Below are positions 1-64,000 of a stretch of 64,000 nucleotides of DNA, in pieces (the first letter of the stretch is position 1; every line of letters begins with the position of its first letter). The stretch is from Rathayibacter sp. VKM Ac-2879. GTDB lineage: Bacteria > Actinomycetota > Actinomycetes > Actinomycetales > Microbacteriaceae. The notes beneath the pieces were generated by a model, which saw only the letters and a program-made list of their open reading frames with translations, was not told the origin of the DNA and did not search any database. Location: NCBI RefSeq assembly GCF_015351245.1, contig NZ_JADKSO010000004.1:1-64000 (forward strand). The letters are read 5' to 3'. Position numbers and translations under genes: made by a program.

Positions 1-25
1 TGGGAGAGTAGGACACCGCCGGACA
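1..25 (+). rRNA. 5S rRNA, 3' end only
   Basis: The first bases match the universally similar 3' end of actinobacterial 5S rRNA (GGGAGAGTAGG followed by CACCGCCGGAC). The rest of the gene, and presumably the rRNA operon, lies left of the window. A strong terminator follows within 10 bases. Confidence 0.8.
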
Positions 26-32
26 CCATTCA

Positions 33-60
33 CGATGGCCACCCACACGGGTGGCCATCG
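33..60 (+). terminator. Rho-independent terminator after 5S rRNA
   Basis: A perfect 12-bp inverted repeat (CGATGGCCACCC / GGGTGGCCATCG) closes on a 4-nt loop and is followed by CTGTTT. The position directly after the 5S rRNA end fits the end of the rRNA operon. Confidence 0.85.
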
Positions 61-194
61 CTGTTTAACCACCACCTCGCCCCTTCGGCTCCATCGAACG
101 CGGTGCGAGTAGGGTGGTGCGACGGTTGCGGCCGTCTCATCCGCCGGACGGCGGGCCAACTCCACAGAGCACCATCACGACAGGCGAGGAACGC

Positions 195-1490
195 ATGGAC
201 GACGCAGCATCCGACCGCAACGACCGGGGATCCGGACGGCGCGACGAGCGGCCTCCGCGTTCGGCGGGCTCTGACCGGCCCTCGGGTCGCGGCGGTGCCG
301 GTGGCTCACGTGCCGATCGCGGCGGAGACTCCCGCCCTCGGCGTGAGGGTGATGCGCGTCCGAATCGCGAGGGTAGCTTCCGGTCTCCGGCCGGCGGCGA
401 CGCCCGTCCCCGCAGAGACGGCGACGCCCGTCCCCGCAGAGAGGGTGACTCCCGTCCCCGACGTGAGGGCGACTCCCGTCCCCGACGCGACGGTGACGCC
501 CGTCCTCGGCGTGAGGGTGACGCGCGCCCCCGTCGCGAGGGTGATGCGCGTCCGAATCGCGAGGGAGGCGTCCGGTCGTCTGGCGGCGGAGACTCCCGTG
601 CGCGCCGCGAGGGCGGTAGCCGAGACGGAGGATCGCGCCCCTGGTCGGACGATCGCCGGGGCGGGGGAGACCGTGGCACCCGCGGTCGCGACGGCTTCGC
701 CGGACGTGGTGGGCCGCGCGAGGAGCCCGAGCTCTCCGAGGAGGAGCGTGAGCGGCGCTCCCTCCAGTCGGTCCGCCCCCGGCACGACGACCCGGAGTTA
801 CCGGACGATGTGCAGGCCAAAGACCTCGACAAGGTCGCCCGCAACGAGCTGCGTACCCTCTCGAAAGACAACGCCGAGTGGGTCGCGCGACACCTGGTGA
901 TGGCAGGGCGCCTCCTCGACGAAGACCCGGAGCTCGCCCATCGACACGTGCTCTCGGCAGCGCGCCGCGCAGGCCGCATTGCGGTCGTGCGGGAGTCGCT
1001 CGCCATCTCTGCCTACGCGACCGGCGACTTCGCCCTCGCGCTGCGCGAGCTCCGCACCTTCCGACGTATCTCGGGATCCGACGAGCAGGTGCCCCTGATG
1101 GTCGACTCCGAGCGCGGCGTCGGCCGGCCGGACAAGGCACTCGAGCTCGGCCGATCCCTGGACCGGACGACGCTCAGCCCCGGCGCCCAGGTCTCGCTCG
1201 CCATCGCGATGTCGGGTGCACGCCTCGACCTCGGTCAGGTGGAGCTCGCGCTGATGGAGCTCGAGATCCCTCAGCTCGATCCCGACCGTGCATTCTCGTA
1301 CAGTCCCGGTCTGTTCGCCGCCTACGCCGTCGTGCTCGAGGAGCTCGGGCGCACGGAGGAGGCGGCGGAGTGGCAGCGTCGCGCCGACATCGCCGAGCGC
1401 GCTGTATCCGCCGCGGAGGGTGGAGGAGACGACGAGACCATCGAGGTCGTCGAGGAGGAGGGCGCCGATGTTCCGCAGCAGGACGACTGA
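195..1490 (+). CDS. Arg/Gly/Asp-rich repeat protein with C-terminal TPR-like region
   Basis: 431 aa from the ATG preceded by AGGCGAGGA; an upstream in-frame ATG at 114 lacks such support. Residues 1-180 are low-complexity, with about twelve 8-residue units of the type RPRREGDS/A from residue 46. Residues 190-400 are helical with tetratricopeptide character (ELSEEERERRSL, then repeated A-x-x-Y/L-G-x-x-x-x-A patterns), and the tail is acidic. Proteins of this architecture are widespread in actinobacteria but functionally uncharacterised. The basic repeat region could bind RNA, perhaps relevant beside an rRNA operon, but that is inference. The 3' end overlaps the next gene by 23 nt, so the two are probably co-transcribed. 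Confidence 0.8.
   Translation: MDDAASDRNDRGSGRRDERPPRSAGSDRPSGRGGAGGSRADRGGDSRPRREGDARPNREGSFRSPAGGDARPRRDGDARPRREGDSRPRREGDSRPRRDGDARPRREGDARPRREGDARPNREGGVRSSGGGDSRARREGGSRDGGSRPWSDDRRGGGDRGTRGRDGFAGRGGPREEPELSEEERERRSLQSVRPRHDDPELPDDVQAKDLDKVARNELRTLSKDNAEWVARHLVMAGRLLDEDPELAHRHVLSAARRAGRIAVVRESLAISAYATGDFALALRELRTFRRISGSDEQVPLMVDSERGVGRPDKALELGRSLDRTTLSPGAQVSLAIAMSGARLDLGQVELALMELEIPQLDPDRAFSYSPGLFAAYAVVLEELGRTEEAAEWQRRADIAERAVSAAEGGGDDETIEVVEEEGADVPQQDD
330..617 (+). repeat. 24-bp tandem repeat, about 12 units, coding
   Basis: Degenerate in-frame 24-bp units encode the octapeptide series SRPRREGD, ARPNREGS, ARPRRDGD and variants inside the Arg-rich protein. Unit number is a likely site of slippage variation between strains. 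Confidence 0.8.
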
Positions 1491-2469
1491 CCCCTCCCCC
1501 CTCGACGGCCGCGATGCCGTGCTGGCCGACCTCGACGGTGTCGTCTACAAGGGGGCCGACGCGATCCCGTTCGCCGTCGAGAGCCTCAACCGCGCGAGCG
1601 AGTCCCTCCGCGTCGGGTACATCACCAACAACGCGTCGCGCACCGACGCCTCCGTGGCCGGGCACCTGTCCGATCTCGGATTGAGTGTGCGGCCTGAGGA
1701 CGTCGTCACGTCTCCTCAAGCCGCCGTCGTGCTGCTCGCTGGACTGGTGCCCGTCGGCTCGACCGTGCTGGTCGTCGGCGGCGAAGGTCTCACGTCCGAG
1801 GTCGAGCGGGCCGGCTTCGTGGTCACGCGCAGCGCAGAGGAGTCCCCCGCCGCGGTCGTCCAGGGCTTCGCCCCCGCCGTCGGCTGGGAACACCTCGCCG
1901 AGGCGGCGTTCGCGCTGCACACCGGAATCCCGTGGGTCGCGACCAACACGGACTGGACGATCCCGGTCGCGCGGGGGATCGCTCCAGGCAACGGCACACT
2001 CGTCTCCGCCGTGCACACCGCCGTCGGGCGCCTCCCCGTCGTCGCCGGTAAACCGGAGCGGGCGATCTTCGACGCCGCCACGGCCAGATTCGGATCCACG
2101 AATCCGCTGTTCCTCGGCGACCGCCTCGATACCGACATCGCCGGTGCGCACGCAGCAGGCATGGACAGCGCCCACGTGCTCACCGGGATCGACCGGGCCA
2201 AGCAGCTCCTCGCCGCCGACGCGACGTCACGCCCGCAGTACATCCTCGGCGACCTGCGGGAGCTGCATCTGCCCTATCCCGCGACCACGGTGTCTCGCAA
2301 CGGAACGCATGCGGTCCGCGGAGCGAAGGTGCGGATAGAGGGCGACTCCGTCGTGATCGTGGCGGCCGGAGACGATACGACCGACCTCCTCCGCGCCGCG
2401 TGCTCGGCGATCTGGTCCTCCGGCCGCGCCATCTACGGACTCCAGGTCCCGGAGTCGCTCTACAGCTGA
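1468..2469 (+). CDS. HAD-superfamily class IIA hydrolase (NagD-like phosphatase)
   Basis: 333 aa, start ATG inside the 3' end of the preceding gene with GAGGAGG upstream. Motif I is DLDGVV near residue 22, motif II the TNN of YITNNAS, motif III/IV GKPERAIF and LFLGDRLDTDIAGAHAAGM, so all HAD catalytic elements are present with a C2-type cap. Family members dephosphorylate small phosphorylated metabolites such as phosphoglycolate or nucleotide and sugar phosphates; the substrate cannot be read from sequence. About 55 C-terminal residues beyond the HAD fold form an extra conserved tail. Translational coupling to the TPR-like protein is likely. Confidence 0.88.
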   Translation: MFRSRTTDPSPLDGRDAVLADLDGVVYKGADAIPFAVESLNRASESLRVGYITNNASRTDASVAGHLSDLGLSVRPEDVVTSPQAAVVLLAGLVPVGSTVLVVGGEGLTSEVERAGFVVTRSAEESPAAVVQGFAPAVGWEHLAEAAFALHTGIPWVATNTDWTIPVARGIAPGNGTLVSAVHTAVGRLPVVAGKPERAIFDAATARFGSTNPLFLGDRLDTDIAGAHAAGMDSAHVLTGIDRAKQLLAADATSRPQYILGDLRELHLPYPATTVSRNGTHAVRGAKVRIEGDSVVIVAAGDDTTDLLRAACSAIWSSGRAIYGLQVPESLYS

Positions 2470-2548
2470 TCGTGCGCGACGGGCGCCTCGCGGATGACGG
2501 CGGTCTCCCTCCGCGGGAACGTGCCCTGCCGCAGCTCCGCCCGCAGGA

Positions 2549-2746
2549 TCAGCGGTAGACGGCCCAGTCGTCCTTCGCGAGCACCGTCGGAGTGCCCCCG
2601 ATATCGACCAGCCAGCCGGCGTCGTCACGCTCGAGGTAGCGTCCCTGCACGATCTCAGGAGCCCAGCCGCCGTCGCGCGACGAGATCCAGCGTACGAAGC
2701 GCACGGTTCCGCCTCGACGGAACAGGGTGCCGTTGTGATCGCTCAT
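2549..2746 (-). CDS. Small protein, partner of DUF7882 gene (couplet 1)
   Basis: 65 aa (MSDHNGTLFRRGG...). Its ATG overlaps the stop of the upstream DUF7882 gene in an ATGA arrangement, so translation is very likely coupled. The sequence is soluble, Trp-rich (VRFVRWISSRDGGW, DDWAVYR) and looks like a small beta-barrel, with a turn-rich core GGTPTVLAKDDW. I recognise no family. It shows no similarity to the partner of the second DUF7882 couplet at 12754. Confidence 0.65.
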   Translation of the reverse strand: MSDHNGTLFRRGGTVRFVRWISSRDGGWAPEIVQGRYLERDDAGWLVDIGGTPTVLAKDDWAVYR

Positions 2747-3069
2747 GCAGGAATCTTCTTCGCTCGCGGATCGGGGCCGACATCGGGCTCGGGCAGCAGG
2801 TGCAGGCCGAGCCGGCCATGGGAGGCGTGGGAGAGCTCCCGCAGCCAGTACGGGTTCAGCTCGACAGCGCTGGTGTCGTCGTACTCGTAGCGCGTGGGAA
2901 TGCTGGGATGCAGCCACAGCTCGGAACGTCGACCGTCCTCGTCCTCGACGGTCAGGAGGAAGCCCTCACCACGACGGAACCGGGAGGTGATGACGGTCTG
3001 CAGGTGAGCAAGCGCGCGGTCGTCGAAAGGATGGGCACTGGCGGGCGCGCCGTACAGCAGTCGTCCCAT
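2743..3069 (-). CDS. DUF7882 family protein, copy A
   Basis: 108 aa. Features shared with two other copies in this window (12975 and 18114): an N-terminal strand MGRLLYG, then FDDRALAHLQTVI, RRGEGF, the strongly conserved WLHPS, and LNPYW. The ATG is preceded by GAAGAGG. Proteins of this family are restricted, as far as I know, to Microbacteriaceae and relatives and have sometimes been labelled DNA ligase in databases, although no ligase motif is present. Function unknown. The gene is divergent from a MarR regulator with palindromic sites between them, and coupled to the 65-aa downstream gene. It is the most divergent copy (ELWLHPS, no SWxD motif). Confidence 0.85.
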   Translation of the reverse strand: MGRLLYGAPASAHPFDDRALAHLQTVITSRFRRGEGFLLTVEDEDGRRSELWLHPSIPTRYEYDDTSAVELNPYWLRELSHASHGRLGLHLLPEPDVGPDPRAKKIPA

Positions 3070-3124
3070 CCTGCACCTCTTCCCTCGGCGCGCCAGAGGG
3101 CATGCCGTCGAGACGACCTTACGT

Positions 3125-3147
3125 ACTTGCTAAGTCGGTTAGCTAAC
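3125..3147. promoter_or_regulatory. Palindromic operator candidate between marR-type gene and DUF7882 couplet
   Basis: ACTT-GCT-AAGT (3125-3135) is followed by the perfect 10-bp palindrome GTTAGCTAAC (3138-3147); together they also form the inverted repeat GCTAA-N5-TTAGC. This AT-richer patch lies in the only divergent gap next to the MarR gene, as expected for an autoregulatory MarR operator that could also control the DUF7882 couplet. Binding is inferred. Confidence 0.5.
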
Positions 3148-3261
3148 GAAGGGGGAGTCGAGTGCGCTTTCGGTACAGGCACGCGCACCGCGCGCAGAAG
3201 TGGTTCGATGGGCGCAGCGAGTTCCCGCTCGGGGCGCCTGCCGCTCGGAAGGTGCCATGCC

Positions 3262-3711
3262 ATGGCCGCACGACCTGATCTCTTCGCTTTACTCACGCGA
3301 CTGCGCACCGCCGAGCGCGACTACGACTCCCGTGTGGAGCGGCGCCTGCGCATCGGCACCACCGATCTCGCGGCCCTGCGCATCATCGGAGTCGGCGAGC
3401 GCGGCGGCGAGATCGTCCGTGCGGTCGGCCTCGCCAGCGGCCTCGGCATCACGACCGCCGCGGTCTCGCTCCTCGTCGACCGTCTCGTCCGCGCCGGCTA
3501 CGTCGACCGAGTCCTCGACCCCTCGGACGGGCGCGGGCGCATCCTCTGTCTCACCGAAGCGGCGCAGCAGGGCCTCGGGGTCACCGACGGCCCGGCCTAC
3601 GGTGCGATCCGGCGCTTCACCGACGGCATCCCGGCAGCGCAGGCGGCGAATGCCGCCACGCTGCTCCGCGAGCTGAGCGGCATCCTCGAATCGCAGCCCG
3701 CCGCCTCCTGA
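3262..3711 (+). CDS. MarR family transcriptional regulator
   Basis: 149 aa from ATG with GGAAGG upstream. A winged helix-turn-helix is seen at about residues 40-100: DLAALRIIG, ASGLGITTAAVSLLVDRLVRAGYVDR (recognition helix), then the wing DPSDGRGRILCLTEAA. The flanking helices for dimerisation are short. No redox-sensing Cys of OhrR type is apparent near the N terminus. It is divergent from the DUF7882 couplet, with a palindrome in the gap, so that couplet is the likely target. Its 3' end nearly meets the convergent AraC gene. Confidence 0.85.
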   Translation: MAARPDLFALLTRLRTAERDYDSRVERRLRIGTTDLAALRIIGVGERGGEIVRAVGLASGLGITTAAVSLLVDRLVRAGYVDRVLDPSDGRGRILCLTEAAQQGLGVTDGPAYGAIRRFTDGIPAAQAANAATLLRELSGILESQPAAS

Positions 3712-3721
3712 GGCCCCGCCG

Positions 3722-4669
3722 TCAACGATGCAGGGTCGTGCTCGGCGGCTCCCCGAAACGAGCCGCGAACGCCACGCTGAACCGGCCGGGATTGCCGAAC
3801 CCCCAGCGTTGCGCCAGCTCGAGCACCGTCGTCTCATGCGGGTCCGCGGCGAGCAGCTCAGCGCGGACCCGGTCGAGCCGCACCAGCCTCAGGTAGGCGA
3901 GCGGGCGCATCCCGAGCACCCTGTGGAACGCCGACTGGAGGCCGCGCACCGTGAGGCCCGCCGCCGCGGCGACCTCGGTCGGGCCGATGGGCTCGGCGCA
4001 GTGGGCGTGGATGAACTCGACCGCGAGGCGCACCCGGGCGTTGCGCGGGACGAGCAGCTCGGGTGGGACCGGCGCGGAGCGCGGGGGCACGAGTCCGAGG
4101 AGAGCGGAGGCGGTCGCCCGAGTCAGCTCGTCCCAGAGCAGCGGATCGACGCGCTCGCTGCGGAGGGCACGCGCGGAGTCGGCGACGGCCCGGCGCCAGC
4201 GTTGCAGCGCAAGATCGTCGGCCTGATGCGCCGAGTCGAAGCTCAGCGGGCCGAGCAGGCCGCGCTCGGCCGCTACGCGATCGACGACTCCCCGGTCGAG
4301 GTGGAGGAGCCGCTGGTCGAAGTCGACGTAGTCGAAAGCGAACGGTCGACCGACCGGGAACAGCACGGGTCGGTGCGGCTGCATCACGATCGACGTGCGG
4401 TCGACGTCGATGCGGCCGGAACCGGCGACGATCCACTGCACGACGAGGTCGTTCGAGACGCCGACGCCCCCGGCCAGCCGGCCGGACATGCGCGAGGTGC
4501 GGAGGGTCATCCCCGTGTCGCCGAGCGCCGCGTAGCGGTAGGCGAAGTCGGAGTCGGTGGTGGCCGCGAGCCAGTCGTCGCCGTTGTACAGCCGCGCGAG
4601 CCTGTGGCGGGCCTCGTCGGGATCCTCGCCGCCGGCCTCGAGCCGGACGCGGGGTCGGTCGTCGTCCAT
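3722..4669 (-). CDS. AraC family transcriptional regulator
   Basis: 315 aa. Residues 1-195 form a sensor domain resembling AraC_binding_2 (DFAYRYAALGDTGMTLRTSRMSG), and residues 215-315 hold the double HTH (VAAAAGLTVRGLQSAFHRVLG, then PLAYLRLVRLDRVR and the C-terminal WGFGNPGRFSVAFAARFGEPPS). The second HTH motif GFxxxxRFxxAFxxxFG is intact, so DNA binding is expected. Effector unknown. It lies 16 nt downstream of purC on the same strand and may be read through from it, which is an unusual neighbour for a purine gene. Confidence 0.88.
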   Translation of the reverse strand: MDDDRPRVRLEAGGEDPDEARHRLARLYNGDDWLAATTDSDFAYRYAALGDTGMTLRTSRMSGRLAGGVGVSNDLVVQWIVAGSGRIDVDRTSIVMQPHRPVLFPVGRPFAFDYVDFDQRLLHLDRGVVDRVAAERGLLGPLSFDSAHQADDLALQRWRRAVADSARALRSERVDPLLWDELTRATASALLGLVPPRSAPVPPELLVPRNARVRLAVEFIHAHCAEPIGPTEVAAAAGLTVRGLQSAFHRVLGMRPLAYLRLVRLDRVRAELLAADPHETTVLELAQRWGFGNPGRFSVAFAARFGEPPSTTLHR

Positions 4670-4685
4670 GGGTCGTCCCGGAGCT

Positions 4686-5573
4686 TCAGCGGATCAAGCG
4701 CTCGATCAGCTCGCGGTAGCGCGCGGCCGTGCGTTCCACGATCTCGGAGGGGAGGGTCGGCGGGACTCCCCTGCCGTCCCAGTTCGCGGCCATCCAGTCG
4801 CGGACGATCTGCTTGTCGAACGACAGGCCGCGTCGACCGGCCGCGTAGGCGTCCGCATCCCAGTAGCGGGAGGAGTCGCTCGTGAGCACCTCGTCGCCGA
4901 GCGTGACGACGCCGCTCGCGCGGTCGACGCCGAACTCGAACTTGGTGTCGGCGAGCAGCACGCCGCGCGCAAGGGCGATCACGGCCGCCTCGTCGTAGAT
5001 ACGGAGCGACAGGGTGCGCAACGCCTCCGCCGCGTCGGCGCCGACGATCTCGACCGAGCGCTCGAACGAGATGTTCTCGTCATGCTCGCCCTGCGGGGCC
5101 TTCCACGCGGGCGTGTAGAGCGGCTCGGGCAGGCGGTCGCCGTCCTCGAGCCCTTCGGGGAGCGCGATGCCGCAGACGGAGCCGGTGGCCTGGTACTCCT
5201 TCCAGCCGCTGCCCGAGAGGTAGCCGCGCACGACGCATTCGATCGGGAACATGTCCAGCGTCTTCACGAGCATCGCCCGGCCGCGGACGGGCGTCGGGAT
5301 GTCGCCCTCGACGAGGTGGTGGGGGATGTTCGAGAGCTGCCCGAACCACCACAGCGAGAGGGTCGTCAGCAGTTCGCCCTTGCCGGGGATGCCCGGTTCG
5401 AGGACCGTGTCGAAGGCGCTGACCCGATCGCTCGCGACGACGAGCATCCGCTCGGCTCCGAGCACCGGGTCGGTGTCGTCGGGGGTGTACAGATCGCGGA
5501 CCTTGCCGGAGTAGGCATGCCGCCAGCCCGGCAGCGTCGTGGTGTCGAAGGCCAGGGAATCGTCGCGGGTCAC
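4686..5573 (-). CDS. purC: Phosphoribosylaminoimidazole-succinocarboxamide synthase
   Basis: 295 aa SAICAR synthetase, which joins CAIR and aspartate with ATP in de novo purine synthesis. The N-terminal YSGKVRDLY ATP-binding strand, VVASDRVSAFD, ECVVRGYLSGSGWKEY, and LLADTKFEFG are the expected family motifs. It is longer than the ~235-aa enteric form, as usual for the long (yeast/actinobacterial) type. The GTG start abuts GGGAG with no normal spacing. A GAGAAT hexamer lies 6 nt before the GTG, so a leaderless transcript is likelier than Shine-Dalgarno initiation. purD, purF and purM are elsewhere in the window. Confidence 0.93.
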   Translation of the reverse strand: MTRDDSLAFDTTTLPGWRHAYSGKVRDLYTPDDTDPVLGAERMLVVASDRVSAFDTVLEPGIPGKGELLTTLSLWWFGQLSNIPHHLVEGDIPTPVRGRAMLVKTLDMFPIECVVRGYLSGSGWKEYQATGSVCGIALPEGLEDGDRLPEPLYTPAWKAPQGEHDENISFERSVEIVGADAAEALRTLSLRIYDEAAVIALARGVLLADTKFEFGVDRASGVVTLGDEVLTSDSSRYWDADAYAAGRRGLSFDKQIVRDWMAANWDGRGVPPTLPSEIVERTAARYRELIERLIR

Positions 5574-5656
5574 CTCCCTATTCTCGCCGATCGCCGGCTC
5601 GCGTGCGCGCTGTGCCCGAGGCTGTCAACCACCCGCGCTCTCGGTGCTGGCGCGCC

Positions 5657-5662
5657 TAGCGT
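5657..5662 (+). promoter_or_regulatory. -10 hexamer TAGCGT, leaderless start of SDR gene
   Basis: TAGCGT ends 6 nt before the ATG at 5669 with only CGAAGG between. At that distance transcription would start at or next to the start codon. Confidence 0.5.
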
Positions 5663-5668
5663 CGAAGG

Positions 5669-6580
5669 ATGACCTCAGAGAGCAGCACCGACGACCAGTA
5701 CACCTTCCGCGATCCTGCCTCGATGTACGCGGACATCGACACCGAGGAGCAGTACCAAGAGGGCTCGGGACTCGACTCGAAGATGGAGGACCGCGCCGAC
5801 CGCGGTGAGTCCCGTTACCGGGGCTCGGGCCGCCTCGCCGGACGTCGAGCCCTCGTCACCGGCGGCGACTCCGGTATCGGTGCGGCCGTCGCCATCGCCT
5901 ACGCGCGCGAGGGCGCCGACGTGGCGATCGTCTACCTCCCCGAGGAGGAGTCCGACGCGCAGAGGGTCGTGGCGCTCATCGAGGAGGCGGGACGCACCGC
6001 GGTCGCGATCCCGGGCGACATCACCGACCACGACTTCGCGGTCGGGGCCGTGGCGACGGCGGTCGAGGGTCTCGGCGGTCTCGACATCCTCGTGAACAAT
6101 GCCGGCAAGCAGCAGTCGGTCGAGGACTTCCTCGAGCTCTCGGACGAGCAGTTCGACGAGACCTTCAAGACCAATGTCTACGCGATGTTCTGGATGACCA
6201 AGGCGGCCGTGCCGCACCTCGCGCCCGGCTCGACGATCATCAGCACCTCGTCGATCCAGGCCTACCAGCCGTCGCCGACGCTCGTCGACTATGCCACGAC
6301 CAAGGCGTCGATCAACACCTTCTCGAAGGCGCTCGCGCAGCAGCTCGCTCCGAAGGGGATCCGCGTGAACGTCGTCGCTCCTGGTCCGATCTGGACTCCG
6401 CTGCAAACCGCGGGCGGCCAGCCGCCCGAGAAGCTTCCGGAGGTCGGCTCGCAGACGCCGCTCGGACGCTGGGGTCAGCCGGCCGAGCTCGCCCCCGCCT
6501 ACGTGTTCCTGGCATCGCCCGAGTCGAGCTATGTCATCGGCGAGACTCTGCACGTCAACGGCGGCATGCCTACGCCGTAA
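5669..6580 (+). CDS. SDR family oxidoreductase (YghA-type)
   Basis: 303 aa. A ~50-residue polar N-terminal extension precedes the Rossmann domain, as in the YghA/general-stress SDR subgroup. The cofactor motif TGGDSGIG is at residues 64-71, NNAG at 143-146, and the catalytic Tyr208-x3-Lys212 sits in YATTK with Ser194/195 upstream. The C terminus ends GETLHVNGGMPTP. It probably reduces or oxidises a sugar, aldehyde or alcohol with NAD(P); the substrate is unknown. A close paralogue is encoded at 21893 (minus strand). Both carry a GTCAACC motif upstream, hinting at shared stress control. Confidence 0.9.
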   Translation: MTSESSTDDQYTFRDPASMYADIDTEEQYQEGSGLDSKMEDRADRGESRYRGSGRLAGRRALVTGGDSGIGAAVAIAYAREGADVAIVYLPEEESDAQRVVALIEEAGRTAVAIPGDITDHDFAVGAVATAVEGLGGLDILVNNAGKQQSVEDFLELSDEQFDETFKTNVYAMFWMTKAAVPHLAPGSTIISTSSIQAYQPSPTLVDYATTKASINTFSKALAQQLAPKGIRVNVVAPGPIWTPLQTAGGQPPEKLPEVGSQTPLGRWGQPAELAPAYVFLASPESSYVIGETLHVNGGMPTP

Positions 6581-6595
6581 CACTCGGCGACGACC

Positions 6596-6654
6596 GGCGG
6601 GTCCGGCCGGTGCAGGGGAGCGTGCTCGCCCGGCATCGGCGGGACCCGCCGTTT
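6596..6654 (+). terminator. Terminator hairpin after SDR gene
   Basis: GGCGGGTCC (6596-6604) pairs with GGACCCGCC (6642-6650) around a GC-rich internal region, followed by GTTTT. It is 15 nt past the SDR stop. Confidence 0.6.
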
Positions 6655-6706
6655 TGGTTGTCGTAACAATCGACCGCCGCCCAGCGTCCTGCGCGAGGCT
6701 CGGGTC

Positions 6707-7714
6707 ATGACCGACGCGCTGCCCATCCTCGACCTGTCCCGCCTCGACCACGGGGAGGCGGAGGCCGCCGCCTTCCGCCGCGACCTCCGTGAGACCACGC
6801 ACGACGTGGGCTTCTTCTACCTCACCGGCCACGGCGTGCCGCACGAGCTGCTGGACGAGGTCCTCGCGGTCTCCCGTCGCTTCTTCGATCTCCCTGAGGA
6901 GGAGAAGCTCGCCATTGAGAACACGGCGAGCCCGCAGTTCCGGGGCTACACCCGCTTCGGTGCCGAGCTCACCAACGGAGACGTCGACTACCGCGAGCAG
7001 GTCGACATCGGAATCGAGCGCCCGGTCGTCGAGGCGGGGCCGGGCGTGCCCGACTACGAGCGACTCGAGGGTCCGAACCTGTGGCCGGAGGCACTGCCCG
7101 AGTTCCGCGTGCTCTTCGAGCGCTGGCACGCGGAGTTGGCCGCGGTGGCGATCCGCTTGCTCCGCACGTGGGCCGTTGCCCTCGATGCGCCGGCCGACGT
7201 CTTCGACGAGGCTTTCGCCGAGAAGCCGTTCTCGCTGGTGAAGGTCGTCCGGTACCCGGGCACCTCCGACCCCGAGCCCCAGCAGGGAGTCGGCGCGCAT
7301 CGCGATGGCGGCGTGCTGACGCTCCTGCTGGTCGAACCGGGCAAGGGCGGATTGCAGGTCGAGCACGGCGGCGAGTGGATCGAGGCACCGGCCCTCCCCG
7401 GCGCCTTCGTCGTGAACATCGGCGAGATGCTCGAGCTGGCCACCGGCGGCTACCTCAAGGCCACGCTGCACCGAGTGATCTCGCCGCTCGTCGGCACCGA
7501 CCGCATTTCGATCCCGTACTTCTTCAACCCGGCGCTGTCGGCGACGATGCCCTCGCTGCCGCTGCCCGAGGACCTGAAATCAGGCCTCTCGGTCGACCCG
7601 ACGAACGCGCCCATCCTGGAGACGTACGGCGAGAACGCGTTGCGGTACCGCCTCCGCGCGCACCCCAACGTCGCCGAGCTGCACCATGCCGACCTCCTGG
7701 CTCGGACGCGCTGA
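6707..7714 (+). CDS. 2-oxoglutarate/Fe(II)-dependent dioxygenase, isopenicillin N synthase family
   Basis: 335 aa. The N-terminal DIOX_N segment (PILDLSRLD... GFFYLTGHGVPHELL) and the C-terminal 2OG-FeII domain are both complete. Iron ligands are His198 and Asp200 in GAHRDGG and His255 in ATLHRVIS; the oxoglutarate-binding Arg is Arg266 in DRISIPYF. Family members hydroxylate, desaturate or cyclise small molecules; relatives in actinobacteria are mostly uncharacterised and not tied to antibiotic synthesis here. It is a single gene preceded by TTGTCGTAACAA, a small inverted repeat that may be promoter or operator, and followed by a very strong hairpin. Confidence 0.9.
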   Translation: MTDALPILDLSRLDHGEAEAAAFRRDLRETTHDVGFFYLTGHGVPHELLDEVLAVSRRFFDLPEEEKLAIENTASPQFRGYTRFGAELTNGDVDYREQVDIGIERPVVEAGPGVPDYERLEGPNLWPEALPEFRVLFERWHAELAAVAIRLLRTWAVALDAPADVFDEAFAEKPFSLVKVVRYPGTSDPEPQQGVGAHRDGGVLTLLLVEPGKGGLQVEHGGEWIEAPALPGAFVVNIGEMLELATGGYLKATLHRVISPLVGTDRISIPYFFNPALSATMPSLPLPEDLKSGLSVDPTNAPILETYGENALRYRLRAHPNVAELHHADLLARTR

Positions 7715-7723
7715 ACGAGAGCG

Positions 7724-7785
7724 GAGACGTACAGAGGGGCCTTTTCTCCGCCAGTGGCGGGAGAAAAGGCCCCTCTGTACGTCTC
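7724..7785. terminator. Long near-perfect hairpin between convergent genes
   Basis: Two arms of 28-29 nt (from GAGACGTACAG to TCTCCGCC, and back) pair with only one bulged G around a 3-nt loop. The hairpin starts 9 nt after the dioxygenase stop and ends 6 nt before the stop of the convergent glycosidase, so it can terminate both. Its size and perfection are closer to a REP-type mobile palindrome than to an ordinary terminator. Confidence 0.8.
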
Positions 7786-7791
7786 AGGGTG

Positions 7792-10770
7792 TCAGCAGCT
7801 CGCGGAGGCGAAGGGGACGGCCGCCGAGAACGGAGGCTGCCCGCTCGCCGAGCCGGTCACCGTGGCCGAGCCGGCCGGAGTCGACTTCAGGCGCGTGCTG
7901 TACGCGGCCGACGCCGAGGACCCGGGAGCGACCGAGGCGAAGGTCTTCGTGCCGTAGCCGGTCGTGACCGTGATGTCGGCCGCGGCGGTGTCGTTGTTCT
8001 TGACCGTCACCGTCAGCACGACCTTGCCCGCGATGCACCGCGTCGAGGCGGCCGGGGCCAGCTCGAGGGTGTCGAGCGAGACCGGGGCCGAGGTCGAGGT
8101 CTTCACGAGCTTGTCCGCATAGCCGTTGTAGGAGGCGGTGACGCTGCCCACTCCCGCCGGGACCGTGGCGCGCGCGGTGCCGCCCGAGAGCGGGACGGTG
8201 CTCGTCCACGAGCCTCCGGCGAACGTGACCGTGCCGACGACCTGCCCCTTGTCCGCCGCCGCGACGGTGGCCGTCGCCGTGCCGCCGCTGACGGCGAGGG
8301 TGGTCGTCGAGTCGACGGCGGCGACAGACGTCCAGCTCCTCATCGCGGTGAGGACGGTCTGCGGGACGCTCACGAACGCTCCGTGCCGCGGGCTCGCCGG
8401 CAGGCCGCCCTTCGTCGAGACGTTCCAGTCGGCCGACTTCGAGAGGCGCGAGGCCTGCGAGCTGCCGGCGATGGCGGCGCCGCTGGTGACGAAGGCGCGA
8501 TAGCCGCCGCTGCCGTAGTTGTCGACGAGGAACGCGTAGCCGTCGCCCGTGCCCGTCGTGTCGTTCGGGTCGCCCGCGTTCAGCTTGATGATCTCGGGCC
8601 CCTCACCCGCCTGGCCGGTCTCGAGCGACGTCATGTTCGTGTCGGTCAGCTGCCACGTCTTCGACGGGTCGGCGTTCCAGTTCGACGAGGTCGTCGGCGC
8701 GGTCAGCACCTTCGACTTCTCGAGGAAGATGTCCTTGCCCGCCTCGAGGCCGTCGGCCGCGCCGCCCTCCTCGTTCTTGGTGAAGCGGTAGTAGGTGTCG
8801 CCGATCTTGGTGACCGTCGAGTCGATCCGCGCGAAACCGGTGTCCTGCCACGTGGTCGGCGGGGAGGTGAAGGTGCGGAAGTCGCGAGTGATCACCGAGA
8901 AGACGCGGGAGTAGAGCTTGTCGGTGTTGCTGTGCGTCGCGTCGGAGTAGAGGCGCGAGGAGAAGAAGACGACGTACGACTGGAGTGCGTCGTCCCAGTA
9001 CGCCTCGGGCGCCCAGGTCATGCCCGCGGCGGGCTGATTGACCGTGATGCCCGTGTCGGCGCCGTTGGTGCGCGTCCACGTGACCAGGTCGGTCGACTCC
9101 CAGACCTCGATCTTGAGGCTGCCGTTGGACTGGGCGGGGCCCCAGCCGGTGCCGCAGGAGATGCACAGATCGGTCGCGACCATGTAGTACTTGTCGCCGT
9201 TGTGCGATCGGAGGATGAACGGGTCGCGCAATCCCCGGGTGTCGGTCGTCGACGTGATGACCGCCTGGCCGTTGTTCACCGGCGAGAAGGTGAAGAAGTC
9301 GTTGCCGGACGTGGCCGCCTGGTAGATCTTCTCGTCACCGTCCGACTTGAAGTACGCCGAGGCGTAGCCAGCATCGGGCGCTTTGCGGCCCAGCTCCGCC
9401 ACGGAGACGGTGAAGGAGCGCGACTCCGAGGCGCCGTTGAGCGTCGCGTTCGCGGTCAGGGTGACCGTCTTGTCGCCCGCGCCGTAGGCCGGCCGCGTCA
9501 CGACTCCTCCGCCGCGGTACGGGTCGGCCGACCCGACCGCCGGGGGCGTGTAGGAGGTGTTCGTGCCGGTGACCAGCGCAGGGTCCGAGGAGGTCCACGT
9601 GATGGCGGTGCCGTTCTTGGGCCCGGTCACTACGAGGGGGAGGTTCTCGGTGGTGCGAGGAGTGAGCTGCAGTGCGTCGAGGTCGTCGTTGATGCGTGGT
9701 GCGAGCACGACGACGTCGAAGGTGAGCGTGGTGCCGAGGCTGGTTGTTGCCGTGAGCGTGACCGGGGTGTCCTTGGTGATCGTGCGCGAGACGACTCCGG
9801 TGTTCGACACGACGGAGGGCGCGGACGACGCCCAGCTCAGAGCGACGCCGCTGCTGGAGGCGGGGAGCGTCAGGGAACTGGACACGCGGTCGAGGGCGGG
9901 GTTGCCCGCCAGCAGCACAGGCAGGACGTCGGAGCGCAGCAGCGCCGAGGTCGAGGCCGCCTTGGACGCGGCCGTGGGCATGCTCGCGGTCACCTGGTCC
10001 GCGGTGAGCGAGGTGTCCCAGAACTTGACGTCGGTGACGTCGGCCGTGAGCAGGGCGTCTCCGGTGTACAGCGACCGGCCGAGGTAGCCGAGTGTGGATC
10101 CGGTCGGGACGATGTTCGCCATCGACGCGGTGTGGGTCGTCGTCGAGATCTGCGTGCCATCGCGGTAGAGCGTCAGCGTCTGGCCCGAGCCGACGAGCGT
10201 CAGGGTGGTGAAGCCGGGGTTGAGCCCGCCGCCGAAGGGGAGGCGGGTCTCGCCGTTGCCCGAGTCCTTGACCCGGATGCCCGCGAGGACCTGATTGCCG
10301 CCGTCGGGCGAGAGCGGGTTCACGAAGACGTGGTTGCCGAGCTGCGTGGTGTTCCACGGGCCGACGCCGTCGCCGATCACCCAACCGAACTGGTTGGCCG
10401 CCGTCTGCGTCTTGACCGTGTACTCGACCGAGAAGTTGTTGTCGGTACCGGTGACGAGTCCCTGCGGGAGGGAGGCGTAGCCGTCGTTCTTGAACCGCGC
10501 GACAGCGTCGCCGCCGGCATCGACGAAGGAGGCATCGGTGAGACCGGTCAGGGTCGCGTTGCGACCGTTCACGGAGATGTCGAGCAGGCTCGATCCGGCG
10601 TGCGACATGTCGTAGTGGGCCGTGGGGGCGGGGAGAGCGGCCGCGGAGGCGGAGACGGGCACCAGCGCGCCGGTCAGGGCGACGCTCGTGCAGGCGAGTG
10701 CGGAGAGGAGCAGGGAGCGGGCGCGGCGGCGGGGTGCGGGCCGGGTGGGCTCCAAGGAGCGTCGTCTCAT
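7792..10770 (-). CDS. Secreted multidomain glycoside hydrolase, GH43-like
   Basis: 992 aa from the ATG with GAAAGG 8 nt upstream. The N terminus is a signal peptide (RRRARS, hydrophobic core, cleavage near VSASA). Rough domains: LamG/concanavalin-like 45-240; atrophied bacterial Ig repeats 260-430; a five-bladed beta-propeller catalytic domain 440-790 with LRDPFILRS (general-base Asp), TWAPEAYWDD and GEGPEIIKLN (acid Glu), as in GH43 arabinanases and xylosidases; C-terminal Ig-like and CBM-like region ending in FASASC. It probably acts outside the cell on arabinose- or xylose-containing plant polymers. It is isolated, without a sugar transporter nearby; a LacI-type palindrome lies in its promoter region. 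Confidence 0.85.
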   Translation of the reverse strand: MRRRSLEPTRPAPRRRARSLLLSALACTSVALTGALVPVSASAAALPAPTAHYDMSHAGSSLLDISVNGRNATLTGLTDASFVDAGGDAVARFKNDGYASLPQGLVTGTDNNFSVEYTVKTQTAANQFGWVIGDGVGPWNTTQLGNHVFVNPLSPDGGNQVLAGIRVKDSGNGETRLPFGGGLNPGFTTLTLVGSGQTLTLYRDGTQISTTTHTASMANIVPTGSTLGYLGRSLYTGDALLTADVTDVKFWDTSLTADQVTASMPTAASKAASTSALLRSDVLPVLLAGNPALDRVSSSLTLPASSSGVALSWASSAPSVVSNTGVVSRTITKDTPVTLTATTSLGTTLTFDVVVLAPRINDDLDALQLTPRTTENLPLVVTGPKNGTAITWTSSDPALVTGTNTSYTPPAVGSADPYRGGGVVTRPAYGAGDKTVTLTANATLNGASESRSFTVSVAELGRKAPDAGYASAYFKSDGDEKIYQAATSGNDFFTFSPVNNGQAVITSTTDTRGLRDPFILRSHNGDKYYMVATDLCISCGTGWGPAQSNGSLKIEVWESTDLVTWTRTNGADTGITVNQPAAGMTWAPEAYWDDALQSYVVFFSSRLYSDATHSNTDKLYSRVFSVITRDFRTFTSPPTTWQDTGFARIDSTVTKIGDTYYRFTKNEEGGAADGLEAGKDIFLEKSKVLTAPTTSSNWNADPSKTWQLTDTNMTSLETGQAGEGPEIIKLNAGDPNDTTGTGDGYAFLVDNYGSGGYRAFVTSGAAIAGSSQASRLSKSADWNVSTKGGLPASPRHGAFVSVPQTVLTAMRSWTSVAAVDSTTTLAVSGGTATATVAAADKGQVVGTVTFAGGSWTSTVPLSGGTARATVPAGVGSVTASYNGYADKLVKTSTSAPVSLDTLELAPAASTRCIAGKVVLTVTVKNNDTAAADITVTTGYGTKTFASVAPGSSASAAYSTRLKSTPAGSATVTGSASGQPPFSAAVPFASASC

Positions 10771-10822
10771 CGTCGAGACCTTTCCGATCAAGGGGTGGTG
10801 CGAGCCTCCTGAGAGGCGGCGC

Positions 10823-10842
10823 ATGTGTTCACGTTAACATGT
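10823..10842 (-). promoter_or_regulatory. LacI-type operator candidate upstream of glycosidase gene
   Basis: ATGTGTTCACGTTAACATGT is an imperfect inverted repeat centred on CG; the core TGTTCACGTTAACA resembles LacI-family operators of arabinose/arabinan genes (TGTTAACGTTAACA type). It lies about 55 nt upstream of the ATG at 10770. No LacI gene is in the window, so the regulator would act from elsewhere. Confidence 0.45.
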
Positions 10843-10993
10843 GCGGCCTCCCGGACGATCATCATTCTGGGCGCTCCGAAGCCGTACTGGCTCGGCGAGG
10901 ACCTGCGCGGGCGTGCCGTCGTGGCATAGCGTGTACCCACGGCGTCCCGGTCCCCGATGTCGACTCCTGTCTGTCTACGAACGAGGACCACGC

Positions 10994-11311
10994 ATGAAGA
11001 CACTTCTCCACATCGGAGGCTCCCTAACGCTCGACGATGCAATCGCCGATGCGGTGCTCCGCTACTCGCTGGCCCTCGCCGAACGGTTCAGAGCGGAAGC
11101 GGTGACACTCTCCGATGACTCGGCGCCGGACTCCACGGTGGTGCTGACCCTCGGGTTCGGCATGCCGTTGGCCATCATCGGCAGCTCAGGCGCTCCCGAG
11201 TCGAGCGAGGACCTCCTGCGCCGCATCGCGGAACTGGAGGGCACGCTGAACGGCGTGGGCGCCTCCGATGCCGACCCGCGGGCCGACTGGGACGGCAGAG
11301 AGGACTACTGA
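10994..11311 (+). CDS. Small conserved Microbacteriaceae-type protein (paralogue of 13501 gene)
   Basis: 105 aa starting MKTLLHIGGSLTLDDAIADA, with AGGA upstream of the ATG. It aligns over its length with the product at 13501: an N-terminal MKxxL, acidic DDAxADA, YxxALAxR, a DSTVVLTL-like strand, and a C-terminal RRIAELEGT helix. It is predicted to be an alpha/beta protein, cytosolic, without catalytic motifs I can name. The last 7 nt overlap the convergent GAF-ANTAR gene. Function unknown. Confidence 0.75.
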   Translation: MKTLLHIGGSLTLDDAIADAVLRYSLALAERFRAEAVTLSDDSAPDSTVVLTLGFGMPLAIIGSSGAPESSEDLLRRIAELEGTLNGVGASDADPRADWDGREDY

Positions 11312-12024
11312 GGCGGGCGGCGGTAGTCGCGGATGATCTCCTGTGCGAGCGTCGTGATGGGCGTCGACGTCGACCGCGACCGCGACCGCAGCACCTCGAA
11401 TGCCCGCTCGACCGTGATGTGGTGCGCGTAGGCGAGGATGCCCTTGGCCTGCTCGATGAGGATCCGGCTGTCGAGCGCGTGCTGCAACTGTTCTTGCGTG
11501 ACGACGCTCTCGCGTAGCGCGCGCTGGTGCAGGATCCCCACGGTGGCCACATCGGCGAACGCCTGAACGAGAGCGATGTCGTCACCGTCGAGAGCCCCGG
11601 TGGCGGCCTGGAACAGGTTCAGCGAACCGATCGTCGTGCCGCGGGACCGCATCGGGACACAGTGCGCGGAGCGGATGTCGAGCTCGATCGAGAGCTCGCG
11701 GAACTCGGCCCAGCTGTCGTCGACCCTCCGGGTGTCGGGCACGACAACGGGGGCACCGGTCTCGTAGCAGCGGATGCAGGGGCCAGAGCCCCGGTCGAGC
11801 TGCAGGAGCTCGATCAGCCGGGCATCCTCATCGGTCGAGGCGAGCACCTCGAGGGCGCCGCTGGGATCGGCGAGCACCAGCCCGGCCGACACGGCATCGA
11901 ACAGAGTCGCACTGCTCTCGACCAGCGTCTGTGTGAAGTCGACGACGTCGTAGTCGTCGACGAGCGTGTCGGAGAGAGCGACGAACGTCTGGATGACGCG
12001 GCTCTCGCGGGCGTTCGTCACCAT
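11305..12024 (-). CDS. GAF and ANTAR domain protein (RNA-binding antiterminator), 239 aa
   Basis: A GAF sensor spans about residues 20-160 (VDFTQTLVESSATLFD... GTTIGSLNLF), with Cys-rich SGPCIRCYETG in the middle. It is followed by an ANTAR three-helix domain at about 170-230 (LQHALDSRILIEQAKGILAYAHHITVERAFEVLRSRSR, residues quoted only in part here: RILIEQAKGILA). ANTAR proteins bind paired RNA hairpins and prevent termination; GAF-ANTAR proteins are typical of actinobacteria. Its ATG overlaps the 3' end of the upstream GAF-ANTAR gene by 7 nt, so the two are co-translated. Signal and RNA targets are unknown. Confidence 0.88.
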   Translation of the reverse strand: MVTNARESRVIQTFVALSDTLVDDYDVVDFTQTLVESSATLFDAVSAGLVLADPSGALEVLASTDEDARLIELLQLDRGSGPCIRCYETGAPVVVPDTRRVDDSWAEFRELSIELDIRSAHCVPMRSRGTTIGSLNLFQAATGALDGDDIALVQAFADVATVGILHQRALRESVVTQEQLQHALDSRILIEQAKGILAYAHHITVERAFEVLRSRSRSTSTPITTLAQEIIRDYRRPPQ

Positions 12025-12680
12025 TCTTCGTCCTCGGTCGTGAGGGGTCGGTCGGGGAATCCGTCGTGTTGGCTCACGATGTCTTTCGCGACGTCGATGA
12101 CCGCACGACGCTGGGCGAAGGCATGCGCTCGGAGCAGGAGGTGTGCCTCCTCAGGAGACGTGCGGTATCGGGCGATGATCATGCCCGTCGCCTGGTGCAC
12201 CTCTCGTCGCGAGCGCGGGTTGCTGCTCTCGTCGTTCTCCGCCTCCTCGCCATCCCGCAGGACGGCCGCGAGGACGAGGAGTGCGGTTGCCGCGGAGGAG
12301 GCGGTGATGCCGTTCAGCTCGGCGCGACTGAGGCTGCGCGGCCGGCGCGAGTAGAGGTCGATAGCCCCGATTGAGAGCCCGGCGATCGAGAGCGGGAACG
12401 CGAAGACCGAGCGGATGTCGATCGCGGCGACGGCGTCGCTGAAGAGCGGCCAGCGGGCTTCGGAGGCGGTGTCGGGCACTGAGACGGGTGCCGTGTCCCG
12501 CACCGCGTCCCAGCAGGGGCCCTCGCCCAGGTCGAGCTGGATCTCGTCGAGTCGCGTAGCCGTGTCGTCGCTGGCCGCGACGGTCTCGCCTCCGAACGGG
12601 CCGCCGAGGGTTGAGATCGCAACGCCGTCGACGGGATAGCCGCGCAGATACGGTCCGTAGAGGGCGTCGGAGTCGGTCAT
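12018..12680 (-). CDS. GAF and ANTAR domain protein, 220 aa, first gene of pair
   Basis: The GAF region (residues about 10-150: GVAISTLGG, LDLGEGPCWDAVRDT, FAFPLSIAGLSIGAIDLYS) is followed by an ANTAR helix set (REVHQATGMIIARYRTSPEEA). The start chosen is the ATG at 12680 with TAGGGT 7 nt upstream, a near-leaderless arrangement; longer in-frame GTG starts exist. GAF Cys in GEGPCWD is the same position as in the downstream protein. The pair may form a heteromer that reads one signal, which is inference. The neighbouring small-protein operon 12754-13307 lies just upstream on the same strand. Confidence 0.87.
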   Translation of the reverse strand: MTDSDALYGPYLRGYPVDGVAISTLGGPFGGETVAASDDTATRLDEIQLDLGEGPCWDAVRDTAPVSVPDTASEARWPLFSDAVAAIDIRSVFAFPLSIAGLSIGAIDLYSRRPRSLSRAELNGITASSAATALLVLAAVLRDGEEAENDESSNPRSRREVHQATGMIIARYRTSPEEAHLLLRAHAFAQRRAVIDVAKDIVSQHDGFPDRPLTTEDEEW

Positions 12681-12753
12681 CGCGTTCACCCTAGCCGCCA
12701 CCTCTCCCGGGATGAGGGGTGCGCGGAGTCGGATAGTGAGGAGTCCACGGAGA

Positions 12754-12978
12754 TCAGAGCGCGCTCTCAGCATCGAAGTCATTGGTGACGATGGTCAGCG
12801 CGGTGTGCGAAGTGATCAGGATCAGAGCGGAGTTCGTGCGCCCCTCTCCGTAATTGACCCTGAGCCACTGGGGGGCAGAAGAGGCCAGGGCGGCGTCGAC
12901 TTCGGCCCGGAACTCGTCGACAGTGCGGTCGCCGACCGTATAAGGCATGCCGTTATAGACGATGTCGAGACGTTTCAC
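12754..12978 (-). CDS. Small protein, partner of DUF7882 gene (couplet 2)
   Basis: 74 aa (MKRLDIVYNGMPYTVGDRTVDEF...). The GTG start overlaps the TGA of the upstream DUF7882 gene as GTGA. The sequence has an N-terminal beta-hairpin, a helix (EFRAEVDAALAS), WLRVNYGEG and a strand pair LILITSHTALTIV, so a small alpha/beta fold. Similar short proteins occur in related genomes as far as I recall, with no assigned function. It is unrelated in sequence to the 65-aa partner of couplet 1. Confidence 0.75.
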   Translation of the reverse strand: MKRLDIVYNGMPYTVGDRTVDEFRAEVDAALASSAPQWLRVNYGEGRTNSALILITSHTALTIVTNDFDAESAL

Positions 12979-13307
12979 GGGTGCGGCTCTCGCTCGGGCG
13001 GCCGTACGGGCTCGGGCGGCTCCGAGATGATGTACAGGCCGCCCGAAGAGTTCGCGAGATCGGTGAGCGCAGCGATCCACGCGGGGTTGATGCGTGGCAT
13101 CCGCCCACCGAAGTACTTATAGCGCAGCGAGTGCGAGGGGTGCAGCCAGATCGCGCTCCGGCCGTCGCCCATGCTGTGGTCATCCCTCCAGCTGAGGAGG
13201 AACGATTCGTTCCGTCTCAGTTTCGCCGTGATCACGATCTGGAGGTGCGCGAGGACCCTGTCCTCAAAGTCGATCTCGATAGTGCCGTCGTAGTGAAGTT
13301 TTCCCAT
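12975..13307 (-). CDS. DUF7882 family protein, copy B
   Basis: 110 aa, ATG with GGAG 8 nt upstream. It is the most consensus-like copy: MGKLHYDG, FEDRVLAHLQIVITAKLRR, SFLLSWRDD, GDGRSAIWLHPS, INPAWIAAL, then NSSGGLYIISEP and a Pro-rich tail. No catalytic residues are evident; the invariant Arg-x-Leu-Ala-His-Leu and Trp-Leu-His-Pro-Ser suggest a binding surface. It is translationally coupled to the 74-aa gene and sits between GAF-ANTAR regulators and ligD. Database names linking this family to DNA ligase are not supported by the sequence. Confidence 0.88.
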   Translation of the reverse strand: MGKLHYDGTIEIDFEDRVLAHLQIVITAKLRRNESFLLSWRDDHSMGDGRSAIWLHPSHSLRYKYFGGRMPRINPAWIAALTDLANSSGGLYIISEPPEPVRPPEREPHP

Positions 13308-13500
13308 CTCGGCGTCTCCAGGCTCCCTCGAGGCCGCGGGCGGCCTTCTTCCACTGTCTCGCACCGGGGTGCGGGGGACAAGCGGGGCTGCCAGACGGGC
13401 GCTCTTCTGGTAGGAGGTGTTTCGGCAGGCGCATGCGCCCAGATGTCGGAGCTGTCAACCGTCTCACTCCTCCCGGGGACGGGCGTCGAGGATAGGCCCT

Positions 13501-13845
13501 ATGAAGCACATCCTCTTCGCGGACAAGACGATTGTGGTGGGCGACGACGCGGCCGACGCGTTGGTCGAGTACGCCGTCGCGCTCGCCGCGCGAAGCCAGG
13601 CCGACGACGTCGAGTACCTCGGGATCGGGGCGGACGGTGCGACGGTCCGGGTCACCTTCCTGGTGAATGCGGCGTCCGCGTTGGTGGTGGAGACGACTCC
13701 CTCCGATCTACCCGAACCGGACAACACGGACGAGATTAGGCGCATCCGCTCTCGCATTGACGCTCTCACCGGGACTCACCCTGTCCAGCCCGCCGTTCAT
13801 CCGATCACCTCGGACTTCGACGTCGAGAGCGGGTTGGAGTTCTGA
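13501..13845 (+). CDS. Small conserved Microbacteriaceae-type protein (paralogue of 10994 gene)
   Basis: 114 aa beginning MKHILFADKTIVVGDDAADA. It shares the DDAADAL, YAVALAARSQAD, a VRVTF strand and the RIRSRIDALTGT helix with the 10994 product. The ATG follows GATAGGCCCT without a clear ribosome binding site; GCTGTCAACC lies 40 nt upstream, the same decamer found at a similar distance before the SDR gene at 5669. It is divergent from the DUF7882 copy B couplet. Function unknown. Confidence 0.75.
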   Translation: MKHILFADKTIVVGDDAADALVEYAVALAARSQADDVEYLGIGADGATVRVTFLVNAASALVVETTPSDLPEPDNTDEIRRIRSRIDALTGTHPVQPAVHPITSDFDVESGLEF

Positions 13846-13893
13846 GGCCCCGGGCGGGGCTGCGGGCATCGCTAACACCCCTGGGGGGAGACG

Positions 13894-13920
13894 TAAAGCC
13901 CCTGATCCACGGGCCGGCAC
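13894..13920 (+). promoter_or_regulatory. FliA/WhiG-like promoter candidate
   Basis: TAAAGCCC (13894-13901), an 11-nt spacer, and GCCGGCAC (13913-13920) match the spacing of sigma-28 type promoters (TAAA-N15-GCCGATAA), with the -10 only partly conserved. It would drive the 14016 gene through a structured leader. TACCGT at 13927 is an alternative -10. Confidence 0.35.
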
Positions 13921-13935
13921 CCGCCATACCGTAGG

Positions 13936-14000
13936 GCCCGACCGACAAACCGGTGGAGAGCCGGAGGGTCGGGCTCGGGGACGCTGCTGTCCCCGGTCGG
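13936..14000 (+). ncRNA. Structured 5' leader of the 14016 gene
   Basis: Hairpin 1 pairs GCCCGACC (13936-13943) with GGTCGGGC (13967-13974). Hairpin 2 is GGGGAC-6 nt-GTCCCC (13977-13994). CCGACC in the first arm can pair instead with GGTCGG at 13995-14000, right beside the Shine-Dalgarno region GGAGAGGG. This mutually exclusive pairing is what a translational switch would need. I could not match it to a known riboswitch class. Confidence 0.4.
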
Positions 14001-14015
14001 AGAGGGCGGTGCGGC

Positions 14016-14318
14016 ATGACCTGCGAGATCCCGTTCTGGGTGCGATTAGCTCGCAAGGAGCCTCAACGTGCCATCGTGCGTGGTCGCGTCTTCGAGATCG
14101 GCGCTCCCGATGAGAGCGACGGCGCCGTCCTGCTCACGGTGTGGGAGAAGGGGCGCGTGATCGGGCACGTGCTTCCGACGCATCCGCCGACGTACCGCGC
14201 CTGTTCGCAGCGGGCCGAGACTCCGCCGCGACGTGTTGACGGGGTGGAGGACCTGCTCGAGATCCTGGTGCCCACGCGGGTCACGGCGGTCGCCGCTCGC
14301 CGGGCCGCCCGAGGCTGA
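14016..14318 (+). CDS. Small hypothetical protein with structured leader
   Basis: 100 aa (MTCEIPFWVRLARKEPQRA...). The ATG is preceded by GAGAGGG at a normal distance. The protein is basic, with a beta-rich middle (VRGRVFEIGAPDESDGAVLLTVWEKGRVIGHV) described here only by its pattern of RGRVFEIG and VLLTVWEKG, and an Arg-rich end. No family recognised. The 170-nt region before it holds a sigma-28-like promoter and stacked hairpins. It converges on ligD with 65 nt between stops. Confidence 0.6.
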   Translation: MTCEIPFWVRLARKEPQRAIVRGRVFEIGAPDESDGAVLLTVWEKGRVIGHVLPTHPPTYRACSQRAETPPRRVDGVEDLLEILVPTRVTAVAARRAARG

Positions 14319-14383
14319 CCCGTGCTCGCCGTGCTCCGGCGAGACACCAGGGCGGAGGATCTCGCCAGCCTGCGCGGGGGTCG

Positions 14384-16873
14384 TCAGCGTCGCGGCTCCT
14401 CGCTGCGCACCTCTGACGCCGCCTTGTCGGCGCGCCAGCCGCGCCACACGGGCTGCCGCAACGTTCCGGAGGCGGTGCGCTCGCGGTAACGGACCTCGCC
14501 GACGAGCACCGGCCTGACCCAGTGCACTCCGCGGGACTCGAGCGGAGGGACCGACACCGCCGGCTCGTCGCTCGTGAGCCTGGCCAAGCGATCGACGAGC
14601 CCGCGACGCTCGCGATCGCTGAAGCCGGTGCCCACCCGACCGGAATAGACGAGCCGGCCATCATCGTCGGGGATCGCCGTGAGCAGGGAGCCGACCGAGC
14701 CCCGCAAGCCTCCCTCGCCGTCGCGCCAGCCGACGATGACGACCTCTTGCACGCGATGGTGGGTGAGCTTGACCCACTCGCTCGAGCGGACGCCTGGGCG
14801 GTAGCGCGCGTCGCGACGCTTGGCCACGACCCCCTCCAGGCCGAGCGCCAGGCTCGTCGCCATCGCCTCGTCGAGGTCGCCGTCGAAGGCCGCTGGCACG
14901 TGCACCTGCTCGTTCTCGGCGACGAGCCGTTCGAGTGCGGCGCGACGGGCGTCATAGCCCTGCGCAGTCGCGTCCGTGCCGTCGAGCGTCAGCAGGTCGA
15001 ACACCATGAGGTGCACCGGCGTCTCTCGCGCCGCCGCCTCGATCTCGCGCGGCGTCGTCAGCCCGCCGCGCGTCTGGAGCAGACCGAAGTCGGGACGGCC
15101 TCGCGCATCGAGTGCGACGATCTCGCCGTCGAGAACCGCGTCGACCGGAACCGCCTGCGCGAGCGGCGCGAGGAGGTCGGGAAAGGTCGCCGTCAGGTCG
15201 TTGCCGTTGCGACTCGTGAGGGTGATCGCTTCTCCGCGTCTCTGCACGAGCGCGCGGTAGCCGTCCCACTTCATCTCGATGGCGGAGTCGGGGTGGACAT
15301 CCGAGGGGCGGCCGGCGGTCGCGAGCATGGGCCGGACGTCGGCCGCGGGCACGCCGAGACGCGCGGAGGCGCCCGCTGTCCCGCGCGCGGCGGCTCCGCG
15401 CCCGGATCGCGCGCGCGAGGAGGAGTCCGGCGCCATGAGGTGCAGCAGCCAGTTCTGTGCATCGCCGCGCCCGCCCGTGGCTCCCGTGTGCAGCAGCGCG
15501 TATCGCCGAGGCCGGCCGCCGAGCCCGCCGTCGTTCCGCCCGGTCAACACGGCGATCACCTCGTCGCCCTCCCGCCACTTCTCAAGGGTGTAGCTGCCCT
15601 CGTCCCAGATGCGCGCCTCACCGCCTCCGTACTCGCCCGCGGGGATGGTGCCCTCGAAGGTCGCGTACTCGAGCGGGTGATCTTCGGTCTGCACGGCGAG
15701 CCGGTCGGGGTCGCCGTCGAGCGGCGGTCCCTTCGGCACGGCCCAGCTCACTAGCACGCCGTCGTGCTCGAGCCGGAAGTCGTAGTGCAGGCGCCGCGCG
15801 CGATGCTCCTGAATGACGAAGGTGTCGCCAGAGCCCGACCTCGCCGACTCCCCTGCGGGAACCGGCTCGGGCGTCTTCGCGGCGTCGCGCATGCTGCGGT
15901 AGGTGGCGAGCCGATCGGCGGAGGTGGCGGTCGCCGCGAAGCCGGCGAGGCGCTCGGGAGTCGGCTCGAGGCCTGCGCCACGAGCGGCCAGCAGGGGACG
16001 CAGCAGGTCTCCGGAGGCGCGGAGTCGTTCGATCACCTCCTCCGGCCCGAGGTGGCGGAGGCCGCTCGCCCCCAGCTCCTCCCACGTGCGCGGCGCTGCG
16101 ACCCGGGGCAGCAGGCGCCCGCGGAGCGAATACGGCGAGATGGTGGTCGCGGCGGCGCTGTTCTGGCTCCAGTCGACGAGGACCTTGCCCTCGCGGAGGG
16201 TCTTCTTCCTGTCCGAGACGACGAGCTCGCGATGATCGGCCTCGAGGGCTGTGGCGAGTTCGTGCGCGACGGCCGAGACCTGCTCGCTCGAGGCGGAGGC
16301 GTCGAGCGGGCAGTAGAGGTGGACACCCTTGCTCCCGCTGGTGACCGGCAGCGGTGCCAGTCCCATCCCCTCGAGCAGCTCGCGAGCGAAGAACGCGACT
16401 TCGGCGCACTCGGCCAGGCCCGCGCCGTCACCCGGATCGAGGTCGAGCACGAGACGGTCCGGCGGGCGGTGCGTTCCGCCGGAGTCGACCCGCCATTGCG
16501 GGACATGCAGTTCGAGCGCCGCCTGCTGCGCGAGCCAGGTGAGTCCTGCGACCTCGTCGATCAGGGGGTAGTCGACCGCGCGGGACGAGTGCTCGATGGT
16601 GATGCGGCTCAGCCAGTGCGGCGCGGAGGCGGGGAGGTTCTTCTCGAAGAAGACGTCGCCCGGGTGCTCGGCCGTCCCGACTCCGTCGACCCACCGCTTG
16701 CGTGTCACGGGCCGCCGGGCGAGGTGCGGCAGCATCGCGGAGGCGACGGCGGCGTAATAGGAGAGGACATCGGCCTTGGTGAACCCCGCTTCGGGATAGA
16801 CGACCCGCTCGAGGTTCGTGAGCCGGAGGCGACGCCCACCGACCACGACGAGCTGGGGCGACGAGGACGACAT
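14384..16873 (-). CDS. ligD: ATP-dependent DNA ligase LigD (Pol-PE-Lig) for non-homologous end joining
   Basis: 829 aa with all three modules. Polymerase/primase 1-290: metal ligands Asp144 and Asp146 in LVLDLDPGD, then SGSKGVHLY. Phosphoesterase 345-480: HYDFRLE with His363, WAVPKGPP, TIPAGEYGGG. Ligase 510-815: nucleotidyl-accepting Lys535 in EMKWDGYRA, LDGEIVALD, EGVVAKR, then an OB-fold ending VWRGWRADK. It repairs double-strand breaks together with Ku, adding nucleotides and sealing. The order Pol-PE-Lig is that of mycobacterial-type LigD with the polymerase first. No ku gene lies in the window; its nearest neighbours are small proteins of unknown function. Confidence 0.95.
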   Translation of the reverse strand: MSSSSPQLVVVGGRRLRLTNLERVVYPEAGFTKADVLSYYAAVASAMLPHLARRPVTRKRWVDGVGTAEHPGDVFFEKNLPASAPHWLSRITIEHSSRAVDYPLIDEVAGLTWLAQQAALELHVPQWRVDSGGTHRPPDRLVLDLDPGDGAGLAECAEVAFFARELLEGMGLAPLPVTSGSKGVHLYCPLDASASSEQVSAVAHELATALEADHRELVVSDRKKTLREGKVLVDWSQNSAAATTISPYSLRGRLLPRVAAPRTWEELGASGLRHLGPEEVIERLRASGDLLRPLLAARGAGLEPTPERLAGFAATATSADRLATYRSMRDAAKTPEPVPAGESARSGSGDTFVIQEHRARRLHYDFRLEHDGVLVSWAVPKGPPLDGDPDRLAVQTEDHPLEYATFEGTIPAGEYGGGEARIWDEGSYTLEKWREGDEVIAVLTGRNDGGLGGRPRRYALLHTGATGGRGDAQNWLLHLMAPDSSSRARSGRGAAARGTAGASARLGVPAADVRPMLATAGRPSDVHPDSAIEMKWDGYRALVQRRGEAITLTSRNGNDLTATFPDLLAPLAQAVPVDAVLDGEIVALDARGRPDFGLLQTRGGLTTPREIEAAARETPVHLMVFDLLTLDGTDATAQGYDARRAALERLVAENEQVHVPAAFDGDLDEAMATSLALGLEGVVAKRRDARYRPGVRSSEWVKLTHHRVQEVVIVGWRDGEGGLRGSVGSLLTAIPDDDGRLVYSGRVGTGFSDRERRGLVDRLARLTSDEPAVSVPPLESRGVHWVRPVLVGEVRYRERTASGTLRQPVWRGWRADKAASEVRSEEPRR

Positions 16874-17022
16874 GTCTCCAGAGTGGCCGACAGGGGCCCG
16901 CCGGGGGAGGGGCTCGCGTCGATCGGGGGGATGGCTCCGTCGAAACGAGGCAGAGAGAGGGCTCGCGGCCCACGCACGGCTGAGATCGATAGCCTGGCGC
17001 TCCCCGCCTCGAAGGAGCTCCC

Positions 17023-17508
17023 GTGTCCGTTCCGCTCACCGACATCCCGCTCACAACGATCGACGGCGCCTCGTCGACCCTCGCCGACTACCCGCCGGTG
17101 CAGCTGATCGTCAACGTCGCCTCCCGGTGCGGCCTCGCACCCCAGTACGAGAAGCTCGAGGCGCTCCAGAAGAGCTACGGCGATCGCGGGTTCACGGTGC
17201 TCGGGTTTCCGAGCAACCAGTTCTTGCAGGAGCTGAGCGACGAGGATCGCATCAAGGAGTACTGCTCGACGACCTGGGGCGTCACCTTCCCGATGTTCGA
17301 GAAGGTGCGGGTGAACGGCCGCTCCGCGCACCCTCTCTACGCCGCGCTCACGACAACGAAGGACGAGAACGGCAAGGCCGGGCGGGTGAAATGGAACTTC
17401 GAGAAGTTCCTGATCACCGCGGACGGCACGGTGCACCGCTTCCGCCCGACGGTCGAGCCCGACGATCCGCGGATCATCGCGGCGATCGAGTCCTCGCTCC
17501 CGAGCTGA
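17023..17508 (+). CDS. Glutathione peroxidase family peroxidase
   Basis: 161 aa from a GTG with AAGGAG 6 nt upstream. Peroxidatic Cys36 is in VASRCGLAP, with Gln66 in FPSNQF and Trp124-Asn125 in VKWNFEKFL completing the catalytic tetrad. Cys81 in EYCSTTWGVTFPMF is at the position of the resolving Cys, so it is probably a thioredoxin-dependent peroxidase that removes lipid or organic hydroperoxides rather than using glutathione. It is monocistronic, divergent from ligD. Confidence 0.93.
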   Translation: MSVPLTDIPLTTIDGASSTLADYPPVQLIVNVASRCGLAPQYEKLEALQKSYGDRGFTVLGFPSNQFLQELSDEDRIKEYCSTTWGVTFPMFEKVRVNGRSAHPLYAALTTTKDENGKAGRVKWNFEKFLITADGTVHRFRPTVEPDDPRIIAAIESSLPS

Positions 17509-17622
17509 GTCTCGGAGCGGCCGGCAGCGACGCTCCCAGCCGCCCTGTGCCGGAGCGCCGCCGCCCGAGGGGGCTCCTCCATGGACACCGAGAGCGAAGC
17601 CCGCGACGAGGGCCGAACGCGA

Positions 17623-17994
17623 TCAACGGGCGCGCAGGCCCACCGCCGCACGGGCCTCCGCGGGCTCGATCCCCTCGGGGCACACGATGTCCGAGACCTC
17701 GAACGGCGTGGCCCGCGAGAACGGGATCATCTCGATGCCCTCCACATGACGCAGCAGCACGAGTCCGCCCTCGCCCTCGCGGAGGCTCCGGCGCACCTGA
17801 CGCAAAAAGATGCCGGCCATCTCGAGTTCGACGACGAAAGACCTGCCGCTGACGTCGATCCGACAGCCGATCACGGGCTGCGACGCGACCGACACCGAGT
17901 CGGGCACACGCCGGGGCTCCGCCTGCTGATCCTTGCGGGGAGTCGCGACCGGGGTGAGCGTGGGAAGGCTCGTCGCTCGTGCGGTGTTCGTCAT
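17623..17994 (-). CDS. Small hypothetical protein, downstream of DUF7882 copy C
   Basis: 123 aa, ATG with GGAG 8 nt upstream. The first 35 residues are polar and disordered; residues 40-123 look beta-rich (VIGCRIDVSG, FVVELEMAGIFL, GGLVLLRHVEGIEMIPF). It lies 120 nt downstream of DUF7882 copy C on the same strand and could be the third partner-type gene, although here the genes do not overlap. A GTCAACC motif and TAGCGT lie in its upstream gap, so it may have its own promoter. No family recognised. Confidence 0.6.
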   Translation of the reverse strand: MTNTARATSLPTLTPVATPRKDQQAEPRRVPDSVSVASQPVIGCRIDVSGRSFVVELEMAGIFLRQVRRSLREGEGGLVLLRHVEGIEMIPFSRATPFEVSDIVCPEGIEPAEARAAVGLRAR

Positions 17995-18113
17995 CGTCGT
18001 CTCCGTCCGTCGACGTCCCGCCGAGGTTCTGCGGGACGCTGTCCCACGACGCTAGCCCGCGGCCCGCGAAAGGGGGCGGGGTTGACGGGCCGCCCTTCCG
18101 TGCGCATCAGGCC

Positions 18114-18431
18114 TCAGGAGCCCTGCTGCGGCTCCTGCGGTTCGGGCAGGACCGACAGTTCGCCGTGCATGCTCGCGACGCTGAGCATCTGCTCGATCCA
18201 CTGCCGGTTGAGCTTGGGCTGATGGGCCTCCGTGAAACGGAAGTGCAGCGGCACCGACGGGTGCAGCCAGACCGAGCTGCGGCCATGACCGCTCGAACTG
18301 TCCTCGAGCCACGAGAGCGAGAAGGCTTCGTTGCGACGCAACTTCGAGAGGACGGCGACCTTGAGGTGCGCGAGGACACGCTCCTCGAACTCGATCTCGA
18401 GGTTCTGCGGTCCGTAGATGAGCGTGGCCAC
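18114..18431 (-). CDS. DUF7882 family protein, copy C
   Basis: 105 aa from a GTG with GAAAGGG 5 nt upstream. It reads MATLIYGPQNLEIEF, EERVLAHLKVAVLSKLRR, EAFSLSWLEDSSSGHGRSS, VWLHPSVPLHF, LNRQWIEQM and ends in a Pro/Gln-rich tail, keeping every hallmark of copy B. Unlike copies A and B it is not overlapped by a partner gene. GGCTGTCAATG lies about 100 nt upstream. Function unknown. Confidence 0.87.
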   Translation of the reverse strand: MATLIYGPQNLEIEFEERVLAHLKVAVLSKLRRNEAFSLSWLEDSSSGHGRSSVWLHPSVPLHFRFTEAHQPKLNRQWIEQMLSVASMHGELSVLPEPQEPQQGS

Positions 18432-18577
18432 GGGGCCCTTTCGTTCGTCGGGCGGTCCCAGACGGACGGCTCCTCGGGGACGGTATCCGCTCGGGTCCCG
18501 CCCTGCGCAATCGGGTCGGAGACACGCCGACACCCCATTGACAGCCTGTCCGCCCGACCGTAGAGGCGCGTCTCGCC

Positions 18578-19381
18578 TCACCCCCGCCCTGGCTCATCCC
18601 ATCCGGTCTGCGGTGTCGCGCACGTGCCGCGGAACACGTACTGCGAAGGCAGCTTGCGCTGATGGGAGGACCAGTCGATAGCCGGGCGCCGCTGCTCGGG
18701 AGGCAGATAGCCGAGCCGATACACCGCCATCAGCTCCAGCTCCGCCGGGACCGCGAGCAGCGATTCGATCCGCGCCCACGCGCCGGGCACCTCCATCGGG
18801 AAGGACACGAACTGGATGCCCATCCCGACCTCGACCGTGGTCAGCCAGACGTTCTCCATCGCGGCGCCCATGCTGAACACCGAGTAGAAGGAGGAGAGCT
18901 CGCCCGGCCGGTATTCGGAGCGGTCGAGCATCACGCCGAGCAGCAGAGGGGAGCCCGCGACGAGCCTGCGGTTCTCCTCGCCGAGCGCCTGCGGCACCCG
19001 CAGCGAGTTCATCAGGAACTGCCCGCGCTTGGTGAACACCTGCTTCGTGAACGGCCGGAGGGGGGCGGGCAGCCTGTCGAAGAGCATCCCGTCGCGTCGG
19101 CGCTCCATCTCGTCGGCGCTGAAGCGGAAGTACGGCTTGTAGCGCTCGAAGAACGTGCCGTTGGACATCGCCGTCGTCATGCTCTCGCCGCTGATCGCCG
19201 CGATCCGCTCGATCGTCTCGCGCTCCTCCACCAGCACGAACCGCCAGGGCTGGCTGTTGAGCTGCGAGGGCGCTCGGCCCGCGACCTCCATGAGGAGGCG
19301 CTGGTGTTCCTCCGAGACCGGGTCGGGCAAGAACGCGCCGTTAGTGGTCTTCCGGCGGCGGACGACATCGAGGAACTCCAT
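18578..19381 (-). CDS. Nitroreductase family FMN protein
   Basis: 267 aa from ATG ([15 protein letters not shown]). The FMN-binding [10 protein letters not shown] and [16 protein letters not shown], plus the later [19 protein letters not shown], are typical of the nitroreductase fold. An insertion at about residues 90-140 is rich in aromatic residues. Such enzymes reduce quinones, nitro compounds or enones with NAD(P)H; the substrate is unknown. It is divergent from a 68-aa membrane protein and sits next to the type III PKS operon, but is not in it. Confidence 0.87.
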
Positions 19382-19457
19382 GCCTCGATCCTGCCTCGTC
19401 CGCGGACGGACGGTACCATCGCAGGGTCCTGTCCCAGCCGACGGAAGCGGTGGAACG

Positions 19458-19664
19458 ATGAAGACCCGGTCCATCCTGTACCTCCTGGGAGGCGTGTTCG
19501 TGCTCGGCGCGGGCATCAACACGGCGGTCGCGGCGCACGGCGTCTCGGTGCCGAGCCTCGTGACCATGGCCTGCGGAGCGCTCATCCTCGCGATTGCCGG
19601 AGGCCAGGCGCTGCGCTCGTGGCGCGCCGGCTCCTCAGACCGCGACCTCGACCCTCCCCGCTAG
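19458..19664 (+). CDS. Small two-helix membrane protein
   Basis: 68 aa with two hydrophobic segments ([21 protein letters not shown] and [18 protein letters not shown], each read as about 20 residues) and a basic/acidic cytoplasmic tail. GGTGG precedes the ATG. No family recognised. Confidence 0.6.
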
Positions 19665-19700
19665 GAGCGCGCGGCGGACGGCCGCACGGTGGCCCACGCC

Positions 19701-20024
19701 TCAGCGCTGGGAGCGCAGCAGCGCCGCGACCACGAACGGAGCCGCGGCGAGCGCGATCGCCGGGTGACGCCTCCCGCGCGTGCCGGCGAAGGGGATGACC
19801 GCGAGGGGGACGGCGGCCGGAGCGAGCGCCCACGCGGCCCCCGGATCCGAGCGCCGCAGGGTGACGAAGGCCGCCGCGGTCAGCATCGACGTGCAGATGT
19901 AGAGCGCGTGATGGATCCAGTGCCAGCGGCCCGTGCGGACGACCCCCGCCGCCACCGCGACGCCGAGGGCGCAGTTCGCCGAGTAGCTCACGGCCGCCGC
20001 GCGCAGCCAGCCGCGGCCCATCAC
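19701..20024 (-). CDS. Small membrane protein, last gene of type III PKS operon
   Basis: 107 aa with three to four predicted membrane helices (SANCALGVAVAAGVV, WIHHALYICTSMLTAAAFV, WALAPAAVPLAVI, IALAAAPFVVAALL). The start ATGATGG overlaps the stop of the methyltransferase gene by 4 nt. Its coupling to PKS and methyltransferase suggests a role in handling a lipophilic product at the membrane, which is inference. It is too short to be the isoprenylcysteine methyltransferase found in some other type III PKS clusters. Confidence 0.7.
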   Translation of the reverse strand: MMGRGWLRAAAVSYSANCALGVAVAAGVVRTGRWHWIHHALYICTSMLTAAAFVTLRRSDPGAAWALAPAAVPLAVIPFAGTRGRRHPAIALAAAPFVVAALLRSQR

Positions 20025-20728
20025 AGCCCCCGCGTGAGCAGCAACCGCGAGGGCGCCGCCCGCTCGACCCGCCAGCCCCGGGGCGCGACGGCCCTCAGCT
20101 CCGGCGCCGTGAAACTGCGCCGCACCGACAGCGAACCGTCATAGTGCAGGAACGAGCCCGCCGCGATCGGGCGGGTCGCCAGGAGATAGGCGGTGTAGGC
20201 CAGTCGTGACCGCTCGATGTCGTTGTGCAGCGAGCGCGGAGAGAGCCGCTCACTGTCCGCGAGCAGGGCGGAGAGCGCCTCCGGGCCCAAATGGTGCAGC
20301 ACATGGTTGGACGTCACCAGGTCGAAGTGCTCGCCTTCGGCCACCAGCTCGGCGCTGCTCGCCCGGCGGAACTCGACGCCGGCCGTCGCGGGCTGCGACG
20401 TGGCGAAGACGGAGGCGCGCTCGTCGGGATCGACCGCGGTGATCGTGAGACGCAGTCCGTCCTCGTGCGCCCAGCCCGCGAGCGCACGGGCGACGTCGCC
20501 GCCTCCCGAGCCGACGTCGAGCAGACGGAACGGCTCGTCCACGCGCAGAAGAGGCCGCACCCGCGAGCGGTAGAGGCCGCGCCAGCCCGCCACGAGCCGG
20601 TTCACGAGGCCGAAGCGCGCGTACGTGGCGTCGAGGAGGGCGCGGTCGCAGTCGGGATCGTCCATCAGCTCCTGCTCGGACACCTCGCGGTGGCGGAGAT
20701 CCGGAGCGAGCGGGGCGCGAGGGATCAC
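20021..20728 (-). CDS. Class I SAM-dependent methyltransferase in type III PKS operon
   Basis: 235 aa. Motif I is LLDVGSGGGDVARALAG, motif II acidic AVDPDERA, and SNHVLHHLGPEALSALL follows. It has a C-terminal extension with RRSFTAPELRAVAP. The GTG start overlaps the PKS stop as GTGA and its own stop overlaps the next start, so it is the middle gene of a tight operon. It probably O- or C-methylates the alkylresorcinol or pyrone made by the PKS. Confidence 0.87.
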   Translation of the reverse strand: MIPRAPLAPDLRHREVSEQELMDDPDCDRALLDATYARFGLVNRLVAGWRGLYRSRVRPLLRVDEPFRLLDVGSGGGDVARALAGWAHEDGLRLTITAVDPDERASVFATSQPATAGVEFRRASSAELVAEGEHFDLVTSNHVLHHLGPEALSALLADSERLSPRSLHNDIERSRLAYTAYLLATRPIAAGSFLHYDGSLSVRRSFTAPELRAVAPRGWRVERAAPSRLLLTRGL

Positions 20729-21840
20729 GGCCCGCTCCGCTTGGTCAGCAGCGCCAGCTCGACGGTCAGCCCCGGGCCGAACGCCATCGCGCCGATCCGC
20801 TCGCCGTCGGCCGCCTCGCCGTGCAGAAGGCGCCGCAGGATGAAGAGGACCGTCGCGCTCGACATGTTGCCGTTCGTGCGCAGCACCTCGCGCGACGGCC
20901 GCAGCTGCTCCTCGTCGAGGCCGAGAGCGCCCTGCACCTTGTCGAGGATGCTCCGCCCGCCCGGGTGGATCGCCCAGCGTGCGACGTCGCCCACGCCGAG
21001 CGCCGCCCCCTCGAGGAGCGGGGCGACCGCGCCCTCGATGTTCGCCCCGATGATCGAGGGCACATAGCTGCTGAGTCGCATCGTGAAGCCGTGGTCGCCG
21101 ATCGTCCACGCCATCTCGGACTCGCTCTCGTCGGCGAGGGTTGTCGCGAGGGCATCGAGCACGAGGAGCGGGACGCCAGGAGGCGCCTCCCGCGCAGTCA
21201 CGACGGCCGCCGCGCCGCCGTCGGCGAAGACGGAGCTGGCCACGATCTGCTCGGGATCGTTCGAACTGGTCAGATGGATCGTGCAGAGCTCCACCGCGAC
21301 CACGAGCACGACAGCCTCCGGGTCGGCTTCGCAGAACTGCCGGGCGGCCCGCAACGCGGGGAACGCTCCGTAGCAGCCCATGAACCCGAGGTGGAAGCGC
21401 TGCGTCGACGGGGCGAGCCCGAGCCTCCGGACGAGCTGGTAGTCGGGGCCGGGGGCGTAGAAGCCGGTGCACGAGACGGTGACGACGTGCGTGACGTCAG
21501 CGGGTTCCACCGCGGCGGCGGCGAGGGCGCGGCGTGCGGCCCCGGTGAAGAGCTCGGGAGCGCGTTCGGCGTACAGGGCATTGCGGGTGGCCGTCCCAGG
21601 ATCGAGCACGAGGCCGCTCGCCGCGTCGTAGAAGACGCTCGCTCCTTCACGCTCGGCGCGGTCGAGCTCGTCGACGACGGTGAAGCGGGTGTCGATGCCG
21701 GAGGCGTCGAACGCGGCTCCGATCAAGCGCGAGCCCAGACGGTTGACGCGCGGTTGGGCGGCGAAGAGATCGCGTACGTCCGACTGCCGCAGGACAGTGC
21801 GGGGGACCGCGGTCTCGATGCTGCGCAGGTGGACGCTCAC
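20725..21840 (-). CDS. Type III polyketide synthase (chalcone/stilbene synthase superfamily)
   Basis: 371 aa with the intact catalytic triad Cys156 (FMGCYGAFPAL), His292 (WAIHPGGRSIL) and Asn325 (RTNGNMSSATVLF). Length and motifs fit bacterial enzymes that extend acyl-CoA starters with malonyl-CoA to pyrones or resorcinols. The GTG start lacks a good ribosome binding site; a 7-bp inverted repeat lies directly upstream. Methyltransferase and membrane-protein genes follow with 4-nt overlaps. The flavin oxidoreductase and prenyltransferase seen in many actinobacterial type III PKS loci are absent here. Confidence 0.93.
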   Translation of the reverse strand: MSVHLRSIETAVPRTVLRQSDVRDLFAAQPRVNRLGSRLIGAAFDASGIDTRFTVVDELDRAEREGASVFYDAASGLVLDPGTATRNALYAERAPELFTGAARRALAAAAVEPADVTHVVTVSCTGFYAPGPDYQLVRRLGLAPSTQRFHLGFMGCYGAFPALRAARQFCEADPEAVVLVVAVELCTIHLTSSNDPEQIVASSVFADGGAAAVVTAREAPPGVPLLVLDALATTLADESESEMAWTIGDHGFTMRLSSYVPSIIGANIEGAVAPLLEGAALGVGDVARWAIHPGGRSILDKVQGALGLDEEQLRPSREVLRTNGNMSSATVLFILRRLLHGEAADGERIGAMAFGPGLTVELALLTKRSGP

Positions 21841-21845
21841 CCGCC

Positions 21846-21864
21846 GGAACCTATCGCAGGTTCC
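21846..21864 (-). promoter_or_regulatory. Inverted repeat just upstream of PKS start
   Basis: GGAACCT-N5-AGGTTCC, perfect 7-bp arms, ends 6 nt before the GTG of the PKS gene. It could be a repressor operator over a leaderless promoter or a small RNA hairpin that occludes initiation. Confidence 0.4.
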
Positions 21865-21892
21865 TGCGGATGAGCGGAGCCGCACACGGAGG

Positions 21893-22732
21893 TCAGAGGA
21901 TCGGCTTCCCGCCGGTGACGGCGATCGTCGACCCGCTGATGTAGCTCGCCTCGTCCGAGGCGAGGAGGACGTAGGCCGGTGCGACCTCGGCCGGCTGCCC
22001 CGGGCGACCCAGCGGGACCTGCTCGCCGAACGACTCCACCGCCTCCGGTGGCATGGTCGAGGGGATGAGAGGCGTCCAGATCGGGCCTGGCGCGACCGCA
22101 TTGACGCGGATGCCCTTCTCGCCGAGCGCTTGCGCGAAGGAGGCGCTCATGCTGAGGATCGCCGACTTCGTCGCCGCGTACGGCAGCAGCTGGTACGACG
22201 GCTGATCGGACTGGACCGAGCTCGTCGCGATGATCGAGGCGCCGGCGCGCAGATGCGGCAGTGCGGTCTTGACCAGGTGGAAGTACGCGCTCACGTTCGT
22301 CGTGATCGTGCGGTCCCACTCCCGGTCGGGGATGTCGGTGACGTCGTCGCGGCTCATCTGGAACGCTGCGTTGCTGACGAGGACCTCGAGGTGTCCGAAG
22401 CGCTCGACGGTCTCGGCGACGAGCGCGCGACAGTGCTCCGGATCCTGCAGGTCGCCGGGAAGGAGCAGCGCCTCGCGACCCGCCTCCTCGACCCAGGTGG
22501 CCGTGTCCTCGGCGTCCTCATGCTCGTCCAGATAGGAGATCGCCACGTCGGCCCCCTCGCGCGCGAAAGCGATTGCCACGGCCTTTCCGATGCCGCTGTC
22601 GGATCCGGTCACCAAGGCGACCTTGCCGGCCAGACGGCCGGAACCTCGGTAGCTCGTCTCGCCGTGGTCGGCCTTCGGGGTCAGCCCGGCTTCGGTGCCG
22701 GGTGGAGTCTGCTGGGGGGAGTCGGGAGTCAT
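21893..22732 (-). CDS. SDR family oxidoreductase (YghA-type), second copy
   Basis: 279 aa. TGSDSGIG is at residues 42-49, SNAA replaces NNAG at 120-123, and Tyr185-x3-Lys189 is in YAATK. The shared YRGSGRLAG segment before the Rossmann fold and the GGxPxx C terminus make it a paralogue of the SDR at 5669. GTCAACC lies about 60 nt upstream. It is 53 nt upstream of the PKS gene on the same strand, yet there is no sign of functional linkage beyond that. Substrate unknown. Confidence 0.9.
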   Translation of the reverse strand: MTPDSPQQTPPGTEAGLTPKADHGETSYRGSGRLAGKVALVTGSDSGIGKAVAIAFAREGADVAISYLDEHEDAEDTATWVEEAGREALLLPGDLQDPEHCRALVAETVERFGHLEVLVSNAAFQMSRDDVTDIPDREWDRTITTNVSAYFHLVKTALPHLRAGASIIATSSVQSDQPSYQLLPYAATKSAILSMSASFAQALGEKGIRVNAVAPGPIWTPLIPSTMPPEAVESFGEQVPLGRPGQPAEVAPAYVLLASDEASYISGSTIAVTGGKPIL

Positions 22733-22826
22733 GGCTGTCCTCTCGTTCGGTCCGTCATCCCATGCAAATCCCAGACCAGCGGTCGATGCAGGGGGTTGAC
22801 GGACGGAGCACTCCGGCGAAGGGTCC

Positions 22827-22832
22827 TACGCT
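22827..22832 (+). promoter_or_regulatory. -10 hexamer TACGCT, leaderless Nudix gene
   Basis: TACGCT lies exactly 6 nt before the ATG at 22839 (TCCGGG between); transcription should begin at or beside the start codon. Confidence 0.5.
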
Positions 22833-22838
22833 TCCGGG

Positions 22839-23375
22839 ATGGGCATCGAGCGGAGTGACCGTCTGGCCGACGAGCTGCGGGGGCTGCCGGACTCGCCGCT
22901 CCGTGACGACTACCTCGCGTTCCTTCGCGAGTACGGCGCCCAGGCCCTCGATCGCGACCTCGGTCCCGAGCACCTCACGGCAAGCTGTTTCGTGTTCTCG
23001 CCCGATCTCTCGCGCGTGCTGCTCTGCTTCCACGGCAAAGGGCGCTTCTGGGTACAGCTCGGCGGGCACATCGAGCCGGCCGACGCGTCCGTAGCGGAGG
23101 CGGCAGTGCGGGAGGCGCGAGAGGAGAGCGGCATCGTCGCACTGCGGCTTCTCGCGGTGGCCGCCGTCGACATCGACCGGCACGCGCTCGGGACCGGCTT
23201 CGGACGCTGCCTGCGGCACTGGGACGTGGGGTACGCGGCAGTGGCTGATCCGTCGGAGCCGCTGGTCGTCAGTCAGGAGAGCGGCGATGTGGCGTGGTGG
23301 CCGGTCGATGCGCTGCCTGCGGACGTGCCCCCGGGCTTCGCCGAACGCGTCGCGGGTGTTCGGGCCGCGCTATGA
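22839..23375 (+). CDS. Nudix hydrolase
   Basis: 178 aa. The Nudix box runs from Gly75-Gly76 to Gly98 (GGHIEPADASVAEAAV then REAREESG at 91-98), with the metal-binding Glu residues 92, 95 and 96 present. The N-terminal 45 residues are helical and specific to an actinobacterial subgroup. It hydrolyses a nucleoside diphosphate linked to another moiety, perhaps a damaged nucleotide; substrate not predictable. Confidence 0.88.
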   Translation: MGIERSDRLADELRGLPDSPLRDDYLAFLREYGAQALDRDLGPEHLTASCFVFSPDLSRVLLCFHGKGRFWVQLGGHIEPADASVAEAAVREAREESGIVALRLLAVAAVDIDRHALGTGFGRCLRHWDVGYAAVADPSEPLVVSQESGDVAWWPVDALPADVPPGFAERVAGVRAAL

Positions 23376-23386
23376 GGCCGGGTTTT

Positions 23387-23473
23387 GTTCACAATTCAGG
23401 ATCGATGCAGATCTGCGGCGGGAAATCCGCGGATTTCCGTGGGAGTGAACAGGCTTCATCCTGAATTGTGAAC
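23387..23473. repeat. 87-bp inverted-repeat element, copy 1
   Basis: Terminal arms GTTCACAATTCAGGAT and ATCCTGAATTGTGAAC enclose 55 nt that contain the perfect palindrome GGAAATCCGCGGATTTCC (23421-23438). A second element of exactly 87 bp with near-identical ends lies at 56227. It fills the gap between the Nudix gene and the epimerase gene. Confidence 0.8.
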
Positions 23474-23508
23474 GGTAGAGGCACCGTTTCCTGCGGCACG
23501 ATGGGCGG

Positions 23509-24474
23509 GTGACCCTTTCCGACCCTCCCATCGTCGTTCTCGCCGGAGCCAGCGGCTTCCTCGGCACCGATCTCCGCCGACGATTCGCGGCCGACGGCTG
23601 GACCGTCCGTCGCGTCGGCCGCTCAGGCCCCGACGCGCGTTGGGGCGATACCCCCGCGATCACGCGCGCGCTCGAGGGGTCACGCCTCCTGGTCAACCTT
23701 GCCGGCAAGAGCGTCGACTGCCGGTACACGCCGGCGAACCGCGCCGAGATCCTGCGCTCGCGCGTCGAGACCACGGCCGAGCTGCACCGCGCGCTCGCCG
23801 CGGCCGTCACGCCTCCACCGGCGTGGATGAACGCGAGCACAGCCACCATCTACCGGCATGAGGAGGAGCGGGCGAACACCGAGGACGGAGTGCTCGGCGA
23901 GGGCTTCTCGGTCGACGTGGCTCGCGCATGGGAGGGAACGTTCTTCGCGGGCGAAACGCCAGGGGTGCGACGGCTCGCGCTCAGGATGGCGATCGTCCTC
24001 GGCGACGGGCCCGCGACGGGGATCCTCCTGCGCCTGGCCCGGTGGGGGCTCGGCGGCCCGCAGTACGACGGGCACTGGCCGTCGACGCGGGGGCGGCGCA
24101 AGGCGGGGGTGCATCACGAATACCGGCGCACTCACGGCCGGCAGCACTTCAGCTGGATCCACGTGGAGGACGTCTACCGGTCGATCCGGTTCCTGGAGGA
24201 GTCGCGTCTGGAGGGCCCGGTGAACCTTGCCTCGCCGAATCCGAGCGACAACGCCGAGCTGTCGCGGCTGCTACGCGCCGCCGTCGGACGGCGGTTGGGC
24301 GTTCCGGCGCCGCGCTTCGTGCTGGAGCCCGCGACCTTCCTGCTCCGCACCGAGACCGAGCTGCTTCTGAAGAGTCGCTGGGTCGTGCCGGGGCGCCTGG
24401 AGGAGGCGGGCTTCGCGTTCGCCCACCCGCGTCTCGCCGAGGCGCTCGGCGATATTGTGGGCGCGCCGCGCTGA
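23509..24474 (+). CDS. NAD-dependent epimerase/dehydratase-like protein, TIGR01777 family
   Basis: 321 aa from GTG. Nucleotide-binding GASGFLGTDL is at residues 13-22; NLAGKSVDCRY and MNASTATIYRH correspond to the atypical extended-SDR active site of this family; FSWIHVEDVYRSI is characteristic; the C-terminal DUF1731-like region has APRFVLEPATFLLRTETELLLKS (seen from APRFVLEP on). Members (YfcH/SulA-like) are of unknown reaction. CACGAT stands 6 nt before the GTG, so it may be leaderless. Confidence 0.87.
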   Translation: MTLSDPPIVVLAGASGFLGTDLRRRFAADGWTVRRVGRSGPDARWGDTPAITRALEGSRLLVNLAGKSVDCRYTPANRAEILRSRVETTAELHRALAAAVTPPPAWMNASTATIYRHEEERANTEDGVLGEGFSVDVARAWEGTFFAGETPGVRRLALRMAIVLGDGPATGILLRLARWGLGGPQYDGHWPSTRGRRKAGVHHEYRRTHGRQHFSWIHVEDVYRSIRFLEESRLEGPVNLASPNPSDNAELSRLLRAAVGRRLGVPAPRFVLEPATFLLRTETELLLKSRWVVPGRLEEAGFAFAHPRLAEALGDIVGAPR

Positions 24475-24491
24475 CGCCTCAGGAGCGCCGA

Positions 24492-25790
24492 TCAGGAGGA
24501 CGTCCGCCGTCCACGAGCGTCGTGCTCCGCCACGCGAAGCGCGATGTCGCGGCGGTAGACGCCACCGTCGAGGTGGATCAGGTCGAGCGCGCGGTAGGCC
24601 CGCTCGCGGGCCTGAGTGAAGTCGGCACCGCGGGCCACGACGTTGAGAACCCGGCCCCCCGTCGCCACGAAGCGCCCGTCGACGAGCTGGGTAGCGGCGT
24701 GGGCGAGGGTGACGCCGGGCACCTCGGCCGCCGCCTCGAGGCCCGTGAGAGCGCGACCGGTGACCGCGTTCTCGGGGTAGCCCTCGCTCGCGAGGACGAC
24801 GGTGACGGCGACCTCGTCGGTGAAGGCCGGCCACGGCACGGAGGCGAGGGATCCGGTGGCCGCGGCGAGCAGCAGCGCCGAGAGCGGCGAGGAGAGGCGC
24901 GGCAGGACGACCTGGGTCTCGGGGTCGCCGAAGCGGGCGTTGAACTCGATGACGCGCAGTCCCGCCTCCGTCACGATGAGCCCGCAGTACAGCAGCCCGA
25001 CGAACGGCGTGCGCTCGCGCTCGAGCTGGCGGATCGTGGGGATCGCGACGGTGTCGATGACCTCGTCGACGAAGGCGCGCTCGCTCGGCCAGCGTTCGGC
25101 GAGCCAGGGAAGCGGAGAGTAGGCGCCCATGCCGCCCGTGTTCGGTCCCTCGTCGCCGTCGCCGAGGCGCTTGAAGTCCTGCGCGGGGGACAGGGGGACG
25201 ACATCGTGGCCGTCCGAGAGGAGGAAGAGCGAGACCTCCTGCCCGTCGAGGAACTCCTCGATGAGGACGTCGCCCGACTGCAGCCAGAACTCGGCGTGCG
25301 CGAGGGCGGCGCTGCGCGACCCCGTCACCAGGACGCCCTTGCCCGCGGCGAGCCCGTCGGCCTTGACGACCGAGGGGAGGCCGTATTCGTCGATCACGCG
25401 CGTCGCATCGACGAGGGTGGAGACCCGGGTGGCGCGGCCGGTGGGTACGCGCGCCATGTCCATCACGCGCTTGGCGAAGGTCTTGGAGCCTTCGAGGGCG
25501 GCGGCGGCCCGGTCCGGTCCGAAGGTAGGGATGCGGCGCTGTCGGAGAGCGTCGGCGACGCCCGCGACGAGGGGTGCCTCCGGGCCGATGACGACGAGCT
25601 CGATGCCCTGCTCGACCGCGAAGTCGGTGACGAGGCGGGGGCTGTTCGTGTCGAAGTGGATGACCTCGACGTCGCGCGCGATGCCGGCGTTGCCGGGAGC
25701 GGCGATGATGTCGTGGCGCTCGTCCTCCGCGAGGAGAGCGGTGATGATGGCGTGCTCACGGGCACCCGAACCGAGGACGAGGATCTTCAC
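24492..25790 (-). CDS. purD: Phosphoribosylamine-glycine ligase
   Basis: 432 aa GAR synthetase, second step of de novo purine synthesis. LVLGSGAREHAI starts the protein; GPEAPLVAG, GPDRAAAALEGSK, VKADGLAAGKGV, GPNTGGMGAYSP and EFNARFGDPETQ are the ATP-grasp and substrate motifs in order. The GTG chosen has TATCCT 6 nt upstream and no proper Shine-Dalgarno, thus probably leaderless. It converges on the epimerase gene and is divergent from a sterol-carrier protein gene often seen with purine genes in actinobacteria. Confidence 0.95.
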   Translation of the reverse strand: MKILVLGSGAREHAIITALLAEDERHDIIAAPGNAGIARDVEVIHFDTNSPRLVTDFAVEQGIELVVIGPEAPLVAGVADALRQRRIPTFGPDRAAAALEGSKTFAKRVMDMARVPTGRATRVSTLVDATRVIDEYGLPSVVKADGLAAGKGVLVTGSRSAALAHAEFWLQSGDVLIEEFLDGQEVSLFLLSDGHDVVPLSPAQDFKRLGDGDEGPNTGGMGAYSPLPWLAERWPSERAFVDEVIDTVAIPTIRQLERERTPFVGLLYCGLIVTEAGLRVIEFNARFGDPETQVVLPRLSSPLSALLLAAATGSLASVPWPAFTDEVAVTVVLASEGYPENAVTGRALTGLEAAAEVPGVTLAHAATQLVDGRFVATGGRVLNVVARGADFTQARERAYRALDLIHLDGGVYRRDIALRVAEHDARGRRTSS

Positions 25791-25796
25791 CTTGAC

Positions 25797-25802
25797 AGGA
25801 TA
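25797..25802 (-). promoter_or_regulatory. -10 hexamer TATCCT, leaderless purD
   Basis: On the minus strand TATCCT is followed by GTCAAG and the purD GTG, a 6-nt gap. Confidence 0.5.
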
Positions 25803-25865
25803 GGCCCGGCTCGCCGCCGACCGGCTCGTGCGTCGCCCGGTCGTGGGCGGGGGGAGGATGGGGGG

Positions 25866-26228
25866 ATGGCGAAGGGACGCATCGACGAGGCGAGCGGTCA
25901 GGAGGCGGTGCGCGCGGCGCTCGCGGGGGGCGCGGATCGAGCGGTGACGGCGACGGCCGTGAGATTCCTCCTGCAGATCATCGAGACGAACGTGCCCGGC
26001 AGGAGCGTCGAGGTGCGGGTTCCTCCGTTCGGTGCGGCGCAGTGCGTCGAGGGCCCGGGGCACACGCGAGGCACTCCTCCGAACGTGGTCGAGATGGATG
26101 CGGCAACGTGGATCTCTCTCGCGACGGGGTCGTCGTCGTGGAGCGAGGGGCTCGCGAGTGGTCGTGTCCACGCGTCGGGGACACGGGCCGACCTCGGTCC
26201 TTTCCTTCCCCTTTTCCGCGTGCTCTGA
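25866..26228 (+). CDS. Sterol carrier family protein
   Basis: 120 aa, ATG with GGAGGATG upstream. The sequence (FLLQIIETNVPGRSVEVRVPP, seen as VEVRVPPFGAAQCVEGPGHTRGTPPN in part; PNVVEMDAATWISLATG; VHASGTRADLGPFLPL) has the SCP2-like pattern of the actinobacterial 'sterol carrier family protein' found near purF and purM. It presumably forms a hydrophobic binding pocket; ligand unknown. Short N-terminal helix KGRIDEASGQEAVRAAL precedes the fold. Confidence 0.8.
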   Translation: MAKGRIDEASGQEAVRAALAGGADRAVTATAVRFLLQIIETNVPGRSVEVRVPPFGAAQCVEGPGHTRGTPPNVVEMDAATWISLATGSSSWSEGLASGRVHASGTRADLGPFLPLFRVL

Positions 26229-26281
26229 GGGCGAGCCCGGGCGCCTCCGCGAACGTCTGGATGCTGGCTGAGTGTGGGCGA

Positions 26282-26298
26282 GTTAACTTCTCGTAAAC
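26282..26298 (+). promoter_or_regulatory. PHO-box-like direct repeat before 5'-nucleotidase gene
   Basis: GTTAAC-N5-GTAAAC are direct repeats with 11-bp period, the spacing of actinobacterial PhoP/RegX3 boxes. It is about 95 nt upstream of the secreted 5'-nucleotidase start, a gene type often induced by phosphate starvation. Confidence 0.4.
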
Positions 26299-26391
26299 GG
26301 TCCGGCTGGGGCCCTCGTACGACATTGACCTCCGGGATGCCGTCGGGTTGTCTGGGAATATCCCCCTCACGCGGCCAGGAGATTCCTCCGG

Positions 26392-28683
26392 ATGCCGCTC
26401 GATGCTTGGAGCCTCCACACGATGCGCAGCACCTCCTCAGGCCGACACGGCCTCTCTCGAATCCTCTCCGTGACAGCGGTCGGCGCGATCGCCGGCGCAG
26501 CGCTGCTCGGCGCGGCTCCCGCGGTGGCGGCCGACGAGAAGGTCATCGACGTCTACACGATGAACGACTTCCACGGGCGTCTCGAGGCAACCGCCGGCTC
26601 GTCCGTCTCGCAGAGCACCGCCGGCGCCGCCTCCATCGCCTCGGCCTTCTCGACCTTCACGGCGCAGAACCCGGAGTCGATCCTGGTCTCGGCGGGGGAC
26701 AACGTCGGCGCGTCGACCTTCACCTCGCTCGTGCAGAACGACGAGCCGACGATCGACGCCCTCAACGAGATCGGTCTCAGCGCGAGCGCGGTCGGCAACC
26801 ACGAGCTCGACAAGGGCCGCGACGACCTCGACGACCGGATCGTGCCGCGCTCCGACTACGAGTACATCTCCTCCAATCTCCTCGAGAAGGACACGCACGA
26901 GCACGCGTACGCCCCGTCCTATGTGCGGGACTTCGACGGCGTGAAGGTCGGTTTCGTCGGCGCGACCACCGAGGACCTCCCGTACCTGGTGAGCCCCGAC
27001 GGCATCGCGACCCTCGACGTCGCGCCGATCGTCGAGTCGGTCAACGAGGAGACGGCCCGTCTGCACGACGGGATCGACCAGAGCGACGATGCCGCGGTGC
27101 CGCAGAAGCAGAAGAACCTCGAGGCCGATGTCGTCATCGTCGTGATGCACGAGGGCGCCGCGTCTCCCGACGTCGACTTCACGGATCCCGCGTCGGTGTT
27201 CGGAAAGATCGTCGACGGAGTGGGTGCGAACGTCGACGCCATCGTCTCGGGTCACACCCATCAGGCGTACGACAAGGAGGTGACCGTCGGCGGGAACACG
27301 CTGCCCGTCCTCCAGACCGGCAGCTACGGCACCTACCTCGGCCACCTCCAGCTGAGCGTGGACCCCGCCACCAAGTCGCTCGCCTCGATCACCTCGAACC
27401 TGGTCGACCTTCTCCAGCCCGTCTCGGTCACCGACCCCAAGACGGGAGTCGTCTCGACCGTCTACTCGCCGATCTACGCGGCCGACTCGACCCCCGAGGG
27501 CCAGAAGGTGGCCGCCCTCGTGCAGAAGGCGGTCGACATCGCGAACGTCAAGGGCGCCGTCTCGATCGGCTCCATCACCGCCGACGTGCGTCGCGGAGTC
27601 CAGTCGAACGGCAGCGAGAACCGGGGCGCTGAGTCGACGATCGGCAATCTCGTCGCCGACGCGCAGCTGTGGGCGACGCAGGCCGACCTGGGCACGCAGA
27701 TCGCCTTCATGAACCCCGGCGGAATCAGGCAGGACCTGAGCTACGTCTCCTCTGGCGAGGGCGACCCCGACGGCAACGTGACCTACAAGGAGGCGGCGAT
27801 CGTCCAGCCGTTCGCCAACACCCTCGTCACTGAGACGCTGACCGGTGCGCAGATCAAGGCCGTGCTCGAGCAGCAGTGGCAGCCGGGCAAGTCGCGCCCG
27901 GAGCTGCACCTGGGCATCTCGGCTGACCTCTCGTACACCTATGACCCGACCGCGGAGGTGGGCGCGCACATCACGGGCGTCTTCTTCAAGGGGGAGCGGA
28001 TCACCGACGAGCAGAGCTTCAAGGTCGTCACCAACTCGTTCCTCGGTGCGGGAGGCGACAACTTCACCGCGCTCGGGACGGGCACAGACAAGGCCGATTC
28101 CGGCCGCGTCGACCTCACCGCCTTCACGGAGTACATGGCCGCGTTCTCGCCGGTGACGCCCGATCCCGCCTCCCGCTCCATCGGCATCGTCGACACGAGT
28201 GTCGAGGGCTCGGACACCCTCTCGTACGAGCTGTCCTCGCTCGACGTCAACAACTCGGCGGTGCGGGACGACGAGGTGCAGGTGTTCGTCGACGGTCAGC
28301 GGGTCGCGAGCGCGCCCATCGATCACGGCATCGTGGACACGACGGATGAGCAGGGCCGTGCCTCGGTGAGCTTCTCCGTGGCCGGGGTGGCGCCGGGTGA
28401 GCACGAGCTCTCCTTCGTGCTGCCGACGACCAAGGTCTCGGTCCTCTCGACCCTCACGGTGGCCGCCGGACCGACTCCGACTCCGACTCCGACGGAGACC
28501 GTGATCCCGACGACCCCGTCGACGCAGCCCCCTGTGCTCCCGGGTGTGTCCGGCGGTCACACCGCGCAGCTCGCCTCGACCGGGGTGGACGCCACGCCCG
28601 CGCTCGTCGCCGGCATCGCCGCGCTCCTGCTCGGAGTCGGCATGACGGTCGCGCGAGTGCGTCGTCGGGCCGCATCGAAGTAG
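26392..28683 (+). CDS. Cell-wall-anchored 5'-nucleotidase / UDP-sugar hydrolase-like phosphoesterase
   Basis: 763 aa; an alternative start at 26422 gives the signal peptide MRSTSSGRHGLSRIL directly, cleaved near AVAAD. Metallophosphatase domain about 50-360: NDFHGRLE, SAGDNVGAS, GNHELDKG, VMHEGA, SGHTHQ. C-terminal nucleotidase domain about 400-610: GNLVADA, MNPGGIR, GAGGDNFTALG. An Ig-like region, a Pro/Thr-rich spacer, and then QLASTG, a hydrophobic helix and RVRRRAASK form an LAxTG sortase E-type sorting signal. It probably dephosphorylates external nucleotides for phosphate and nucleoside uptake. A PHO-box-like site lies upstream. Confidence 0.93.
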   Translation: MPLDAWSLHTMRSTSSGRHGLSRILSVTAVGAIAGAALLGAAPAVAADEKVIDVYTMNDFHGRLEATAGSSVSQSTAGAASIASAFSTFTAQNPESILVSAGDNVGASTFTSLVQNDEPTIDALNEIGLSASAVGNHELDKGRDDLDDRIVPRSDYEYISSNLLEKDTHEHAYAPSYVRDFDGVKVGFVGATTEDLPYLVSPDGIATLDVAPIVESVNEETARLHDGIDQSDDAAVPQKQKNLEADVVIVVMHEGAASPDVDFTDPASVFGKIVDGVGANVDAIVSGHTHQAYDKEVTVGGNTLPVLQTGSYGTYLGHLQLSVDPATKSLASITSNLVDLLQPVSVTDPKTGVVSTVYSPIYAADSTPEGQKVAALVQKAVDIANVKGAVSIGSITADVRRGVQSNGSENRGAESTIGNLVADAQLWATQADLGTQIAFMNPGGIRQDLSYVSSGEGDPDGNVTYKEAAIVQPFANTLVTETLTGAQIKAVLEQQWQPGKSRPELHLGISADLSYTYDPTAEVGAHITGVFFKGERITDEQSFKVVTNSFLGAGGDNFTALGTGTDKADSGRVDLTAFTEYMAAFSPVTPDPASRSIGIVDTSVEGSDTLSYELSSLDVNNSAVRDDEVQVFVDGQRVASAPIDHGIVDTTDEQGRASVSFSVAGVAPGEHELSFVLPTTKVSVLSTLTVAAGPTPTPTPTETVIPTTPSTQPPVLPGVSGGHTAQLASTGVDATPALVAGIAALLLGVGMTVARVRRRAASK

Positions 28684-28697
28684 GCGACTCGTCGCAG

Positions 28698-28723
28698 GGG
28701 CCCTCGACTCCGGTCGGGGGCCC
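28698..28723 (+). terminator. Terminator after 5'-nucleotidase gene
   Basis: GGGCCC-T-CGAC / GTCG-G-GGGCCC pair around a 4-nt loop, 14 nt after the stop codon. Confidence 0.65.
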
Positions 28724-28779
28724 TTCGGCGTTCCTCGTGCGCGCGGGCGCGGAACGATTCCCTCCGTGAACGCGAGAAC

Positions 28780-28807
28780 GCCGTCTCCCCGAAGGCGGGG
28801 GGACGGC
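28780..28807. terminator. Second hairpin between convergent genes
   Basis: GCCGTC-T-CCCC pairs with GGGG-GACGGC around a GAAGG loop; it can serve the short minus-strand gene ending at 28828. Confidence 0.55.
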
Positions 28808-28827
28808 GCGGGCGCGGGAGGGCCGGC

Positions 28828-28938
28828 TCAGTGCTGGGCGGGAACCTGGCGGTAGCCGTCGCGGCGGGCGATCAGCACCGTCGACACCGTGCCCCACGCG
28901 GCGATCCCACCGAGGACGACGAGGATTGCGATGCTCAT
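28828..28938 (-). CDS. 36-aa single-pass membrane miniprotein
   Basis: Reads MSIAILVVLGGIAAWGTVST, then VLIARRDGYRQVPAQH: one hydrophobic helix followed by RR and a short polar tail, so N-out/C-in by the positive-inside rule. GAAAGG lies 10 nt before the ATG. It has a hairpin after its stop and is divergent from the LysR gene at 29068, which may regulate it. Function unknown. Confidence 0.6.
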   Translation of the reverse strand: MSIAILVVLGGIAAWGTVSTVLIARRDGYRQVPAQH

Positions 28939-29055
28939 GAGTGTTCTGCCTTTCGTTGTGGCGGGGTTCGATTCCTCCGCCGTGATACTGGGTACAACGT
29001 CTACTCTGAGGCGGTCTGTTCCTTAGGACAATCGAACTGTTCTTGCCCTGACGTG

Positions 29056-29061
29056 TAGTTT
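29056..29061 (+). promoter_or_regulatory. -10 hexamer TAGTTT, leaderless lysR-type gene
   Basis: TAGTTT is followed by TCCTTC and the ATG at 29068. The divergent gap upstream is AT-richer than its surroundings (TTCCTTAGGACAATCG). Confidence 0.5.
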
Positions 29062-29067
29062 TCCTTC

Positions 29068-29970
29068 ATGGATGTCCGTCGGCTCGAACTGCTCAGAGAA
29101 CTCTCCATGCGCCGCTCGATCACGGCGGTGGCGGAGGCCACGCACCGCACCGCCTCCGCGGTCTCGCAGCAGCTCAAGGTGCTCGAGCGGGAGGCGGGGG
29201 TGCCGCTCATCGAGCGCTCCGGCCGCGGGGTCGTCCTCACCGCTGCGGGGCGTGAGCTTGCGCGCAGCGCCACGGAGATCGCCATCGCTCTCGAGCGCGC
29301 CGACGCCGTGTGGCAGACCTTCAAGAACAACCCGATCGGTGAGGTGACGATCGCGACGTTCCCGACCGCGGGCCAGATGCTCCTCCCGAACGCCCTCGTC
29401 GCACTGCGGAGCGTCGAGGGGCTCGTGGTGCAGTGCGAGGACGCCGATCCGGGCACGGACGAGTTCGCCGATCTCACGGCCGACTTCGACATCGTCCTGG
29501 CGCACTCGCCCACCGGTCGCAGTGCGTGGGCCGGGCGCGGGCTCGCCATGGCCGAGCTGATGGTCGAGCCGCTCGACATCGGTCTCCCGGTCGGGCACCG
29601 ACTCGCTCAGCGCTCGACGGTGTCGGCGGCCGACCTCGTGGGCGAGACCTGGATCGGCGTGCCCGACGGCTTTCCCTTCGAGCGCATCATGCAAGAGATC
29701 GAGACCGCCTCGGGCGAGGCAGTGCGCGTCGAGCAGCGCTTCGCCTCCACTCGCGTGACGGAGGCGTTCGTCGCGGCCGGTCTCGGCATCGCGGTGCTTC
29801 CGCGCTACACGGCGGGAGGCGCGGGGGTCGTGGTCAAGCCGCTCCGGGGTGTGCACTCGGTGCGGCACATCGTCGCGTTGATGCGGCCCGACCGAGCCGA
29901 GCGTCTCTCCGTGCGCACCGTGGTGCGCGAGCTGCGGGCGGAGGCGGGGCGCCTGGTCCACGCGGCCTGA
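29068..29970 (+). CDS. LysR family transcriptional regulator
   Basis: 300 aa. HTH at residues 15-55 (RSITAVAEATHRTASAVSQQ, LKVLEREAGVPLIER), followed by a LysR substrate-binding domain (EVTIATFPTAGQMLLP... VAAGLGIAVLPRYTAGG). Effector unknown. Of the adjacent genes, the divergent 36-aa membrane protein is the natural target; the next gene downstream at 30012 is 42 nt away on the same strand. Confidence 0.9.
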   Translation: MDVRRLELLRELSMRRSITAVAEATHRTASAVSQQLKVLEREAGVPLIERSGRGVVLTAAGRELARSATEIAIALERADAVWQTFKNNPIGEVTIATFPTAGQMLLPNALVALRSVEGLVVQCEDADPGTDEFADLTADFDIVLAHSPTGRSAWAGRGLAMAELMVEPLDIGLPVGHRLAQRSTVSAADLVGETWIGVPDGFPFERIMQEIETASGEAVRVEQRFASTRVTEAFVAAGLGIAVLPRYTAGGAGVVVKPLRGVHSVRHIVALMRPDRAERLSVRTVVRELRAEAGRLVHAA

Positions 29971-30011
29971 GGAGGTTCGTGGACGTCCTCAGGGCGAGGG
30001 AGAATGAAGGC

Positions 30012-30416
30012 ATGACCGATCCGCTCGACTCTTCGCCGCGCTCCGAGGTCACCCGCGAGGAGGTCGACGTGCGTCGATCCCCTCGGGTGTGGCGGATCCT
30101 GGCCCTCGGCGCGGGCGTCGGCGCGATCGCCGCCTTCGTGCTGACCTTCGCGCTGCCCGAGACGGAGGGATTCTCGCGCGGGCAGGTCTTCGGCTTCAAT
30201 CTGCTGCTGTTCGTGACCCTCTTCGGAGCCCTCGCGGCGCTCGTCGTCGTGGTGCTCGATCGCCTCGTCGGTCGGCGGGTCGTGCGGGTGACCGCCGAGC
30301 GGGTCGTCGAGCATGAGCCGCTCGCGGAGGACGAGGCCGAGTCGCTCGCGGGCGAAGACCCGCCCGGTGACCCCGCGGCTGACCCCGAGGAGCCGTCTGG
30401 CTTCGTCGGCCGCTGA
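30012..30416 (+). CDS. Two-helix membrane protein
   Basis: 134 aa. Polar N-terminal 25 residues with RSPRVWRI, helix 1 (LALGAGVGAIAAFVLTFAL), a short loop ETEGFSRGQVFG, helix 2 (LLLFVTLFGALAALVVVVL), then RLVGRRVVRV and a 40-residue acidic tail. GAGAAT is 6 nt before the ATG, compatible with a leaderless start. Similar proteins near purF in related genomes have been labelled potassium-transport related, but nothing in the sequence supports transport. Confidence 0.7.
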   Translation: MTDPLDSSPRSEVTREEVDVRRSPRVWRILALGAGVGAIAAFVLTFALPETEGFSRGQVFGFNLLLFVTLFGALAALVVVVLDRLVGRRVVRVTAERVVEHEPLAEDEAESLAGEDPPGDPAADPEEPSGFVGR

Positions 30417-30432
30417 CCGCGCGGACGCTGCC

Positions 30433-30567
30433 TCAGTGGCGACGGCCGCGCGCCGGTCGACGATTCGTGGTGGTCCCCCGCTCGGCGGTGGCGCGCTTCG
30501 TCTTCCGTGACGTCGAGATCCGCTTCGCGATGAACGTGAGCAGGAAAGGCAGGATGCGGTAGATCAC
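30433..30567 (-). CDS. 44-aa basic membrane-anchored miniprotein
   Basis: MIYRILPFLLTFIAKRISTS followed by a strongly basic tail (RKTKRATAERG, NRRPARGRRH). The GTG start has GAGGAG 6 nt upstream, better than many genes here, which is why I call it real. It converges on the 30012 gene with 16 nt between stops. Function unknown. Confidence 0.55.
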   Translation of the reverse strand: MIYRILPFLLTFIAKRISTSRKTKRATAERGTTTNRRPARGRRH

Positions 30568-30716
30568 GGGAGTCTCCTCGTCGGGTACGCCTGGCGTGCG
30601 CACTCGTCGATCCTGGAGGCGTCGCTCGGTCTCCGGCACCCGTTGCGTCGCGCGGCCGGCTGTGCAGGGTCGCGACAGACCCACGCGCCGTGTCCTCCCG
30701 AGGAGGGTCGCGGCCG

Positions 30717-32174
30717 TCAGCTGAGCTGTGTGCGCTCCACCCAGTCCAGGTACTCCGGGGTGACCGTGCCGGTGACGTACTCGCCCGTGAAGCAGCTCAT
30801 CTCGAGGTCCGTGACCTCGGAGCCCTCGAGGATCGCCGCCTTCATGTCGGCGACCTCCTGATAGATCAGGTAGTCGGCACCGATCGCCGCCGAGATCTCG
30901 GGGATGCGCCGATTGTGGGCGACAAGCTCTTGCCGGGAGGGCATGTTGATGCCGTAGACGTGCGGGTAGCGCACGGGCGGGGCGGCGGAGGCGAACGTCA
31001 CCGTGTTCGCGCCGGCCGCCCGGGCCATGTCCACGATCTCCTTCGAGGTCGTGCCGCGCACTATCGAGTCGTCGACGATCAGCACGTTCTTGCCCTTGAA
31101 CTCGCTCGACATCGCGTTCAGCTTCTGTCGCACCGACTTCTTGCGCACCGCCTGGCCCGGCATGATGAAGGTCCGGCCGACGTAGCGGTTCTTGTAGAAG
31201 CCTTCGCGGTACTCGATCCCGAGCTTCTGCGCCACCTGCATGGCCGCGGGGCGTGAGGAGTCGGGGATCGGCATGACCACGTCGATCGCGCCTCCTGGGG
31301 TGTACTGCGCGATGGTGTCGGCGAGGCGGTCGCCGAGGCGGAGCCGAGCCTCGTACACCGAGATGCCCGACATCACGGAGTCCGGTCGCGCGAGGTAGAC
31401 GTACTCGAACGAGCACGGGATGAGACGCGGGTCCTTCGCGCACTGGCGGCTGGCCATCTGCCCGTCGGGCGTGATGAAGACCGCTTCGCCCGGAGCCACA
31501 TCGCGCACGATCTCGAAGCCCTGCGCCTCGAGCACGAGCGACTCGGAGGCGACCACCCAGTCGTCAGGTCCGTTCACGGTGTAGCGGCGGCCGACGATGA
31601 GCGGGCGGATGCCGAAAGGGTCGCGGAAGGCGAGCAGGCCGACTCCCGCGATGAGCGCGATCGTCGCGTAGGAGCCCTCGACGCGCTCGTGCACGCGCGC
31701 GACCGCGTCGAACACCTCGTCGGCGTCGAGGTCGCGGCCCGACATCGACGCCTGGAGCTCGTTGGCGAGGACGTTGACCAGCAGCTCCGTGTCGGAGGTG
31801 GTGTTGAGGTGGCGGCGGTCGACGCGGAAGAGCTCTTCGGTGAGCTCGCGCGTGTTCGTCAGGTTGCCGTTGTGGACGAGGATGATGCCGTATGGCGCGT
31901 TCACGTAGAACGGCTGCGCCTCCTCCTCGCGCTCGGCGTTGCCCTTCGTGGCATACCGGACGTGGCCGAGGCCCATCGTGCCCAGCAGCGAGCGCATGTC
32001 GCGGGTGCGGAACGCCTCCCGGACCTGGCCGGCCGCCTTCTTGATGTGCAGCGTGCTGCCGTCGGCGGTCGCGATGCCCGTCGAGTCCTGGCCGCGGTGC
32101 TGCAGGAGGGAGAGGCTGTCGTAGATGGACTGGTTGACGGGTCCAGAGGAGACGATTCCAACGATTCCGCACAT
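30717..32174 (-). CDS. purF: Amidophosphoribosyltransferase
   Basis: 485 aa, first committed step of purine synthesis (PRPP + glutamine to phosphoribosylamine). The ATG at 32174 puts the N-terminal nucleophile Cys2 in MCGIVGIV; longer in-frame starts would bury it. LLQHRGQDSTGIA, HVRYATKG, NGNLTN and FRDPFGIRPL belong to the class II glutaminase domain, and VLIVDDSIVRGTTSKEIV is the PRPP site. GGGAG precedes the start. No propeptide residues separate Met and Cys. Divergent from a serine hydrolase gene. Confidence 0.96.
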   Translation of the reverse strand: MCGIVGIVSSGPVNQSIYDSLSLLQHRGQDSTGIATADGSTLHIKKAAGQVREAFRTRDMRSLLGTMGLGHVRYATKGNAEREEEAQPFYVNAPYGIILVHNGNLTNTRELTEELFRVDRRHLNTTSDTELLVNVLANELQASMSGRDLDADEVFDAVARVHERVEGSYATIALIAGVGLLAFRDPFGIRPLIVGRRYTVNGPDDWVVASESLVLEAQGFEIVRDVAPGEAVFITPDGQMASRQCAKDPRLIPCSFEYVYLARPDSVMSGISVYEARLRLGDRLADTIAQYTPGGAIDVVMPIPDSSRPAAMQVAQKLGIEYREGFYKNRYVGRTFIMPGQAVRKKSVRQKLNAMSSEFKGKNVLIVDDSIVRGTTSKEIVDMARAAGANTVTFASAAPPVRYPHVYGINMPSRQELVAHNRRIPEISAAIGADYLIYQEVADMKAAILEGSEVTDLEMSCFTGEYVTGTVTPEYLDWVERTQLS

Positions 32175-32356
32175 GCCGGAGGGGCTCCCAAGGGGATAGC
32201 AGGGGGGATGACGGTCCATCCTGACACGCTCGGGACGCATCCCCTAATGGCCGCCCCGGGCGGATTCGCCCGTGCGGCACAGCGCCGAGCCGCGCCGGTC
32301 GGCGGAATCGCCGGAGCCGACTCGGAGCCGGATGGCTCGGCTGCGAGACTGCTCGG

Positions 32357-33226
32357 ATGTCCGCCTCCTCCGTCCTCGCCCACCTCGTCGCACGGATCGA
32401 CGCCGAGGGGCTCGCCGCGCACGGCGTGCATGTGGCCGTCGGCGAGGAGGAGACGGAGCACCGTTGGCGAGGTGAAGAGCGGGCGAACGTCTACTCCGCC
32501 TCCAAAGGAGTGTGCGCGCTCGCCGTGGGCATCGCGATCGACGAAGGCGTGCTCGCGGCGGAGTCGACTGTCGCCGAGCTGCTTCCCGCGCTGCGACTGG
32601 GCACCGGGGTCGGCGAGGTGACGGTCGTCGATCTGCTCGCGATGCGCAGCGGGATCGACTTCGCGTGGTTCGCCGATCAGCCCGTCGGAGGGCCGGATCT
32701 GGCGCAGGAGATGCTCGGTCGCGACTCGGTGGGGAGGGGCGACGTCTTCCACTACAGCGACGCCAGCACGTATGCCGCGATGCGCATGCTCGGAGCCGTG
32801 GTGGGCGATGTCGCCCACTGGCTCGAGCCGCGGCTGTTCGCCCCGCTCGGCATCGAGGATCTGCGATGGCAGCGCTGCCCCGCGGGCTGGATCGTCGGCG
32901 GAAGCGGGCTGGAGCTGCGGACGGGGGGACTCGCTCGGATCGGCCGGCTGCTCCGCGACCGCGGACTCTGGCGCGGGCAGCGCCTCGTCGACGGCCGCTG
33001 GATCGACCGGATGAGCGAGCCGTGGCGAGAGACGGGAGCGCCGGCGCCGTTCGAGCACTACGGCCTGGCGCTCTGGAAGGGCCCGGGGTCATGTCGGCGC
33101 CTCGACGGGCTCTACGGCCAGTACGTGCTGATCGCGGGCGACGCCGTGGTCACGATCACCGCGCACGAGGAGGAGCGCGATCACCTCCTCGCGGAGCTCG
33201 CGGCCGAGGCGCTGGGCGGACGGTGA
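32357..33226 (+). CDS. Serine hydrolase, beta-lactamase/DD-peptidase (class C) family
   Basis: 289 aa. Ser47-x-x-Lys50 in VYSASKGVCAL is the nucleophile motif; HYSDAS near residue 136 matches the YxN/YxD motif; GGSGLELRTGGLARIG fits the third region. There is no signal peptide, so it acts in the cytoplasm, likely as an esterase or amidase rather than a beta-lactamase. It is shorter than typical members (about 350-400 aa). GAGACT is 6 nt before the ATG. Its last 46 nt overlap the convergent acetyltransferase gene. Confidence 0.85.
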   Translation: MSASSVLAHLVARIDAEGLAAHGVHVAVGEEETEHRWRGEERANVYSASKGVCALAVGIAIDEGVLAAESTVAELLPALRLGTGVGEVTVVDLLAMRSGIDFAWFADQPVGGPDLAQEMLGRDSVGRGDVFHYSDASTYAAMRMLGAVVGDVAHWLEPRLFAPLGIEDLRWQRCPAGWIVGGSGLELRTGGLARIGRLLRDRGLWRGQRLVDGRWIDRMSEPWRETGAPAPFEHYGLALWKGPGSCRRLDGLYGQYVLIAGDAVVTITAHEEERDHLLAELAAEALGGR

Positions 33227-33678
33227 TCGTCGTCGCCGAGCGGGCGCGACCAGGCGACCTCTCGCTCGAACTGGCCGGTCGCGAGGAACAGCCGCACCTG
33301 GTGCGCCTCCGGGAGCGCGGCGGCGAGCGCTTCGCGGTCGGCGGGGGCGAAGCCCAGCGTGCGCCAGAAAGGGCCGGAGCGTCTCGAGAACAGCCAGGCG
33401 CGCTCGGCTCCGCGCGCTGACGCGTCCTGTATCGCGAACCGGGCGAGGCGTGAGCCGGCACCGGAGGCTCGTCGGCCTGCCGCCACCGCGACGCTGCGGA
33501 TCAGCACGTGGCGACCGCTGCTTTCGTAGCCGGTGCTGCCCACGATCTCGCCGGCGGGGTCGCGCTCGATCCAGAGGCGCACCGACGGGTCGTCGAGGCC
33601 GGCGAGCGTGAGGTCGGCCGCCCGGAGGAAACGGCGCAGCTCGTCGGAGTCGGCGGCGCGCGCCGGCGTGAGGGTCAT
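33181..33678 (-). CDS. GNAT family N-acetyltransferase, ArsN2-like
   Basis: 165 aa. RSVAVAAGRRASGAGSRLA is the acetyl-CoA-binding motif A region, with upstream AGEIVGSTGYES and downstream LFSRRSGPFWRTLGFAPADR, a pattern of ArsN2-type acetyltransferases. The last ~20 residues (HRPPSASAASSARR) are low-complexity and are encoded where the gene overlaps the 3' end of the serine hydrolase antisense. No arsenic genes are nearby, so the substrate is open. Confidence 0.82.
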   Translation of the reverse strand: MTLTPARAADSDELRRFLRAADLTLAGLDDPSVRLWIERDPAGEIVGSTGYESSGRHVLIRSVAVAAGRRASGAGSRLARFAIQDASARGAERAWLFSRRSGPFWRTLGFAPADREALAAALPEAHQVRLFLATGQFEREVAWSRPLGDDDHRPPSASAASSARR

Positions 33679-33803
33679 GCATCGACGATGCCGCAGGGGG
33701 CTCAGGAGATGCCGTGAGGCGGTCGAGATCGGGCGCCGCCTCCGATCTGCCTGCTGAGGCGCCTCTCGCGAGCTGTCGCGAGACGGGGGGCGTGGGCAGT
33801 CGG

Positions 33804-33809
33804 TAGGGT
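33804..33809 (+). promoter_or_regulatory. -10 hexamer TAGGGT, leaderless purM
   Basis: TAGGGT-CGTCGC-GTG: a 6-nt gap to the purM start and no Shine-Dalgarno sequence. Confidence 0.5.
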
Positions 33810-33815
33810 CGTCGC

Positions 33816-34925
33816 GTGAATGATGAGACGAGCAGCTATGCCCGCGCAGGAGTCGACACGGCGGCGGGGGATCTCGCGGTCGAGCTGATGAAGTCGGCGG
33901 TGTCGGCGACGCACGACCGCCATGTGCTCGGCGGAGTCGGGGGGTTCGCTGGCCTCTACGACGTTTCGTTCCTCCACGGCTTCCGTGCTCCGCTGCTCGC
34001 GACCTCGACCGACGGTGTCGGCACCAAGGTCGCCCTCGCTCAGGCGATCGACAAGCACGACACCATCGGCCAGGACCTCGTCGGCATGGTCGTCGACGAC
34101 ATCGTCGTGGTCGGCGCCCGCCCCCTCTTCATGACCGACTACATCGCGTGCGGCAAGGTCGTGCCCGCGCGCATCGCCGACATCGTCGCCGGTATCGCGC
34201 GGGCGTGCTCCGCGACCGGCACCGCGCTCGTCGGCGGCGAGACCGCCGAGCATCCCGGCCTGCTCGGGGCCGACGACTACGACGTCGCAGGAGCCGCCGT
34301 GGGGGCCGTCGAGGCCGACGAGGTGCGCGGGGCCGACCGCGTGCGCGACGGAGACGCCGTGGTCGCGATGGCCTCCTCCGGGCTGCACTCGAACGGCTAC
34401 TCGCTCGTGCGCCACATCCTGGCCGAGCAGAGGATCGGCTTCACCGAGCATTCCGTCGAGCTGGGCGGGGTCGTCGGCGAAGTGCTGCTCGAGCCCACCC
34501 GGCTCTACACCCGACCGGTGCTCGACGTGCTCGGCGACCCCGAGCTCGGCCCCGCCGTCCACTCGATCAGCCATGTCACCGGAGGCGGTATCGCGGCGAA
34601 CCTCGCGCGCGTCCTCCCCCGCGGCTCCTGGGTCGAGGTCGAGCGTTCGAGCTGGAGCCCGTCGGAGGTGTTCCGCGCCCTCGCCGCGATGTCGGGAGCG
34701 TCACTGGAGAGCACCGAAGGCACCTGGAACCTCGGCATCGGGATGTTCGCGGTCGTGGCGGCCGACGCAGCCGACGGGGTGATCGCGCGCCTGGAACGCT
34801 CCGGGGTGCCCTCGTGGCGTGCCGGGCGAGTGTCGACGGGCGAGCGCTCGTTCGAGGGCTTCGAGCAGGGCGCCAAGGGCGTCGACGGAGGCGCGGTGCG
34901 TCTGGTCGGGTCGTACGCGGGCTGA
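33816..34925 (+). CDS. purM: Phosphoribosylformylglycinamidine cyclo-ligase
   Basis: 369 aa AIR synthetase, closing the imidazole ring from FGAM with ATP. YARAGVDTAAGD begins the protein; TSTDGVGTKVALA, GQDLVGMVVDDI, GGETAEHPG and SSGLHSNGYSLVR are PurM motifs; HVTGGGIAANLARVLP is the C-terminal domain signature. The length is standard. It starts with GTG, leaderless by promoter position, and is followed after 40 nt by the convergent Nudix/DUF3073 pair. Confidence 0.96.
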   Translation: MNDETSSYARAGVDTAAGDLAVELMKSAVSATHDRHVLGGVGGFAGLYDVSFLHGFRAPLLATSTDGVGTKVALAQAIDKHDTIGQDLVGMVVDDIVVVGARPLFMTDYIACGKVVPARIADIVAGIARACSATGTALVGGETAEHPGLLGADDYDVAGAAVGAVEADEVRGADRVRDGDAVVAMASSGLHSNGYSLVRHILAEQRIGFTEHSVELGGVVGEVLLEPTRLYTRPVLDVLGDPELGPAVHSISHVTGGGIAANLARVLPRGSWVEVERSSWSPSEVFRALAAMSGASLESTEGTWNLGIGMFAVVAADAADGVIARLERSGVPSWRAGRVSTGERSFEGFEQGAKGVDGGAVRLVGSYAG

Positions 34926-34968
34926 GCGGTCGGGCGCGCGTCTCCCCGCGCACGTGATCGGCGCGAGG

Positions 34969-35586
34969 TCAGCGCACTCCGCGATGCATCCAGAACAGCG
35001 CGAGCGCCGCGACGGAGGAGGTCCCGACCATCGCGCCGGTGCGCACGAGCTCGGTCACCTCGCGGTCCGAGAACCAGCGTTGCACCATGTCCCGCTCGGT
35101 CTCCTCCCGCTCATGCTCGCCGTGCTCGAGATCCTCGGCGAGGAACACGTCGACCGCCTGCGCGACGAAGCCGTATGCCTCGTCCAGGCGGCCGAGGTGC
35201 TGGAGGCGTCCTGCTCGCACACCCGTCTCCTCGCGCAGTTCGGCGCGCGCGAGGGCGACGGCGTCTCCGCCGGCCGCGCCGTGGGGCCAGCTGCCGGCCG
35301 GGAACTCCCAGGCGCGACGACGCACGGGGTAGCGGTACTGCTCGACGAGCCAGAACCCCTCGCCCTCCCGGGGGAGCACAAGCGCGTAGTCGTCACGCTC
35401 GACGAAGGAGTAGACGTCGGTGACGCCGCCCGGCCAGAGCACCTCGTCTTCGTGCACCCGGATCCACGGCGTCTCGTAGGCGACCCTGGTCGAGAGCTGC
35501 CGGACGGCCGACGGGTCGCCCGTCTCGGCACGCGCAGCGGGGTCGCTCGAACCGAGCGACCCCGCTGGCGACGGCGAGTCACGCAC
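34969..35586 (-). CDS. Nudix hydrolase, ADP-ribose pyrophosphatase-like
   Basis: 205 aa from a GTG that overlaps the 3' end of the DUF3073 gene by 8 nt. The core reads VYSFVERDDYALVLPR, LVEQYRYPVRRRAWEFPAG, then the Nudix helix (ALARAELREETGV). The box deviates from the consensus: the first Glu position is Gly and Arg of REUXEE is Ala, but the catalytic ELREE is kept. The ADPRase-like QYRYPV...WEFPAG supports hydrolysis of ADP-ribose or NDP-sugars. Confidence 0.87.
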   Translation of the reverse strand: MRDSPSPAGSLGSSDPAARAETGDPSAVRQLSTRVAYETPWIRVHEDEVLWPGGVTDVYSFVERDDYALVLPREGEGFWLVEQYRYPVRRRAWEFPAGSWPHGAAGGDAVALARAELREETGVRAGRLQHLGRLDEAYGFVAQAVDVFLAEDLEHGEHEREETERDMVQRWFSDREVTELVRTGAMVGTSSVAALALFWMHRGVR

Positions 35587-35776
35587 GCTTTTGGTGCGGC
35601 TCCTCGAGGAGGTCGGTGTCGTCGCCCTCGTCGTCGGCGTCGATCCACTTCGAGTAGTCCGGCTCGTCCGGGTGGCTGAGCTCGCGCTCGAGCGCACTGT
35701 AATCGACCGCCGGGCTGAATGACTTCAGCTCACGAGCGATTTTGGTGTTCTTTGCCTTCTGACGGCCGCGCCCCAT
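35579..35776 (-). CDS. DUF3073 protein
   Basis: 65 aa, MGRGRQKAKNTKIARELKS then an acidic half (DYSKWIDADDEGDDTDLLEE). The basic-N/acidic-C pattern and the neighbourhood of purM are hallmarks of this actinobacterial family of unknown function. GAGGGGG precedes the ATG. AT-richer DNA (CTAAACTACC, TAGATT) just upstream likely holds its promoter. Confidence 0.9.
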   Translation of the reverse strand: MGRGRQKAKNTKIARELKSFSPAVDYSALERELSHPDEPDYSKWIDADDEGDDTDLLEEPHQKRA

Positions 35777-35943
35777 GGGTGACCCCCTCACGATGACAGG
35801 CCAGACGGGCGGTGAGCCGGCTGGGGATAAAGAGCAGACAGGGAAAGATGAAATCTAGCCGGTAGTTTAGCAGACGGGGCACCCGCCACCCCTGGCCTCA
35901 CCGAGGCGGGAGACCGCCGTTCCGCGACCGTGTCAGGAGCACC

Positions 35944-37035
35944 GTGAACAGTGCGCTCGAACTGCGTCCGGTCGTGGTCGTCGGCGCCGGTCAGGCGGGG
36001 CTCTCCGTCGCCTACTATCTGCGCCGTCTCGGTCTCGAGCCGGGTTCCGACGTGATCGTCCTCGATCGCTCGCCGCGACCGGGAGGCGCGTGGCAGTTCC
36101 GCTGGGAGGCGCTGCGGCTGGGCTCCGCCCACCGCGTCCACGACCTTCCGGGTATGGACAGGATCGGCCTCTCCTTCGCCTCCGCGGACCGTGCCCGCCC
36201 CGCACGCGACGTGGTCTCGGAGTACTACGGCCGCTACGAGGAGGCGTTCGGTCTCGCTGTGCGGCGCCCCGAGGCGGTCAAGCGGGTCACGAGCGCGACT
36301 CCGGGCGACCTCTCGGCGCCTCTCGTCGTCGAGACCGAGCGGGGCACGGAACACGCGCGGATCCTCGTGAACGCGACCGGGACCTGGGGCTCGCCGTTCG
36401 TGCCCTCCTCTCCCGGCCGAGACCGGTTCGCGGGGCGGCACCTCGACACCACCGAGTATGTGCGGGCGGCCGATCTGGCCGATCAGCACGTGGTCGTGGT
36501 GGGAGGCGGCACCTCGGCGATCGGGTTCCTCCTCGAGCTCGAGAAGGTCGCGCGCACGGTGACCTGGGCGACGCGGCGTCCCGTCGTCTACCACGATGGC
36601 GAGCAGCTCGCCCTCGAGTCGGCGGCGGAGGCGGTGGCCGAGCAGGATCGCGCGGCTCGCGCCGGCCGTGCCCTCCCGAGCATCGTGGGCGGCACCGGCG
36701 TGCAGCGCACGCGAAGGGTCGTCGCGGGGATCGAGCGAGGGGTGCTGCGCGAGAGGGGGATGTTCTCGTCGATCGAGGAGCATGGGGTGCGCTGGCCCGA
36801 CGGCTCCTTCACCCGCGCCGACACGATCATCTGGGCGACGGGGTTCCGGCCCGAGCTTCGCCACCTCGCGCCCCTCGGGTTGCGTGAGCGCGAAGGAGGC
36901 GTCGCGGTCGTCGACGGCGCCTCGGTCTCGGATCCGCGGGTGTTCTTCGCGGGGTACGGGCCGACCGCCTCGACGATCGGCGCCAACCGCTCGGGGCGCC
37001 GGATCGCGCGGGCAGTGCTCACGAGGCTCTCCTGA
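35944..37035 (+). CDS. FMO-like flavin-dependent NAD(P)H oxidoreductase
   Basis: 363 aa. The first Rossmann motif VVVVGAGQAGLSVAYYLRR (residues 10-28) binds FAD, PRPGGAW follows, and the second VVVVGGGTSAIGFLLELEK (about 178-196) binds NAD(P)H; IIWATGFRPELRHL matches the ATG motif. It groups with putative flavin monooxygenases (CzcO/YhhQ-like). Substrate unknown. GTG start with AGGAG upstream. Confidence 0.9.
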   Translation: MNSALELRPVVVVGAGQAGLSVAYYLRRLGLEPGSDVIVLDRSPRPGGAWQFRWEALRLGSAHRVHDLPGMDRIGLSFASADRARPARDVVSEYYGRYEEAFGLAVRRPEAVKRVTSATPGDLSAPLVVETERGTEHARILVNATGTWGSPFVPSSPGRDRFAGRHLDTTEYVRAADLADQHVVVVGGGTSAIGFLLELEKVARTVTWATRRPVVYHDGEQLALESAAEAVAEQDRAARAGRALPSIVGGTGVQRTRRVVAGIERGVLRERGMFSSIEEHGVRWPDGSFTRADTIIWATGFRPELRHLAPLGLREREGGVAVVDGASVSDPRVFFAGYGPTASTIGANRSGRRIARAVLTRLS

Positions 37036-37098
37036 CGGCACGACGCCGGGGCCCGGGAGCGGATCGGGGTTGCGGCCGGCCGTCGCCTCCTCGCCGGC

Positions 37099-37770
37099 TC
37101 AGCCCCGGACAGCCTCGCCGAGCACGGCACGGAGCAGCCCCCCGAGGGCCGCGGACAGGCCCACGCGCGCCGGGTCGCCGGGCTCGATCTTCGCCTCGAG
37201 GAGAGCGTTGAGGGTCGCGGAGAGGACCGGTACCGCCGCGGACGAGCACACGAGGAGCCTGCTCGGGAGCGCGGAGTCGAGCCCGGCCGGTCGGACGAGC
37301 AGCTCGAGTCGGGAGGCGGGCGCGCCGGTGGTGATCGCGACGGGCGCGCCTCCTGGGAGGACTGCGACGCGACCGCGACCGACGATCGCGGCATCGCCTC
37401 CGCTCGCGATCGTGAAGGCCCCCTCGAGCGGCACGAGCGCGACGAGCGCGCCCGGCGCGTGCTCGCTCGTGGCGGGATGCTGCAGCGTCGCAGGGGTATG
37501 CCAGAGCCGGCGGACTCTCGCGCCGGGCAGCAGCGCCTCCTGGCCCACGAGATCGAAGTGCGGACCGGAGTCGACGCCGATGCCTCTGGCCCGGAGCCAG
37601 CCGAGGGCGGGGGCATCGCGCAGCAGCGTCACCGGAGGCATGAGCGCTCCGGTCGGGTGGCGGTGAGTCGAGGCGGCGCGAGTCGGAACGAGGTGGGGTG
37701 GGACGGAGAGGACACTGACGCTCCCGGCGGAGGAGGGCGGAGCGAGCTCCGCGGCCATTTGAGGAAGCAT
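37099..37770 (-). CDS. AraC-like cupin sensor protein lacking the HTH domain
   Basis: 223 aa ending LGEAVRG. The sequence GWLRARGIGVDSGPHFDLVG, WHTPATLQHPATSEHAPGAL, LVALVPLEGAFTIAS, then ATLNALLEAK matches the N-terminal ligand-binding part of AraC regulators (PocR/RhaR-type length), but the C-terminal ~100-residue double HTH is missing and no remnant is visible in the 60 nt downstream before the convergent FMO gene. The start at 37770 is preceded by GAGTTT at 6 nt and by an AT-rich patch (TATAACGAG), consistent with an active leaderless promoter. Either a truncated regulator or a stand-alone sensor. Confidence 0.6.
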   Translation of the reverse strand: MLPQMAAELAPPSSAGSVSVLSVPPHLVPTRAASTHRHPTGALMPPVTLLRDAPALGWLRARGIGVDSGPHFDLVGQEALLPGARVRRLWHTPATLQHPATSEHAPGALVALVPLEGAFTIASGGDAAIVGRGRVAVLPGGAPVAITTGAPASRLELLVRPAGLDSALPSRLLVCSSAAVPVLSATLNALLEAKIEPGDPARVGLSAALGGLLRAVLGEAVRG

Positions 37771-37910
37771 CAGATTAAACTCGTTATACCTGATTACCGT
37801 GGACTGGCGCGTCTGGCGCGTAGAGATGGCGCCCTCAGACGGAGACGCCGCCCCCGACATGCTCCGATCGAGGATCGAGCGTGCCGAGGACGGCGTCGAC
37901 GAAGCGTCGG

Positions 37911-38192
37911 CTACTGGAACCCGCCGCCACGGTCCTCCGGGTCGTCGATCGGGTCGGAGTCGGGCGTGTCGATCGAGTAGGTCACGTGGACCGCCTCGCC
38001 GACCTCCTTCGCGGCCACCGCGGCATAGACGAGGTGCGTCTCCTGGCCGTCGACGGCGGCGTAGACGTCCACCTCCTTCTCGTACCCTCCCTCGGTGCTG
38101 ACGCGGTTCTCGGTCTGGCCGTCGAACGGGCCGCCCTGGAAGAAGGCGAGGTAGCTCTCGCCCTCGGCGAGGTCTCGGATGTCGTTGCTCAT
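37911..38192 (-). CDS. Small acidic hypothetical protein
   Basis: 93 aa, MSNDIRDLAEGESYLAFFQG then a beta-rich segment (EKEVDVYAAVDGQETHLVY, HVTYSIDTPDSD) and an acidic tail ending GGGFQ. I have no family name; the composition is typical of conserved actinobacterial orphans. GGGGC precedes the ATG. Confidence 0.65.
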   Translation of the reverse strand: MSNDIRDLAEGESYLAFFQGGPFDGQTENRVSTEGGYEKEVDVYAAVDGQETHLVYAAVAAKEVGEAVHVTYSIDTPDSDPIDDPEDRGGGFQ

Positions 38193-38333
38193 GCCCCAGT
38201 CCTACCATTCGCGCCCCGGCTGCGCGCGGCCTTGCGCTCCGCCGCGGCAGCACTCACGGAGAGTGCTCGGTGAGCGACCCGACAGATTGCGCCGCTGTTT
38301 TCCGTCTCCACGTTCCGAGCGCGATGCGCGGGA

Positions 38334-38339
38334 TACCGT
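38334..38339 (+). promoter_or_regulatory. -10 hexamer TACCGT, leaderless DUF4184 gene
   Basis: TACCGT-GCACTT-ATG, 6-nt gap. Confidence 0.5.
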
Positions 38340-38345
38340 GCACTT

Positions 38346-39158
38346 ATGCCGTTCATGCCGAGCCACGCTGTCGTTGCGCTGGCGTTCCGGAACGGACGCA
38401 TCCCCGCCTCCGCCGTCGCTCTGGGCGCCGTGGTCCCCGATGCGGTCGCCGTGTCGCTCGGCGCGGTCGCCTCCCTGACCCACAGCCTGCTGGGCATCGT
38501 GACAATCGACCTGCTGCTGGGCCTCGGTGGATTCTTGCTCTGGCGGGCACTGGTGGCACCGGCCTGGCGCGACTTCGCGCCGGCGTTCGTGCGGGCACGC
38601 CTCCGTCCGGCCCCCACCCCGCCGAGCGGCTGGCGCGCGGTCACCGTGACGACGCTCCGCGCCTCCGTCGGCGTGATGATCGGTGCGGCGACCCACGTGC
38701 TGTGGGACGGCTTCACCTACTCGCGGGGACCGTTCGTCGCGGCGATCCCGTTCCTGCGGCGCGAGGTCGGCTCGCTGCCGGGCTACCTGTGGCTCCAGTA
38801 CGGGAGCGCGCTCGTAGGCCTCCTCGGCCTGGGAATCGCCGCGCTCGTCTGGTATGTCTCGCGGCGACCCCGGCCCGTGACGGCCGATCGGCGGGGGCGG
38901 ATGCGCGTCGCGGCGTGGACCACGATCCTGCTCGCGATGGTCGTGCCAGCCGGAGTGATCCTCGCAGGATCGGAGCCGGAGCATCTCGACACCGCGTACC
39001 ACCCGCACCTGGTCGCGGCGGCCGGAGTGGCCGTCGAATCGACCGCGGGGGCGATCGTGGCTGTCGCCGTGCTCTGGCGGCTCTCGGGGATGCCCTCGGC
39101 GGAGCAGGAAGCGCCGTCGGCCTCCCGCGGCTCCCGGCCGGCCCCGCCGGAAGAGTGA
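38346..39158 (+). CDS. DUF4184 family membrane protein
   Basis: 270 aa with six or so predicted helices. MPFMPSHAVVALAF and GAVVPDAV at the N terminus, IGAATHVLWDGFTY in the middle are family hallmarks (metal-dependent hydrolase-like His/Asp positions in a membrane context). Function unknown; distantly like YdjM-type membrane-bound hydrolases. The C-terminal 25 residues are polar and Pro/Ser-rich. Confidence 0.85.
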   Translation: MPFMPSHAVVALAFRNGRIPASAVALGAVVPDAVAVSLGAVASLTHSLLGIVTIDLLLGLGGFLLWRALVAPAWRDFAPAFVRARLRPAPTPPSGWRAVTVTTLRASVGVMIGAATHVLWDGFTYSRGPFVAAIPFLRREVGSLPGYLWLQYGSALVGLLGLGIAALVWYVSRRPRPVTADRRGRMRVAAWTTILLAMVVPAGVILAGSEPEHLDTAYHPHLVAAAGVAVESTAGAIVAVAVLWRLSGMPSAEQEAPSASRGSRPAPPEE

Positions 39159-39262
39159 GTGGCATCCGTCGCGAGGAGGATGTGCCGATGCAGAGCCCGG
39201 CTCTACTGTCGAGGAGGCCCGTTGGGGCGGGCCGCCTTTGGGGAAAGGCACAAGGGGAAATC

Positions 39263-39292
39263 GAGGGCTCGCGGCTCTGGCCGCGGGCCCTC
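39263..39292. terminator. Hairpin between convergent DUF4184 and permease genes
   Basis: GAGGGCTCGCGGC pairs with GCCGCGGGCCCTC (one G-U) around a 4-nt loop. A shorter hairpin GGCCCG/CGGGCC is at 39216-39233. Confidence 0.65.
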
Positions 39293-39357
39293 TACCCGTG
39301 TCCGCCGTCCGCCGCTCCGTCGAGCACGCGAAGGCGTCGCCGTCGGCGCCGCGAGGG

Positions 39358-41499
39358 TCAGCGCCGCTTCGAGCGCGTGCGTGCGGGAGCGACCGGACGC
39401 TGCCCGTGCACGCGCGGGGCTCCCTCGCCGGCGGCGCCCTTGGGCAGCACGGCTGCAGGAGGGATCGGCCGACGGGTCACCGGGCGGATCGGCTCTCCTC
39501 GGCGCGACTGGCCCGGGATCGGGCGCGAGCGACGACCGTAGATCAGCTCGGAGGAGTCGAGCAGCCACGGCACCAGGGCGACCGTGACGCCGTGCACCAG
39601 TAGCAGCTTCTGGCGGATCCGGCGCGACTTGTGATTGTGGAGGAACGCCTCCCACCAGTGGCCCACGATGTATTGCGGCATGTAGACGGTCGTGATCTCG
39701 GAACCGTGCTCGAGGCGGTGTGCCTTGATGTACTTGATCAGCGGATACGAGATGTCGCGGTAGGGAGAGGCGACGCAGCGCAGCGGCACCTCGATGTCCA
39801 TCCGTGCCCAGTCGGCCTTGAGCTGCGCGGTCTGCGCGTCGTCGATGGAGGAGTGCACCGCCTCCAACGTCTCGTGCCGCGCGGCGATCGCATAGTCGAG
39901 CGCTTTCAGGGTGGGCTTGTTCATGCGACCCACGAGCACGATCGCATGGTCGCCGTTGGCGCCGAACGTCGTGGTCGGGTCGACCTCGATCTCCTTCTCG
40001 ACATCGCGGTAGTAGCGATACACCCCCGCCATCAGGATCCCGAGGATCGGCATCACCAGGTAGACGAGCCACGCGCCGTGGGTGAACTTGGTGATCGTCA
40101 CGACCACGAGCACCGCGAAGGTCAGGGTTGCGCCGAAGAGATTGATCCCGAGGCTCGTGTAGACGGTGCGCGAGCCCTCGCCGTTGCGGATCATCCGCAC
40201 CCAGTGCTTGACCATCCCCGACTGACCGAGGGTGAACGAGACGAAGACGCCGATGATGTAGAGCTGCACGAGGCTCGTCAGCGAGGCCTGGTAGACGAGC
40301 AGGATGATCGCGGCGACGAGCGCGAGGATGATCACGCCGTTGGAGTAGATCAGGCGGTCGCCGCGGGTGTTGAGCGACTTCGGCGCGTAGCCGTCGCGGG
40401 CGAGCACGGAGCCCAGCAACGGGAAGCCGTTGAACGCGGTGTTCGCGGCGAGGAGCAGCACCGCCGCAGTCGCCGCCTGGATGATGAAGAACAGGACGGA
40501 GTTGTTGCCGAAGGTCGCAGCGGCCACCTGCGCGATCACCGAGCGCTGCGGAGTCGTCTCGCAGTTCGCGAAGCCGACCAGGTGGCAGGCGTTCTCGGCA
40601 TAGTGCACGTTCGAGAGCAGAGCGAGTGCGACGAGGCCGACGAAGAGTGTGATCGCGATCGCGCCCATTGCCACGAGGGTGCGCTGCGCGTTCTTCACCT
40701 TGGGCACTCGGAAGGCGGGGACGCCGTTCGAGATCGCCTCCACTCCGGTGAGCGCCGCGCAGCCGCTCGCGAAGGAACGCAGCAGGAGGAGCACCACGGC
40801 CGCCTGCGTGAGCTGCTCGCCCTGCACTGTGAAGCCGGCCGACTCCGCGACGGGTGTGTCGCCGAAGGCGGTGCGCGCGAGGCCCACCACGACCATGACG
40901 AACACGCTCGCCACGAAGAGGTAGGTCGGCACGGCGAACGCCCTGCTCGACTCCGAGACCCCGCGGAGGTTCACCGCGGCGAGGAGGACGACGAAGAGGA
41001 TCGCGAGTTCGACCCGGAGCGGTGCCAGCTCGGGCAGCGCGGAGATGATGTTGTCGACTCCCGAGGCGACCGACACGGCGACCGTCAGCACGTAGTCGAC
41101 GAGCAGGGCGGAGGCGACGGTGAGGCCCGCGGTCTCGCCCAGGTTCGTGCGCGCGACCTCGTAGTCGCCGCCGCCCGAGGGGTAGGCGCGGATGAGCTGG
41201 CGGTAGCTGAGAACCACCACCACGAGAAGGATGACCACGCACGCGGCGACCCAGGGCGCGAAGGTGAGGAACGACAGGCCGCCGAGCAGGAGGATCATCA
41301 GCAGCTCCTGCGGCGCGTACGCGACGGAGGAGAGCGGGTCGCTCGCGAAGATCGGCAGAGCGAGGCGCTTCTGCAGGAGCTGCCCCTCGAGCTTGTCGCT
41401 GGGCAGCGGCTCGCCGATGAAGAAGTGCTTTGCGGTGCGCAGCTCGGTGGGGTCGCTGGGCAATTCCTCCGCGTCGGTCGGACCGGCCTCGTGTGTCAC
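39358..41499 (-). CDS. APC family permease with cytoplasmic C-terminal domain (KimA-like)
   Basis: 713 aa. Twelve hydrophobic segments lie between residues 50 and 490 with ASDPLSSVAYAPQE near the start, as in KimA/YdaO-type potassium transporters and other APC permeases; residues 490-640 form a soluble USP-like region (DHAIVLVGRMNKPTLKALDYA); the tail is Arg/Pro-rich. Substrate could be potassium or an amino acid. Of two GTG candidates the second (41499) is chosen because the first lies inside the likely -10 TAGTGT. No c-di-AMP riboswitch was recognisable upstream. Confidence 0.85.
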   Translation of the reverse strand: MTHEAGPTDAEELPSDPTELRTAKHFFIGEPLPSDKLEGQLLQKRLALPIFASDPLSSVAYAPQELLMILLLGGLSFLTFAPWVAACVVILLVVVVLSYRQLIRAYPSGGGDYEVARTNLGETAGLTVASALLVDYVLTVAVSVASGVDNIISALPELAPLRVELAILFVVLLAAVNLRGVSESSRAFAVPTYLFVASVFVMVVVGLARTAFGDTPVAESAGFTVQGEQLTQAAVVLLLLRSFASGCAALTGVEAISNGVPAFRVPKVKNAQRTLVAMGAIAITLFVGLVALALLSNVHYAENACHLVGFANCETTPQRSVIAQVAAATFGNNSVLFFIIQAATAAVLLLAANTAFNGFPLLGSVLARDGYAPKSLNTRGDRLIYSNGVIILALVAAIILLVYQASLTSLVQLYIIGVFVSFTLGQSGMVKHWVRMIRNGEGSRTVYTSLGINLFGATLTFAVLVVVTITKFTHGAWLVYLVMPILGILMAGVYRYYRDVEKEIEVDPTTTFGANGDHAIVLVGRMNKPTLKALDYAIAARHETLEAVHSSIDDAQTAQLKADWARMDIEVPLRCVASPYRDISYPLIKYIKAHRLEHGSEITTVYMPQYIVGHWWEAFLHNHKSRRIRQKLLLVHGVTVALVPWLLDSSELIYGRRSRPIPGQSRRGEPIRPVTRRPIPPAAVLPKGAAGEGAPRVHGQRPVAPARTRSKRR

Positions 41500-41742
41500 G
41501 AGCGACGACACTACTCCGTGGGCGGGGAGGGGCCAACCGTCCGAGCGTCGCCCGAACGGCCGCTGGACCCGCGCTGTGACCGGGGATTTCCCCGGAGGCC
41601 GAGGATGGGCGTCGGAGGGGGCGAGGCGCGGGATCAGAGCGGAAACCCCTTGGAGTGGGGTCGTGGGGGAGGCCGTGAACGTCTCCGATGGCGAGGCCCC
41701 GCATGCGGTCCGTGACCTCCGCGGTGCACGCCGAGCGCAGGA

Positions 41743-42177
41743 TCAGGGCCGTGCCGCGGCCCCGATCAGTCTCGTGAGACTGTCGCGGAGGGCGCTCAGC
41801 TCCTCGAGCGGCACGTCGAGGCGCTCCACGATCTGTGCGGGCACGAGCAACGCCTGCTCGCGCAGCGCGGCGCCCGACGGGGTCAGGTCGACGTCGAGGC
41901 GGCGCTCGTCGTCGACGCTCCGAGCGCGGGTGACGTGGCCGCTCGCCTCCAGGCGCTTGACGAGCGGGCTGAGGGTGGCGGGCTCGAGGCGGAGGGCGGA
42001 GCCGAGGTCCGCGAGCGAGCGCGGGCTGCGCTCCCAGAGCGCGAGCATCACGAGGTACTGCGGGTGGGTGAGACCGAGCGGCTCGAGCACGGGACGGTAG
42101 AGGCCGATGACCGTGCGTGCGGCGACCGCGAGCGAGAAGCAGACCTGGTTCTGCAGGGCGAGCGGGTCGGGTTCCAC
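41743..42177 (-). CDS. MarR family regulator, OhrR type
   Basis: 144 aa. LQNQVCFSLAVAARTVIGLY matches the OhrR N-terminal helix with the peroxide-sensing Cys13; LTHPQYLVMLALWERSPRSL and the winged helix DLGSALRLEPATLSPLVKRL, ARSVDDERRLDVDLTPSG follow. OhrR normally represses ohr and loses DNA binding when Cys is oxidised by organic peroxide. No ohr gene is adjacent; the divergent genes are a small Cys-containing protein and a zinc-type oxidoreductase. An operator-like TTAG-N4-CTAA lies between. Confidence 0.85.
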   Translation of the reverse strand: MEPDPLALQNQVCFSLAVAARTVIGLYRPVLEPLGLTHPQYLVMLALWERSPRSLADLGSALRLEPATLSPLVKRLEASGHVTRARSVDDERRLDVDLTPSGAALREQALLVPAQIVERLDVPLEELSALRDSLTRLIGAAARP

Positions 42178-42206
42178 GGTGGCATCCTCTCATCGTGCGC
42201 TGATCG

Positions 42207-42218
42207 TTAGTACACTAA
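42207..42218. promoter_or_regulatory. OhrR/MarR operator candidate
   Basis: TTAGTACACTAA: inverted TTAG/CTAA arms around TACA. It contains TACACT (42211-42216), the -10 hexamer 6 nt before the ATG at 42223, so bound repressor would block that leaderless promoter. Confidence 0.55.
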
Positions 42219-42222
42219 GGAT

Positions 42223-42435
42223 ATGACGCGGAAAAAGACCGACTCGCTCTACCAGCGCTTCAACGCGCGCTTGTTCCCGTGGATCGGACCGCCTCCTCTC
42301 GGGCCGTACGACCAACCCGAACCGGAGGCACCCGCCGGGCAGGCCTGCCCCCTGTGCTCCCGTGCGATGTCCGAGCACGTGATCGACCGCTCCGGCCCTC
42401 GTACTCAGCTGTATTGCCCCGAGCGGGCCGACTGA
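42223..42435 (+). CDS. Small Cys-motif protein divergent from OhrR-type gene
   Basis: 70 aa. The N-terminal half is basic and aromatic (SLYQRFNARLFPWIGPPPLG); the C-terminal half has CPLC and a later YCPE, three Cys in zinc-ribbon-like spacing, with His in between (MSEHVIDRSG). Probably a redox- or zinc-binding miniprotein under peroxide control; the latter is inference from the operator. Confidence 0.65.
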   Translation: MTRKKTDSLYQRFNARLFPWIGPPPLGPYDQPEPEAPAGQACPLCSRAMSEHVIDRSGPRTQLYCPERAD

Positions 42436-42494
42436 CTCCGCACGCCCCCCTTCGAGGGTCACGGGTTCTCGCGCATGCGGGCGGAGGATGGGGC

Positions 42495-43490
42495 ATGTCC
42501 CGCCTGAGCCCACACACCAGCCGCGCCGTCCAGTACTCCCGTTTCGGAGGCGCGGAGGTCCTCGAGATCGTCGAGATCGACCGGCCCAGCCCGGGCCCCG
42601 GCGAGGTCCTCGTCGAGGTTCTCGCGGCGGCGGTCAACCATATGGAGGCGTTCATCCGCCAGGGCCTGTTCGACTCCGCGCACTCAGCCACCTTCCCGAT
42701 GCGCCAGGGGACCGACTTCTCCGGCCTCGTCGTCGGGCGGGGCGAGGGGGTCCACGATCTCGCGGTGCGCAGCGAGGTCGTGGGCCACGCGCTCGTCGGC
42801 TCGCACGCGACCCACATCGTCGTGCCGCGCGAGAACCTCGTCCCCAAGCCGCCCTCGGTGAGCTGGGAGGTCGGCGGCGCACTGTTCCTCGCCGGGGTGA
42901 CGGCCTGGCGCGCTCTCGAAGCCACCCGCGTCGGCCCCGGCGACACCGTCGTCGTGTCGGCGGCGGCGGGAGGCGTCGGCGGTCTCGAGACTCAGCTCGC
43001 GATGATGCGCGGCGCGACTGTGATCGGGACCTGCGGAGAGCGCAACTTCGACTATCTGCGGCAGATCGGAGTCACACCGATCGTCTACGGGGACGGCCTC
43101 GCCGAGCGGATCCGCGCCGCAGCGCCCCGGGGAGCGACGGTGTTCCTCGACAACTTCGGCGGCACGAACCCCGGGCTCGCCGAGGAGCTGGGCATCATCG
43201 ACGGCCGCTTCCACTCCAGCGCCGACCGCAAGGAGATCGAGTTGCGCGCCGTCTGGCCGGACGCAGAGACCGCCCGCCGCGACACCGAGATCCTCGCGGA
43301 GCTCGTGAGACTCGTCGGAGAGCAGCGCCTGAGGGTCCTCATCTCGGGTTTCTACCCGTTCGACCAGGTCCGGGACGCCTTCGATGATCTCGAAAAGCGG
43401 CACTCGCGAGGCAAGATCGTGCTCGGGATGCATCCCGTCGATCCGGCACGGGTGACGAAGGCGCGCGACATCCACGAGGCGCGGCCCTAG
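42495..43490 (+). CDS. Zinc-type (MDR) NADP-dependent oxidoreductase, quinone reductase-like
   Basis: 331 aa, ATG with GGAGGATG upstream. GroES-like domain 10-125 (GPGEVLVEVLAAAVNHMEAF), Rossmann domain with AAAGGVGGLETQLAM. The structural-zinc Cys residues of alcohol dehydrogenases are absent, so it belongs to the quinone oxidoreductase branch of the MDR superfamily. Position 60 nt downstream of the small OhrR-linked gene makes it a possible member of the peroxide-responsive unit. Confidence 0.88.
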   Translation: MSRLSPHTSRAVQYSRFGGAEVLEIVEIDRPSPGPGEVLVEVLAAAVNHMEAFIRQGLFDSAHSATFPMRQGTDFSGLVVGRGEGVHDLAVRSEVVGHALVGSHATHIVVPRENLVPKPPSVSWEVGGALFLAGVTAWRALEATRVGPGDTVVVSAAAGGVGGLETQLAMMRGATVIGTCGERNFDYLRQIGVTPIVYGDGLAERIRAAAPRGATVFLDNFGGTNPGLAEELGIIDGRFHSSADRKEIELRAVWPDAETARRDTEILAELVRLVGEQRLRVLISGFYPFDQVRDAFDDLEKRHSRGKIVLGMHPVDPARVTKARDIHEARP

Positions 43491-43586
43491 GCTCCGCCCA
43501 CTCCCGTCCGTTCCTCGCGAGCCGACGGCTCGACACGCCACCAGAATGGTGGCCGGAGGCGCGATGCGCCGGGGAGGAGGCGCGCG

Positions 43587-45158
43587 ATGGAGGAACCGGT
43601 CGTCGCGATCGTCTGGATCGTCTCGTTCGTTCTCGTCACCGTGCTCGTGACCGGGCTGTCCGGCCGGGTCGGCTGGTCGGCTCCCGTCGCGCTGGTCGCC
43701 GTGGGTGCGCTGGCCTCGTTCGTACCGGGGATCCCCGCGGTGACGGTCGAGCCCGACGTCGTGCTCTTCGGCATCCTGCCGCCCCTGCTCTACGCCGCAG
43801 CGATCCGCACCTCCGTCCTCGACGTTCGGGCCCGCGGCGACAGCATTCTGCTGCTCTCGGTCGGACTGGTGGTCTTCACCGTCCTCGCCGTCGGCGCGGT
43901 GGCCTGGCTCGTGGTTCCGGCGATCACGGTCGCCGCGGCGCTAGCGTTCGGCGCGATCGTGGCGCCCACGGATGCCGTGGCCGTCACGGCGATCGCAGGA
44001 CGCCTCCGGCTGCCGCGCCGCATGCTCACGGTGCTCGAGGGCGAGAGCCTGCTCAACGACGCGACTGCGCTCGTCGCGCTCAACGCCTCCCTGCTCGCGA
44101 TCGTGAGCACGGTGACACCCGGGCGCGTCGCGCTCGACTTCGTCCTCGCGGTCGTTGTCGGCGGAGGGGTCGGGATCGTCGTGGCGGTCGTCCTCGGAAT
44201 CGTCCGTAAGCAGGTGTCGTCGTCGGTGCTCGACACGAGCCTCTCCCTCGTCACGCCCTACGTCGCGTTCATCCCCGCGCAGCTCCTGCACGGCTCGGGG
44301 GTGCTCGCGGTGGTCGTCGCGGGGCTCTTCCTGGGCTTCCGTGCGCCCGTGATCCAGTCGGCGCAAGCGCGCATCGCGGAGTCGCTCAACTGGCGGACGA
44401 TCCAGTTCCTCCTCGAGAACGCGGTGTTCCTCTTCATCGGGCTGAGCCTGTCGTCGGTGGTCGGGGCGACCGCAGACTCGGGGGTCGGCGTCTGGCAGAC
44501 GGTCGGCATCGGCGCGGCGATCCTCGCGGCGCTCATCGGCAGCCGGGTGCTGTGGATGTGCATGACGACCGTCCTCTTCCGGCACGGTCCGCGGCGGCTG
44601 CAGCAGCGTGGCTGGACCTGGCCGACGGCGATCGGAGTGTCGTTCGCCGGCATTCGCGGGGTGGTCACCCTCGCGGCCGCGTTCCTCCTGCCGGAGGAGA
44701 CGCCGCAACGTGCCTTCCTTCAGTTCCTCGCGTTCGTGGTCGTGGCGGGGACGCTGGTCGAGGGCCTCGCTCTGCCGCGGCTGGTGCGGGCGCTCAAGCT
44801 GCCCGCGCCGAACGAGATGCAGGAGCACGTCGAGAAGCAGATGCTGCTCGCGGAGGCGCAGACCGCTGGTCTGGCGCGGCTCGATCGGGAGTCGCTCGAC
44901 GGAGTGGAGGACCGGGTGATCGAGCGGCTGCGGCGTAACGCGCGGTTCCTCGCCGACGCGTTGGAGAACCCTCCGGAGGACGAGACCGTGGAGCCGCTCG
45001 CTCGCTCCTACAACCGTCTGCGGCGGGTGATGATCGAAGCCGAGCGCGAGGCTGTGCTGCGGGCGCGCGCCGAGGGGCGCTATCAGGAGCCCGCGGTGGT
45101 GAGCGCGTTGGCGTTCCTCGACGTCGAGGAGGAGGCGTTGGCCGTCGGCCGGCAGTAG
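43587..45158 (+). CDS. CPA1 family Na+/H+ antiporter
   Basis: 523 aa; about twelve membrane helices up to residue 400, then a ~120-residue cytoplasmic helical tail. Signature sites: FGILPPLLYAAA, VAPTDAVAVTAIAG, EGESLLNDATALVA (the Asp of ND is the ion site), FAGIRGVVTLAAA. It exchanges cytoplasmic Na+ for H+ in pH and salt homeostasis. GGAGG lies before the ATG. It converges on padR with 48 nt between stops. Confidence 0.93.
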   Translation: MEEPVVAIVWIVSFVLVTVLVTGLSGRVGWSAPVALVAVGALASFVPGIPAVTVEPDVVLFGILPPLLYAAAIRTSVLDVRARGDSILLLSVGLVVFTVLAVGAVAWLVVPAITVAAALAFGAIVAPTDAVAVTAIAGRLRLPRRMLTVLEGESLLNDATALVALNASLLAIVSTVTPGRVALDFVLAVVVGGGVGIVVAVVLGIVRKQVSSSVLDTSLSLVTPYVAFIPAQLLHGSGVLAVVVAGLFLGFRAPVIQSAQARIAESLNWRTIQFLLENAVFLFIGLSLSSVVGATADSGVGVWQTVGIGAAILAALIGSRVLWMCMTTVLFRHGPRRLQQRGWTWPTAIGVSFAGIRGVVTLAAAFLLPEETPQRAFLQFLAFVVVAGTLVEGLALPRLVRALKLPAPNEMQEHVEKQMLLAEAQTAGLARLDRESLDGVEDRVIERLRRNARFLADALENPPEDETVEPLARSYNRLRRVMIEAEREAVLRARAEGRYQEPAVVSALAFLDVEEEALAVGRQ

Positions 45159-45206
45159 GCGACGGTGGGCGGTGACGGGATCCTGTGGGACCCCGCCACC
45201 GCGGCG

Positions 45207-45848
45207 TCAGCCCAGGGTGGACCGGACCGCCGTTCTGGCCTGGTCGAGCGCGACGCGCAGAGCGGACACGCTCTCGGCGGTGACGGCTCCGTGGGCGGAG
45301 GCGGTGCGCAGCTCGGCCCGCAGCTCGTCGCGGAACTCGGTGAGCAGCACCTCTGCCTCGCGCAGGGCCAGGCGGGAGGCGCTACGGCTGGCGGCGCCGG
45401 GCTCGTCCTGTGCGTTCGCCGTGGTCTCCTCGGGCGAAGGGCCGGGTCGACGAGAGGGTTCTCGGGAGTCGCGGGCGGCGCTCGCGAGATCGGCGCGGAG
45501 GCTCTTCATCGCCGCTGTCACGCCCAGGCGTACTTCGTCGGCGAGCCGGCGGACGGAGTCGGAGAGTTCCTGCTCGAGGTCGCCGAGGTCTCCCGCGCGG
45601 CTGGCCAGCTCGGCGCGGCCCTCGTCGGTGATCGAATAGACGGTCTTGCGGCCATCTGCCTCCTTGGTGACGAGACCCTCCTCTTCGAGCTTCGCCAGGC
45701 GGGGGTAGACGGTTCCGGCGCTGGGCGCGTAGGTGCCGCCGAAGCGTTCGCTGAGCGCCTGGATGAGCTCGTAGCCGTGGCGGGGAGCCTCGGCGAGCAG
45801 GTTCAGGAGATAGAGGCGCAGGCGGCCGTGCGCGAAGACGGGGGTCAC
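45207..45848 (-). CDS. PadR family transcriptional regulator
   Basis: 213 aa. The winged HTH spans residues 8-85 (LYLLNLLAEAPRHGYELIQAL, GTVYPRLAKLEEEGLV, GRKTVYSITDEGRAEL), followed by a long helical C-terminal region with a charged, Pro-rich segment. The GTG start overlaps the DUF4097 stop as GTGA, so it is the second gene of that operon. Palindromic CGATATATCG sites upstream of the operon are the expected PadR operators and imply autoregulation. Confidence 0.92.
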   Translation of the reverse strand: MTPVFAHGRLRLYLLNLLAEAPRHGYELIQALSERFGGTYAPSAGTVYPRLAKLEEEGLVTKEADGRKTVYSITDEGRAELASRAGDLGDLEQELSDSVRRLADEVRLGVTAAMKSLRADLASAARDSREPSRRPGPSPEETTANAQDEPGAASRSASRLALREAEVLLTEFRDELRAELRTASAHGAVTAESVSALRVALDQARTAVRSTLG

Positions 45849-46744
45849 AGCGCGCCTCCGTCGCTGGGACGCTGATCGTCGACGGGGCCCGAGTCGGGCG
45901 AGCCCCAGCCTGCGCGATCGTCCACGGGTGCGGGGGAGGTGGCGCGGCGCACGACGGTCACGTCGCCCGAGACCGAGTTGGCTGCGATGTCGACCCAGGT
46001 CGAGTCGAGGGAGCCGGTGGTCGCGGTGTAGCCGCGACCGAACGTGCCCTTCACGATCGAGCCGTCGAGCTGGAGGGTGCCGGTCGCCGTGTTGATGCGG
46101 TAACGGGCACCGAGCCCCTCGTCGATGCGGATCGTGAGGTCGCCGCTGACGGTGTTCGCCTGGATCTCGTCGGGGGTCCCCTCCGCGTCGACGAGCACGT
46201 CTCCCGAGACGCCGTCGACGGTGAGGCGGGTGAGCGCGCCGGTCGCGGTGACGTCTCCCGAGACGGTGCGGGCGGTGACGCGACCGGTGTGGTTGCGCAC
46301 CGAGAGCTCGCCGTGGACGGTGTTGACCTCGACGTCGCCGTGCACCCCGTCGAGGACGACGTCGCCGCCGACGGTCGAGACGCGAGCGTCGCTGTGCAGG
46401 CCCGAGACGAGGCCCTCGGCCGAGACGGTGTCGAAGGTGAGCGCGACGCCGCGGGGGACGAGAACGCTGACATCGGCGCGATCGCCGCGGCGGCCGAGGC
46501 CCTTGACGACGTCGATGATCGAGTCCCAGCGGAGTTGAATGTGGTCGATCTCGAGGCGGTCGCCCTCCCTCGAGACCTTCAGGGGCCGTCCGTCGACGCT
46601 GTGGACCTCGACGCGCGCGGTCGGCTCGTCGTGGGCGATGACGTCGACTTGACCCCCGACCAGGGCGATCTTCACGGCGCGGATGACGTCGAGGTCGATG
46701 ACCTTCGTCTCGCCCGCCTGCACGAGCCATTTCTCGAGTGACAT
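45845..46744 (-). CDS. DUF4097 family beta-strand repeat protein
   Basis: 299 aa, ATG with AAGGAG 8 nt upstream. After a short N-terminal part the protein is a right-handed beta-solenoid of repeats such as VNTVHGELSVRN, ARTVSGDVTATG, VDGVSGDVLVDA, ANTVSGDLTIRI. No signal peptide or membrane helix; the last 40 residues are Asp/Pro-rich. DUF4097 proteins pair with PadR regulators in many actinobacteria, usually thought to respond to envelope stress; role unproven. Confidence 0.9.
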   Translation of the reverse strand: MSLEKWLVQAGETKVIDLDVIRAVKIALVGGQVDVIAHDEPTARVEVHSVDGRPLKVSREGDRLEIDHIQLRWDSIIDVVKGLGRRGDRADVSVLVPRGVALTFDTVSAEGLVSGLHSDARVSTVGGDVVLDGVHGDVEVNTVHGELSVRNHTGRVTARTVSGDVTATGALTRLTVDGVSGDVLVDAEGTPDEIQANTVSGDLTIRIDEGLGARYRINTATGTLQLDGSIVKGTFGRGYTATTGSLDSTWVDIAANSVSGDVTVVRRATSPAPVDDRAGWGSPDSGPVDDQRPSDGGAL

Positions 46745-46784
46745 GGACTGCTCCTTCTCTGCGGGGTGCGTCTGGAGGACGCTC

Positions 46785-46830
46785 AACGCGATATAACGCG
46801 AGTTGCTTCAACACACGATATATCGCGTTT
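46785..46830. promoter_or_regulatory. PadR-type operator pair
   Basis: Site 1 AACGCGATATAACGCG (46785-46800) and site 2 containing the perfect palindrome CGATATATCG (46816-46825), extended as ATATCGCGTTT to 46830. The half-site AACGCGATATA occurs in both, in opposite orientation. They lie 40-90 nt upstream of the DUF4097-padR operon and in the 349-nt divergent gap before the glycosyltransferase operon. The rest of that gap (46835-47093) holds a TCGAACC/GGTTCGA inverted repeat and no gene I can see. Confidence 0.65.
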
Positions 46831-47021
46831 GGGAGGGAGGGCAAGGGCCTCCAGGCGTGTCCGAGGAGAGCATCGCGGCCGCGTAACCGGTGCAACGCCT
46901 CCCGGCCCGGACTGGAGGCTGAGCGCCCCACCGCTCTACCGCGGGCCGCCCGCGCAAGCAAGAGGCGAAATCCCAGCCACGGCCGCGGCATGCTCGAAAC
47001 CGGCCCGATGCGCGCGGCTGT

Positions 47022-47039
47022 TCGAACCGCACGGTTCGA
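47022..47039. promoter_or_regulatory. Inverted repeat upstream of glycosyltransferase operon
   Basis: TCGAACC-GCAC-GGTTCGA, perfect 7-bp arms, ends 54 nt before the ATG at 47094. Possible operator or short hairpin; spacing excludes a standard LexA box. Confidence 0.4.
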
Positions 47040-47093
47040 TGCAGGAACCGGCGCCCTGGGCACGTCCCGCCGCTCCGACAGACCAGGTGAACC

Positions 47094-49229
47094 ATGGCTA
47101 CGCAGACCGTTCTCGACGCCGTCCGCGCCGCGCCCACCCTGCTCGAGGCCATCAGGGCGGCCGACGAGCTGACCATCGCTGCCGTCAGCGACGGCGGCGG
47201 GCGCGCGGTGCGGCTGCTCACGAGGGCCGCCCTCGACGCCTCCGACCAGCTCACGGCGATCGCCGCGGTGCACTCGCTCGCCCAGGTCTTCGACGAGGAG
47301 GCGGACCTCGCGCTCCTGCGGCTGCTCGCGGATGATCGCGGCTACCTCCGCGAGCACGCCGCGTGGGCGTTCGGCGGGCGTCTTCCGCGGCCGGCGGCCG
47401 TCGGCCCTCTGCTCGCGATGCTCCGTTCGGGCGGATTCTCGGGGATGCTCGCGCAGCGGACTCTGCTGCTCTGGGCCTCGTCGAGCTCGGACCTTCTTAC
47501 GGTCGCGCTCGAGGCCGCGCTGGTCGGCGAGCGTGACGGGGAGGTGCGCGCCCGCTTCGTCGAAACCCTCGGTCGCGTTCCCGGCTCGATGGCCGAGCGG
47601 ACGCTTCTGCAGCTCGCCGCCGATGAGGCGGAGGGGCTCGCGGCTCGTGCGGCGGCCGTCGAGGCGCTCGGCGAGCGGTCCTGCACCGAGGCGGAGCCGT
47701 TGCTCACGCGACTCGCCCAGGCGCGGGACGCGCTCGCTCCCTTCGCCAGACTCGCCCTCGTCGACCTCGGTCCTGCCCCTCTCTCCGAGGCGGGACCGAC
47801 CATCGCGCAGCTCTTCCTCCACGCCGACATCGACGGCACCCTCACACGCGTCGGTGCCGGCGACAACGGAGGGATCGCGACGCTGCTCGTGCGCCTCGGC
47901 GACGCGCTGGCCGAGGAGGAGAGCCTGGACCGCGTGCTCACTCTCTCGCGCGGGACCGCAGACGAGGCCGAACGCGCCCTCTCCGAGCTCCCCGCCTCCG
48001 GCCACGGCTTCGCTCCCGTCCCCTTCGTGGGAACGCCCGCGCCGATGCCGGAGGCATGGCCGCGCAGGATCGCCGCCGAGCGCGGGATCCGCCGGGTCCT
48101 TCGCGCAGCGGGTCGTGTCGACGTGCTGCACCTGCGCATGGCGGACGTCGGCTCGCTCGCGGCGGCGGCGGTCGCGCGCGAGCTCGAGATCCCCATCGTC
48201 TTCACCCTCGCCCCCGACCCGCATGCTCTGATCGCGGGCCTCGACGCGTCCGGCGCCCTCTCTCGGAGCGACTTCGGCGAGCGCGACGAGAACGAGCACT
48301 TCTGGTTCAGGGTGCGGCTCGTGCAGCGCCTCGCGGCCGATGCCGCGCACACCGTGCTCTTCCCGCGCGCGAGGCTCGCCGAGACGATGCGTGAGCTGAT
48401 CGGGGTCGACATCACGGCGCACCCGGAGCGGCACACGGTGGTTCCGGAGGGGATCGACGTGCGCCTGGTCGAGCGCGGCGAGCGGGCCGCGCGCGCCTCC
48501 GCCGCGGACGAGCCGGTGGCTCTCGACGAACGCGACGACCTGGCGTCGTTCGACCGTCTTCTCGCGCAGCTGCCAGACGGGCGCCGCGACCTGCCCGTGC
48601 TGCTGAGCGTCGGACGCCTGCACCGGGTGAAGGGGATGGCGACGCTCGCGGAGGCCTGGGCGTCGGACCCGGCCCTGCGAGCGCGGGCGAACCTCGTGCT
48701 CGTGGGCGGCGACCTGGCCGCGCCGACACCCGACGAACGCGAGCAGCTCGACCGGATCGCGGCGGTCGTACATGACGGTCTCCTCATGGCGGGCCATCGT
48801 CCGAACGGAACGGTCGCGCGCTGGCTCGGCGCCGTCCGCCACGGGCGACCGACGCTGTCGGCCCCCGGCGGCGCCTACGTGTGCGCGAGCCTCAAGGAGG
48901 AGTTCGGCATCGCTCTCTTGGAGGCGCTCGCCGCGGGCCTCGTCGTCGTCGCACCTCGAGCGGGTGGGCCGGCCACCTATGTCGAGCAGGGTGTGACCGG
49001 GTTTCTGGTGGACACCTCCGATGCCACGGCGCTCGCGCGCGCCTCGGCCGACGCCCTCGACCTCGCGAGCGGGACGCTCAGAGATGTCGCGTCTGCACGC
49101 GCGAGGGCTATGGTCACCGAGCGGTACACGGTCCAGGCGATGGCTCATGCCCTCTCGGCCGTGTACACGCGAGCGACCCGCGAGCAGGAGCGGCCCCTCC
49201 TCTCGGGCCTCGTCCTGGGGTCGTCGTGA
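47094..49229 (+). CDS. HEAT-like repeat protein fused to GT4 glycosyltransferase
   Basis: 711 aa. Residues 1-300 are alpha-helical HEAT-like repeats (AIAAVHSLAQVFDEEADLALL, YLREHAAWAFGGR, RFVETLGRVPGSMAERTLL, AVEALGERSCTEAEPLL). Residues 330-700 are a GT-B glycosyltransferase: VDVLHLRMADVGSLAAAA, LLSVGRLHRVKGMATLAEAW (donor-domain start), VCASLKEEFGIALLEALAAG (the E-x7-E of GT4) and GFLVDTSDATAL. It transfers a sugar from an activated donor to an unknown acceptor; the repeat domain presumably binds a partner or substrate. The stop overlaps the start of the next glycosyltransferase gene. The fusion is one I do not know from characterised systems. Confidence 0.87.
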   Translation: MATQTVLDAVRAAPTLLEAIRAADELTIAAVSDGGGRAVRLLTRAALDASDQLTAIAAVHSLAQVFDEEADLALLRLLADDRGYLREHAAWAFGGRLPRPAAVGPLLAMLRSGGFSGMLAQRTLLLWASSSSDLLTVALEAALVGERDGEVRARFVETLGRVPGSMAERTLLQLAADEAEGLAARAAAVEALGERSCTEAEPLLTRLAQARDALAPFARLALVDLGPAPLSEAGPTIAQLFLHADIDGTLTRVGAGDNGGIATLLVRLGDALAEEESLDRVLTLSRGTADEAERALSELPASGHGFAPVPFVGTPAPMPEAWPRRIAAERGIRRVLRAAGRVDVLHLRMADVGSLAAAAVARELEIPIVFTLAPDPHALIAGLDASGALSRSDFGERDENEHFWFRVRLVQRLAADAAHTVLFPRARLAETMRELIGVDITAHPERHTVVPEGIDVRLVERGERAARASAADEPVALDERDDLASFDRLLAQLPDGRRDLPVLLSVGRLHRVKGMATLAEAWASDPALRARANLVLVGGDLAAPTPDEREQLDRIAAVVHDGLLMAGHRPNGTVARWLGAVRHGRPTLSAPGGAYVCASLKEEFGIALLEALAAGLVVVAPRAGGPATYVEQGVTGFLVDTSDATALARASADALDLASGTLRDVASARARAMVTERYTVQAMAHALSAVYTRATREQERPLLSGLVLGSS

Positions 49230-50557
49230 CCCTCCTGATCGTCAGCCCGGACTACGCGTCGCACCTTCTGCCCCTCGCCACGCTGGGAACGGCCTGGCGC
49301 GAGGCAGGGGAGCGGGTCGTGGTCGCGACGGGTGACGCGACCCGGTCGATCGTCGACGCCTTCGCGTTCGAGCACGTCCCGCTCCGCCTCGGCCGCGGCT
49401 CGAACCCGGGCACGATCAGGGCGGAGGAGCAGGCGCCCGACGAGGGCGCCTCGCTTCGCGGCTTCTTCGAGGCGACGCGTCGAGGGATGGTGCCCACCCT
49501 CGCGTATCAGGCGCGCGAACGCCTCACCGACCTGCTGTGGGACCCGGCCGGAGTCGCCGCACACCTCCGCGCGATCCTCGACGAGGTACAGCCGGAGGCG
49601 ATCCTGGTCGACCACCTCGCGTTCACGGCGCGGGTCGCCCTGCGGGCGCTCGGCGTGCCCTACGGCGATGTCGTCCTCGGGCACCCGAGCGCTCTGACGG
49701 TGGCGGGCGAGGTCTACGGGGTGCCGCCCGAGTGGCCCGCGGCGCTCGATCCGGCACCCGGCGACCTCGCCGCCCTGCGCGAGCTGTGTGACGAGGTGCG
49801 CGACGCGTTCACCGCCGAGTGGAACGCCGCGCTCACGACCCTGGACCCCTCCGCCCCGCGCAGCACCGACGCGTTCGCCGAGAGCGGGGACGTGCTCCTG
49901 CTCAACTATCCCGAAGAGCTGCACGACCCTTCGCGCTCGGCACTCCTGCCTCCGCACGCCTTCCTCGGCTCCGCTGTGCGTGCCGAGCCGGTGGACGCCG
50001 AGGTGGAGCGCTGGCTCGCCTCCTCCACCGACCCGCTCGTCTACGTCAGCTTCGGCAGCTTTCTCTCGGTGCGCGGCGACGTGCTCGCGCGGGTCGTCGC
50101 GGCGCTCGCCGAGGTCGAGATCGGAGGACGCCCCGTGCGGGTCGCCCTCGCCTCGGGCTCGACCGACCCCTCCACGCTGGGAGCGATACCCGGCGGATGG
50201 TTGGTGCGCGGCTTCCTCCCTCAAGTGACGCTGCTCGGCCGTGCCGCGCTCGCGATCACCCACGGCGGCAACAACAGCGTGACGGAGGCGATGACCGCGG
50301 GGGTCCCGCTCGTCGCCCTTCCGTTCTCGACCGACCAGTTTGCCGGCGCGGCGGCGCTCGAGCGGGCCGGATTCGCCGCCGTGCTCGATCCCAACTCCGC
50401 GACCTCCGCGGAGCTCGCCGACGCCGCGCGCCGGATGCTCGCGCTCGAGGGCGAGGAGCGGGCAGCCCTGACCGCGCTGAGCGCCGCCCTCGCCGGTGAG
50501 ACCGGACCTCGGCGCGCCTACACCGCGCTGACCGGGGCGGCTTCGGTACCCCGCTGA
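49226..50557 (+). CDS. GT1 (UGT/MGT-like) glycosyltransferase
   Basis: 443 aa from a GTG overlapping the preceding stop as GTGA. N-terminal acceptor domain: LLIVSPDYASHLLPLATLGT, HVPLRLGRGSNPGT. C-terminal donor domain: VYVSFGSFLSVRGDVL and the PSPG-like THGGNNSVTEAMTAGVP, LVALPFSTDQFAGA. Relatives glycosylate hydrophobic natural products, sterols or lipids. In this operon it follows the HEAT-GT4 protein, so two sugars may be added in succession to one acceptor (inference). Confidence 0.9.
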   Translation: MTLLIVSPDYASHLLPLATLGTAWREAGERVVVATGDATRSIVDAFAFEHVPLRLGRGSNPGTIRAEEQAPDEGASLRGFFEATRRGMVPTLAYQARERLTDLLWDPAGVAAHLRAILDEVQPEAILVDHLAFTARVALRALGVPYGDVVLGHPSALTVAGEVYGVPPEWPAALDPAPGDLAALRELCDEVRDAFTAEWNAALTTLDPSAPRSTDAFAESGDVLLLNYPEELHDPSRSALLPPHAFLGSAVRAEPVDAEVERWLASSTDPLVYVSFGSFLSVRGDVLARVVAALAEVEIGGRPVRVALASGSTDPSTLGAIPGGWLVRGFLPQVTLLGRAALAITHGGNNSVTEAMTAGVPLVALPFSTDQFAGAAALERAGFAAVLDPNSATSAELADAARRMLALEGEERAALTALSAALAGETGPRRAYTALTGAASVPR

Positions 50558-50581
50558 GACCAGGGGCGGGGCGGCGCGCCC

Positions 50582-50587
50582 TACTGT
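50582..50587 (+). promoter_or_regulatory. -10 hexamer TACTGT, leaderless gene at 50594
   Basis: TACTGT-GAGCGC-ATG with a 6-nt gap; the gene thus has its own promoter despite lying 36 nt after the glycosyltransferase operon. Confidence 0.5.
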
Positions 50588-50593
50588 GAGCGC

Positions 50594-51400
50594 ATGGACA
50601 GTCGGGCAGGGGCACCGCTTCGGGCGGAACGCGATGTGGAGCGCGGGCGCTGGGTGCTCGAGGCGCTGGGGCGGTTCGGCACGTTCGACGGGATCGTGCC
50701 GCCCGTGTTCGATGCGGCGGTCCGGGTGCTCCACCCCGTGAGCGAGGATCCGGTGGTCCGCTGGCGAGACGTCGCCGAGCGGGCGGGGACAGTGCTGCAC
50801 CCGCTCGCGCAGTGGGACTCGGTGGTCGGACCCTCCCCCATCGATGTCGGCGCACCGAGGACGGGTGTGCTCCCTCTCGTCGAACTCGCCGCTCTCGCCG
50901 GCCCGCTGTCCGCGGCGACCGCGACTCCGGAGGCATGCCTCGCCGCCTTCTGGGAGGGGTATGGGACGCTCGTCGGCGAGCAGACCGTCGTCTTCTCGCG
51001 GCGCGGGGGCCGTGACCCTGAGTGGCTCTCGGACTCTCGACCGACAGGGTGGGAGCATCCCGAGATCGCCGCCGCGGGCTGGTTGGAGCTGCCGGGGCGC
51101 GAATGCCTGCTGTTCTCGCTCGACGTGCGCACACTCGCCGACCCCGGCTGGGCGCGGGAGGCCGGCTTCGCCACCGCGTCCGGGACCACGGTGCAGACCC
51201 CGCTCGCGCTCTGGCCTGACGACCGCGCGTGGTACCTGGCCACCGAGGTCGACTTCGACTCGACCGTGATCGGGGGCTCGAGAGCCCTCGTGGATGCGGT
51301 GCTCGAGCTGTCGGAGCAGGGCGCCCTCGAGGCGCTGCCGTTGCCCGAGGTCGTCGACCTCTCGAGCCTGGGCGACCGCGTGAATCCGCGACCGCATTGA
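50594..51400 (+). CDS. Hypothetical protein, 268 aa
   Basis: Soluble, Trp- and Pro-rich, without signal peptide or membrane helix. Notable stretches: LEALGRFGTFDGIVPPVFDA, HPLAQWDSVVGPSPID, LAAFWEGYGTLVGEQTVVFS, LWPDDRAWYLATEVDFDSTV. The last two regions resemble proteins of actinobacteria that are conserved but unnamed. It has its own leaderless promoter, so membership in the glycosyltransferase operon is not implied. No function proposed. Confidence 0.75.
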   Translation: MDSRAGAPLRAERDVERGRWVLEALGRFGTFDGIVPPVFDAAVRVLHPVSEDPVVRWRDVAERAGTVLHPLAQWDSVVGPSPIDVGAPRTGVLPLVELAALAGPLSAATATPEACLAAFWEGYGTLVGEQTVVFSRRGGRDPEWLSDSRPTGWEHPEIAAAGWLELPGRECLLFSLDVRTLADPGWAREAGFATASGTTVQTPLALWPDDRAWYLATEVDFDSTVIGGSRALVDAVLELSEQGALEALPLPEVVDLSSLGDRVNPRPH

Positions 51401-51451
51401 CGAGGAGGGACGGGGTAGAGACGACATGCCTCGAGGGTGCTCGCTCGTGAC

Positions 51452-51470
51452 GGCTCACGGACCGTGAGCC
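51452..51470. terminator. Palindrome between convergent genes
   Basis: GGCTCACGG-A-CCGTGAGCC, perfect 9-bp arms with a single-base centre. It may be a terminator with cruciform-like stem or a regulatory site. Confidence 0.4.
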
Positions 51471-51538
51471 CCGGATCTGTGGAGGATCGCGAGAACGAGC
51501 GGCTGTGGAGGGGCGTCCAGGCCCTCACGCGGGCTCCT

Positions 51539-52021
51539 TCACCGCCGCCGGAGACTCCGGGGCGCCACGATCCAGACCACCGCGAGCAGCAGCAGGACGC
51601 CTCCGCCCGCGAGCAGCCCGGCGCGCGCCTCGAGCACGAAGTCGAACACGAAGCCCACCACCCCGACGAACAGCAGCGAGCCGGCCGCGAGGCAGACGAC
51701 CACCACCCGATTGCCGAAGCGCACGAGCTCGGCCTTCCTCCGCTGCTGGAACAGCAGACGATGCACCACCACCGGCGCGAGCGCCAGCACCGTGACGCAC
51801 GCGGCGAGCAGCACGAGCACCAGATAGAGGGTGAGCCCGGCCGGATGGAGCTCCGTGAAGCGCTGCTGGAAGCAGAGGGTGAGCAGAAATCCTCCGAGCA
51901 GTTGCGTCCCGGTCTGCACCACACGCAGCTCTTGCAGGATCTCGTTCCAGTTGCGGTCGGACCGCTCCTCTGCGGTCTCGTCGCGCCCGAGGTCCGGCGC
52001 GTCTGCTGGTCGTTCGCTCAT
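51539..52021 (-). CDS. DUF6328 family membrane protein
   Basis: 160 aa with four membrane helices (GGFLLTLCFQQRF, LVLVLLAACVTVLALAPVVV, VVVVCLAAGSLLFVGVVGFV, GGVLLLLAVVWIV). RNWNEILQELRVVQTGTQLL before helix 1 and RLLFQQRRKAELVRF in the loop are the family signatures. TACCCT is 7 nt before the ATG, near-leaderless. It follows the ROK kinase gene by 23 nt on the same strand. Function unknown. Confidence 0.85.
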   Translation of the reverse strand: MSERPADAPDLGRDETAEERSDRNWNEILQELRVVQTGTQLLGGFLLTLCFQQRFTELHPAGLTLYLVLVLLAACVTVLALAPVVVHRLLFQQRRKAELVRFGNRVVVVCLAAGSLLFVGVVGFVFDFVLEARAGLLAGGGVLLLLAVVWIVAPRSLRRR

Positions 52022-52044
52022 GCCTGCCAGGGTAGAGGAGCTGA

Positions 52045-52980
52045 TCAGAGCGCTGATTGCGCCAGTGACAGCGCGCCCAGGACTCCCGAGTCGTCCCCCA
52101 GGCCCGGCGCCACGACGCGGAGGCGCCCTCCGCCGGTTCCCGTCGCGCCAGGACCGCCCATCAGGCGCCCCACCTCGGCCTCCACTGCGGGCAGGAGGCC
52201 CGGCGTCTTCGAGACGCCACCGCCGAGGATCGCCAACCGGACCCCCACGACGTAGGCGAGCGTCGACACCAGCTGAGCGAGATAGAACGAGCTGAAGCGG
52301 AGGTTCGCCTCCGCCTCCGCCGCGAGCAGCCGCGAGCCGTCGACCCCCCAGCGCGCCACGATCGCGGGCCCCGCGACGAGCCCCTCCAGACAGTCGCCGT
52401 GAAAGGGGCACGAGCCCGCGAAGCGGTCGTCCGTATGGCGCCTCGGCAGCAGGTGGGCGATCTCGGGCCAGCCGCTTCCCGCCAGGAGCCGGCCGCCCGA
52501 GACCAGGCCGCCGCCGACTCCGGTGCCGACCGTGAGATAGGCGAAGTCGCTCTCGCCGCTCGCGGCGCCCCAGCGCGCCTCCCCGACAGCCGCGCCGTTC
52601 ACGTCGGTCGCGAGGGCCGTCGCCGCGCCCGGGGCCGCCGCGGAGATCGGTCCGAGGACGTCGACGCCCGACCAGCCGGGCTTGGGCGTCGAGGTGAGAC
52701 GGCCATAGTCGGGGGAGTCGGGGTCGATGTCGAGCGGTCCGAAGGAGGCGACTCCGATCGCCACGACCTCGCCCGCGACCGGGTGGCCGCTCACGAAGTC
52801 GGCGATGGCCGCGAGCGTCTGCTCGGGCGCGCGGGTCGGCAGAGTCGTCCTCGCGAGGATCTGCTCGGGCTCGGTCAGGGCGGCGACCGCGACGGCGACC
52901 TTCGTCCCGCCCGTCTCGATCCCGACGAGGAGGGGGCGCGCGCTCAGGGCGCTCGGGGAGGGGTCGGCGGAGATGCTCAC
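52045..52980 (-). CDS. ROK family sugar kinase (fructokinase-like)
   Basis: 311 aa from GTG with GGAGGATCGAGGG upstream. ATP-binding GIETGGTKVAVAVA, then VGTGVGGGLVSGGRLLAG and a ROK zinc site HLLPRRHTDD...SCPFHGDCLEGL with His and three Cys-type ligands. The sequence GxxxSxGPLD (ASFGPLDID) and PKPGW suit fructokinases/ mannokinases. It phosphorylates a free hexose. Its N-terminal 20 residues are a Ser/Pro-rich extension. Divergent from ddaH. Confidence 0.9.
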   Translation of the reverse strand: MSISADPSPSALSARPLLVGIETGGTKVAVAVAALTEPEQILARTTLPTRAPEQTLAAIADFVSGHPVAGEVVAIGVASFGPLDIDPDSPDYGRLTSTPKPGWSGVDVLGPISAAAPGAATALATDVNGAAVGEARWGAASGESDFAYLTVGTGVGGGLVSGGRLLAGSGWPEIAHLLPRRHTDDRFAGSCPFHGDCLEGLVAGPAIVARWGVDGSRLLAAEAEANLRFSSFYLAQLVSTLAYVVGVRLAILGGGVSKTPGLLPAVEAEVGRLMGGPGATGTGGGRLRVVAPGLGDDSGVLGALSLAQSAL

Positions 52981-53117
52981 CCCTCGATCCTCCGGGTCGG
53001 GGCAGGCGGAGTCGAGCGCGCCGCTCACTGGCTACGGGAGGACGCCCGGGCCCCCTCGGTCCCGATCCGGCGTCGCCGACGGTGCGGGCGCGTGAATCTC
53101 GCCGTCTCGGTTCTCAA

Positions 53118-53136
53118 GACGCGCAAAAAGTGCGTC
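53118..53136. promoter_or_regulatory. Palindrome upstream of ddaH, Lrp-like site candidate
   Basis: GACGCGCAAAAAGTGCGTC: arms GACGC/GCGTC and GC/GC around an A5 tract, one mismatch. It lies in the 289-nt gap divergent from the ROK gene. Lrp/AsnC proteins commonly control arginine and ornithine catabolism; no regulator gene is in the window. Confidence 0.35.
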
Positions 53137-53269
53137 CTGTGGCCGGCATCGCACAATGTCGGCGTGCAACACTGGAGGGGAGCGTGCTCCAACCCGTCGC
53201 GATCCTCCGCCGGGCACAGAGCCACTGGACCCGGTCCGCTCATCCGCATCCTTTCGCAGGAGGACTCGA

Positions 53270-54106
53270 ATGACCGACACCGCCGTGCTCTCCGCAGCAC
53301 CGATCCGCACCCCCGCCGCCAAGACGATCCTGATGTGCCGCCCCGAGCACTTCACCGTCGTCTACCGGATCAACCCCTGGATGGATCCACGGGTCCCCAC
53401 CGACACCTCCCTCGCCGTGCGCCAGTGGCAGACGCTGTACGACACCTACGTCGGACTCGGCTTCGACGTCCAGCTGATCGAGCCCGAGGCCGGCCTGCCC
53501 GACATGGTGTACGCGGCGAACGGCGGCTTCGTCATCGACGGCATCGCCTACGGCGCCTCCTTCACCTACCCCGAGCGGCAGCCCGAAGGGCCGGCCTATA
53601 TGGAGTGGTTCCGCTCGGCCGGCTTCGACGTGCGCGAACCGGAGGAGGTGAACGAGGGCGAGGGCGACTTCCTCCTCGTCGGCGAGCGCATCCTCGCGGG
53701 CACCGGCTTCCGCTCCGCCTCCGACTCGCACGCCGAGGTCGCTCGCCTCTTCGGCCGCGAGGTCGTGACCCTCGAGCTCGTGAATCCGTCCTTCTACCAC
53801 CTCGACACGGCGATCGCGGTGCTCGACGACACGAACATCGCCTACCTCCCGAGCGCGTTCAGCGACGAGGGCAACCGCGTGCTGCGTGAGCTCTACCCCG
53901 ACGCGATCCTGGTATCGGAGGAGGACGCCGCAGTGCTCGGGCTCAACTCGTTCTCGGACGGACTCCACGTCGTCATCGCGTCGCGTGCGACCGGATTCGA
54001 GCGCCAGCTGCGCGAGCGCGGCTACGAGCCGATCGGCGTCGACCTGTCGGAGCTGCTGCTCGGCGGAGGCGGCGTGAAGTGCTGCACCCTGGAGTTGCGG
54101 CGCTGA
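53270..54106 (+). CDS. ddaH: Dimethylarginine dimethylaminohydrolase-like amidinohydrolase
   Basis: 278 aa, ATG with GGAGGA upstream. Pentein-fold features: YAANGGFVIDG, EGEGDFLLVG (acidic catalytic residues near 131-133), FYHLDT with His177, and the C-terminal nucleophile Cys271 in GGGVKCCTLEL (Cys272 follows directly). DDAH hydrolyses methylated arginine to citrulline and dimethylamine; some relatives act on arginine or agmatine. Pairing with rocD points to arginine/ornithine catabolism. Confidence 0.9.
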   Translation: MTDTAVLSAAPIRTPAAKTILMCRPEHFTVVYRINPWMDPRVPTDTSLAVRQWQTLYDTYVGLGFDVQLIEPEAGLPDMVYAANGGFVIDGIAYGASFTYPERQPEGPAYMEWFRSAGFDVREPEEVNEGEGDFLLVGERILAGTGFRSASDSHAEVARLFGREVVTLELVNPSFYHLDTAIAVLDDTNIAYLPSAFSDEGNRVLRELYPDAILVSEEDAAVLGLNSFSDGLHVVIASRATGFERQLRERGYEPIGVDLSELLLGGGGVKCCTLELRR

Positions 54107-54260
54107 GGCGCAGCCGGCTCCCGCCTCGTCCCCTCGCGCTCGTCGAGAAGCCGACGCGCCTCGCATTCGCCGCCGAGTGCGACGGCGTGTGGGCGCTCGA
54201 GACGCACCCGTACCCGCACCTCAGCCCGCAGCACGGGCCGCACGTCCTCAGGAGGACACC

Positions 54261-55466
54261 ATGACCACCAGCTCCCTGATCGCGGCCGAAGAGGCGCACG
54301 CCGCCCACAACTACCACCCGCTGCCGGTCGTCGCCGCGACCGCCCAGGGCGTCTGGGTCACCGACGTCGACGGCCGGCGCTACCTCGATTGCCTCGCCGC
54401 CTACTCCGCCGTCAACTTCGGGCACTCTCACCCGGTGCTGCTGGAGGCGGCGCGCGCACAGCTCGACCGCGTCACCCTCACGAGCCGCGCATTCCACAAC
54501 GACCGGCTCGGACCCTTCGTCACGGCCCTCGCCGCGCTCGCCGGCAAGGACATGGTGCTCCCCATGAACACCGGAGCGGAGGCCGTGGAATCGGGCATCA
54601 AGGTCGCCCGCGCCTGGGGCTACCGCGTCAAAGGGGTGACCCCGGGTCGCGCCACCATCATCGTCGCGGCGGGAAACTTCCACGGCCGCACGACGACGAT
54701 CGTCTCGTTCAGCGACGACCCGGAGGCGCGCGAGGGCTTCGCCCCGTTCACGCCAGGCTTCCGCACGGTCCCGTTCGGAGACGCGGCAGCGCTGGAGGCC
54801 GCGATCGACGAGGACACGGTTGCGGTCCTCCTCGAGCCCATCCAGGGGGAGGCGGGCATCGTCGTGCCGCCGGCCGGCTACCTGCCTGCCGTGCGCGAGA
54901 TCACCGCCCGCCACAACGTCCTCTTCATCGCCGACGAGATCCAGTCGGGCCTCGGGCGCACGGGTGCGACCTTCGCCTGCGATCTGGTCGGGGTGGTCCC
55001 CGACGTCTATCTGCTGGGCAAAGCTCTCGGCGGAGGCATCGTGCCGGTCTCGGCGGTCGTCGCGAACGCCGATGTGCTCGGCGTGCTGCAGCCGGGGCAG
55101 CACGGCTCGACGTTCGGAGGCAACCCGCTGGCGGCCGCCGTCGGCCTCGCCGTCGTCGAGATGCTCGCCACGGGCGAGTATCAGGCGATGGCGCGCGCCC
55201 GCGGTGAGCAGCTGCACTCCCGACTCGCGGCACTCGTCGGACGGGGAGTGGTCGCCGTGCGAGGCGTCGGGCTGTGGGCCGGCATCGACATCGACCCGAC
55301 GCTCGCGTCGGGGCGCGCGGTGTGCGAGGCGCTGCTGGAACGCGGCGTCCTCGCGAAGGACACCCATGGCTCGACCATCCGGCTGGCCCCGCCGCTCGTG
55401 GTGACGGCTGACGAGATCGATGTCGTCGTCGACGAGCTGGAGGCCGTGCTCGCCTCCCTCCGCTGA
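54261..55466 (+). CDS. rocD: Ornithine--oxo-acid transaminase
   Basis: 401 aa class III aminotransferase. NTGAEAVESGIKVAR, GNFHGRT, EPIQGEAGIVVP, FIADEIQSGLGRTG and LLGKALGGGIVPVSAV carry the PLP site with Lys in GKALGGG. HGSTFGGNPLAAAV follows. It converts ornithine and 2-oxoglutarate to glutamate semialdehyde and glutamate. ATG with AGGAGGACACC upstream. 154 nt after ddaH on the same strand, likely one transcript; arginase is not in the window. Confidence 0.94.
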   Translation: MTTSSLIAAEEAHAAHNYHPLPVVAATAQGVWVTDVDGRRYLDCLAAYSAVNFGHSHPVLLEAARAQLDRVTLTSRAFHNDRLGPFVTALAALAGKDMVLPMNTGAEAVESGIKVARAWGYRVKGVTPGRATIIVAAGNFHGRTTTIVSFSDDPEAREGFAPFTPGFRTVPFGDAAALEAAIDEDTVAVLLEPIQGEAGIVVPPAGYLPAVREITARHNVLFIADEIQSGLGRTGATFACDLVGVVPDVYLLGKALGGGIVPVSAVVANADVLGVLQPGQHGSTFGGNPLAAAVGLAVVEMLATGEYQAMARARGEQLHSRLAALVGRGVVAVRGVGLWAGIDIDPTLASGRAVCEALLERGVLAKDTHGSTIRLAPPLVVTADEIDVVVDELEAVLASLR

Positions 55467-55512
55467 CGCCCACGCCGTGTCTCCACCGCCGTCGCCGCGC
55501 AGCCCCGTGCGC

Positions 55513-55573
55513 CGCGAGATGCCACTTGTGATCGCCTCCGCCGGCGTGTCGTGCGCATATGTGGCATCTCGCG
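55513..55573. repeat. 61-bp palindromic repeat, copy 1
   Basis: Ends CGCGAGATGCCAC and GTGGCATCTCGCG (13 bp perfect arms). Reverse-complemented it aligns with the element at 58444 without gaps, with 7 mismatches in 61. It lies between the convergent rocD and Mak_N_cap-like genes and may act as terminator. Confidence 0.85.
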
Positions 55574-55589
55574 GGAGGGGGGAGCTCCG

Positions 55590-56204
55590 TCAGGAGAGCG
55601 CGGCGAGGAGCGTCGGCGAGCCTCCGGGCCAGCAGCCGATCAGCGTCTGCGCACCGGCGAGCGGCATGTCGTCGAGGACGCGCGTAAGGGTGAGAGTCAG
55701 GCCGTCACACTCGACCACGGTGACGCGTTCATCACTCCACGACCGCACGAAGGACGGGGGCGGGACGGGCTCAAAGGCCCCTCCACTGCCCTGCACGGTC
55801 GCGGTCGGGTCGCGGCGCACCCGCTCGCCCTCCGCCTCCGTGTAGAGCTCGGCCTGCTGGGCGCCGGTGCGGATCGCTGTGGCGAAGGCGGCAACGCCGA
55901 CCGGATCGCCGGCTGCGTCGTACACCCATCGCTCGCCGAGCACCGAGTGGTGCATCGTGCCGATCAACCACTGCTCGGCCCCATCGAGCGGCGCGCCACG
56001 GTACGTCAGCGGCAGTTGACGGGGCGCTTGCCCTTCGGCCTGAACGAGGAGGGTCTCGATGCCGACCTCGCCCGCCGGATCGTCGAAGCGGTATGCGCCG
56101 AGCTGCGTGAAGCCTCCGCGGTCGCACCAGGGCTGGTCAGGCGCCCAGGCCTCGACGAGCTCGAGCTTGGTGGGGACGATGGTCGCGCGGTGCAGCAGTG
56201 CCAT
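55590..56204 (-). CDS. Maltokinase N-terminal cap-like protein
   Basis: 204 aa, ATG (MALLHRATIVPTKLELVEAW). GAYRFDDPAGEVGIETLLV, LTYRGAPLDGAEQWLIGTM and HSVLGERWVYDAAGDPVGVA are hallmarks of the stand-alone cap-like family of actinobacteria, related to the N-terminal domain of maltokinase without its kinase part. It probably binds a ligand or partner; no enzyme activity is predicted. A 87-bp repeat lies in its upstream gap. Confidence 0.85.
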   Translation of the reverse strand: MALLHRATIVPTKLELVEAWAPDQPWCDRGGFTQLGAYRFDDPAGEVGIETLLVQAEGQAPRQLPLTYRGAPLDGAEQWLIGTMHHSVLGERWVYDAAGDPVGVAAFATAIRTGAQQAELYTEAEGERVRRDPTATVQGSGGAFEPVPPPSFVRSWSDERVTVVECDGLTLTLTRVLDDMPLAGAQTLIGCWPGGSPTLLAALS

Positions 56205-56226
56205 GGCCCGATGGTAAGGGGGTGCC

Positions 56227-56313
56227 GTTCACAACTCAGGATGAATGCCCGATCGAGGACTCCACCCTCGCGCAGATATGCGGTGGCGCTCGCTTTCATC
56301 CTGGATTGCGAAC
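56227..56313. repeat. 87-bp inverted-repeat element, copy 2
   Basis: Ends GTTCACAACTCAGGATGAAT and TTTCATCCTGGATTGCGAAC pair imperfectly. Same length and nearly the same ends as the element at 23387; the interior differs apart from GCAGATATGCGGTGG versus GCAGATCTGCGGCGG. It sits in the divergent gap between the cap-like gene and the permease gene. Confidence 0.75.
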
Positions 56314-56434
56314 CGAAGGGGCCGCGACTGACAGCCGACCGGCCCCGCGCCACCGCGAGGATCACCCGTGAGGAAACCGTGAGGATCTGCACATTCAGCT
56401 CGCCGACTTCTCGTCCGGCGAGTAGAAACGTCCA

Positions 56435-58420
56435 GTGACCTCTTCCGTTGCGCGCGCCGACTCCGGCGCGCTCGAGCCCTCGCCCCTCGACTCCGCCCGT
56501 CCGGGAGGCGTCAAGGCGTGGCTTCTTGAGGGGCTCCGCGACAACTCGGGCGCCCATCCGGGCCCCCACGCGTCCTCGGCCAAGACGCACTCGTGGTGGC
56601 GCGTGATGTGTCTGACCGGTGTCGACTACTTCTCCACCCTGGGCTATCAGCCCGCGATCGCGGCGCTCGCGGCCGGCCTCGTCTCGCCGCTCGCCACGAT
56701 CGTGCTCGTGGTGCTGACGCTGCTCGGCGCGCTGCCCGTCTATCGCCGGGTCGCCCGCGAGAGCTTCCGCGGCGAGGGATCGATCGCGATGCTCGAGCGA
56801 CTGCTGCCGTGGTGGGGAGGCAAGCTGTTCGTCCTGGTGCTGCTGGGCTTCGCCGCGACCGACTTCATGATCACGATCACCCTCTCGGCCGCCGACGCCA
56901 CGGCGCACGCGGTCGAGAACCCGTTCGCGCCGGCATGGTTCCACGGGGCGGAGGTTCCGCTCACGCTGGGTCTGATCGCGCTCCTGGGCATCGTGTTCCT
57001 GCGCGGCTTCCGCGAGGCGATCTCGATCGCCGTGGTGCTCGTGGCCGTGTTCCTTCTGCTCAATGCCATCGTGATCGCGGTCGCCATCGGGCATGTGGCG
57101 CAGAATCCGGTGGTGATCGGCGACTGGTGGTCGGCGCTGACGGTCCAGCACGGGAATCCGCTGATCATGGTGGGGATCGCGCTGATCGTGTTCCCCAAGC
57201 TCGCTCTCGGGCTCTCGGGATTCGAGACTGGCGTCGCGGTGATGCCGCAGATCCGCGGGGAGGCGGGTGACACGGACGCGGCGCCGGCCGGGCGCATCCG
57301 CGGGGCGAAGCGGCTGCTGCTCACCGCGGCCGTGACGATGTCGGCGTTCCTCATCACCTCGAGCTTTGTCACGACGCTGCTGATTCCGCAAGCGGAGTTC
57401 CAGCCAGGCGGCCAGGCGAACGGGCGGGCGCTCGCCTATCTCGCGCACGAGTACCTGGGTGAGGGCTTCGGCACGGTCTATGACATCGCGACGATCTGCA
57501 TCCTGTGGTTCGCGGGTGCCTCCGCTTTGGCGGGGCTGCTCAACATCGTCCCCCGGTACCTGCCGCGCTACGGGATGGCGCCGCAGTGGGCGGCCGCCGT
57601 GCGCCCGCTGGTGCTGGTGTTCACGGCCATCGCGTTCGTCATCACGGTCCTGTTCCGCGCCGATGTGGATGCACAGGGTGGCGCCTACGCGACCGGAGTG
57701 CTGGTGCTCATCACCTCTGCGTCGGTCGCCGTCTTCCTCTCGGCAAAGCGCAAGAAGCAGCGCAAGCGGGCGATCGGGTTCGCGCTGATCGCGCTCGTCT
57801 TCGTCTACACGACGATCGTGAACGTCGTGGAGCGGCCCGATGGCGTGCGCATCGCGGCGGTCTTCATCCTCGGGATCCTCGTCGTCTCGCTGGTCTCTCG
57901 CGTGCACCGTTCTTTCCAGCTTCGGGCGACCTCGGTGACCTTCGATGACGCGGCCCGCGATTTCGTGACGAGCGATGCCGACGACTACGGCGTGATCCGC
58001 ATTCTCGCCAACGAGCCCGACGACGGCTCGGAGGCGGAGTACCGCGCGAAGATCGCCGAGGAGCAGCGTGACGCCAATCTGCCCATGCGTGGGCCGGTGC
58101 TGTTCCTCGAGGTGCACACCACCGACTCCTCCGACTTCGAGGAGGATCTGCACGTGCAGGGAGTGGTGTGTCACGGCTTCCGAGTGCTCACGGTGACCAG
58201 CGGCAATATCCCGAACACGATCGCCTCCGTGCTCCTCGAGATCCGCGAGCTCACGGGGGTGAAGCCTGACGTCTACTTCGAATGGACCGAGGGCGGACCG
58301 ATGGCGAATATGTTCCGGTTCCTGGTGACGGGCACCGGGGAGGTGGCGCCCGTCACCCGCGAGGTGCTGCGGCGGGCGGAGCCGCGGCCCGAGCGCCGTC
58401 CGGGCGTCCACGTCGGGTGA
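56435..58420 (+). CDS. APC superfamily permease with C-terminal cytoplasmic domain
   Basis: 661 aa. The motif [20 protein letters not shown] near residue 65 is typical of a subgroup of amino-acid/KUP-like APC transporters; about 12 helices to residue 490; then a soluble domain of ~160 residues ([31 protein letters not shown]). It differs in sequence from the permease at 39358. Substrate not assignable. The GTG start has TAGAAA 6 nt upstream and no Shine-Dalgarno sequence, so it is likely leaderless. Confidence 0.85.
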
Positions 58421-58443
58421 CTCGTCCGCGATCCCGCCCCCGC

Positions 58444-58504
58444 CGCGAGATGCCACTTGTGAGCACGACACGCCGGTGGACGTGCTCACAAGTGGCATCT
58501 CGCG
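58444..58504. repeat. 61-bp palindromic repeat, copy 2
   Basis: Perfect 24-bp arms (CGCGAGATGCCACTTG... and its complement) around a 13-nt centre ACACGCCGGTGGA. Located 24 nt after the permease stop and 12 nt before the end of the convergent MFS gene, as copy 1 is also between convergent genes. Confidence 0.88.
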
Positions 58505-58516
58505 ACGGGATCGGGA

Positions 58517-59983
58517 TCAGGCGTCAGAGGCGGGTCGCACGACCGAGAGCGGCTCGGTGATGCTCTCGAGGCTGCGGCGCTCAGCGTCGATGCCGAAGAT
58601 CAGCGCGACCACGCCACCGAGGACCATGACTGCGGCGCCGACGAGGTAGCCGACGGTGAGGGGGCCGCGGTCGCTGCCATCGCCGATCAACGCGCCGTAC
58701 AGGGCCGGGGCGACGGCTCCCGCGATCTGACCGAGGGTGAAGAAGTACGAGATCGCCTGGCTGCGCAGCTCGAGCGGGAAGATCTCGCTCACCGTCAGGT
58801 AGGCGCTCGAGGCTCCGGCGGACGCGAAGAAGAACGACACGCACCAGAGGATCGTCTGTGTCGTGGCCGTCAGCACGTCCATGCTGAACAGCACAGCAGA
58901 GAGCGCGAGCACCACGCCCGAGACCCCGTAGGTGAGGAAGATCATCTTCCGCCGTCCCCACACGTCGAAGAGGTGGCCGAGCACGAGCGGGCCGATCAGG
59001 TTGCCGAGCGCGAAGGGGAAGAAGAAGTACGAGACGGCGCTCTGCTCGACCCCGTAGAAGTTCTCGAGCACAAGCGCATAGGTGAAGAAGATCGCGTTGT
59101 AGAGGAACGACTGCGTGATCATCATCGTCGCGCCGACCAGGGTCCGCTTCGGGTACTGAAGGAGCAGGACGCGCGCGATGGTGCTGAACGGGATGCTCTC
59201 GGTGGCCTTCACCGTGATCGCCTTCGCATCGTCGACCGGCTCGAGGACGCCGCCCTCGGACGTGACGCGGCGCTCGATCTCGTCGACCGTGCGCTCCGCC
59301 TCCTCCTGCCGCCCGTGCGTCATCAGCCAGCGAGGGCTCTCGGGGATGTGGCGGCGCAAGAAGATGATGGCGAGGCCGAGGATCGGGCCGAGGAAGAAGG
59401 CCAGGCGCCAGCCGACGTTCTCGGCGAAGATCTGGTCGTTGAGGAAGAAGAGGTTCGCGGCCGAGCCGAGCGCGGCGCCTCCCCAGTACGTGCCGTTGAT
59501 GGCGATGTCGACGCGGCCGCGATACTTCGACGGGATCAGCTCGTCGATCGCCGAGTTGATCGCCGCGTACTCGCCTCCGATGCCCATGCCCGCGAAGAAG
59601 CGGAACACGGCGAGGAACACGTAGTTCGGCGCGAGTCCCGCGAGCCCGCTGGCGACGAGGTAGATCACGAGCGTCAGGATGAAGAGCTTGCGCCTGCCGA
59701 GCTTGTCGCTGAGGCGCCCGAAGATCAGCGCTCCGGCGATCTGCCCGATGAGATAGATCGTGCCGAGCAGTCCGACCTCGAAGGCCGAGAGCCCGAACTC
59801 CTTCGCGAAGCCGGCGGAGGCGACGATCTGGATCTCGAGACCGTCGAGGACCCAGGAGAATCCGAGCCCGACGACGATCGACCAGTGGAAGCGGGTCCAG
59901 GGGAGACGGTCGATCCTGGCGGGGACGAGGCTGCGTACGGGACCGTCCTGCCGGGGGCCGCGCGAATCGGTTGGTGTCGACAT
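58517..59983 (-). CDS. MFS transporter, sugar-porter/metabolite-proton type
   Basis: 488 aa from ATG with AGGAAGG 8 nt upstream. Twelve helices; GRLSDKLGRRKLFI (motif A), RFFAGMGIGGEYAAINSAI, RRHIPESPRWLM after helix 6 and GHLFDVWGRRKMIF in the second half are the sugar-porter family signatures. Substrate is probably a sugar, organic or aromatic acid. Adjacent SMP-30 lactonase is divergent and could use the same substrate group (inference). Confidence 0.9.
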   Translation of the reverse strand: MSTPTDSRGPRQDGPVRSLVPARIDRLPWTRFHWSIVVGLGFSWVLDGLEIQIVASAGFAKEFGLSAFEVGLLGTIYLIGQIAGALIFGRLSDKLGRRKLFILTLVIYLVASGLAGLAPNYVFLAVFRFFAGMGIGGEYAAINSAIDELIPSKYRGRVDIAINGTYWGGAALGSAANLFFLNDQIFAENVGWRLAFFLGPILGLAIIFLRRHIPESPRWLMTHGRQEEAERTVDEIERRVTSEGGVLEPVDDAKAITVKATESIPFSTIARVLLLQYPKRTLVGATMMITQSFLYNAIFFTYALVLENFYGVEQSAVSYFFFPFALGNLIGPLVLGHLFDVWGRRKMIFLTYGVSGVVLALSAVLFSMDVLTATTQTILWCVSFFFASAGASSAYLTVSEIFPLELRSQAISYFFTLGQIAGAVAPALYGALIGDGSDRGPLTVGYLVGAAVMVLGGVVALIFGIDAERRSLESITEPLSVVRPASDA

Positions 59984-60152
59984 AGTGCTCACCTTCCTGT
60001 CGCCCCGGCGTCGTTGCGGAGGAATGCGGTCCCGGCGCGGCGACTCGACCATAGACCTGGAGCGCTCCTCATATCGTCGGGCTATTCACCCCTTGCGAGA
60101 GCACTCGGCGCGGGTGTATCAGACGCCGGACGTGCGAGTGGAGGCCAGTGGC

Positions 60153-60158
60153 TAGCGT
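60153..60158 (+). promoter_or_regulatory. -10 hexamer TAGCGT, leaderless SMP-30 gene
   Basis: TAGCGT-GGAGGG-ATG: 6-nt gap. GGAGGG could also serve as a ribosome binding site if transcription starts further upstream. Confidence 0.45.
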
Positions 60159-60164
60159 GGAGGG

Positions 60165-61055
60165 ATGATCGACGCGACACCGGCAGGCACTCCCCGTTAC
60201 CTCCTCGGCGAGGGCCCGGTATGGGACGGGATGACGGGCCTCCTCACCTGGGTCGACATCGAGGCAGGCGCCGTGCTCTCGGCACCGCTGGGCTCGGGCG
60301 CAGAGCCCACCCTCGGCACGATCGCGCGCACCGAGGTCGGCGAGCAGCTCGGCTGCGCGTTCCCGCTGGGCGACGGACGGATGCTGCTCGCGCTCACGAG
60401 GACCCTCGCGATCCTCGAGCGCGACGGCTCGCTCACCCGCGGCTCCGAGCTCCTGCCCGAAGGGCACCGCTTCAACGACGGCACGATCGACCCGCACGGG
60501 CGCTTGATCGTGGGATCGCTCACGCTCGGCGAACCGCTCGGCGACGACCTCCTGCTCCGCGTCGAGCATGACGGAGGCGTCACCGTCCTCGATCACGACC
60601 TGAGCCTCTCGAACGGGCTCGGCTTCTCGCCCGACGGCACCGTGCTCTACTCCTGCGACACCGAGTCCGGGGTGATCTACCGCCGTCCTGCCCTCGACGG
60701 CGGCGACGGCGCACGCGAGCCGTTCGTCGAGCTCGACGAGGGCGTATTCGCGGACGGCCTCACGGTCGACGCCCAGGGGCGGGTGTGGGTGGCGATCTGG
60801 GGCGGAGGCGCGGTACGGGTCTACGACGCGGAGGGGCGCCTCCTCGAGGGAGAGGGGCTGCGGATCGCCGCGCCCCACGCGACGAGCATCGCCTTCGCGG
60901 GAGACGCGCTCGACGTGGCGGTGGTCACCTCGGCCTCCCGCGACCTCTCGGAGGAGGAGCTCGCCGCGACTCCCTCGGCCGGCGGGCTCTGGCTCGCGCG
61001 CCCCGGAGCACGAGGGCTCCCTGCCACGCGCTGGGTCGAGACGCGCCTCCCCTGA
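60165..61055 (+). CDS. SMP-30/gluconolactonase family protein
   Basis: 296 aa six-bladed beta-propeller. LGEGPVWDGMTGLLTWVDI holds the metal Glu; GHRFNDGTIDPHG, SLSNGLGFSPDG and FADGLTVDAQGRVWVA supply Asn/Asp ligands. Family members hydrolyse sugar lactones such as gluconolactone or xylono-lactone with a divalent metal. It may act in a sugar oxidation route; no dehydrogenase is adjacent. Divergent from the MFS gene. Confidence 0.92.
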   Translation: MIDATPAGTPRYLLGEGPVWDGMTGLLTWVDIEAGAVLSAPLGSGAEPTLGTIARTEVGEQLGCAFPLGDGRMLLALTRTLAILERDGSLTRGSELLPEGHRFNDGTIDPHGRLIVGSLTLGEPLGDDLLLRVEHDGGVTVLDHDLSLSNGLGFSPDGTVLYSCDTESGVIYRRPALDGGDGAREPFVELDEGVFADGLTVDAQGRVWVAIWGGGAVRVYDAEGRLLEGEGLRIAAPHATSIAFAGDALDVAVVTSASRDLSEEELAATPSAGGLWLARPGARGLPATRWVETRLP

Positions 61056-61065
61056 GACCTCGGGG

Positions 61066-62403
61066 TCAGCCCGCGTCGGCGTCGGGCCCGTCGCCAGGGG
61101 CGACGGTGGCGGGGTTGGGGAGGAGCGTCAGACGCGAGATGCGGTACCGGTCGGTCTCGGATACCCGCAGCACGCGATCGCCGAGCGCGACGGAGTCGCC
61201 GACGACCGCGACGCGGCCGATCCGGTCGAGCACGTAGCCGCCGACCGTCTCGTACGGCCCCTCGGGGAGCTCGACGCCGAGCTGCTCCTCGAGGTCTTCG
61301 AGGATCATCCCGCCGTCGATGTCGTGCAGCTGCTCGGCGGCCTTCGCATCGACCTCCTGTCGCGCGCCGTCGTACTCGTCGTAGATCTCGCCGACCAGCT
61401 CCTCCAGCAGGTCTTCGAGGGTGATGATGCCGTCGGTGCCGCCGTACTCGTCGATCACGACGGCGATCTGGTGCCCGTCCTGGCGCATGGTGCGCAGCGC
61501 CGAGAGCACCTTCGCGGTGCCCGGGACCGCGAGGATCGGACGGGTGATGTCGGCGACGAGACTCGCCGTGCCCGATTCCTCCGCCGCCGGGAACGCCGCC
61601 ATCAGATCGCGCACGTGCACGAAGCCGAGCACGTCGTCGCGGTTCTCTCCGACGACCGGATAGCGCGAGTGCGGCTGACCGAGGACCGCGCGGAAACCCT
61701 CGGCGACGGACAGCTCGCCGCGGAGGAAGTCCACGTCGGGCCGGGGACGCATCACCTCGGCGACGCGCCGGTCGTCGGCGCGGAAGACGTCGGTCAGCAG
61801 TCGCCTGCTGTCTTCGTGGATCTCGGTGTTGCTCGAGATCATGTCGCGGACCTCGTCGGCCGAGACGCTCTCGCCCTTCTCGCGCGGGTCGGCCCCGAGG
61901 AGGCGCACCACGGCGTCGGTCGAGACCGAGAGCAACCAGATCACAGGACGCATCAGGCGCGCGAGCGCGTTGAGCGGCGGGGCGAGCACCTTGGTGAAGG
62001 CCACCGACTTCTGCATCGCCAGGCGCTTGGGCACGAGCTCGCCCAGCACGAGCGAGAGGTACGCGATCACGAGGGTCATCGCGATGAGGGCGACCGTCGA
62101 GGCCGCTCCGCTGGACAGGCCGAGCCCGACGAGCGGAGGCACGAGGTCGGGGGCGATCGTCGAGGCGCCGTACGCGGAAGAGAAGAGTCCGGCGAGGGTG
62201 ACGCCGATCTGCACCGCCGAGAGGAACGTGTTGGGGTTGCGGACGAGCTCGGCGATGCGGCGCCCCCGCTCGCCCTGAGCCTCGATCGCGCGCACTTGGC
62301 TCTCGCGGAGGCTCACGATGGCCATCTCGGTGCCGGCGAACACCCCTCCGATGAGCACGAACAGCACGACGAGGCCGATATTGAGCAGGGTGTCGAGATC
62401 CAC
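61066..62403 (-). CDS. CNNM/CorC-type hemolysin family membrane protein
   Basis: 445 aa. DUF21 membrane domain 1-185 (LVVLFVLIGGVFAGTEMAIVS, NPNTFLSAVQIGVTLAGLFSS, LVLGELVPKRLAM), CBS pair 200-330 (VMRPRPDVDFLRGELSV, VIDEYGGTDGIITLEDLLEE), CorC_HlyC domain 345-430 (GGYVLDRIGRVAVVGDSV). Such proteins are linked to Mg2+/Co2+ efflux, not haemolysis. The GTG start has TACTCT 6 nt upstream. It converges on the SMP-30 gene, 10 nt between stops. Confidence 0.93.
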   Translation of the reverse strand: MDLDTLLNIGLVVLFVLIGGVFAGTEMAIVSLRESQVRAIEAQGERGRRIAELVRNPNTFLSAVQIGVTLAGLFSSAYGASTIAPDLVPPLVGLGLSSGAASTVALIAMTLVIAYLSLVLGELVPKRLAMQKSVAFTKVLAPPLNALARLMRPVIWLLSVSTDAVVRLLGADPREKGESVSADEVRDMISSNTEIHEDSRRLLTDVFRADDRRVAEVMRPRPDVDFLRGELSVAEGFRAVLGQPHSRYPVVGENRDDVLGFVHVRDLMAAFPAAEESGTASLVADITRPILAVPGTAKVLSALRTMRQDGHQIAVVIDEYGGTDGIITLEDLLEELVGEIYDEYDGARQEVDAKAAEQLHDIDGGMILEDLEEQLGVELPEGPYETVGGYVLDRIGRVAVVGDSVALGDRVLRVSETDRYRISRLTLLPNPATVAPGDGPDADAG

Positions 62404-62409
62404 GGAGCA

Positions 62410-62415
62410 AGAGTA
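62410..62415 (-). promoter_or_regulatory. -10 hexamer TACTCT, leaderless CorC-type gene
   Basis: On the minus strand TACTCT-TGCTCC-GTG, a 6-nt gap and no Shine-Dalgarno. Confidence 0.5.
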
Positions 62416-62532
62416 GGGAAGCCTGCCGTGAGAACGCCTCGTGGTTTCTCAGCGAGTCCGGACAAGACTCGGCCGGTGCCGGCCGGGCGCTTCGGTACGA
62501 CAGCCCGAGGGGGCGGTGTCGCAGGTGCGATC

Positions 62533-62538
62533 TAGGGT
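62533..62538 (+). promoter_or_regulatory. -10 hexamer TAGGGT, leaderless kynU
   Basis: TAGGGT-GAGGGG-ATG with a 6-nt gap before the ATG at 62545. Confidence 0.45.
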
Positions 62539-62544
62539 GAGGGG

Positions 62545-63741
62545 ATGCATCCGCTCGACGCCCAGGATTCGCTCGCTGCCCACGCCGAGCTGTTCGTCCG
62601 CACGCCGGAGGTGCGCGCCTACCTCGATGGCAACTCGCTCGGCAGGCCGTTGCGGGCGAGCGTCGCTCGGCTGGCGCGGTTCGCGGAGGAGGAATGGGGT
62701 GGCCGTCTCATCCGCGGCTGGGAGGAGGGCTGGCTCGAGCTGCCGCTCGCCCTCGGCGACGCGCTCGGCGCGGCGGCGCTCGGCGCGGCGCCTGGGCAGA
62801 CCGTCGTCGCGGACTCGACGACCGTGCTGCTCTACAAGCTCGCTCGGGCCGCGATCGCGCGACAGGCGGACGCGGGCCGCGACGAGATCGTCGTCGACAC
62901 CGACAACTTCCCGACCGACCGCTACGTGCTCGAGGGGATCGCGGCCGAGACGGGGAGCACCCTGCGCTGGATCGCCTCCGACCCCGAGAGCGGAGTCACC
63001 GCCGCCGACCTCGAGCCGGTGCTCGGCGAGCGCACCGCGCTCGTGCTGCTCAGCCACGTCGCCTACCGCTCGGGACACCTCGCCGACGCTGCCGCGATCA
63101 CCGCCCAGGCGCACGCGGCGGGCGCCCTCGTGCTGTGGGACGCCTCCCACTCGGTCGGCTCGGTGCCCCTACACCTCGACGCGTGGGAGGCGGATCTCGC
63201 CGTCGGCTGCTCGTACAAGTACCTGAACGGCGGGCCCGGCGCACCGGCGTGGGCGTACGTCGCCCGACGGCACCAGGACTCGCTCGCCCAGCCGGTGCAG
63301 GGCTGGATGGGGATCGCCGACATCTTCGAGATGGGTCCGGGCTATCGTCCGGCCACGGGGATGCGTCGCTTCCTCAGCGGGACGCCGCCGATCACCGGCA
63401 TGGTTGCGATGCAGGACATGATCGCGTTGATCGCCGAGGTGGGCATGCCCGCGGTGCGCGCGAAGTCCGAGGCGATGACCGCCTTCGCGCTCGAGCTGGT
63501 AGACGAATGGCTGGTGCCGCTCGGGGCACGGGTGGCGACTCCGCGGGATCCTGCCTCTCGCGGCTCGCACATCACGATCGCGCACGGGTCGTTCGCGGCT
63601 CTCGTGCCGCGGCTGCAGGCCGAGGGCATCGTTCCCGACTTCCGGCGGCCGGACGGTATCCGGCTGGGTTTCTCTCCGCTGTCGACGACGTTCGCCGAGG
63701 TCGAGCTAGGCATCGCGGCGATCCGCGACGCGCTGCGCTGA
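62545..63741 (+). CDS. kynU: Kynureninase
   Basis: 398 aa class V PLP enzyme. YLDGNSLGRPL at the N terminus is the kynureninase substrate-binding signature; ADSTTVLLYKLARAAI, DNFPTDRYV, LLSHVAYRSGHL, WDASHSVGSVP with Asp199, and PLP-Lys225 in SYKYLNGGPGAPAW. It cleaves kynurenine to anthranilate and alanine. Other tryptophan-catabolism genes are not in the window. A related cysteine-desulfurase-like role is unlikely given the full set of kynureninase motifs. Confidence 0.93.
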   Translation: MHPLDAQDSLAAHAELFVRTPEVRAYLDGNSLGRPLRASVARLARFAEEEWGGRLIRGWEEGWLELPLALGDALGAAALGAAPGQTVVADSTTVLLYKLARAAIARQADAGRDEIVVDTDNFPTDRYVLEGIAAETGSTLRWIASDPESGVTAADLEPVLGERTALVLLSHVAYRSGHLADAAAITAQAHAAGALVLWDASHSVGSVPLHLDAWEADLAVGCSYKYLNGGPGAPAWAYVARRHQDSLAQPVQGWMGIADIFEMGPGYRPATGMRRFLSGTPPITGMVAMQDMIALIAEVGMPAVRAKSEAMTAFALELVDEWLVPLGARVATPRDPASRGSHITIAHGSFAALVPRLQAEGIVPDFRRPDGIRLGFSPLSTTFAEVELGIAAIRDALR

Positions 63742-63773
63742 GCGGCGGCCGAAGCGATCGACGTCGAGCTGGA

Positions 63774-64000
63774 TCAGCGGGCCGCGCGAGTGCGGCGGGC
63801 GTTCTCGCGCCGGAGCGCCTCCACGAGCTCGGCTTTGGTCATGCGTGAGCGGCCCGGCACCCCGAGGCGTTTCGCGAGGTCCACCAGGTGGGCTTTGGAG
63901 GCGTTCGTGTCGACTCCGTCGGCGGTCTCGCCTCTGCCGTCGCGCCCGTGCCCTGCTGCACGTTCGTCGGACGGACCGCTCTCGGCCTTGCGTTCCCAGT
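63774..64000 (-). CDS. SAP/Rho-N-like small protein, 3' part only
   Basis: The frame is open to the window edge, 75 residues visible, ending NARRTRAAR. The segment NASKAHLVDLAKRLGVPGRS followed by RMTKAELVEALRREN matches the SAP / Rho termination factor N-terminal helix-extended-helix pattern of small actinobacterial proteins (DUF7218-like). The preceding part is charged and Gly-rich. It probably binds nucleic acid. The N terminus lies beyond the edge. Confidence 0.6.
   Translation of the reverse strand, partial: WERKAESGPSDERAAGHGRDGRGETADGVDTNASKAHLVDLAKRLGVPGRSRMTKAELVEALRRENARRTRAAR

Follow-up and report, generated by a model that had tools for sequence, protein, structure and literature searches.

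Couplet B, one of two overlapping gene pairs in the window (the whole stretch of DNA analysed, 64,000 nucleotides of the Rathayibacter sp. VKM Ac-2879 contig NZ_JADKSO010000004.1), probably encodes a two-subunit assembly of related folds, in which a full-length DUF7882 protein would be joined by an overlapping short relative matching only its N-terminal half. This reading is supported because the second gene, partner B, belongs to a conserved family, is almost exclusively linked to DUF7882, appears to be under purifying selection and resembles DUF7882 at the profile level. DUF7882 (PF25355) entered Pfam in 2025, described as a putative cytoplasmic transducer for the CryoRhodopsins (CryoR; PMC12227055). 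Our literature search for DUF7882 and PF25355 found the family named only in that paper, whose parts on the transducer treat only the CryoR-linked members; on more recent CryoR research it brought up the same paper and a cryo-EM preprint. DUF7882 is thus already known as a putative CryoR transducer family, but it extends far beyond its CryoR-linked members, and the analysis recasts what was a rhodopsin accessory as a large family, specific to its lineage, that has several dedicated partners.

Couplets of the window

The genes discussed here lie at the following window coordinates.

2549-2746, minus strand: partner A, 65 aa, ATGA overlap with copy A; own family, without profile match to DUF7882
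2743-3069, minus strand: DUF7882 copy A, 108 aa, first gene of couplet A; PF25355 at 99 bits, positions 1-97
3262-3711, plus strand: MarR-family regulator, divergent from couplet A
10994-11311, plus strand: family N2 protein, 105 aa; close to family N (hhalign 98%)
11305-12024, minus strand: second GAF-ANTAR protein (Pfam); overlaps the GAF-ANTAR gene at 12018-12689
12018-12689, minus strand: GAF-ANTAR protein (Pfam), 64 nt downstream of partner B on the same strand
12754-12978, minus strand: partner B, 74 aa, GTGA overlap with copy B; conserved family, very probably a short relative of the DUF7882 N-terminal half
12975-13307, minus strand: DUF7882 copy B, 110 aa, first gene of couplet B; PF25355 at 126 bits, positions 1-97
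13501-13845, plus strand: family N protein, 114 aa, divergent from copy B; hhalign 91% to the partner-B family
14384-16873, minus strand: LigD, with polymerase, phosphoesterase and ligase domains; between copies B and C
18114-18431, minus strand: DUF7882 copy C, 105 aa, without a coupled partner; PF25355 at 117 bits, positions 2-97

In its layout the initial annotation is borne out: three DUF7882 paralogues, two with a small gene overlapping by 4 nt, are confirmed by Pfam (PF25355 cut-off 27 bits, model spanning 97 positions) and by coordinates; copies B and C flank ligD, with other genes also in between; and copy A has its own MarR gene, oriented divergently. A profile search of the six frames found no fourth DUF7882 in the window. 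The motifs RRxExF and WLHPS are indeed common to all three copies, whereas FxDRxLAHL, also given as shared, is confined to A and B and reads FEERVLAHL in copy C. Copy B is 92% identical to a copy from Rathayibacter tanaceti.

Genes were predicted with our own caller, trained on open reading frames with high third-position GC; it missed the DUF7882 genes of the Cryobacterium loci L169 and L180, which were read from the ORF list. A coding signal is present in all three DUF7882 copies and both partners, the latter with positive coding scores (15.0 and 21.9), and comparison with three Rathayibacter relatives each gives pN/pS values of 0.07-0.14 for partner A and 0.24-0.28 for partner B. Both partners look like real genes under purifying selection. 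Pfam and NCBIfam searches of the window genes left the two partners without a family, and Pfam returned nothing convincing for three relatives of partner A, for family N or for the small proteins of L101, L202 and L027. Elsewhere in the window, the open reading frame at 114-1490 has an N-terminus with low-complexity repeats (PRREGDARP-like).

Partner B and its relationship to DUF7882

Partners A and B had been described as unlike each other and each as unrelated to the DUF7882 protein it overlaps. The dissimilarity holds, partner A forming a different family with hhalign values of 0.1% to B and 0.6% to DUF7882. For partner B the second half of the claim had to be given up: the partner-B family matches DUF7882 at hhalign 83% (E 8.8e-6), with 56 columns aligned collinearly, whereas 42 other families from the same loci, used as controls, do not exceed 1.9% with DUF7882 or 9.2% with B, and 59 column shuffles together with the reversed alignment stay at or below 6.7%. 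The match covers the N-terminal half of DUF7882, and by eye the two families share GxGR followed by a P-x-I-P-like stretch. Searched with PF25355 itself, neither partner B nor any of 40 family members gave a match at E up to 1. Partner B is very probably related to DUF7882 as a short version of its N-terminal half. An alignment of 40 sequences of its family has invariant R3, Y8, W38, G44 and G46.

Linkage of partner B to DUF7882 is tight and near-exclusive. In a sample of 100 genomes from the family to which G002 belongs (a Rathayibacter genome that locus L002 led to; the family is taken to be Microbacteriaceae), partner B occurs at 35 places in 24 genomes, which amounts to 24/62 genomes with DUF7882 and 0/38 without it. 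Thirty of the 35 genes lie directly behind DUF7882 (26 by listed coordinates, and L222, L225, L226 and L228 after fetching), although the DUF7882 piece called before partner B in L225 is only 47 aa. The remaining five stand alone (L210, L221, L223, L224 and L227, the last being a weak 28-bit match). A set of 20 DUF7882 genomes, ten picked from the fetched loci and ten being the other positives of an order sample, contains partner B at 16 places in 11 genomes, 15 of them directly behind DUF7882. Furthermore, when proteins were clustered from 80 loci selected for their resemblance to the window copies, the only clusters with more than four genus labels were DUF7882 with 12, B with 12 and family N with 10; an unassigned group and a doubtful name are included in these label counts. 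An annotated Microbacterium plasmid carries DUF7882, then B with a 4-nt overlap, then a second DUF7882. In Cryobacterium (L030, L058, L139 and others) the DUF7882-B couplet lies 34-147 nt behind a sigma-70 gene on the same strand. Locus L039 (JASDDH010000002.1), titled Planococcus sp. APC 4015, carries the couplet as in Microbacteriaceae, and its organism name looks wrong.

By profile comparison, family N (13501-13845 in the window) belongs to the same superfamily as partner B, with hhalign 91% between the two families and 98% between N and N2. DUF7882 and family N compared directly give only 0.6%, and the DUF7882-N link therefore rests on B. At 22 of 41 family N places (43 matches were listed and two dropped, one a piece of another and one a partner-B gene) a DUF7882 gene is no more than 1.5 kb away, against 0.37 expected, and the family is present in 12/20 DUF7882 genomes. 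We had considered family N as a third gene of the couplet B operon and dropped the idea; its position relative to couplet B varies, so it is counted as a neighbour only.

DUF7882 across genomes and at CryoRhodopsin loci

DUF7882 is present in 62 of the 100 family genomes with 1 to 15 copies each, in 15/15 genomes of the genus of G002 (Rathayibacter) with 8 to 21 copies, in 11 of 149 genomes of the order sample and in 4 of 296 genomes of the phylum sample, G002 counted in both of the latter. No relative of copy B was found in 50,697 phage records or, by tblastn, in viral contigs. Sixteen plasmid records match DUF7882; they come from Clavibacter, Cryobacterium, Curtobacterium, Microbacterium, Cnuibacter and Glaciihabitans, all of which we take to be Microbacteriaceae. 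In nine of the 16 the DUF7882 protein is named "ATP-dependent DNA ligase". The ligase catalytic domain PF01068 is absent from copies A, B and C, for which Pfam gave DUF7882 and one below-cut-off match (DUF2710); the name is very likely a false annotation, perhaps an error propagated from ligD neighbourhoods, and the analysis exposes it as a doubtful database entry. Against PDB chains the DUF7882 and partner-B profiles had no sequence match (best E 0.7 and 0.29). DUF7882 genes also occur in tail-to-tail pairs in Microbacterium (L022, L023, L034, L044, L064), and an opposite-strand DUF7882 gene lies behind 17 of 202 DUF7882 copies.

The loci of the 20 genomes hold 118 distinct DUF7882 copies (in this count the CryoR start in L169 was missed by the gene caller). 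Partner B follows 15 of them, and ten are followed by another same-strand gene within 20 nt, namely three by A, one by CryoR, one by a tandem DUF7882 and five by others. The next same-strand gene is farther off in 52 copies, the next gene is on the other strand in 38, and three have no called gene behind them. With 90 of 118 copies lacking a tight partner, the DUF7882 family does not need one. The proportion with a same-strand gene within 20 nt (25/118, 21%) is close to the background in all loci fetched at that point (290/1635, 18%), where 136 of the 1635 other genes meet the following gene at a -4 or -1 junction. Tight coupling in itself thus shows hardly any excess behind DUF7882, and we dropped the idea of one; what is enriched is partner identity: the 4-nt overlap alone is ordinary, and the recurrence of the same partner families is beyond chance.

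Partner kinds were mapped onto a FastTree phylogeny of 244 DUF7882 copies over 104 columns, in which 107 of 241 inner branches are open and near-copies add to the clustering. A-type copies form one clade (support 99), and the partner label changes twice for CryoR and 11 times for B (at least three changes forced), against means of 12.8 (A), 13.7 (CryoR) and 63.7 (B) for shuffled labels. Judged from this tree, partner kinds follow DUF7882 clades and are not freely swapped. The partner A family has members at 56 places in 15/15 Rathayibacter genomes, of which 30 were examined (12 full-length and 18 other). All 12 full-length, high-scoring members start exactly 4 nt inside the DUF7882 end, and they occur in 12/15 Rathayibacter genomes, whereas none of the 18 others directly follows DUF7882. 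Copy A sits within one clade of 13 A-type copies, and a MarR gene is divergent from couplet A in 10/12 loci of other genomes. Couplet A is therefore fixed within a single DUF7882 clade, whereas partner A has relatives that also occur alone. Rarer tight partners include a 263-aa transglutaminase-like protein. A protein of 119-132 aa overlaps DUF7882 by 4 nt in L015:3862-4553, L051:3852-4564 and L202:1966-2720; those of L015 and L051 have a hydrophobic C-terminus, and that of L202 is without a Pfam family.

The CryoRhodopsin loci served as an independent check. According to the transducer-related parts of PMC12227055, the gene of a small soluble protein adjoins or overlaps the CryoR gene in all genomes analysed by its authors; an AlphaFold3 model there predicts a pentameric ring where adjacent protomers, together with a strand from the tail of the rhodopsin, form one common beta sheet, and the pentamer is likened to bacterial PH-domain rings (PDB 3DCX). 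That likeness belongs to the CryoR transducer model, whereas the DUF7882 and partner-B profiles match no PDB sequence. Rhodopsin matches are present in 84 genomes of a 299-genome family sample. We inspected 43 rhodopsins, comprising 31 lower-scoring ones (E 3e-31 to 6e-17, the range in which CryoR hits fall), nine higher-scoring controls and those of L169, L180 and L211, the last being the 32nd lower-scoring one. In 15 of the 43, DUF7882 lies immediately upstream on the same strand, with -20 to 133 nt between its stop and the first possible rhodopsin start; two more rhodopsins (L278, L289) are tail to tail with a DUF7882 gene, and L180 has a rhodopsin of a different type, followed at a distance of about 500 nt by a DUF7882 gene. 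No DUF7882 was found in the fetched stretch near the other 16 lower-scoring rhodopsins or any of the nine controls. Among 35 aligned rhodopsins (seven controls and L180 omitted), the CryoR-defining helix-B arginine is present in 17/17 beside DUF7882 and in 0/18 others, which independently checks the CryoR-transducer link. Inspected by eye, the final 45 residues contain a tail with the pattern EVYLAEGA..H.RR.RPP..AV in 16/17 and 0/18, respectively; the one DUF7882-linked rhodopsin without it, L299, has an in-frame stop.

Since DUF7882 directly precedes CryoR in its loci, the window order of DUF7882 followed by partner is the order of the CryoR locus. As far as PMC12227055 describes them, the CryoR transducers share Pfam family and gene order with the window couplets, and differ in that the window couplets lack a rhodopsin, partner B being very probably a short DUF7882 relative and partner A a 65-aa protein of another family. 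No rhodopsin stands beside the window copies: partners A and B give no Pfam family, so copies A and B have no rhodopsin partner, and the genes called around copy C include none. A rhodopsin was detected in only 3 of the 20 DUF7882 genomes. The many rhodopsin-free couplets make the supposed transducer function approachable without membrane proteins.

Readings of couplet B and its surroundings

In the assembly reading of couplet B, copy B and partner B would be translationally coupled and would co-assemble in a fixed ratio, forming one oligomer via shared sheets. By analogy with the AlphaFold3 model of the CryoR transducer in the portion of PMC12227055 that presents it, partner B may add strands to the DUF7882 ring or cap them; we regard physical assembly of the two proteins as fairly likely. 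DUF7882 paralogues may further be adaptors in stress or light signalling, with an input or output partner specific to each (CryoR, partner B or partner A), and an output next to the window couplet B may be the downstream GAF-ANTAR pair; such a signalling role is put forward tentatively. Still more doubtful is the wider idea that DUF7882, the partner-B family, N and N2 constitute one superfamily of small ring-forming adaptors, a private signalling toolkit expanded in Microbacteriaceae (up to 21 DUF7882 per genome), with CryoRhodopsin as one of several inputs and partner B building mixed rings. Weighing against the couplet B reading are the match of DUF7882 to family N only via B, the 90/118 DUF7882 copies without a tight partner, the 5/35 partner B genes that stand alone, the presence of B in 11/20 and of N in 12/20 DUF7882 genomes, and a GAF-ANTAR linkage that is weak against background.

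The initial annotation had pictured DUF7882 as a constant scaffold with a swappable coupled effector, the second gene bringing an unrelated activity to the platform. Recurrent tight genes of several kinds do exist, with at least three tightly linked ones (B in 30/35, full-length A in 12/12, CryoR in 15 loci) besides the transglutaminase-like and 119-132 aa proteins. Free swapping, however, fails on the tree, where partner kinds track DUF7882 clades, and the apparent kinship of B with DUF7882, the stand-alone relatives of partner A and the many copies without a tight partner also make this picture unlikely. Two findings that the annotation had said would speak against it come out unevenly: B couplets are indeed missing from most genomes, partner B being present in 24/100, and partners found freely without DUF7882 are seen for the A family, with 0/18 other members behind DUF7882, but not for B. 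We consider it very unlikely that the couplets are ordinary operons in which overlap reflects a compact genome and carries no direct functional link. The near-background frequency of tight downstream genes would fit such operons, but partner identity is non-random, as the figures for B and full-length A and the CryoR signature (17/17) attest.

Two small overlapping genes with many paralogues, some on plasmids, could also recall a toxin-antitoxin type pair. Yet couplet A is kept in 12/15 Rathayibacter genomes with pN/pS below 0.31 for its genes, both couplet B products appear to be relatives, no window gene has a Pfam or NCBIfam match to a toxin or antitoxin family, and the phage records hold no copy B relative, which leaves this explanation extremely improbable. 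A role as DNA-repair accessory to LigD, which could be read from the database name and the linkage to ligD, is quite unlikely. In its favour, 11 DUF7882-ligase pairs lie within 5 kb of each other in 6/20 genomes, against 0.74 expected, and three genomes have DUF7882 and ligD on one strand at distances of 38, 49 and 101 nt, as parts of an island that also holds topoisomerase IB, DUF7218 and SDR genes. But 105 of 116 DUF7882 places in the 20 genomes are more than 5 kb from a ligase gene, and the shared neighbourhood contrasts with the absence of a ligase domain from the window copies.

The assembly reading of couplet B thus remains the preferred one, and the ligD and GAF-ANTAR neighbours hint at stress physiology while proving nothing. 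Like copy C itself, its nearest relatives in G002 and G003 have a ligase gene no more than 3 kb away. The island in three genomes comprises ligD, DUF7882, topoisomerase IB, DUF7218/Rho_N and SDR genes (L161:1-7001, L212:2798-7972, L214:1-5913; one member per cluster checked by Pfam). GAF-ANTAR genes number 10 in 472 kb around DUF7882 and 2 in 261 kb of control loci, a small excess, and their candidacy as a general DUF7882 partner was reduced to a lead. Tandem GAF-ANTAR genes stand beside DUF7882 in the window (11305-12689) and in L003, L004, L005, L014, L175, L187, L197 and L340. A group of small proteins with a WRVCD-like motif (clusters 11, 42, 43 and 63, matched by profile; for example L027:4564-4812) also recurs near DUF7882 loci.
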